Positions 1-21,283 of a stretch of 21,283 nt of DNA are shown one piece after another (the stretch's first letter is position 1; the number at the start of each line of letters is the position of its first letter). The notes under the pieces are model-generated. The model had not been told where the DNA came from and did no database searches. It saw only the letters and a program-made list of their open reading frames with translations. This stretch comes from a virus. The stretch is taken from the IMG/VR virus record IMGVR_UViG_3300028008_000131, positions 1-21,283 of that record; one strand, given 5' to 3'. The position numbers and the translations under genes are program-made.

Positions 1-156
1 GTTCAATTCAAAGTCTGTTAACCTGCTAAGTTCTTTTAAAGTTCTTTTGTATGAAGCTTTGCGTTCTGCACGTAGTTTCATTGATCTACGTAAGTCTCTA
101 AATCCTTCAATTGCATCTTGTATCCAACTTGACGCTTCTATTACATAATGTGTCAT
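1..156 (-). CDS. DUF1127-like small protein (3' end off the window)
   Basis: This reading frame starts at ATG 156 and runs off the left edge after 52 codons without a stop. The start overlaps the stop of the preceding minus-strand gene (TAATG), so the two are probably translationally coupled. After a short hydrophobic/acidic start, residues about 23-52 are Arg/Lys-rich and end in KRTLKELSRLTDFELN. This closely matches the core of the DUF1127 family (usual pattern R.TL.EL..L.D.EL.DIG). The DIG residues would lie just outside the window. DUF1127 proteins are short basic proteins common in Alphaproteobacteria; one of them, CcaF1 of Rhodobacter sphaeroides, binds RNA and acts in stress and RNA regulation. 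A role in host RNA regulation is inference. The family call rests on a motif recognised by eye. Confidence 0.72.
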   Translation of the reverse strand, partial: MTHYVIEASSWIQDAIEGFRDLRRSMKLRAERKASYKRTLKELSRLTDFELN

Positions 157-335
157 TAGTTGTATACTCCTGCTCTTGGTCCACGTCCACCATGTGAAAG
201 CATATATGCGTAAGCATACTGCCAATCTTTTCCGTACTCTGTTTTGGCGTAAGTGAGCATCTCTTTTTCGAACTTCCTAGTTGGAAGTGGGTTTCCAAGT
301 AAACTCACAAGGCCGTTGAATGTTTCTCTAAACAT
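156..335 (-). CDS. 59-aa hypothetical protein, first gene of the leftward operon
   Basis: The frame runs from ATG 335 to TAA at 158-156 and encodes 59 residues beginning MFRETFNGLVSLLG and ending GGRGPRAGVYN. A good Shine-Dalgarno (AGGAG, at 343-347 read on the minus strand) lies 7 nt before the start. The start also follows a leader of about 190 nt that carries three tandem hairpins and two promoters. The product has a short amphipathic N-terminus and an aromatic central stretch (YGKDWQYAYAYML). No domain is recognised. Its stop overlaps the start of the DUF1127-like gene, so the two are one operon. A longer overlapping frame at 298-107 on the same strand uses a TTG without a ribosome-binding site and is not preferred. 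Confidence 0.8.
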   Translation of the reverse strand: MFRETFNGLVSLLGNPLPTRKFEKEMLTYAKTEYGKDWQYAYAYMLSHGGRGPRAGVYN

Positions 336-380
336 TTCTTTCTCCTAGTTAAGTTGTAGATGCTTTAGGTGCATGATACC

Positions 381-439
381 CCTAGTCTTTTCTAGGCGTC
401 AGTGGTCTTTTCCACCGTCAGTAGTCTTTGCTACCGTCA
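381..439 (-). ncRNA. Three tandem hairpins with covarying stems in the leader of the leftward operon
   Basis: Read on the minus strand, three units follow one another, each made of the linker TGACG and a small stem-loop: GTAG-CAAAGA-CTAC (434-421), GTGG-AAAAGA-CCAC (415-402) and CCTAG-AAAAGA-CTAGG (396-381). The hexaloop is nearly constant (A/C AAAGA). The stem bases differ in all three while pairing is kept, which is direct covariation inside one locus. Repeat period is 19-21 nt. The array lies about 45 nt upstream of the 59-aa gene start and downstream of both leftward promoters, so it would be transcribed as part of the leader. It could be a regulatory leader, a set of small RNAs, or protein-binding DNA sites. 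No known RNA family is recognised. Confidence 0.65.
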
Positions 440-529
440 ATCACTTGTAACGGATGGATAATCCGCATTGTCTATCCAATGTGTCTATGTGTGTTGTCAA
501 AACCACCATTGCAGTTGCTTTAACGCTTG

Positions 530-537
530 TATTTATA
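530..537 (-). promoter_or_regulatory. Late promoter for the leftward operon
   Basis: On the minus strand this reads TATAAATA, an exact match to the T4 late-promoter box. Transcription would start near 524, giving a leader of about 190 nt that includes the triple hairpin. Confidence 0.7.
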
Positions 538-549
538 TAATACTGTCAC

Positions 550-578
550 ATTATATATGCTATATGAGCATAAATCAA
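550..578 (-). promoter_or_regulatory. Sigma-70-type promoter for the leftward operon
   Basis: On the minus strand, TTGATT (578-573) and TATAAT (555-550) are separated by 17 bp. It lies just upstream of the late box at 530-537, so the operon could be read both early and late. Confidence 0.6.
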
Positions 579-596
579 GTGTTTTTTTTGCATAGT

Positions 597-619
597 CGTT
601 ATGCGTTTTATGCATAACG
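597..619 (+). promoter_or_regulatory. Perfect 8-bp palindrome upstream of the transporter promoter
   Basis: CGTTATGC (597-604) and GCATAACG (612-619) form a perfect inverted repeat with a 7-bp spacer, ending 7 bp before the -35 box at 627. No T-run follows on either strand, so it is not a terminator. The position suits an operator or activator site. The cognate regulator is unknown. Confidence 0.45.
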
Positions 620-626
620 CTTTCGG

Positions 627-660
627 TTGACATTTTACAAATAGTTTTGTACAATAAATA
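627..660 (+). promoter_or_regulatory. Composite early/late promoter of the transporter gene
   Basis: TTGACA (627-632) and TACAAT (650-655) are spaced by 17 bp. The -10 overlaps a late-type box AATAAATA (653-660). One site therefore looks usable by host sigma-70 and by the late phage sigma factor. Confidence 0.65.
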
Positions 661-663
661 GAA

Positions 664-755
664 GCAGGAACACTTTTGTTCCTTGGCAGGCATCGTTGAG
701 CCTGCTCTTATTATGTGAGCGCCGTGGTAAAAGCGGCAAGCAGAGGAGATAATAA
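664..755 (+). promoter_or_regulatory. Structured 5' leader of the transporter gene
   Basis: The leader of about 90 nt holds two clear hairpins. The first is GGAACA-CTTT-TGTTCC (667-682). The second is GCAGGC/GCCTGC (686-691 with 700-705). A third, weaker GCCG/CGGC pair lies around 722-738. The Shine-Dalgarno AGAGGAG lies about 8 nt before ATG 756. The structures could modulate translation or protect the mRNA. No riboswitch class is recognised. Confidence 0.45.
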
Positions 756-1715
756 ATGGACGCACTCACCCTATGGATGGCTGTAGGTTTCCTGTTCGCA
801 GGTTACGCAGTTATCGCAAATGATTCCGTACAAACATTAGGTACATGGATCGCAAGTAATAACGAAAAATTTAATTGGAAAGTGATGTGGGGAGCGGCTT
901 CGGCTGTTCTACTGTATACACTTTGGTATGGTTGGTATACCAACGGTGGAGATATTAGTTATGGACGACTAAACAAAATACCGTTTCAAGAAATACAATG
1001 GTATCATGCTATGGCACCGGGTCTACTATTAATACTTACACGAATAGGTGTACCGGTATCAACTTCCTTTCTAGTGTTGAGTGCTTTCGCAAGTACTTTT
1101 GTGCTAGAAAAGATGTTGATGAAAAGCATGATGGGATATGCTGTTGCGGCAGTTGCGGCATACATTATTTGGATAGGAGTTACTAAACTTCTAAACGAAG
1201 CAAAGCCTGTCAAAGAAGAACATAAGAAAGCATGGCGTGTAGCACAATGGGTAACAACAGGCTTCCTGTGGTTTACTTGGCTAAGTCATGACATGGCTAA
1301 CATTGCCGTGTTCCTACCAAGACAAGTTCCATGGGACCTAATGATCCTAGTGAGCGTTGCGTTTGTTGTAGGACTTGCATTTATGTTTAAAGAGGGTGGT
1401 GGTAAGATCCAAAAGATTGTACTAGAAAAACACAACACAAGATATGTGCGTTCAGCAACTATCATTGATGGTGTGTACTGGTTGATCTTATTCTTCTTTA
1501 AAGAGCTCAACGATATACCAATGTCAACAACATGGGTGTTCGTAGGACTACTATGTGGACGTGAACTTGCAATGGCAACAATGACAGGCAAGGAAAAGTT
1601 CAAGACAGTGTTTCCGTTGGTGACCAAAGACTTCTTCAAGATGATGATAGGCTTAGGTGCATCAGTAGGCGTGGTGTTAATGATACACTATGTTATTGTA
1701 CCAAACGGATACTAA
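756..1715 (+). CDS. Compact Pit/PHO4-like phosphate transporter homologue
   Basis: This is a 319-aa, strongly hydrophobic protein with about eight or nine likely membrane segments. It shows the internal two-fold repeat typical of the PHO4/Pit family. The first half has ANDSVQTLGT (about residues 21-30) and GVPVSTS (98-104). The second half has SHDMANIAVF (177-186) and NDIPMSTTW (252-260). These match the family signatures G-x-ND-x-x-N and G-x-PVSTTH in both halves, in the right order. Pit proteins move inorganic phosphate into the cell with H+ or Na+. Usual members are 400-500 aa, so this is a shortened form. It sits alone between a composite promoter with a structured leader and a strong terminator. 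Family membership is well supported; that it moves phosphate is inferred. Confidence 0.72.
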   Translation: MDALTLWMAVGFLFAGYAVIANDSVQTLGTWIASNNEKFNWKVMWGAASAVLLYTLWYGWYTNGGDISYGRLNKIPFQEIQWYHAMAPGLLLILTRIGVPVSTSFLVLSAFASTFVLEKMLMKSMMGYAVAAVAAYIIWIGVTKLLNEAKPVKEEHKKAWRVAQWVTTGFLWFTWLSHDMANIAVFLPRQVPWDLMILVSVAFVVGLAFMFKEGGGKIQKIVLEKHNTRYVRSATIIDGVYWLILFFFKELNDIPMSTTWVFVGLLCGRELAMATMTGKEKFKTVFPLVTKDFFKMMIGLGASVGVVLMIHYVIVPNGY

Positions 1716-1724
1716 TAATATTGG

Positions 1725-1755
1725 AAAGGTAGTGTGCAACGGCACTACCTTTTTT
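1725..1755 (+). terminator. Rho-independent terminator after the transporter gene
   Basis: A 10-bp stem AAAGGTAGTG (1725-1734) / CACTACCTTT (1743-1752) with an 8-nt loop is followed by a T-run to 1755. The next promoter begins directly after it. Confidence 0.9.
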
Positions 1756-1756
1756 C

Positions 1757-1785
1757 TTGACATGAAGACATTACGACTATATAAT
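1757..1785 (+). promoter_or_regulatory. Sigma-70-type promoter of prs-ugd
   Basis: TTGACA (1757-1762), a 17-bp spacer and TATAAT (1780-1785) are a consensus match. No TAAATA box accompanies it, which suggests early or middle expression. Confidence 0.85.
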
Positions 1786-1818
1786 AGTATTATGTTTTAA
1801 CCTAGAAGGGACTACAGT

Positions 1819-2778
1819 TTGAAAATGAAGATTATTACAGGAAATGCTAATCCTCAATTAGCACAAGAAATTGCTGAGCATTGCTTCGCAACACTTGTTC
1901 CTGCACAAGTTTCTACGTTCGCTGACGGAGAATCAAGTGTAGAATTTTTAGAAAATATACGTGGCGAAGATGTTTTTATTGTACAGAGTACAGCAACTCC
2001 TGTTAATGATAGTTTGATGGAACTGTTGATTATGATTGATGCGGCAAGACGTTCAAGTGCAAGTAGAATTACAGCAGTGATTCCTTACTTTGGTTATGCT
2101 AGACAAGATCGTAAGAGTGCAAGTCGTACTCCTATCACAGCAAAACTAGTTGCCAACTTGTTAGTAACAGCAGGCGCAGACAGGATCCTTACAATGGATC
2201 TACACGCAGGACAGATACAGGGTTTCTTTGATATTCCAGTTGACGATTTAACAAGCCGTGTAGTGTTTGCTAAAGATATAAAACGTTCAATTGGTTGGAG
2301 AGATGAACCAGACGTAGATCAAGCCAAGACTGTTTTTGTATCACCAGACGCAGGTGGCGCAGTTCGTGCTAGAAAGTTTGCAGATATGTTCAATGGTGAC
2401 ATTGCTATTGTTGATAAGATGCGTCCTGAAGCAGGCAAGTCAGAAGTAATGAACTTGATTGGAGATGTTAAAGGCAAACATGCTATACTAGTAGATGACA
2501 TTATTGACTCAGGTGGTACACTTGTCAAAGCCGCTCAAGCAATTATGGACGCAGGTGCATTGAGTGTTAGAGCATATATCACACATGGTGTATTGTCAGG
2601 CGAAGCATGTCAAAAAGTTGAGAAGTCAGTGCTAGACGAATTGGTAGTAACAGATTCAATTGCTAACCGTTGTCCTAAGAACTGTAAGAAAACAAGACAA
2701 GTAAGTGTAAGTCAACTGTTTGGTGAAGCGATGAGACGAGTAACTAACGAAGAGTCAGTAAGTAGTTTGTTTATATGA
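1819..2778 (+). CDS. prs: Ribose-phosphate pyrophosphokinase (PRPP synthase)
   Basis: The enzyme makes PRPP from ribose 5-phosphate and ATP, feeding nucleotide and NAD synthesis in the cytoplasm. At 319 aa it is full length (bacterial Prs about 315). Canonical elements are all present: FADGESSVEF near residue 34, the ATP-contacting RQDRK (95-99), DLHAGQIQGFF (127-137), SPDAGGAVRARKFAD (175-189), and the PRPP loop VDDIIDSGGT (225-234). TTG 1819 is taken as the start because the Shine-Dalgarno AGAAGGG (1804-1810) lies 8 nt before it; ATG 1825 would be 14 nt away. The stop overlaps the ugd-like start (ATGA), so the two genes are coupled. Phage Prs-fold enzymes can also belong to NAD-restoring pathways, but the motifs here look like ordinary Prs. 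Confidence 0.93.
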   Translation: MKMKIITGNANPQLAQEIAEHCFATLVPAQVSTFADGESSVEFLENIRGEDVFIVQSTATPVNDSLMELLIMIDAARRSSASRITAVIPYFGYARQDRKSASRTPITAKLVANLLVTAGADRILTMDLHAGQIQGFFDIPVDDLTSRVVFAKDIKRSIGWRDEPDVDQAKTVFVSPDAGGAVRARKFADMFNGDIAIVDKMRPEAGKSEVMNLIGDVKGKHAILVDDIIDSGGTLVKAAQAIMDAGALSVRAYITHGVLSGEACQKVEKSVLDELVVTDSIANRCPKNCKKTRQVSVSQLFGEAMRRVTNEESVSSLFI

Positions 2779-3518
2779 AGATAGGAATAGCTGGTTACGG
2801 ATTTGTAGGACAAGCACACGAAGGTGTACTCAAAGATTACCACGACATTATTATAAGCGATCCTGCACTAAAACATTATGGTGATCTAAGACAAGCTGAT
2901 GCAATTATTGTTTGCGTAAGCACACCACAAGGATCACACGGCGGATGTCATATGGATAACGTGTATGAAGTTATTGAAGACTCTCCTGATATACCTATAT
3001 TAATTAAAAGCACAATTAGCTTAGAAGGTTGGGATATGCTAAGGCATGTGTTCCCTAACAAGCAATTAACATTCTCTCCGGAGTTCTTACGTGCGGCATC
3101 AGCACTAGAAGACTTTCGAAACAACGACACAATATTATTAGGTGGCGGCAACACAGGCTTTTGGGCAGACATATTTGTTACAGCAATGGGCAATATTAAT
3201 GTTACTGTTGCGGACCCAAAAGAACTTATTGTTACCAAGTATGCTCGCAATACTTTCTTAGCACTCAAAGTTGCATATTTTAATCAGTTGTATGACCTTT
3301 GTAAAGAATCAGGCATCGACTACGAACAAGTAAGAAAGTACACTATATTAGATAATAGAATAGGTGAAAGTCATACTACGATAACAGATGAGCGAGGCTT
3401 TGGTGGACATTGTTTTCCAAAAGATGCTAACGCCCTAATAAAAACAGCAGAAAAAGACAACATTGATTTATCTTTATTAAAAGAAGCAGTATCCTACAAC
3501 GCTAAAATACGCAGATAA
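2775..3518 (+). CDS. ugd: Short UDP-glucose/GDP-mannose 6-dehydrogenase-like protein
   Basis: The family oxidises a nucleotide sugar to the uronic acid using NAD+. The Rossmann motif GIAGYGFVG opens the protein (residues 4-12), followed by KSTIS (78-82) and SPEFLRAAS (101-109). The central helix KYARNTFLALKVAYFNQL supplies the conserved Lys155 and Asn159. The catalytic loop GFGGHCFPKD holds Cys213. All active-site elements are kept, but the protein is only 247 aa against about 390-450 for the family: it ends about 30 residues after the catalytic loop and lacks the C-terminal UDP-sugar-binding domain. The frame reaches its stop without disruption, so this is a genuinely compact form. It overlaps prs by 4 nt. 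Substrate is unknown; a role in capsule, LPS or sugar modification is inferred. Confidence 0.85.
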   Translation: MKIGIAGYGFVGQAHEGVLKDYHDIIISDPALKHYGDLRQADAIIVCVSTPQGSHGGCHMDNVYEVIEDSPDIPILIKSTISLEGWDMLRHVFPNKQLTFSPEFLRAASALEDFRNNDTILLGGGNTGFWADIFVTAMGNINVTVADPKELIVTKYARNTFLALKVAYFNQLYDLCKESGIDYEQVRKYTILDNRIGESHTTITDERGFGGHCFPKDANALIKTAEKDNIDLSLLKEAVSYNAKIRR

Positions 3519-3521
3519 ATA
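3514..3521 (+). promoter_or_regulatory. Late promoter of the 285-aa protein/PAAR operon
   Basis: GATAAATA overlaps the TAA stop of the dehydrogenase gene (3516-3518). Predicted start of transcription is near 3527, right at the AAGGAG ribosome-binding site (3527-3532). Confidence 0.75.
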
Positions 3522-3541
3522 GTTGTAAGGAGAAATAACAT

Positions 3542-4399
3542 ATGAGTTTTTCATCAGGTATAGCAAAAGCTGGCACATGGGCATTAGACAAACTAGGACT
3601 TGACTGGGCTACTGGAGGAGCAGTGTCTGTAATAGGAATTGATACATCACCTATATCAATTTTTATCAATGTCCCTGACTACCATCAAGACTTTTCTCCG
3701 ACACCAGATAAAAGTCATGGTGGATTTATAACTTTAAATGTTCCAAACCATAGTAAAGAGTTTGGATCGATTGCTAAAAACATGGCACAGTCTACACTGA
3801 ATCAAATTGAACTTATTGTAGCCTTGCAAACTATTATATCTGAAAAAGGCGGCATAACAATTAAGGATCAATTAGATCCTTATCACTATGAAGTTATTAC
3901 AGAAGCATTAAAAGAGAACGGCGATGAAATACCAGTTGAACCTCCTGTTGAAGCAACAATATTTCAACAGCTAGGTGGAGCAATAACATCAACAGGTGCT
4001 CTAAGTGCCTTAGGTACAGCGGCAGACGCTATGAGCGCCGCAGGATACGGATTAAGTTTCTTACAGTTTACAAATCAAACAACAATATATCCAGCAGGCA
4101 CAATACTGCCAGCAGGAAGTGTACAAGACGGAATATCTGGAACAATCACTGGTGGATGGCCTGACTACACATATGCTCTTAGTATTATTAATAGTTGCGT
4201 AAGTATACAAAGTAGTTTGAATCAATACGCAGTTAGTTTATTCCGTAATGCAATTGATGCAGAAGCAGGTGCATTATTATTAAAGAATGGTATGGCAGAG
4301 TTTAGTCAAGCAATATCTGAAAATGCAAGAACACGAGCTGATGCATCTAAAACTAAGAAACCATATATAGAACCTACAACACCAGGAGGATTTCTATAA
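3542..4399 (+). CDS. 285-aa protein of unknown function, coupled to a PAAR protein
   Basis: No family is recognised. The protein is full of small residues and has a hydrophobic Ala/Gly/Ser-rich middle (ITSTGALSALGTAADAMSAA, about residues 149-168), then a Thr/Gly/Pro-rich region and a helical C-terminus ending TTPGGFL. The start has an AAGGAG site 9 nt upstream and lies 21 nt after a late-promoter box. The stop overlaps the PAAR start (TAATG). The late promoter and the coupling to a spike-tip protein suggest a virion protein, perhaps delivered with or attached to the tail tip. That role is inferred from context only. Confidence 0.8.
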   Translation: MSFSSGIAKAGTWALDKLGLDWATGGAVSVIGIDTSPISIFINVPDYHQDFSPTPDKSHGGFITLNVPNHSKEFGSIAKNMAQSTLNQIELIVALQTIISEKGGITIKDQLDPYHYEVITEALKENGDEIPVEPPVEATIFQQLGGAITSTGALSALGTAADAMSAAGYGLSFLQFTNQTTIYPAGTILPAGSVQDGISGTITGGWPDYTYALSIINSCVSIQSSLNQYAVSLFRNAIDAEAGALLLKNGMAEFSQAISENARTRADASKTKKPYIEPTTPGGFL

Positions 4400-4668
4400 T
4401 GCCTCAGGTAGCTAGAAAAGGTAAAGATGTTGCTGGAGGGTTAATTGTATCAGGTAGAACTTCAGTGATTGTTAATAATACACCTATTGCATGTGAAGGA
4501 GATACTATTGCTCCTCATGCTCCTGGCACTAAACATAATGGTGCAGTTATAGTTGGACATACTAAAAAAGTTGTTGCTGAAAATCAAAACGTAGCTAGAG
4601 AAGGTGACCCAGCTAGTTGTGGCCACCTTATTACTCCGGGTGCTAGTAATGTATTTGCAGGCACTTAG
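4399..4668 (+). CDS. PAAR-domain tail spike-tip protein 1
   Basis: At 89 aa this is a stand-alone PAAR protein, the conical zinc-stabilised tip that caps the membrane-piercing spike of contractile tails (T4 gp5.4 type). It shows the short beta-strand repeats and PAAR-type pattern: RKGKDVAGGLIVSG, then INNTPIA-like strand, CEGDTIAPH (His40), KHNG (His46), GH (His54), and the closing ASCGH (Cys74, His76) before ITPGASNVFAG. These Cys and His residues are the likely metal ligands. It is coupled to the upstream 285-aa gene by TAATG. Its stop codon overlaps, head-on, the stop of the minus-strand lipase gene (4665-4668). A second, different PAAR protein is encoded at 19671-19934. Confidence 0.85.
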   Translation: MPQVARKGKDVAGGLIVSGRTSVIVNNTPIACEGDTIAPHAPGTKHNGAVIVGHTKKVVAENQNVAREGDPASCGHLITPGASNVFAGT

Positions 4669-5450
4669 CCTTGAACGTTTTCTTTTCCTGAAACATATGT
4701 TTCTAAGTGTTTGATATATTCAACCATTGAATGATCTGAAAAGTTATCAATCTTACCTTTTTTGATACCCATCCACATACCACGTAGTTTGTCTTTAAAC
4801 AGTTGCCAGCCAGTTGGCTTACGAACATTGCCATATGCATTTAGATAATGTAGCTCACCGCAGTGTCTAAATCCCATAAGTGCAAGTGGAACAGTTGTAA
4901 CTATGTCGTTGTTGTTCTTCCATCTGTGATGTACAGTGCCAAAGCTCTTGACATATGTTGGCCAACCTACTCTTGGGCTACCATATGTATAAAGCTCTAT
5001 TGGATCATTTAACTCTATGTTACATTCGCAACGATTGGCCATAATAGTTGCCATTGCGGCTCCTAAACTATGTCCACATATCCATAAGTTCTTGCCTACA
5101 TTAACTGTACGTGCAATATCTTCACACACCATAGGCCATAGTTCATCTACTTCGTCTTTGAATCCTTGGTGTACTCTACTAATTGTTTCTGCCATTACTG
5201 GTAATGCTTTTAAATCAGCACTAATGTCGTTAAACTCACTAGGTTGTGTGCCACGACATGCAATAACTAGATCTTCTTTGTTCATAAAGCGATATGCTTG
5301 TGCGCCTTCTTTGTTATAGAACTCAACAGTTGTGAATCCTAACTTCTTTACTTGACTTTTTACTTCTTTGACATTATCATTATAAGCAATACTAGATAGT
5401 TTAGCAAACAATAATGAGCGAGAAGGAAAGTCCATTTGTGAAATACCCAT
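4665..5450 (-). CDS. Class 3 lipase-like alpha/beta hydrolase
   Basis: This is a 261-aa protein with the class 3 lipase layout: oxyanion segment VIACRGTQ (62-69), nucleophile elbow CGHSLGAAMA (Ser128), catalytic acid NNNDIVTTVP (Asp182) and a final histidine in FSDHSMVEYI (His240). The triad therefore looks complete. The predicted reaction is hydrolysis of acyl esters, such as host membrane lipids, at lysis or entry; substrate unknown. ATG 5450 is chosen over a TTG at 5492: GAGGG lies 5 nt before 5450, whereas the late promoter at 5496-5503 should start transcription near 5490, so the TTG would not be in the mRNA. No signal peptide is apparent. Its 3' end meets the PAAR gene tail to tail. Confidence 0.87.
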   Translation of the reverse strand: MGISQMDFPSRSLLFAKLSSIAYNDNVKEVKSQVKKLGFTTVEFYNKEGAQAYRFMNKEDLVIACRGTQPSEFNDISADLKALPVMAETISRVHQGFKDEVDELWPMVCEDIARTVNVGKNLWICGHSLGAAMATIMANRCECNIELNDPIELYTYGSPRVGWPTYVKSFGTVHHRWKNNNDIVTTVPLALMGFRHCGELHYLNAYGNVRKPTGWQLFKDKLRGMWMGIKKGKIDNFSDHSMVEYIKHLETYVSGKENVQG

Positions 5451-5495
5451 ATTATCCCTCATTGTTAATAAATTACTACATTCCAGTAGCAAACG

Positions 5496-5503
5496 TATTT
5501 ATA
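5496..5503 (-). promoter_or_regulatory. Late promoter of the lipase gene
   Basis: On the minus strand this is an exact TATAAATA. Start of transcription is expected near 5490, giving a 40-nt leader. It is back to back with the rightward late box at 5515-5521. Confidence 0.8.
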
Positions 5504-5514
5504 GATTATGTTGA

Positions 5515-5521
5515 CTAAATA
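5515..5521 (+). promoter_or_regulatory. Late promoter of the nucleotidyltransferase/ligase-like operon
   Basis: CTAAATA lies 8 nt before GGAG (5529-5532) and ATG 5540. Only 11 bp separate it from the opposing lipase late box. Confidence 0.7.
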
Positions 5522-5539
5522 CATTAACGGAGTAGTTAA

Positions 5540-5803
5540 ATGAGAAAACGTACAAGAAGCATCTTAGAAGAGTTAAACAACTTATCTTTATCTGAGAACA
5601 ATGATCACCTAATTGAATCTAGTGGTAGTAATATCATAGAAAGTGCAATTAACTTATTAAATAAGATATCAAACACGTATGATGCAGATACTGCTAGTGA
5701 ATTAGAAAGACGTTTTATCAATAGTATTAAGAGTGGAGATACTCGTAAATTTAAACGTGGCATTAATAAAATAATAGAGAGCAAAAATAATGATACTGAA
5801 TGA
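5540..5803 (+). CDS. 87-aa helical hypothetical protein, first gene of a late operon
   Basis: The protein begins MRKRTRSILEELNNLSL and looks almost wholly alpha-helical, charged and Asn/Ser/Ile-rich, with basic residues at both ends. No domain is recognised. The start has GGAG 7 nt upstream and follows the late promoter at 5515. Its 3' end overlaps the next gene by 14 nt. In the operon it precedes a nucleotidyltransferase and a ligase-like protein, so it may be an accessory subunit. That is a guess from position. Confidence 0.75.
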   Translation: MRKRTRSILEELNNLSLSENNDHLIESSGSNIIESAINLLNKISNTYDADTASELERRFINSIKSGDTRKFKRGINKIIESKNNDTE

Positions 5804-6692
5804 AGGCGGATCAATGCCTGATGTAGGGCCAATTCACATAAGTGAAATCAATCCTACACTTGACGCACTAGAAAAAGATTTAGGTATTGACCTAAAGAAT
5901 AATGTACTTGGTAGTGTTGGCAAGAAAGAATTCAGTGGTGACATTGACGTTGCTATACAAGTTGACCCTGATAAGATACCAGAACTAGTAAAAAGATTAG
6001 AAACAAGTAAATTAATACATGCAGTAACAAAGACAAGTATTATAATGACAAGTGTAGATATTGTTAACTTTGATCAAAGTAAAGACAGTTCTGATCCAAA
6101 GCACGGACCACGCACAGGAAAAGTTCAAGTAGACTTTATGCCAGGAGACCCGGGCTGGATGAAAACATACTATCATTCACCAAGTCAAGAAGAATCAAAA
6201 TACAAAGGTGTATTCCGTAACTTGATGATTGCAACTATTTGTGCAGTGTACGAACGCAATGCATCAGAAGAAAAGATTGAAGATGGTCGTCCTGTAGAAG
6301 TTGAACGTTGGATGTGGGCACCAGACAAAGGACTAGTAAGAATTAAACGTGTACCAAAGCCTAAAGCAAACGGTAATGGGTATACTAAACAAAACATTAA
6401 CACAGTACTTGGTAAGCCAATACGTACTGCTCCAGAAATTGCAAAAGCATTAGGACTTGACAGCCCAGAAGATTTAAACTCATATGAAAGTTTAAAAGCG
6501 GCAATTGAAAAAAATTATGATCCTGCATTAGTTAAAAATATTTTAGATAGTTTCGCTAACAACGGAACAGTAAAAGACATTGGTCTACCAGATGATTTAA
6601 AAAATGAAGAACTTGATAGAATTAAAGAACTAAGTGGATTAAACCTAAACAGTACTGTTATGGCACAGTCCGGAATTAGGATGAAGCAATGA
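5790..6692 (+). CDS. Minimal nucleotidyltransferase (pol-beta fold)
   Basis: A 300-aa protein with the signature of the polymerase-beta-type nucleotidyltransferase fold: NVLGSVGKKEFSGDIDVAI (Gly41-Ser42, then Asp51 and Asp53) and a third acidic residue in KVQVDFMPGD (Asp115). These would bind two metals and the NTP for transfer of a nucleotide onto an acceptor. Residues about 200-300 form a charged helical tail (PEIAKALGLDSPEDLNSYE), perhaps for substrate or partner binding. ATG 5790 is used because ILNEGGS before Met9 looks like part of the conserved N-terminus. ATG 5814 has a clearer Shine-Dalgarno (AAGG, 7 nt) and is a real alternative. The stop overlaps the ligase-like start (ATGA). Substrate is unknown; tRNA or RNA 3' ends, or a protein target, are possible. 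Confidence 0.78.
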   Translation: MILNEGGSMPDVGPIHISEINPTLDALEKDLGIDLKNNVLGSVGKKEFSGDIDVAIQVDPDKIPELVKRLETSKLIHAVTKTSIIMTSVDIVNFDQSKDSSDPKHGPRTGKVQVDFMPGDPGWMKTYYHSPSQEESKYKGVFRNLMIATICAVYERNASEEKIEDGRPVEVERWMWAPDKGLVRIKRVPKPKANGNGYTKQNINTVLGKPIRTAPEIAKALGLDSPEDLNSYESLKAAIEKNYDPALVKNILDSFANNGTVKDIGLPDDLKNEELDRIKELSGLNLNSTVMAQSGIRMKQ

Positions 6693-7951
6693 GATACAAA
6701 GACTTTAAAGTTTTAGAACGTAAACAAAAGACAGGCAGTGCTGGACAAGCTAAAGGCAAAGACACTATGCCTAAAGCAAAACCAGGGCGCACTACACATC
6801 CTTTAAAAAATAAACTTGTAGGCGAAAGTATTATTAATGAAGCCGCCCGTATTGATCACGCAGAAGATATTATCTTTTGGGAAGGATCAAGAGGTGCAGT
6901 ACGTGCAATTGAAAGCCTAAAAAGTTTAGAGCAAGGATCACATAAAGATGTCACAATCAAATGGGACGGATCTCCCGCAGTCATTTTTGGCCGCAATGAA
7001 GATGGAGAGTTTATTTTTACAGACAAGTCAGGTTTCAGCGCAAAAGGATATGACGGGAAAGCAACAAGTGCAAAAGCTCTCAAACAAATGCTTAGTAATA
7101 GACCAGGAGCAAGCAATCCAGACCCAGCCAAGCAAGCAGGCTATCAAAAACTAATAGGAAATATGACATCAGCATATAACGCATTTGAAAAATCAGTATC
7201 AAAAGACTTTAGAGGCTACCTAAAAGGCGATATGTTATATTTTAATACACCTAAACTAGAAGGTGATGCGTTTGTGTTTACACCAAACATTGTTACATAT
7301 ACTGTAAAAGCAAACAGCAGTGTAGGACAACAAATTAAAGCAAGTACATGTGGTATTGTTATACACAGATTAGTTGACGAAGCAGGAACAGAACGTAGTT
7401 TAGCAGGTGATGAAGTAGAACGTATTGTTATAGGTAATGAAGTATTAGTTTTACCACCAGTAACAGTACAACAGCCGCCAAACATAGACGACAGTTCAAT
7501 TACAGCATTAAAAACAATAGTAAGTAAAAACGCTTCAGCAATTGATAGTATACTAGATTCACAGAAACTAAGAGACATGAAAATAACAGATTTACCTAAG
7601 ATATTTTATGCTTATGTAAACTCAAAGGTTGATACAGGAATGAGCGGACTAGCTAAAGACTTTATTGTTTGGCTAAAACAATCTAAAGTAAGCGCACCTA
7701 AACAACAAAAGATAATTGATTTAATAAATTCAAATGTTGCAGGCTACAATGCTATATGGCAGATAGTAGAAGGCATTATGAAAGTTAAAGACAATATTAT
7801 TAATCAATTAGAAAATCAAGAAGCCGACATTAAAGCCTCGATTAAAGGTGAGCAAGGTGGAGAAGGATATGTACTAGCACATCCTGAAGGTGATATAAAA
7901 CTAGTACCAAGAGAATATTTCAGTAAAGCTAACAGAGCAGTGGAGAGATAA
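6689..7951 (+). CDS. KxDG-type polynucleotide ligase-like nucleotidyltransferase
   Basis: This 420-aa protein shows the ordered motifs of the covalent nucleotidyltransferase (RNA/DNA ligase) superfamily. Motif I is TIKWDGSPAVIFGR, with candidate adenylated Lys91 and the KxDG pattern at 91-94. A motif III-like strand is GYLKGDMLYF (176-185), followed by GIVIHRL (222-228). Motif IV is EGYVLAH (392-398) and motif V IKLVP (403-407). Between the motif III region and motif IV lies an unusually long helical insert, about residues 255-385. A basic, probably disordered N-terminal 45 residues precedes the domain. It is coupled to the upstream nucleotidyltransferase gene by ATGA. Joining or repairing RNA or DNA ends is inferred; loss of activity and a structural role cannot be excluded. 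Confidence 0.75.
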   Translation: MRYKDFKVLERKQKTGSAGQAKGKDTMPKAKPGRTTHPLKNKLVGESIINEAARIDHAEDIIFWEGSRGAVRAIESLKSLEQGSHKDVTIKWDGSPAVIFGRNEDGEFIFTDKSGFSAKGYDGKATSAKALKQMLSNRPGASNPDPAKQAGYQKLIGNMTSAYNAFEKSVSKDFRGYLKGDMLYFNTPKLEGDAFVFTPNIVTYTVKANSSVGQQIKASTCGIVIHRLVDEAGTERSLAGDEVERIVIGNEVLVLPPVTVQQPPNIDDSSITALKTIVSKNASAIDSILDSQKLRDMKITDLPKIFYAYVNSKVDTGMSGLAKDFIVWLKQSKVSAPKQQKIIDLINSNVAGYNAIWQIVEGIMKVKDNIINQLENQEADIKASIKGEQGGEGYVLAHPEGDIKLVPREYFSKANRAVER

Positions 7952-7952
7952 A

Positions 7953-8369
7953 ATGAAAGACTATATGAAAATTTTTGAAGCAGAACTAAATGCAATCGTT
8001 AAACCTGTATTGGAAGACGACTTTGATGACTTTGAATTAAGTCAACATGGCAAAGAGTTAGATGCTGATGACGAAGACAAGCCAGGATACAAGCAAGCTA
8101 ATATGTATGACCAGTTAGGTAAAGTATTAGACAGTGCAGGTAATCCTAATCCAGTTAGCACAGTAAAAACAGATGACGGCAAAGAATTTAAAGTAAGTGT
8201 TGATCAAGCTAGAGTTATAAGAATGCTAATGACTACAGACAAAGTTAAACCGATGGTACGTACACAGTTCCAAAGAGATATGCAGAATGGCAACAGTGCC
8301 GCTGACTTCTTTGATATTAAAGACTATCACGAAATACCACAACTATTTGTTAAGAGATACTTAGGCTAA
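7953..8369 (+). CDS. 138-aa acidic hypothetical protein
   Basis: The protein has a short helical N-terminus (MKDYMKIFEAELNAI), an acidic linker rich in Asp and Glu (DDFDDFELSQHGKELDADDEDK), and a more ordered part with KTDDGKEFKVSVDQARVIRM followed by an aromatic C-terminus. No family is recognised. Its start lies 1 nt after the ligase-like stop and has GGAGAG just upstream. Its stop overlaps the next start (TAATG). It belongs to the same late operon. Confidence 0.78.
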   Translation: MKDYMKIFEAELNAIVKPVLEDDFDDFELSQHGKELDADDEDKPGYKQANMYDQLGKVLDSAGNPNPVSTVKTDDGKEFKVSVDQARVIRMLMTTDKVKPMVRTQFQRDMQNGNSAADFFDIKDYHEIPQLFVKRYLG

Positions 8370-8704
8370 TGGATAAAGCAAATTATAACTTTATAAAAGG
8401 TTTGTACGAGGAAGGCTTAGTCGAAACACAAATTGACGAAGATGCTTGGGCAGACATTAGAGGTAGACGCTTAGATCGTATGACAGTGCAAAAACGTGTT
8501 GCATTGTACGCTTACATAGTAGGACTAGATAATGCTATGCGAGCAGTTAAGTTTATTGAAATGGTTGAAGAAGGTCGTACACCACCTGCTCAATACGTAA
8601 GAAGTTATAAGCCAGCTGTAAAAATGATAGATGATATTGTAAATGCAGGTCCTGCATACATTGCACAGCTCAAACAGCTACATAAGAGAGCCAAAAACTC
8701 CTAA
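8369..8704 (+). CDS. 111-aa helical hypothetical protein, last gene of the late operon
   Basis: The sequence looks all-helical, with a Trp-containing N-terminal segment (AWADIRGRRLDRM) and a basic C-terminus (LKQLHKRAKNS). No domain is recognised. Translation is coupled to the preceding gene through TAATG. It ends the five-gene operon that starts at 5540. A T-run follows at 8714-8720 but without a convincing hairpin before it, so termination here is uncertain. Confidence 0.77.
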   Translation: MDKANYNFIKGLYEEGLVETQIDEDAWADIRGRRLDRMTVQKRVALYAYIVGLDNAMRAVKFIEMVEEGRTPPAQYVRSYKPAVKMIDDIVNAGPAYIAQLKQLHKRAKNS

Positions 8705-8707
8705 TTA

Positions 8708-8763
8708 TCACGCTTTTTTTATCTAAATGGTAAATACATATAACAACTTCACTGAGCGTGAAG
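8708..8763 (+). promoter_or_regulatory. Late promoter within an inverted repeat, with a leader hairpin
   Basis: TAAATA (8731-8736) is the late box for the 103-aa protein. It is flanked by the 7-bp inverted repeat TCACGCT (8708-8714) / AGCGTGA (8755-8761). The leader also forms CTTCAC-TGAGC-GTGAAG (8747-8763). AGGAG before ATG 8795 is a strong ribosome-binding site. Confidence 0.6.
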
Positions 8764-8794
8764 CTGGTCATTAGAGAAAATATAGGAGAATAAA

Positions 8795-9106
8795 ATGGCA
8801 GATTTAACAGGAACAAGCGTAGCTGACAACTTTGAAGTATTACGTGATGGAATGGGCGCAGGTCCGGTAACAAGAATCGTTACTATGAGCAAGTCAAGTA
8901 TCACAGATGCAGAAGCAGTAGCGGCTATTAAAACAGCAGAAAACGAAGGTAACACAGTTGCTGGCGTTATCAAAGACACTAACGTTGTAACATTAATGTT
9001 ACAAGGTGCAGGTATCACAGATGGTGCAAACTACGGTACTGGTTCAACTGGTGTAACAGCGGCAACAACATTAACGTTCACTCAGAAAATAGCTGGCGCG
9101 GCGTAA
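8795..9106 (+). CDS. 103-aa small structural-type protein
   Basis: This monocistronic gene has its own late promoter, a stable leader hairpin, a strong Shine-Dalgarno (AGGAG, 8 nt) and a strong terminator downstream, a set-up typical of a highly expressed virion protein. The product is rich in Ala, Gly, Thr and Val and poor in aromatic residues (MADLTGTSVADNFEVLRDGM at the start, GANYGTGSTGVTAATTLTFT near the end), consistent with a compact beta-rich protein. No family is recognised. A decoration or minor capsid/tail protein is inferred only from expression signals and composition. Confidence 0.82.
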   Translation: MADLTGTSVADNFEVLRDGMGAGPVTRIVTMSKSSITDAEAVAAIKTAENEGNTVAGVIKDTNVVTLMLQGAGITDGANYGTGSTGVTAATTLTFTQKIAGAA

Positions 9107-9166
9107 TAAAATAATTCCTTTACCTTAGGAACGTGATTATGGCTGTAATGGCAGACGTCACATTAA

Positions 9167-9196
9167 AGAGCTCACTTTTATAGTGAGCTTTTTTTT
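9167..9196 (+). terminator. Strong Rho-independent terminator
   Basis: AGCTCACT (9169-9176) pairs with AGTGAGCT (9182-9189) across a 5-nt loop and is followed by eight T. The end of the T-run is only 6 bp from the next late box. Confidence 0.93.
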
Positions 9197-9201
9197 GACT
9201 G

Positions 9202-9208
9202 TTAAATA
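9202..9208 (+). promoter_or_regulatory. Late promoter giving a nearly leaderless mRNA
   Basis: TTAAATA ends at 9208, so transcription should start near 9214, 2 nt before ATG 9216. No Shine-Dalgarno is present. Confidence 0.6.
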
Positions 9209-9215
9209 CAGTACA

Positions 9216-9611
9216 ATGACAAACTTCACAATTAAAACATTAGTTGACGTAACACAAACTAACGCTCGCAAAGGCACTGATGAACCACACCAGGTAAAAC
9301 AGCAAGCCAACTTCAATACTCTTTATAATGTTATTGGACTTAGATCAAATCCAACAGATTTTCATATAAGTGTTAACAAAGAATCAACAGAGCAATTTGG
9401 TAAACACTACAAAGGCAACCATAATGTTTGGACAGTAAAGTTTACTATTGAAACTGAAGGAAGTCTTACATTAGATATGCTAGAACAAGATTTTGATCTA
9501 GTTCCATTTATACATAATTTAGATGAGACAGCGACACAGCCCGTAAATACGTTTACCACATTATCAAATAACGGCTTTCGAAACATTATTTTTAATCTAG
9601 ATGATAAATAA
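9216..9611 (+). CDS. 131-aa conserved-looking phage protein of unknown function
   Basis: The protein starts MTNFTIKTLVDVTQTNARKG, continues with QANFNTLYNVIGLRSNP, and looks like a compact alpha/beta domain with an aromatic centre (HNVWTVKFTIE). It resembles small proteins I associate with marine T4-like phages, but the function is not known to me. ATG 9216 is taken as the start because an upstream GTG at 9183 lies inside the terminator and before the late box. This leaves no room for a Shine-Dalgarno, so translation is probably leaderless. Its TAA stop overlaps the next late box. Confidence 0.8.
   Translation: MTNFTIKTLVDVTQTNARKGTDEPHQVKQQANFNTLYNVIGLRSNPTDFHISVNKESTEQFGKHYKGNHNVWTVKFTIETEGSLTLDMLEQDFDLVPFIHNLDETATQPVNTFTTLSNNGFRNIIFNLDDK
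9604..9610 (+). promoter_or_regulatory. Late promoter of the holin-like gene
   Basis: ATAAATA overlaps the stop codon of the preceding gene (TAA 9609-9611). The predicted leader is about 80 nt long; I see no clear structure in it. Confidence 0.65.
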
Positions 9612-9694
9612 TACTATAGCAAAACAACTATACTAGGCACATTAGAATACACAATAAAGGCTAACGAAAGAGTTTACTTTAACGGAGAATAAAT

Positions 9695-9931
9695 GTGTCA
9701 GGTAACACAACCACAAAACTAGAAAAAGAATCATTAGAAGCACACGTTGATTTGTGCGCCATTCGATATGAACAACTAGATGGACGTCTAGAAAAGCTAG
9801 AGTCTAAGGTTGACGCTATCCATACAGACATACAAACTGGAAATGCTAGTATGATCAAAGTACTCATTGGAGCCGCTGGCACAGTTGTAGCAGGCTTACT
9901 TTCCACCATCGTTGTAATTTTAATGCAATAG
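9695..9931 (+). CDS. Small coiled-coil protein with C-terminal membrane anchor, holin/XhlA-like
   Basis: This 78-aa protein has a charged heptad-rich N-terminal half (LEKESLEAHVDLCAIRYEQL and on to about residue 48). A single C-terminal membrane segment of about 24 residues follows (IKVLIGAAGTVVAGLLST and on). The layout matches XhlA/haemolysin-type and other small phage lysis or membrane-associated proteins. Start choice: GTG 9695 has GGAG 7 nt upstream and is in frame. An ATG at 9693 overlaps it in another frame and would give only nine residues. A role in lysis is plausible from layout and late promoter but not shown by a specific motif. Confidence 0.7.
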   Translation: MSGNTTTKLEKESLEAHVDLCAIRYEQLDGRLEKLESKVDAIHTDIQTGNASMIKVLIGAAGTVVAGLLSTIVVILMQ

Positions 9932-9944
9932 ACTTCCGCTCGCG

Positions 9945-9951
9945 ATAAATA
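9945..9951 (+). promoter_or_regulatory. Late promoter of the basic-paralogue operon, leaderless
   Basis: ATAAATA ends at 9951, so the expected first transcribed base is 9957, the A of the start codon itself. No ribosome-binding site precedes the gene. Confidence 0.7.
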
Positions 9952-9956
9952 ACTAT

Positions 9957-10253
9957 ATGTTAATACGCGAGTTTTTTAATTCACCACTAGACGAAAAGCA
10001 AGTATGGGCACGTTCTGGAAAGAAAGTAGTCCGTAAGTATAGATGTGTGGGCGGCCGTAGACACGGTCGAGTAGTTGCTAATATTCAGCAATGCTTTGCC
10101 GCACCGGACATCAAGAAGCGAACACGTTTAAAGATTACAAAAGCACGATTAGGTTCTAGGCTTGCAAAGAAGACCAAGCGAACTAAAAGAATTAATCCAG
10201 CTAGTAAAAGAGTCGCGCAAATGAACAAAGCCGCAAAGGGTGGTAGAAGATAA
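9957..10253 (+). CDS. Basic small protein, paralogue A
   Basis: A 98-aa protein, very rich in Lys and Arg. Residues about 17-46 form the core WARSGKKVVRKYRC followed by GRRHGRVVANIQQC, with two Cys (30 and 46) and a conserved Trp. The C-terminal half is a basic tail (RLAKKTKRTKRINPASKRV). The next gene encodes a clear paralogue with the same plan. The composition suggests nucleic-acid binding, for example DNA packing in the head or RNA binding; that is inference. Translation appears leaderless from the late promoter at 9945. The stop overlaps the next start (TAATG). Confidence 0.8.
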   Translation: MLIREFFNSPLDEKQVWARSGKKVVRKYRCVGGRRHGRVVANIQQCFAAPDIKKRTRLKITKARLGSRLAKKTKRTKRINPASKRVAQMNKAAKGGRR

Positions 10254-10573
10254 TGTTAATACGCCACTTGTTTGAAGCAACACAGATATGGTCAAAAAGC
10301 GGAAGTAAAAACGTCCGCAAGTATCGTTGCACAAGCGGTGCTCGTAAGGGCAGAGTTATGGCATCACCTGCAAGTTGCAGTAAGCCATTAAATGTAGGTA
10401 AGAGTTCTTCGTTGAAGAAGACTCGAACCAAACGCAAACAATCGATGAGTTTTAAGTCAGGATTAGCTAAAAGATCAAATCCGGGCGCAGTAAGAACAAA
10501 TAGATTAAATAAGAGTAGTACAGCAACTAAACCTAGAAAAGCTAGTACAAAGAGAGCCAGGAGAATGAAATGA
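10253..10573 (+). CDS. Basic small protein, paralogue B
   Basis: This 106-aa protein shares with its upstream neighbour the MLIR start, the core WSKSGSKNVRKYRC, the segment RKGRVMA and a second Cys, the LKKTRTKRK stretch and the NP..R..RLNK motif. The pair therefore arose by tandem duplication and then diverged. The C-terminus is longer and even more basic (KRARRMK). No enzymatic motif is seen; nucleic-acid binding is inferred. The gene is coupled on both sides: TAATG at its start and ATGA at its end, with GGAG provided for the next gene. Confidence 0.8.
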   Translation: MLIRHLFEATQIWSKSGSKNVRKYRCTSGARKGRVMASPASCSKPLNVGKSSSLKKTRTKRKQSMSFKSGLAKRSNPGAVRTNRLNKSSTATKPRKASTKRARRMK

Positions 10574-10815
10574 AAATAAGTGAAGTAACACAACCTAAGA
10601 TAACTAAGGTCGCTGGCAACTCAGTAACAATTGATCAGGGTAACGGCGTAACTACTACCGTCGACACAAAGAAGAATCCAAGCGCACTAAACAAAGATCC
10701 TAAAACAGGAAAAGTTGGTATACAGAAGCCACAAAATAGTGCTATGAAAAAGAATACTAAAACAACTATCAGACCAGGCGACAAGGTTGATCCGGAGACA
10801 CTCGGTGCGAATTGA
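10570..10815 (+). CDS. 81-aa Lys/Thr-rich hypothetical protein
   Basis: The first half could form a small beta unit (KITKVAGNSVTIDQGNGVTT). The rest is Lys/Pro/Thr-rich and probably disordered, ending RPGDKVDPETLGAN. No family is recognised. The start overlaps the previous stop (ATGA) and has GGAG upstream. The end overlaps the next gene by 11 nt. Confidence 0.75.
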   Translation: MKISEVTQPKITKVAGNSVTIDQGNGVTTTVDTKKNPSALNKDPKTGKVGIQKPQNSAMKKNTKTTIRPGDKVDPETLGAN

Positions 10816-11023
10816 TGATGTATTAGAGCAGTTTACTATACAGGTTACTAACGAAGAAGATACTTTGTTAGATGCTATTGATAGTAGAACTCCAATAAGT
10901 CAATTTAGTGAACGAGAGCAATTCGTTATTGAAAACCTCGTACGCAAGAGTTTGGTAAGTAAAATAGTTATTGGAACTCAAACTTTGGTCGTGCGGAATG
11001 ATATACAATCAAACATTAGTTAA
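10805..11023 (+). CDS. 72-aa acidic helical hypothetical protein
   Basis: GTG 10805 is chosen because GGAG (10794-10797) lies 7 nt upstream; a TTG at 10787 in the same frame has no such site. The product begins MRIDDVLEQFTIQVTNEEDT and continues with ISQFSEREQFVIENLVRKSL, suggesting a small helix-turn-helix-like or otherwise helical bundle. No specific family is recognised. It overlaps both neighbours and belongs to the same operon. Confidence 0.65.
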   Translation: MRIDDVLEQFTIQVTNEEDTLLDAIDSRTPISQFSEREQFVIENLVRKSLVSKIVIGTQTLVVRNDIQSNIS

Positions 11024-11423
11024 AGAACTTGAAGCGTTATTAAACACTTCAATTGACCCTACCGCGTTTCCGTATGCAAAAGGAAACAGTATTAGGATAG
11101 GTAAATATGTCGTGCGATCTAATAAAAAAGGCTTCCATAAAGTGTTTTCTTTAGAGGAAAACAGGCTAATAAAGGAAACTTTTTGCAAGACAAGTGCAGT
11201 AGCACTTGCAAAGAGTTTAGCAAAAGGCCTAAATTGCGAAGGTAAAATTAGCTCATTGGACAGAGAAATAGAAAAGCAGTACAATGATTGCTTATTCTAT
11301 AAGAACACAATAAAAATAAGTAAGGATGATTTTAAAAAGGAAATTGCCCGAACTAGATATGATATTGCTAGGATGCGCACACTCCAAGCAAAGGACCATC
11401 TAGACCAATATGTTTACGCCTAA
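10998..11423 (+). CDS. 141-aa hypothetical protein with C-terminal coiled coil
   Basis: ATG 10998 is preferred to a TTG at 10971; neither has a good Shine-Dalgarno, and the gene overlaps the end of the previous one by 26 nt, so coupling is likely. The N-terminal part contains an ordered segment (SIRIGKYVVRSNKKGFHKVF). From about residue 82 the chain is a charged helix, probably a coiled coil (SSLDREIEKQYNDC, then KKEIARTRYDIARMRTLQAK). No domain is recognised. Confidence 0.7.
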   Translation: MIYNQTLVKELEALLNTSIDPTAFPYAKGNSIRIGKYVVRSNKKGFHKVFSLEENRLIKETFCKTSAVALAKSLAKGLNCEGKISSLDREIEKQYNDCLFYKNTIKISKDDFKKEIARTRYDIARMRTLQAKDHLDQYVYA

Positions 11424-11427
11424 AAGG

Positions 11428-11434
11428 CTAAATA
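11428..11434 (+). promoter_or_regulatory. Late promoter of the frameshift gene
   Basis: CTAAATA lies 35 nt before ATG 11469. AGGAAG provides the ribosome-binding site. Confidence 0.65.
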
Positions 11435-11468
11435 ACTATAACAAGCAAATTCATAGGAAGAGAATACA

Positions 11469-12389
11469 ATGAATATTAGAGAAATATCAAAACCAGTTAC
11501 TGCTAAGAGCCTAAACGAGAGCCTAGCAAAGCGTTTTGGACAAAAGCTCAACATAGATGCTTTCACAGTTGAGCAATTAGAAGACGCAAGAAATAAAATT
11601 AGAACAAAACTTAGTCAAGTTGAAATGAATGAAAACTTTGACAGTGTTATTAAAAATGAGAATTATCAAAAATCAAAACTCTTCCTTGATGTTCTCAATA
11701 CAGCGATTGCAGAGCGTGAGGACGCAAATGTAGAAGAAGGTTCAAAACCAGACTTTCCTGATATAGATGGTGATGGAAATACAAAAGAACCAATTGGTAA
11801 AGCCGCGAAAGATAAAAAAGATGCAGGCAAAGGTAAGAAGCCTAAAAAGGGCGTAGTACCTCCACAGTTTAAAAAGAAGAACGAAAGTATTGTTAAAGAA
11901 GGCGCGGAAGACGCTGCCGAATTAGTAATGGCTGCCAAAGATATGGTTGATCGTGTTACAGGTTGGATGGAAGACACAGCAGAAATGCAAACAGAATCCA
12001 TGTTAGAATTAGCAGATGCAATACGTGACGAAATGGGCAGTGAAAAATCAGAAGCATTTACAGCAAGTGTTAAGCCAGCTCTTGAAGCAATGTACGGTGT
12101 AATGGAAACAACACGCCAAACATTAACAGCAGGTGTTGGTCAATTAACAGGCGAAGAAGATGCAGTTATGCCTGATGCAATGGGCGCAGATCCTTTAGAT
12201 GAGCCATTACCAGCTGATCCAGAAATGGAACCATTAGACGATGACGGCATGGGTGCCGCTGACGCCGCAATGGGTGGTGAAGAAGAAGCTGGACGTGAAA
12301 AGCGTGAGAGTGTTCAAAGAGGCTCAAAAAAAAAGTTAGCTGAACGTTCACGTAGACTAGCAACAACCCTTTCAAAAAAAAAGTCTTAG
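11469..12389 (+). CDS. Acidic EF-hand-containing protein, zero-frame product of a frameshift gene
   Basis: The zero-frame product is 306 aa. Residues 1-85 are helical (MNIREISKPVTAKSLNESLA). An EF-hand-like loop PDIDGDGNTKEP (Asp98, Asp100, Asp102) suggests calcium binding and is followed by a Lys/Gly-rich linker. Residues about 145-230 are helical and Ala/Met/Glu-rich. An acidic Ala/Met/Asp/Pro-rich stretch and a basic end (KKKLAERSRRLATTLSKKKS) close it. Acidic, Met-rich helical composition and a late promoter suggest a scaffold or other virion-assembly protein, but no family is recognised. The stop comes directly after an A9 run containing A AAA AAG, and the -1 frame remains open for 126 more codons. 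Confidence 0.8.
   Translation: MNIREISKPVTAKSLNESLAKRFGQKLNIDAFTVEQLEDARNKIRTKLSQVEMNENFDSVIKNENYQKSKLFLDVLNTAIAEREDANVEEGSKPDFPDIDGDGNTKEPIGKAAKDKKDAGKGKKPKKGVVPPQFKKKNESIVKEGAEDAAELVMAAKDMVDRVTGWMEDTAEMQTESMLELADAIRDEMGSEKSEAFTASVKPALEAMYGVMETTRQTLTAGVGQLTGEEDAVMPDAMGADPLDEPLPADPEMEPLDDDGMGAADAAMGGEEEAGREKRESVQRGSKKKLAERSRRLATTLSKKKS
12377..12383 (+). other. Slippery heptamer for -1 frameshifting
   Basis: A AAA AAG is in the zero frame with codons AAA (12378) and AAG (12381), the same heptamer as in E. coli dnaX. It lies in a run of nine A and is followed two codons later by the zero-frame stop (12387). A weak hairpin AGTTC-TTA-GAACT lies further downstream (12418-12430). Confidence 0.65.
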
Positions 12390-12763
12390 AGTCACCTGAA
12401 TCAACTAAACTAGTACAAGTTCTTAGAACTATTATTGGTGCGGCTGACACTAAAGGCGAATCTTTATTCCTACACTTTGACAAGCCAACAGACAAAGACC
12501 TAAAGTCTGGCTCAAAAAACCTTGACCTAAACAAACTAATGCAAAACGTAGGTGCACCACAGTTTGATTTTGGTACGTTTAAAGCCGCATACGATACAGA
12601 CCCAAGAGTCAAAGCAATGATTAAAAACTTTGACAAATTAGGTATTGAACCAAAAACTAAAAACATGCTAGATAATCCAAAGATGGGCGACACTGGTGAT
12701 GCTGGCGGCGACAGCGTAGGCGCAATGGCAAAACGTGCTACTGATGTAGGCGATAAATTATAA
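12383..12763 (+). CDS. -1 frame extension of the acidic protein, made by frameshift
   Basis: From GTC 12383 this frame is open to TAA 12761-12763 (126 residues) and has protein-like composition: VLESPESTKLVQVLRTIIGA, then LFLHFDKPTDKDLKSGSKNL, then QFDFGTFKAAYDTDPRVKAM. No ATG, GTG or TTG occurs before ATG 12539. That ATG has no ribosome-binding site, so independent translation is unlikely. Joined at the slippery site it would give a 431-aa fusion. Alternatives are RNA-polymerase slippage on the A9 run adding one A, a true 1-nt deletion, or a sequencing error in the homopolymer. In all cases the extension is best read as the C-terminal part of the upstream gene. Confidence 0.75.
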   Translation, partial: VLESPESTKLVQVLRTIIGAADTKGESLFLHFDKPTDKDLKSGSKNLDLNKLMQNVGAPQFDFGTFKAAYDTDPRVKAMIKNFDKLGIEPKTKNMLDNPKMGDTGDAGGDSVGAMAKRATDVGDKL

Positions 12764-12764
12764 C

Positions 12765-12793
12765 TTGACTTTCTTTTAGTATGATAGTATACT
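12765..12793 (+). promoter_or_regulatory. Sigma-70-type promoter of the nuclease gene
   Basis: TTGACT (12765-12770), 17 bp, TATACT (12788-12793). No late box is present, pointing to early or middle expression. Confidence 0.75.
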
Positions 12794-12819
12794 ATTAAGA
12801 TAGATTAAAGGAAACTAAT

Positions 12820-13524
12820 TTGACCCTGATAACGAGTAAGTACGATTACAAACCAATTTCACGAAAACAAATAGACGGTAAGCGCAAGTACATGACACCT
12901 GATGGTGGTGCTGTGGCTAGTGTTACAACTATCTTAGATGCTACAAGCGACAAGTCAGGACTTATTGCGTGGCGCAAACGTGTAGGCGAAACTAAAGCAC
13001 GAGAAATTACAACTGAAGCCGCAGGCGTTGGTACACGTATGCACAAGTATTTGGAAGACTATGTAGAAACAGGCGTAATGCCTAATCCAGGTAGTAATCC
13101 ATTTGCTAAAAAAGCACACGCAATGGCACAGCAAGTCTTAGAACACGCAATGGGCGATGTAGATGAGATATGGGGTAGCGAAGTGGCGCTTTACGTGCCT
13201 CAAATGTACGCAGGAACGACTGATCTCGTAGGACAGTACAAAGGCCAGCCCTGTATAATGGACTTTAAACAAACTAACAAGCCTAAGAAGCTAGAGTATG
13301 TACAAAACTACTTCTTACAGCTAGTAGCATACGCAGAAGCACACAATGAAGTTTACGGCACTAACATACGCGAAGGACATATCTTTATGTGTAGTCGCGG
13401 AGATGATGGAATGATACTAGGCGGAGAAACATATCAACAGTTTGATGTGTGGCCACATGAGTATGACGAGTGGCGTAACGAATGGTACAACAGAGTCTAC
13501 ACATATTACGAGAAGTTCGCATAA
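12820..13524 (+). CDS. PD-(D/E)XK exonuclease (RecB/Cas4-like fold)
   Basis: This 234-aa protein has the full set of RecB-type nuclease motifs: the helix GVGTRMHKYLEDYVE (His75), the acidic SEVALYVPQMYAGTTDLVG (Glu121, Asp135), the core CIMDFKQTNKPK (Asp148, Lys150) and the QxxxY motif FLQLVAYAEA (Gln167, Tyr171). These form the metal-dependent DNA-cutting centre. Length and order resemble the small single-domain MGME1-like exonucleases found in many phages. There are no Cys for an iron-sulfur cluster, so it is not a typical Cas4. TTG 12820 is the start, with AAGGAAA about 8 nt upstream. Its own early-type promoter fits a role in replication, recombination or host DNA breakdown. Confidence 0.88.
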   Translation: MTLITSKYDYKPISRKQIDGKRKYMTPDGGAVASVTTILDATSDKSGLIAWRKRVGETKAREITTEAAGVGTRMHKYLEDYVETGVMPNPGSNPFAKKAHAMAQQVLEHAMGDVDEIWGSEVALYVPQMYAGTTDLVGQYKGQPCIMDFKQTNKPKKLEYVQNYFLQLVAYAEAHNEVYGTNIREGHIFMCSRGDDGMILGGETYQQFDVWPHEYDEWRNEWYNRVYTYYEKFA

Positions 13525-13527
13525 ATA
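13521..13527 (+). promoter_or_regulatory. Late promoter of the tail spike gene
   Basis: ATAAATA overlaps the nuclease stop codon (13522-13524). AGGAG (13542-13546) lies 6 nt before GTG 13553. Confidence 0.75.
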
Positions 13528-13552
13528 CAATAATAATGCGTAGGAGACACTC

Positions 13553-15457
13553 GTGGCAGTAGTACAGATATCAAAAATACAAGTCCGTAGAGGACAAGAG
13601 AATCAAGGGTCAGGCTTACCTCAACTATCGTCAGGTGAGATAGGTTGGGCAGTTGACACACAAAAAGTTTATATAGGTAACGGATCAGTAGCAGAAGGTG
13701 CACCACAAGTTGGCAACACTAACTTGTTAACTGAACACAGCGACTTATTTGAAGTAGCAGATCAATACATATACAAGAATAATAATGGTAGTATTGTTAC
13801 TGGTATTGATTCTGTAAATCCTGTTACACGCACATTACAAGCAAGACTAGACGATACAGTAAGCATCCGTTCTTTCGGAGCAACTGGAGACGAAGCTCAA
13901 GACGCCACATCATTATTACAAAGAGCAATCGATCAACTGTATCTAAACGCTGGACAAGAAGTATCAGTAAGCAATCGTGTAGTACTAAACATTGAAGCTG
14001 GTACATACACAATCAAAGATACAATACGTATTCCTCCACATGCAACAATAGTAGGTGCAGGCGCAGGTAAAACAATTATTAAACAAACAAACCCAGGCAG
14101 AGCTGTTTTCCAAACAGTTAGTGACGAAAGCTCACCTGGTGCATATATTTTAGACGGCGAGTACGCAACTCAAGCAAGGAACATTCGTGTTGAAGGTTTA
14201 ACTTTGCAAGTAGGTATTACAGGATCAAGAGGACTTATTCTACAAAGTTGTAGAGATAGTTACTTTGAAAATATAACAGTTGTTGGACCGTGGGCAACTG
14301 GTAATCCTATTAATGCTAGTAGTATTGTTACATTTAACGTTGGTGTATTATTAAACAGTAAAAACGGTGGTGTTGAATCTAGTCGTAACGAATTTACAAA
14401 TTGTCATGTACAGGGTTTTGAATATCTTGTAGCAAGTGACTTTGATATTAATGACAACGTCTTTACTACATCTAACTTTGGTATAGGTGGCTATGGAGTA
14501 TCATTTGGTAAGTCAATGGTTATTGACGGCAACGTAGCAAACGGTACAGCATCAGGACCAACAAACAATATATTTTCAGACTGTGTGTTTACAAACATCA
14601 GTAAAGAAGCAATACTTGTAAAAGAAGGCACATACAACGTAAGTCGTGGTAACAAGTTTGTAACTTGTGGTAACGATGGCGGTGCAGACGATGTACCTAT
14701 TACTCCAGTTATTAACTTTTCTAAACTAGGTAACGAAAGCATAGGCGATTACTTTACTAGAACAAAAGTATTGTCTTATACACAAGGTGCTATTGTATCA
14801 ACTAATGCAACAATCGTTGCAGGTCAATCAATAGTAACAATGGCTGACACAAGTGCAGTTAGACAAGGACAAGTATTAATTAAAACAAGTGGCACAGGTG
14901 CATTTGGTAGTGAAAACGTTACTATCACATCAGTTGATAGCCCAACACAAATTACACTAAGCGTACCACACCTAACAAGCGGACAAATATTCTTTGAGAT
15001 TAGAAGTCCAATCATTGGTTCGGTGCCTTATATCCCAGAAGTAAAAGGCCCATCAAACTTTGTATGGGGCTTTGAACACGAAGTAACAGTAACAGATGGA
15101 ACTGCTATCACACTACTTCGTCTACCGCAGGTAGTTAATCAATCATTTACAGTTGACTATCTGATAACAAGTGAACAAGGTTGGAACGGCGTCAGATCCG
15201 GCAGCCTCACTATCCTATCCAACAGCAGAGTAGATGCACCCAACAACACACCATCGGTAACAGTTTCGGACGAATACGACTACCAAGGTGACAATAATTA
15301 TGTTGACAAACTCTACTTTGATGCTATACTAGATGATATGAACACCGACTCCGAGAATGAGACTATTGTGATAAGAAGTAACTCTGTAAGCATGCCGGCT
15401 AATTCTCGTAGTAATTTTAAATTTAAAGTGAAAACGAAACAAACTAGTATAACATAA
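13553..15457 (+). CDS. Tail spike/fibre protein with beta-helix body
   Basis: The 634-aa protein begins with a virion-attachment module common in tail fibres (VQISKIQVRRGQENQG, then LPQLSSGEIGWAVDTQKVYI). A pectate-lyase-like beta-helix follows, opened by SIRSFGATGDEAQDATSLLQ (about 103-122) and continued by repeating short strands with Asn ladders up to about residue 400. A middle region (430-490) is Thr/Ser/Val-rich, and the C-terminal 130 residues form a separate beta domain ending KVKTKQTSIT. This is a host-recognition protein, possibly with polysaccharide-degrading activity. The catalytic residues cannot be named from sequence alone. The start is GTG. The next gene begins at the base after its stop. 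Codon use and G+C change locally near 15181-15240. Confidence 0.85.
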   Translation: MAVVQISKIQVRRGQENQGSGLPQLSSGEIGWAVDTQKVYIGNGSVAEGAPQVGNTNLLTEHSDLFEVADQYIYKNNNGSIVTGIDSVNPVTRTLQARLDDTVSIRSFGATGDEAQDATSLLQRAIDQLYLNAGQEVSVSNRVVLNIEAGTYTIKDTIRIPPHATIVGAGAGKTIIKQTNPGRAVFQTVSDESSPGAYILDGEYATQARNIRVEGLTLQVGITGSRGLILQSCRDSYFENITVVGPWATGNPINASSIVTFNVGVLLNSKNGGVESSRNEFTNCHVQGFEYLVASDFDINDNVFTTSNFGIGGYGVSFGKSMVIDGNVANGTASGPTNNIFSDCVFTNISKEAILVKEGTYNVSRGNKFVTCGNDGGADDVPITPVINFSKLGNESIGDYFTRTKVLSYTQGAIVSTNATIVAGQSIVTMADTSAVRQGQVLIKTSGTGAFGSENVTITSVDSPTQITLSVPHLTSGQIFFEIRSPIIGSVPYIPEVKGPSNFVWGFEHEVTVTDGTAITLLRLPQVVNQSFTVDYLITSEQGWNGVRSGSLTILSNSRVDAPNNTPSVTVSDEYDYQGDNNYVDKLYFDAILDDMNTDSENETIVIRSNSVSMPANSRSNFKFKVKTKQTSIT

Positions 15458-15889
15458 ATGTTCGCAAAAAAATATGAAGAACGACTAAAATCCTGGAACC
15501 AATTTCGACAGAACCTAGAGCTGTCAGATGATCCTTTTGGTGATGTAATTGAGTTTTATAAGCCTGCTCCAACAGTGAGCATACACACTGATCCCTTTAA
15601 TAGTGAAGCGTGGCCAGACCCGTGGCAACTTGTTTTAGAGAATCAGTATTGTGACTTCACTCGTGTACTAGGCTACGGCTATTCTTTACAGTTAACAGAA
15701 CGTTTTAGTGGTGAAGAATTTGAGATACATATCTGTACAGATGACATGTTAGGATATATGTATTTGCTTTTCATTAACAATAGTGAAGTGTTAGGCTATG
15801 ATGAAAATGCAGTTGTATCTAAACAGGACTTACCGACAGAATTACGCTCGCAACACGTCTTTACTTTATCTAGTCAAAATAAATACTAA
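15458..15889 (+). CDS. 143-aa protein downstream of the tail spike, possible fibre partner
   Basis: ATG 15458 follows the tail-spike TAA with no gap and has no Shine-Dalgarno, so translation must rely on coupling. The protein starts MFAKKYEERLKSWNQFRQNL and is rich in acidic and aromatic residues (EAWPDPWQLVLENQYCDFTR, LGYMYLLFINNSEVLGY). No family is recognised. Position suggests a fibre-associated protein or assembly factor. The late promoter of nrdA lies within its last codons. Confidence 0.78.
   Translation: MFAKKYEERLKSWNQFRQNLELSDDPFGDVIEFYKPAPTVSIHTDPFNSEAWPDPWQLVLENQYCDFTRVLGYGYSLQLTERFSGEEFEIHICTDDMLGYMYLLFINNSEVLGYDENAVVSKQDLPTELRSQHVFTLSSQNKY
15879..15885 (+). promoter_or_regulatory. 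Late-type promoter of nrdA
   Basis: ATAAATA sits inside the end of the preceding gene, 30 nt before ATG 15915. GGAG (15903-15906) lies 8 nt before the start. Confidence 0.6.
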
Positions 15890-15914
15890 ATTAAATATGA
15901 ACGGAGAGAAAAAA

Positions 15915-18263
15915 ATGGCATTGATGATTCACATCGTGAAACGAAACAAGACACGTGAACCAATTAACGTAGACAAAATACACAAGGTTGTAGAATTTGC
16001 TTGTGAAGGCTTAGCAGGAGTCAGTAGCAGTCAAATCGAAATGAACGCTAACTTACAGTTTTATGATGAAATGAGTACATCGGAGATACAAGAAGTATTA
16101 ATACGTAGTGCCAATGATCTTATCTCATTAGATGCTCCAAATTATCAATATGCGGCGGCAAGATTATTATCTTATAGCGTAAACAAACAAGTGTTTGGGG
16201 AATACAATGCTATTACATTGCAAGAGAATATTGATAAAAATATTAAACGTGGAGTGTATGACTCTACTATATTAGATGTATATTCAAAAGAAGAAATTGC
16301 CACATTAGATAGTTATATTAAACACAAACGTGATGAAAACTTTACCTATGCAGGACTACGTCAAGTAGTTGACAAATATCTTTGTCAGGATCGTTCATCA
16401 GGTGAAATTTTTGAGACTCCTCAGTTCATGTACATGATGATTGCGGCAACACTATTTGCAAATTATCCTAAAGAAGATAGAATGTATTATGTAAGGAGAT
16501 ACTACGATGCGACCTCACTATTTAAAGTCAATATCCCAACGCCAGTCATGGCTGGAGTCAGGACCCCTGTCAGGCAGTTTGCAAGTTGCGTTCTTGTTGA
16601 CTCTGACGATACCCTTGATAGCATCTTTGCCAGCGATATGTCTATTGGACGTTATACGGCGCAAAGGGCAGGCATTGGAATCAACGCAGGAAGAATCCGC
16701 GGAGTAAACTCTAAGATTAGAGGCGGTGAAGTAGCACACACAGGTATTGTCCCGTTCCTAAAGAAATTTGAAAGCACAGTACGTTGTTGTACACAAAATG
16801 GTGTACGTGGCGGATCAGCTACAACACACTTCCCGTTTTGGCATCAAGAGATTGAAGACATCCTTGTGCTTAAAAACAACAAAGGCACAGAAGACAATCG
16901 TGTACGTAAACTAGATTATTCGATCCAACTTAACAAAACAATGTATGAAAGATTGTTATCCGGAGGAGACATAACTCTTTTCTCGCCACACGATGTGCCA
17001 GGTTTATATGATGCATACTTTGGTGATCCAGAAGTATTCCAAGAGCTTTACGAAAAGTACGAACGTGCTTATAGTATTAAAAAGAAAGTGGTACCAGCAA
17101 TGGAACTATTTTCAGCATTAATTAAAGAACGTGCTGAAACAGGACGTATCTATATTATGAACGTTGATCATTGTAATACACACAGTTCTTTTAAAGACAC
17201 AGTGTATATGAGTAACTTGTGTCAAGAAATTACACTACCAACTAAGCCGCTTAATCATATTGATGATGACGAAGGTGAGATTGCATTGTGTATTCTTAGT
17301 GCTATCAATGTAGGAACAATTAAATCGGTAGACGACTTAGATGAATTGTGTGAATTAGCTGTAAGAGCATTGGAAGAAATTATTGATTATCAGAAATATC
17401 CAATCAAAGCGGCAGAAAAATCAACAAAGGCAAGACGTTCACTGGGTGTAGGGTACATTGGACTTGCACACTATCTAGCAAAAAACAAAGTAAACTATGC
17501 AGATCCTAAAGCATGGAAACTAGTACATGATCTTAGTGAAGCATTTCAATACTATTTGTTAAAAGCATCTAACACACTAGCACAAGAGCGTGGAGCATGT
17601 GAGTACTTTGACCGTACTAAATACTCAGACGGCATCTTACCTATTGATACATATAAAACAGATGTTGATACTATTGTGGAGAACAAGCTAAACTATGATT
17701 GGGAGGCTTTACGAGTACAGATTAGGAAACACGGACTACGGCACAGCACATTGTCCGCACAAATGCCTTCAGAGAGCAGTTCCGTTGTGTCGAACGCTAC
17801 CAACGGAATCGAACCTCCTAGAGGTTACTTGTCCGTTAAGAAAAGCAAAAAAGGGCCTCTTAAGCAGATTGTTCCACAGTATCAAACACTAAAGACCCAC
17901 TACACTTTGTTATGGGAGATGCCAAACAACACAGGATATATAAATACTGTGGCTGTTATGCAGAAGTTTTTCGACCAAGCTATCAGTGGTAACTGGAGTT
18001 ACAATCCAACTCATTACGAAAACAATGAAGTGCCAATGAGTCAAATGATTCAAGATTTATTGACCACTTATAAAATGGGATGGAAAACTAGTTACTACCA
18101 AAACACTTATGATTATAAAACTGATCCAAGTGAAGCTGCAATTGATGAACCTACACATAACGTAGGCTGGCACGACAACGTAAAAGAGTCACCCGTAGAA
18201 CGTACTGAGTTTAACGGTACTGACGACGAGTATGAAGAATATTGCGATAGTTGTGCAATTTAA
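15915..18263 (+). CDS. nrdA: Class Ia ribonucleotide reductase, large subunit
   Basis: This enzyme reduces ribonucleoside diphosphates to deoxy forms with NrdB. At 782 aa it is close to E. coli NrdA (761). An N-terminal ATP-cone (IHIVKRNKTREPINVDKIHK) is present. Active-site cysteines appear in QFASCVLVDS (Cys225), SNLCQEIT (Cys436 with Glu438) and IALCILSAINVG (Cys459). The radical-transfer tyrosines lie in SYYQNTYD, and a C-terminal CDSC (777-780) serves re-reduction. ATG 15915 has the best Shine-Dalgarno; an in-frame extension back to 15798 overlaps the previous gene and is not needed. Two internal segments (about 16505-16735 and 17698-17870) have clearly higher G+C than their flanks. It is followed by nrdB under a separate promoter. 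Confidence 0.97.
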   Translation: MALMIHIVKRNKTREPINVDKIHKVVEFACEGLAGVSSSQIEMNANLQFYDEMSTSEIQEVLIRSANDLISLDAPNYQYAAARLLSYSVNKQVFGEYNAITLQENIDKNIKRGVYDSTILDVYSKEEIATLDSYIKHKRDENFTYAGLRQVVDKYLCQDRSSGEIFETPQFMYMMIAATLFANYPKEDRMYYVRRYYDATSLFKVNIPTPVMAGVRTPVRQFASCVLVDSDDTLDSIFASDMSIGRYTAQRAGIGINAGRIRGVNSKIRGGEVAHTGIVPFLKKFESTVRCCTQNGVRGGSATTHFPFWHQEIEDILVLKNNKGTEDNRVRKLDYSIQLNKTMYERLLSGGDITLFSPHDVPGLYDAYFGDPEVFQELYEKYERAYSIKKKVVPAMELFSALIKERAETGRIYIMNVDHCNTHSSFKDTVYMSNLCQEITLPTKPLNHIDDDEGEIALCILSAINVGTIKSVDDLDELCELAVRALEEIIDYQKYPIKAAEKSTKARRSLGVGYIGLAHYLAKNKVNYADPKAWKLVHDLSEAFQYYLLKASNTLAQERGACEYFDRTKYSDGILPIDTYKTDVDTIVENKLNYDWEALRVQIRKHGLRHSTLSAQMPSESSSVVSNATNGIEPPRGYLSVKKSKKGPLKQIVPQYQTLKTHYTLLWEMPNNTGYINTVAVMQKFFDQAISGNWSYNPTHYENNEVPMSQMIQDLLTTYKMGWKTSYYQNTYDYKTDPSEAAIDEPTHNVGWHDNVKESPVERTEFNGTDDEYEEYCDSCAI

Positions 18264-18266
18264 TTG

Positions 18267-18295
18267 TTGACACAGACAAATAACTATAGTATTAT
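18267..18295 (+). promoter_or_regulatory. Sigma-70-type promoter of nrdB-glutaredoxin-PAAR 2
   Basis: TTGACA (18267-18272), 17 bp, TATTAT (18290-18295). It starts 4 bp after the nrdA stop codon. Confidence 0.75.
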
Positions 18296-18322
18296 ATAGT
18301 AGACATAGTAAGGAAAAGACAC

Positions 18323-19426
18323 ATGGCAAAGACAGTTTTTAACAAAGACAAAGTAGACTTCACAAAACAAAATATGTTCTTCGGAGCAGATCAAAACACA
18401 CAGAGATATGATGTATTCAAATTTCCTGTGTTTGACAAACTTAACCAAACAATGCTTGGATATTTTTGGAGACCTGAAGAAGTAAGTCTACAAAAAGATA
18501 GAGCTGACTTTGCTAATTTTAGACCAGAGCAGAAACATATTTTTACTGCTAATCTAAAATACCAAACACTACTTGACAGTGTCCAAGGACGTGGTCCATG
18601 CCTAGCATTTTTGCCGCATGTTTCATTGCCTGAACTAGAAGGATGTATTGTTACTTGGGACTTCTTTGAAACAATCCATTCACGTAGCTATACACACATT
18701 ATGAAAAACGTATATGCTGATCCTGCAGAAGTGTTTGATACTATTCTCGATGACGAAAAGATTATTGCTAGAGCAACAAGTGTAACAAAACACTATGACG
18801 CATTTACAGAAGCGGCAGATGCTTTTATACATCGCAAAAAAGGAAACATGCGAGATGTTAAAAAGAAATTGTATCTTGCAATGCAAACTGTTAACATCCT
18901 AGAAGGCTTGCGTTTTTATGTAAGTTTTGCATGTACATTTGGTTTTGGCGAACTTAAATTAATGGAAGGCTCTGCAAAGATTATTTCATTAATTGCTCGT
19001 GACGAAGCACAACACTTAGCACTTAGCACACACATATTGAAAATTTGGTCACAAGGCAAAGACGATCCAGAAATGGCAAGTATTGCAAAAGAGTGTCAAG
19101 AAGATGTATACGACTTATGGCGTGAGTGTGTAGCAGAAGAAAAAGATTGGGCAGAATACTTATTTAAAGATGGTTCAATGATTGGTTTGAATGCAGCACT
19201 TTTAAATCAATATGTTGAGTATATTGCAAACCGTAGGTTAAAGGCGCTAGGTATGCAAGCAATTTTCGATCAGCCTGTAAACACTAACCCACTTCCTTGG
19301 ACACAGCATTGGTTGAGTTCATCAGGACTACAAGTTGCTCCACAAGAGACAGAAGTAGAGTCATATATTATTGGCGGAATCAAACAAGACGTAGACAAGG
19401 ATTCATTGAAAGGATTTAGTTTATGA
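18323..19426 (+). CDS. nrdB: Class Ia ribonucleotide reductase, small (radical) subunit
   Basis: NrdB holds the di-iron/tyrosyl-radical centre that starts catalysis in NrdA. At 367 aa it is near the usual 375. Metal ligands are all visible: Asp85 in TLLDSVQGR, Glu116 and His119 in FFETIHSRSYTHI, Glu194 in ILEGLRFYV, and Glu228 and His231 in ARDEAQHLAL. The radical Tyr is Tyr123, so this is the Tyr-containing class Ia/Ib form rather than a Tyr-less Ic type. Shine-Dalgarno AAGGAA lies upstream of ATG 18323. Its stop overlaps the glutaredoxin start (ATGA). Confidence 0.97.
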   Translation: MAKTVFNKDKVDFTKQNMFFGADQNTQRYDVFKFPVFDKLNQTMLGYFWRPEEVSLQKDRADFANFRPEQKHIFTANLKYQTLLDSVQGRGPCLAFLPHVSLPELEGCIVTWDFFETIHSRSYTHIMKNVYADPAEVFDTILDDEKIIARATSVTKHYDAFTEAADAFIHRKKGNMRDVKKKLYLAMQTVNILEGLRFYVSFACTFGFGELKLMEGSAKIISLIARDEAQHLALSTHILKIWSQGKDDPEMASIAKECQEDVYDLWRECVAEEKDWAEYLFKDGSMIGLNAALLNQYVEYIANRRLKALGMQAIFDQPVNTNPLPWTQHWLSSSGLQVAPQETEVESYIIGGIKQDVDKDSLKGFSL

Positions 19427-19671
19427 TAACCATATGGGGAAAACCTGCATGCCCAAGTTGTATGAAGGCAAAAGCATTATGCGAATCAAGACAACTGAAA
19501 TACGAATACAAAGAACTAGGTAAAGACTTTACTAGAGAACAAGTATTCGAAGAATTCCCAACAGCAAGAACGTTCCCGCAGATTATTGTTGGCGGAAACA
19601 AAGTTGGCGGATACGAACAAATGGTAAGTTACATAGAAGATACAAATTACAATGGTACAGGACACGGCTAA
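19423..19671 (+). CDS. Glutaredoxin
   Basis: The 82-aa protein has the thioredoxin-fold active site KPACPSCMKAK (Cys10-Pro-Ser-Cys13), the cis-Pro segment RTFPQIIVGG (Pro52) and the glutathione-binding VGGYEQ. It is the likely electron donor for the phage ribonucleotide reductase, regenerating the C-terminal CDSC pair of NrdA. Gene order (nrdB then glutaredoxin, 4-nt overlap) supports this. The CPSC site is unlike the CPYC of many cellular glutaredoxins. Stop overlaps the PAAR 2 start (TAATG). Confidence 0.93.
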   Translation: MITIWGKPACPSCMKAKALCESRQLKYEYKELGKDFTREQVFEEFPTARTFPQIIVGGNKVGGYEQMVSYIEDTNYNGTGHG

Positions 19672-19934
19672 TGCCAGGCATTAGTAGAGACAATGACGCC
19701 GCTGGTGGAGACTTACAACCAAGTCAGTCTACAGTGTTTGCAAACAAAGAAAAAGTTATTGTAGACGGTGACGGAGTTGCAGGTCACGGACCACCACCTC
19801 ACACTCCACAAACTATCATTGCCGGATCAAACGCAGTGTTTATCGGCGGGATTGCTGTATGCAATGCAGGTGATAAGGCTTCAAATTGTGGAGAAGCTTC
19901 AACAGGTAGCGATGATGTCTACGTTGGTGATTAA
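19671..19934 (+). CDS. PAAR-domain protein 2, within the nrd operon
   Basis: This is an 87-aa stand-alone PAAR-like protein: PGISRDNDAAGG, a strand KVIVDGDGVAGHG (His39), PPHTPQ (His44), the repeat NAVFIGGIAVC (Cys64), and NCGEASTGSDDVYVGD (Cys73). Compared with PAAR protein 1 the CGH signature is CGE, so one usual His ligand is missing and the metal site may use two Cys and two His. It starts in the glutaredoxin stop (TAATG) and so is co-translated with nrdB and glutaredoxin, an odd place for a spike-tip protein. It may cap the spike in place of, or together with, PAAR protein 1. Confidence 0.8.
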   Translation: MPGISRDNDAAGGDLQPSQSTVFANKEKVIVDGDGVAGHGPPPHTPQTIIAGSNAVFIGGIAVCNAGDKASNCGEASTGSDDVYVGD

Positions 19935-19939
19935 AAAGG

Positions 19940-19968
19940 TTGACAAATAACAACAAACCTGTTATAAT
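19940..19968 (+). promoter_or_regulatory. Near-perfect sigma-70 promoter
   Basis: TTGACA (19940-19945), 17 bp, TATAAT (19963-19968), followed by AAGGAG before ATG 19991. It is one of the two strongest host-type promoters in the window. Confidence 0.9.
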
Positions 19969-19990
19969 TTAAATTCACAAGGAGAATAAC

Positions 19991-20167
19991 ATGACAATAC
20001 ATGAAGAAATAGTACAGGCTTTTAACAATTATCTAGCAGAATCAGAGACATTCGAAGATAAGAGCGTAAAAGCTGCAGCTGCAAGAGCAAGAAAAGCACT
20101 AGGTGACTTAGGTAAACTAACAAAATCACGTAGAGCAGAAATTCAAGACAAAAAGAACGCAATGTAA
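19991..20167 (+). CDS. 58-aa Lys/Ala-rich helical protein, histone-like composition
   Basis: The protein begins MTIHEEIVQAFNNYLAESET and has the alanine-lysine core KSVKAAAARARKALGDLGKL, then a basic end. It looks entirely helical and has the composition of small DNA-binding or Hc1-like proteins, without a diagnostic motif. Expression is strongly supported: a consensus sigma-70 promoter, AAGGAG 7 nt before ATG and TAATG coupling to the next gene. An early, abundant DNA- or host-binding protein is a reasonable inference. Confidence 0.83.
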   Translation: MTIHEEIVQAFNNYLAESETFEDKSVKAAAARARKALGDLGKLTKSRRAEIQDKKNAM

Positions 20168-20373
20168 TGAGCGGACAACGGCGCTGGCTTAAATTATGGG
20201 CTAGGACTGTTGGTATGCCAGTTGGTATTGACGACAACGATAAGCCAGAGTTTCTTCCAATTACACAATCAGATGTAAGGAAGGCTTTGGCTTTTCGCAC
20301 CTTTTGGATCATACTACACATTGTTACATGTTTTATGATCATAGCAGGAAATGCTAAAACCTTATTTTTTTAA
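20167..20373 (+). CDS. 68-aa protein with one C-terminal membrane segment
   Basis: The N-terminal part is basic (MSGQRRWLKLWARTVG). Residues about 44-62 (TFWIILHIVTCFMIIAG) form a membrane helix. No family is recognised. It is coupled to the preceding gene through TAATG. Its 3' end overlaps the opposing minus-strand gene by 12 nt, and no terminator separates them. Confidence 0.7.
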   Translation: MSGQRRWLKLWARTVGMPVGIDDNDKPEFLPITQSDVRKALAFRTFWIILHIVTCFMIIAGNAKTLFF

Positions 20374-20652
20374 TTTTTTGATTAGTAACGGCAAATATAC
20401 TGTTACAGCAACAAATCCCCAGAAACCACCTAAAACTGTTGCATAAAGTTTCCAATTAGCAAAGTCTAATATTATTCCTAGCGTGACGCCACCTATCCAT
20501 GTATAGTCTAAGAATCCGTGTATCTTTTTCCATTTATCACCTAAACGGTCGATAAGTTCTTGGCGTTTGTTTGCAAACCATGGATGCACATGTCGCATGA
20601 TAACAAATCCTTCGTTTAGAACCATTACTGTAAATCCTATCCAAAATATCAT
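20362..20652 (-). CDS. 96-aa membrane protein with about three helices
   Basis: Hydrophobic segments lie at about residues 1-19, 50-66 (TWIGGVTLGIILDFANW) and 70-91 (YATVLGGFWGFVAVTVYLPL), separated by a charged loop containing HPWFANKRQELIDRLGDKWK. The Lys-rich end (KKLKK) suggests an inward-facing C-terminus. ATG 20652 has no Shine-Dalgarno; ATG 20625 has AGGA at a good distance, so the protein may be 87 aa. No clear promoter precedes it. Function unknown; a small holin-like or superinfection-exclusion role would be a guess. Confidence 0.7.
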   Translation of the reverse strand: MIFWIGFTVMVLNEGFVIMRHVHPWFANKRQELIDRLGDKWKKIHGFLDYTWIGGVTLGIILDFANWKLYATVLGGFWGFVAVTVYLPLLIKKLKK

Positions 20653-20671
20653 AATATTACTTATGCATCTA

Positions 20672-20678
20672 GTAAATA
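20672..20678 (+). promoter_or_regulatory. Late promoter of the last two genes
   Basis: GTAAATA lies 28 nt before ATG 20706. AAGGAG follows at 20692-20697. Confidence 0.55.
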
Positions 20679-20705
20679 CTTAGAATAGATTAAGGAGACT
20701 TCATT

Positions 20706-20936
20706 ATGATGTGGGTAGATTATACAATAGATAGTATTCCAGGAGGTAAAGGCTTTAAAGTCAAAGGAGACTGGGAAGGCGAAGTAATGGGTATTGCACA
20801 AGATGGCACACACAAGGATCACTACTTGTATAAACCAGGGGATGTGTTTGTAGTAAACGAACATGGATGGTTAAAAAAATCAGATCATTTGTCAGCATTA
20901 ATATTAAAATATGAAAAAGAGAAAAATGAAGTGTAA
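20706..20936 (+). CDS. 76-aa hypothetical protein
   Basis: A small protein with likely beta strands at the start (MMWVDYTIDSIPGG, GFKVKGDWEGEVMGI) and a helical charged end. The central HYLYKPGDVFVVNEHGWLKK is aromatic and Gly-containing, consistent with a small beta-barrel. No family is recognised. It is followed in overlap by the next gene, and the two are probably co-translated. Confidence 0.75.
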   Translation: MMWVDYTIDSIPGGKGFKVKGDWEGEVMGIAQDGTHKDHYLYKPGDVFVVNEHGWLKKSDHLSALILKYEKEKNEV

Positions 20937-21252
20937 ACAAGGCGATGTAGCCGTAATCAAAATGAGTGTTCGACAAGAAAATATAGGACGCATTGTAAAA
21001 GTAGCAGAACTTATAGGAAGATTCGAAAAAGGTTCGTTATTTACATTTAGAGGCATGAACTGTATGGCTCCAATTACAGATAATTATTGGTGGATTGAAG
21101 CAGAGGATTTGAATATACAGTTTGGTCCTAGTCCTAGAGCTTATATAGCAGACACTTGGTTAGAGCCTATTAGACCAGATGGCGAAGAAAAAGATAAAGC
21201 ATCTGAAGATCTAAGCGATAAAAAGTTTGCTATGGATCTAATTTTAGGTTGA
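20926..21252 (+). CDS. 108-aa hypothetical protein with SH3/KOW-like N-terminus
   Basis: ATG 20926 is preferred to an in-frame ATG at 20911, because MKCKQGDVAVI then begins the domain and a weak purine-rich site lies just upstream. The first 80 residues read as a small beta-barrel: KQGDVAVIK, IGRIVKVAELIG, WWIEAEDL, IADTWLEPIRPD. The C-terminal 30 residues are charged. No specific function is known to me. The gene overlaps the previous one by 11 nt, and its stop overlaps the -35 box of the next promoter. Confidence 0.72.
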   Translation: MKCKQGDVAVIKMSVRQENIGRIVKVAELIGRFEKGSLFTFRGMNCMAPITDNYWWIEAEDLNIQFGPSPRAYIADTWLEPIRPDGEEKDKASEDLSDKKFAMDLILG

Positions 21253-21279
21253 CAAACTTACATTAATACGCTATAAATA
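21249..21279 (+). promoter_or_regulatory. Composite early/late promoter at the right edge
   Basis: TTGACA (21249-21254) and TATAAA (21272-21277) are spaced by 17 bp, and the -10 is the beginning of an exact late box TATAAATA (21272-21279). The gene it drives lies beyond the window. Confidence 0.75.
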
Positions 21280-21283
21280 GTCT

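Follow-up and report, generated by a model that had tools for sequence, protein, structure and literature searches.

What is a tandem array of three short hairpins doing in the genome of a phage? The question is raised by a stretch of viral DNA of 21,283 nucleotides (IMG/VR record IMGVR_UViG_3300028008_000131, positions 1 to 21,283; hereafter the window), in which an initial annotation had pointed to three consecutive stem-loops with changing stems. The hairpins are present on the minus strand, at positions 381-436, with the sequences and unit boundaries described there: M3a, CGGTAG-CAAAGA-CTACTG (419-436, unit 1 of the annotation), M3b, CGGTGG-AAAAGA-CCACTG (400-417, unit 2), separated from M3a by a one-nucleotide linker at 418, and M4, CCTAG-AAAAGA-CTAGG (381-396, unit 3). 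The three stems are unlike one another and the NAAAGA hexaloops and UGACG linkers are constant; by drawing in linker bases, the stems of M3a and M3b reach six pairs. TRF detects the repeat at 383-439 (period 19, 2.9 copies). The predicted minus-strand fold of the 66-nt array has an energy of -23.3 kcal/mol (z = -5.8), with 0/200 shuffles as good, and the plus-strand fold is weaker (-15.6, z = -4.1). The array hairpins were found again in related phages on other stems, and this recurrence with different stems places the array beyond chance.

On the minus strand the array precedes a gene encoding a 59-aa protein, TEY (156-335, ATG at 335; AKTEYGxDWxxAYxxM), the first gene of an operon, for which no Pfam or PHROG family was found. 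A search with the single TEY sequence led to 34 viral loci and alignment A1 (24 members) to 251 confirmed stretches, and 86 distinct leaders were extracted 5' of TEY genes. A covariance model (R1), built from seven seeds, recognises the leader in each of the 67 sources examined, among them the window (69 bits). Relatives with the same flanking genes in which pairing was lost had been named as the finding that would speak against a selected fold, and the opposite was seen. The designation as a phage leader also held. In viral relatives the leader is linked to a late-type promoter and to the operon. The array did not stand as a complete unit: its three hairpins are real, but they are variable inserts within a larger modular leader of about 195 nt, which extends from a T4-type late promoter to the Shine-Dalgarno (SD) sequence of TEY and comprises, in this order, the promoter, a 5' hairpin or pseudoknot, M1, M2, an A-rich junction, zero to three M3 hairpins, M4, M5 and the SD.

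The putative start of the leader is marked by the promoter core TATAAATA (530-537, minus strand), which matches the T4-type late promoter consensus, the spacing from this core (537-530) to the SD sequence TAGGAG (342-347, minus strand) being 182 nt. In 78 of the 86 relatives a TAAATA box lies 108-228 nt 5' of the start codon, against a background of 0.28 per kb per strand. The term "T4-type" denotes the promoter sequence and not phage taxonomy, since canonical T4 gp23 was identified by Pfam in only one of 12 large records. Downstream of the promoter, a 5'-terminal hairpin is predicted at 496-524 (minus strand). Hairpins of differing sequence occupy this place in 25/25 comparable type B leaders (mean z -3.0), and type A relatives have in its place an H-type pseudoknot (GAGC-GACCUCA-GCUC-AGAAAAAA-UGAGUGG), 96.9% of whose cells are paired, with 11 double-change cells versus 3.0 in shuffled controls. 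These structures bear on the strongest rival to a protein-binding leader, namely mRNA protection, in which a late mRNA present in large amounts would be shielded by these 5' structures and by the string of hairpins from RNases and from 5'-dependent decay, without any dedicated partner. A hairpin or pseudoknot right after the expected start site is equally expected on every leader under this explanation, and the conserved late promoter also suits it. However, neither a constant loop, nor UGACG linkers, nor a near-invariant M5 20-mer would be required for protection, and within each phage the leader is confined to one operon (12 phage records of 68-307 kb, each with a single copy); we regard this explanation as possible but unlikely.

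The 5' structure is followed on the minus strand by M1 (466-481; CATTG-GATAGA-CAATG), which is 99.1% paired, with changes on both sides in 4/4 model pairs and 26 distinct arm/loop combinations, by M2 (451-465; CGGAT-TATCC-ATCCG; 97.3% paired, double changes in 5/5 pairs) and by the A-rich junction J23 (TTACAAGTGATTGA, 437-450), which is conserved in relatives. The AUC of the M2 loop may pair with a GAU within J23. The two segments are complementary in 24 of the 29 loop classes, swapped partners giving an expectation of 15.5. This result was matched by 39 of 20,000 shuffles by loop class, and together the segments probably form a second pseudoknot. M1, M3 and M4 have in common an NANAGA hexaloop with a closing G-C pair, and the sequence of their stems is free; M1 and M3 were selected by the loop motif, so that loop constancy is an unbiased observation for M4 only, which was located by position. 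M4 presents about a dozen different stems on the same loop type, and a second form with a GAAGU loop (type C) is also common. The last hairpin, M5 (360-374, minus strand; ATGC-ACCTAAA-GCAT), is a variant of the common TTGCTT-TCCTC-AAGCA, and a 20-mer comprising most of the common form occurs in at least 120 viral stretches. Other variants are AUGCU-AACCAUAA-AGCAU and UGAU-UCCUAAA-AUCA, and CC is kept in the loops of all variants seen. The idea that the M5 loop is complementary to RNase P RNA or 16S was abandoned, as these variants disrupt the match.

Among 62 distinct leaders aligned with the covariance model, 97.9% of 1278 base-pair cells form, compared with 79.3% in shuffled and 31-52% in slid controls, and double changes occur at 19 of 24 pairs (in 210 cells, versus 40 in shuffled controls). 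In these leaders, helix 3 (M3) is 95.9% paired, with double changes in 4/6 pairs, and M4 is 98.8% paired, with double changes in 4/4 model pairs. Since such an alignment is fitted to the structure, pairing was retested with loop position as the sole anchor; it was then 92-100% at the four inner pairs. For M4, with 19 distinct arm/loop combinations, the figure was 94-100%, and shuffling lowered it to about 50% at the two most variable of these pairs. This covariation, which exceeds both shuffled and slid controls, upholds the proposal of the initial annotation that the fold is under selection. The annotation had left open whether RNA or DNA was selected, and the asymmetry between G-U cells (54) and A-C cells (7) indicates that selection acts on the minus-strand RNA; by the same asymmetry, a plus-strand structure or a DNA cruciform is disfavoured. 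Judged from these sequence comparisons, the leader fold almost certainly does a job.

What kind of job is suggested by the way in which the leader varies. The loop type is constant and the stems are variable, whether hairpins of a single leader or different leaders are compared, and phages differ in how many tandem units they have (zero to three M3 hairpins per leader). One relative (L227) carries two identical M3 units, a tandem duplication of 19 nt, and other relatives have none or one. Hairpins with A-rich loops number one to four per complete leader and are gained or lost as whole units, a pattern more easily reconciled with multivalent binding than with a fixed ligand pocket. A riboswitch, or a switch sequestering the SD, that responds to a small molecule is most improbable: M2 with the A-rich junction does resemble a small H-type pseudoknot, but a unit number of one to four is unlike an aptamer, and the predicted pairing of M5 with the SD amounts to only 8%. 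SD sequestration by M5 is not supported, because predicted SD accessibility is the same in the leaders (0.39) as in other phage genes (0.40). Very unlikely, too, is antitermination of the put type, in which nascent hairpins would modify RNA polymerase and allow read-through of the operon. The hairpins do lie near the transcript start, and the one-nucleotide spacing of two of them (419-436 and 400-417) is reminiscent of HK022 put, but hairpin number and stems vary freely and the operon is short, no conserved terminator having been identified between leader and genes (the relatives were not systematically searched).

The multivalent binding that we favour directs attention to the genes downstream. 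The second gene of the operon (1-156, minus strand), of DUF1127 type, starts in the TEY stop codon (TAATG) with a one-base overlap and is cut by the end of the window; the truncated protein matches Pfam DUF1127 below the cut-off (E = 0.002), and a full-length relative at the same place reaches E = 7e-11. The operon order is TEY, DUF1127 or DUF3563, and RARAA (GESAGRARAAxEL..EAKxLM), and the proteins are basic (median pI 9.2-9.6). A DUF1127 gene is present in most operons, usually second or third and sometimes first; part of the leader-bearing operons are without it and have DUF3563 in its place, and RARAA is the most constant member. At eight loci that lack TEY, the leader is directly followed by DUF1127, DUF3563 or RARAA. 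The leader thus persists with different first genes and is a property of the operon as a whole rather than of any single protein. A separate promoter-like box (654-660) goes with the plus-strand gene at 756, which places the array between divergent transcripts and assigns it to the minus-strand one. Structure models of TEY and RARAA are low-confidence helices (pLDDT 70), that of TEY a single helix with no PDB match. Otherwise unrelated operon proteins (L053, L135, L033, L204, L227 and others) have C-terminal tails in common, NxNL[KR]GWV being found in TEY, DUF1127 and DUF3563 proteins and YEPGDHYxxGKxVAxWKGKAHA in RARAA and DUF1127 proteins, as if these proteins were tagged for a common fate. 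Many RARAA proteins contain YCxFCE or TCxxC near the N-terminus, possibly a metal-binding motif. A gene for a copper protein of plastocyanin/pseudoazurin type lies just behind the operon in L165 (6666-7097; Pfam E 6e-17), L210 (5808-6242) and L232 (6023-6442).

The company of DUF1127 genes makes it conceivable that the leader corresponds, in phages, to the DUF1127-CcsR (CIN1) loci and acts as a sponge or as a precursor cut into stem-loop sRNAs, with the CC-containing M5 loop as an anti-SD-like seed. The loops of CcsR, or cuckoo, RNAs carry a CCUCCUCC-type motif; in the phage leaders the M1-M4 loops are purine-rich (NANAGA) and CC occurs in M5 only (UCCUC, ACCUAAA or similar), where it is retained in the variants seen. 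The association with DUF1127 genes is shared with the bacterial loci, in which such genes are accompanied by tandem stem-loop RNAs (PMC10253847). Against this possibility, the phage RNA lies upstream of the ORF and is tightly linked to it, has no Rfam match, and contains no conserved terminator or processing site that we could identify; we consider it improbable.

The leader is widely distributed. It was reached in three ways, by protein, by RNA pattern and by the third operon gene. With RARAA as an independent anchor, it was found on the operon strand in about 46 of 80 loci (E <= 0.01); about 30 of the 80 are without an R1-recognised leader, part of them having a diverged one (L274 type, before DUF1127) and others unrelated upstream regions. 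The family is well supported and extends to far more than a hundred contigs of uncultured phages, most of them marine. Rfam 15 gave no match at gathering threshold over the leader of the window and nine relatives, a lax search giving chance hits far below gathering, which agrees with the earlier statement that no described RNA family has this pattern. Cultured phages yielded no match by DNA or by protein. In 190 alphaproteobacterial genomes there was no convincing match to the leader, the one at E 0.006 being GC-rich and devoid of leader features; RARAA was not detected in 190 host genomes either, a result of little weight as the search had no positive control. TEY homologues occur without a leader in two or three of 289 genomes, from the class of Roseibium (Alphaproteobacteria). 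Two of these genomes, of about 1.4 Mb, carry them at 1471-1814 (L254) and 1468-1659 (L255), the former overlapping a DUF3563-like gene, an arrangement also seen in some of the phage operons. A host origin of the leader RNA was rejected on the grounds of these leaderless TEY genes and of the lack of a convincing match in the 190 alphaproteobacterial genomes. Among matches in genome contigs, the real leaders (L157/L164, L161) are on phage-like contigs in MAGs and the other six are without a leader; the former were binned into Neomarinimicrobiota and Flavobacteriales, probably by contamination. In these searches no leader turned up on a bacterial chromosome. A permuted tmRNA of alphaproteobacterial type (RF01849, 82-91 bits) is encoded about 4 kb downstream of the leader in L030 (7902-8159) and L034 (7828-8099), which points to alphaproteobacterial hosts. 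Another of the phage contigs, L019, contains a glutamine riboswitch (RF01739, 54.6 bits; 2382-2434, minus strand).

Our preferred reading, held tentatively and with somewhat less than even confidence, is that the leader serves as a multi-site protein-binding platform controlling the operon. The operon would be transcribed late, from the T4-type promoter, and its leader would form a hairpin or pseudoknot at the 5' end and, behind it, a row of short hairpins. One RNA-binding protein, of phage or host, would recognise the repeated A-rich loops (NANAGA, G-C closed), and their occupancy would determine how well the operon mRNA is translated or how stable it is, in the manner of gp32 and gp43 of T4, which autoregulate via a leader pseudoknot or hairpin (PMC535899, PMC3014915). 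We infer protein binding, the identity of the protein and the direction of control, multivalent binding being suggested by this analogy and by the DUF1127 protein CcaF1, an RNA-binding protein whose gene shares a transcript with CcsR1-4 (PMC10253847). If the regulation is autogenous, the protein to consider first would be a basic one from the operon itself, of DUF1127 type or RARAA. Since some of the operons lack DUF1127, it cannot serve as the partner throughout, and DUF1127 proteins may also act through protein contacts (PMC12501420). A more specific proposal, which we consider speculative and rather doubtful, is that of a new, modular regulatory RNA family, whose interchangeable hairpins with a single loop signature vary in number by whole units and are read late in infection by a small phage protein of DUF1127/RARAA type; the system would either derive from the DUF1127 systems of hosts or have arisen in parallel to them. 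The bacterial relatives of the operon families DUF1127 and DUF3563 are debated as RNA-binding or kinase-binding regulators, and the leader provides a concrete candidate RNA ligand for DUF1127-type proteins. Moreover, arrays of one to four hairpins constitute a natural series for the analysis of multivalent RNA recognition.

On sequence grounds, the leader is a new RNA family among structured phage mRNA leaders, unusual for its unit-wise variable array. In Sinorhizobium meliloti (S. meliloti), a long regulatory leader likewise precedes a DUF1127 gene (PMC12218461), but attenuation there depends on a translated uORF, whereas in the phages uORF attenuation was rejected, the uORF not being conserved and SD-preceded uORFs occurring in only 22/62 leaders. 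The ccaF1-CcsR1-4 locus (CIN1, cuckoo RNAs) of Alphaproteobacteria resembles the phage operon in that a DUF1127 gene is cotranscribed with tandem sRNAs (PMC10253847); its RNAs, however, lie downstream and are processed sRNAs, whereas the phage RNA lies upstream and is without an Rfam match. The gene 32 operator of T4 and RB69 is also a phage mRNA leader, with a 5' pseudoknot that nucleates binding of the autogenous repressor (PMC535899); at the 5' end, type A relatives carry a predicted pseudoknot and the window a predicted hairpin. In that operator, unstructured UUAAA repeats extend from the pseudoknot to the SD of an SSB gene, whereas here hairpins fill the leader and TEY and other tiny proteins are encoded downstream. 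Finally, the gene 43 operator of T4 and RB69 is, like the units described here, a short hairpin with a conserved loop 5' of the start codon, bound in that case by the gene product (PMC3014915), but it is a single hairpin with a UAAC loop before a different gene, whereas the leader described here presents an array.
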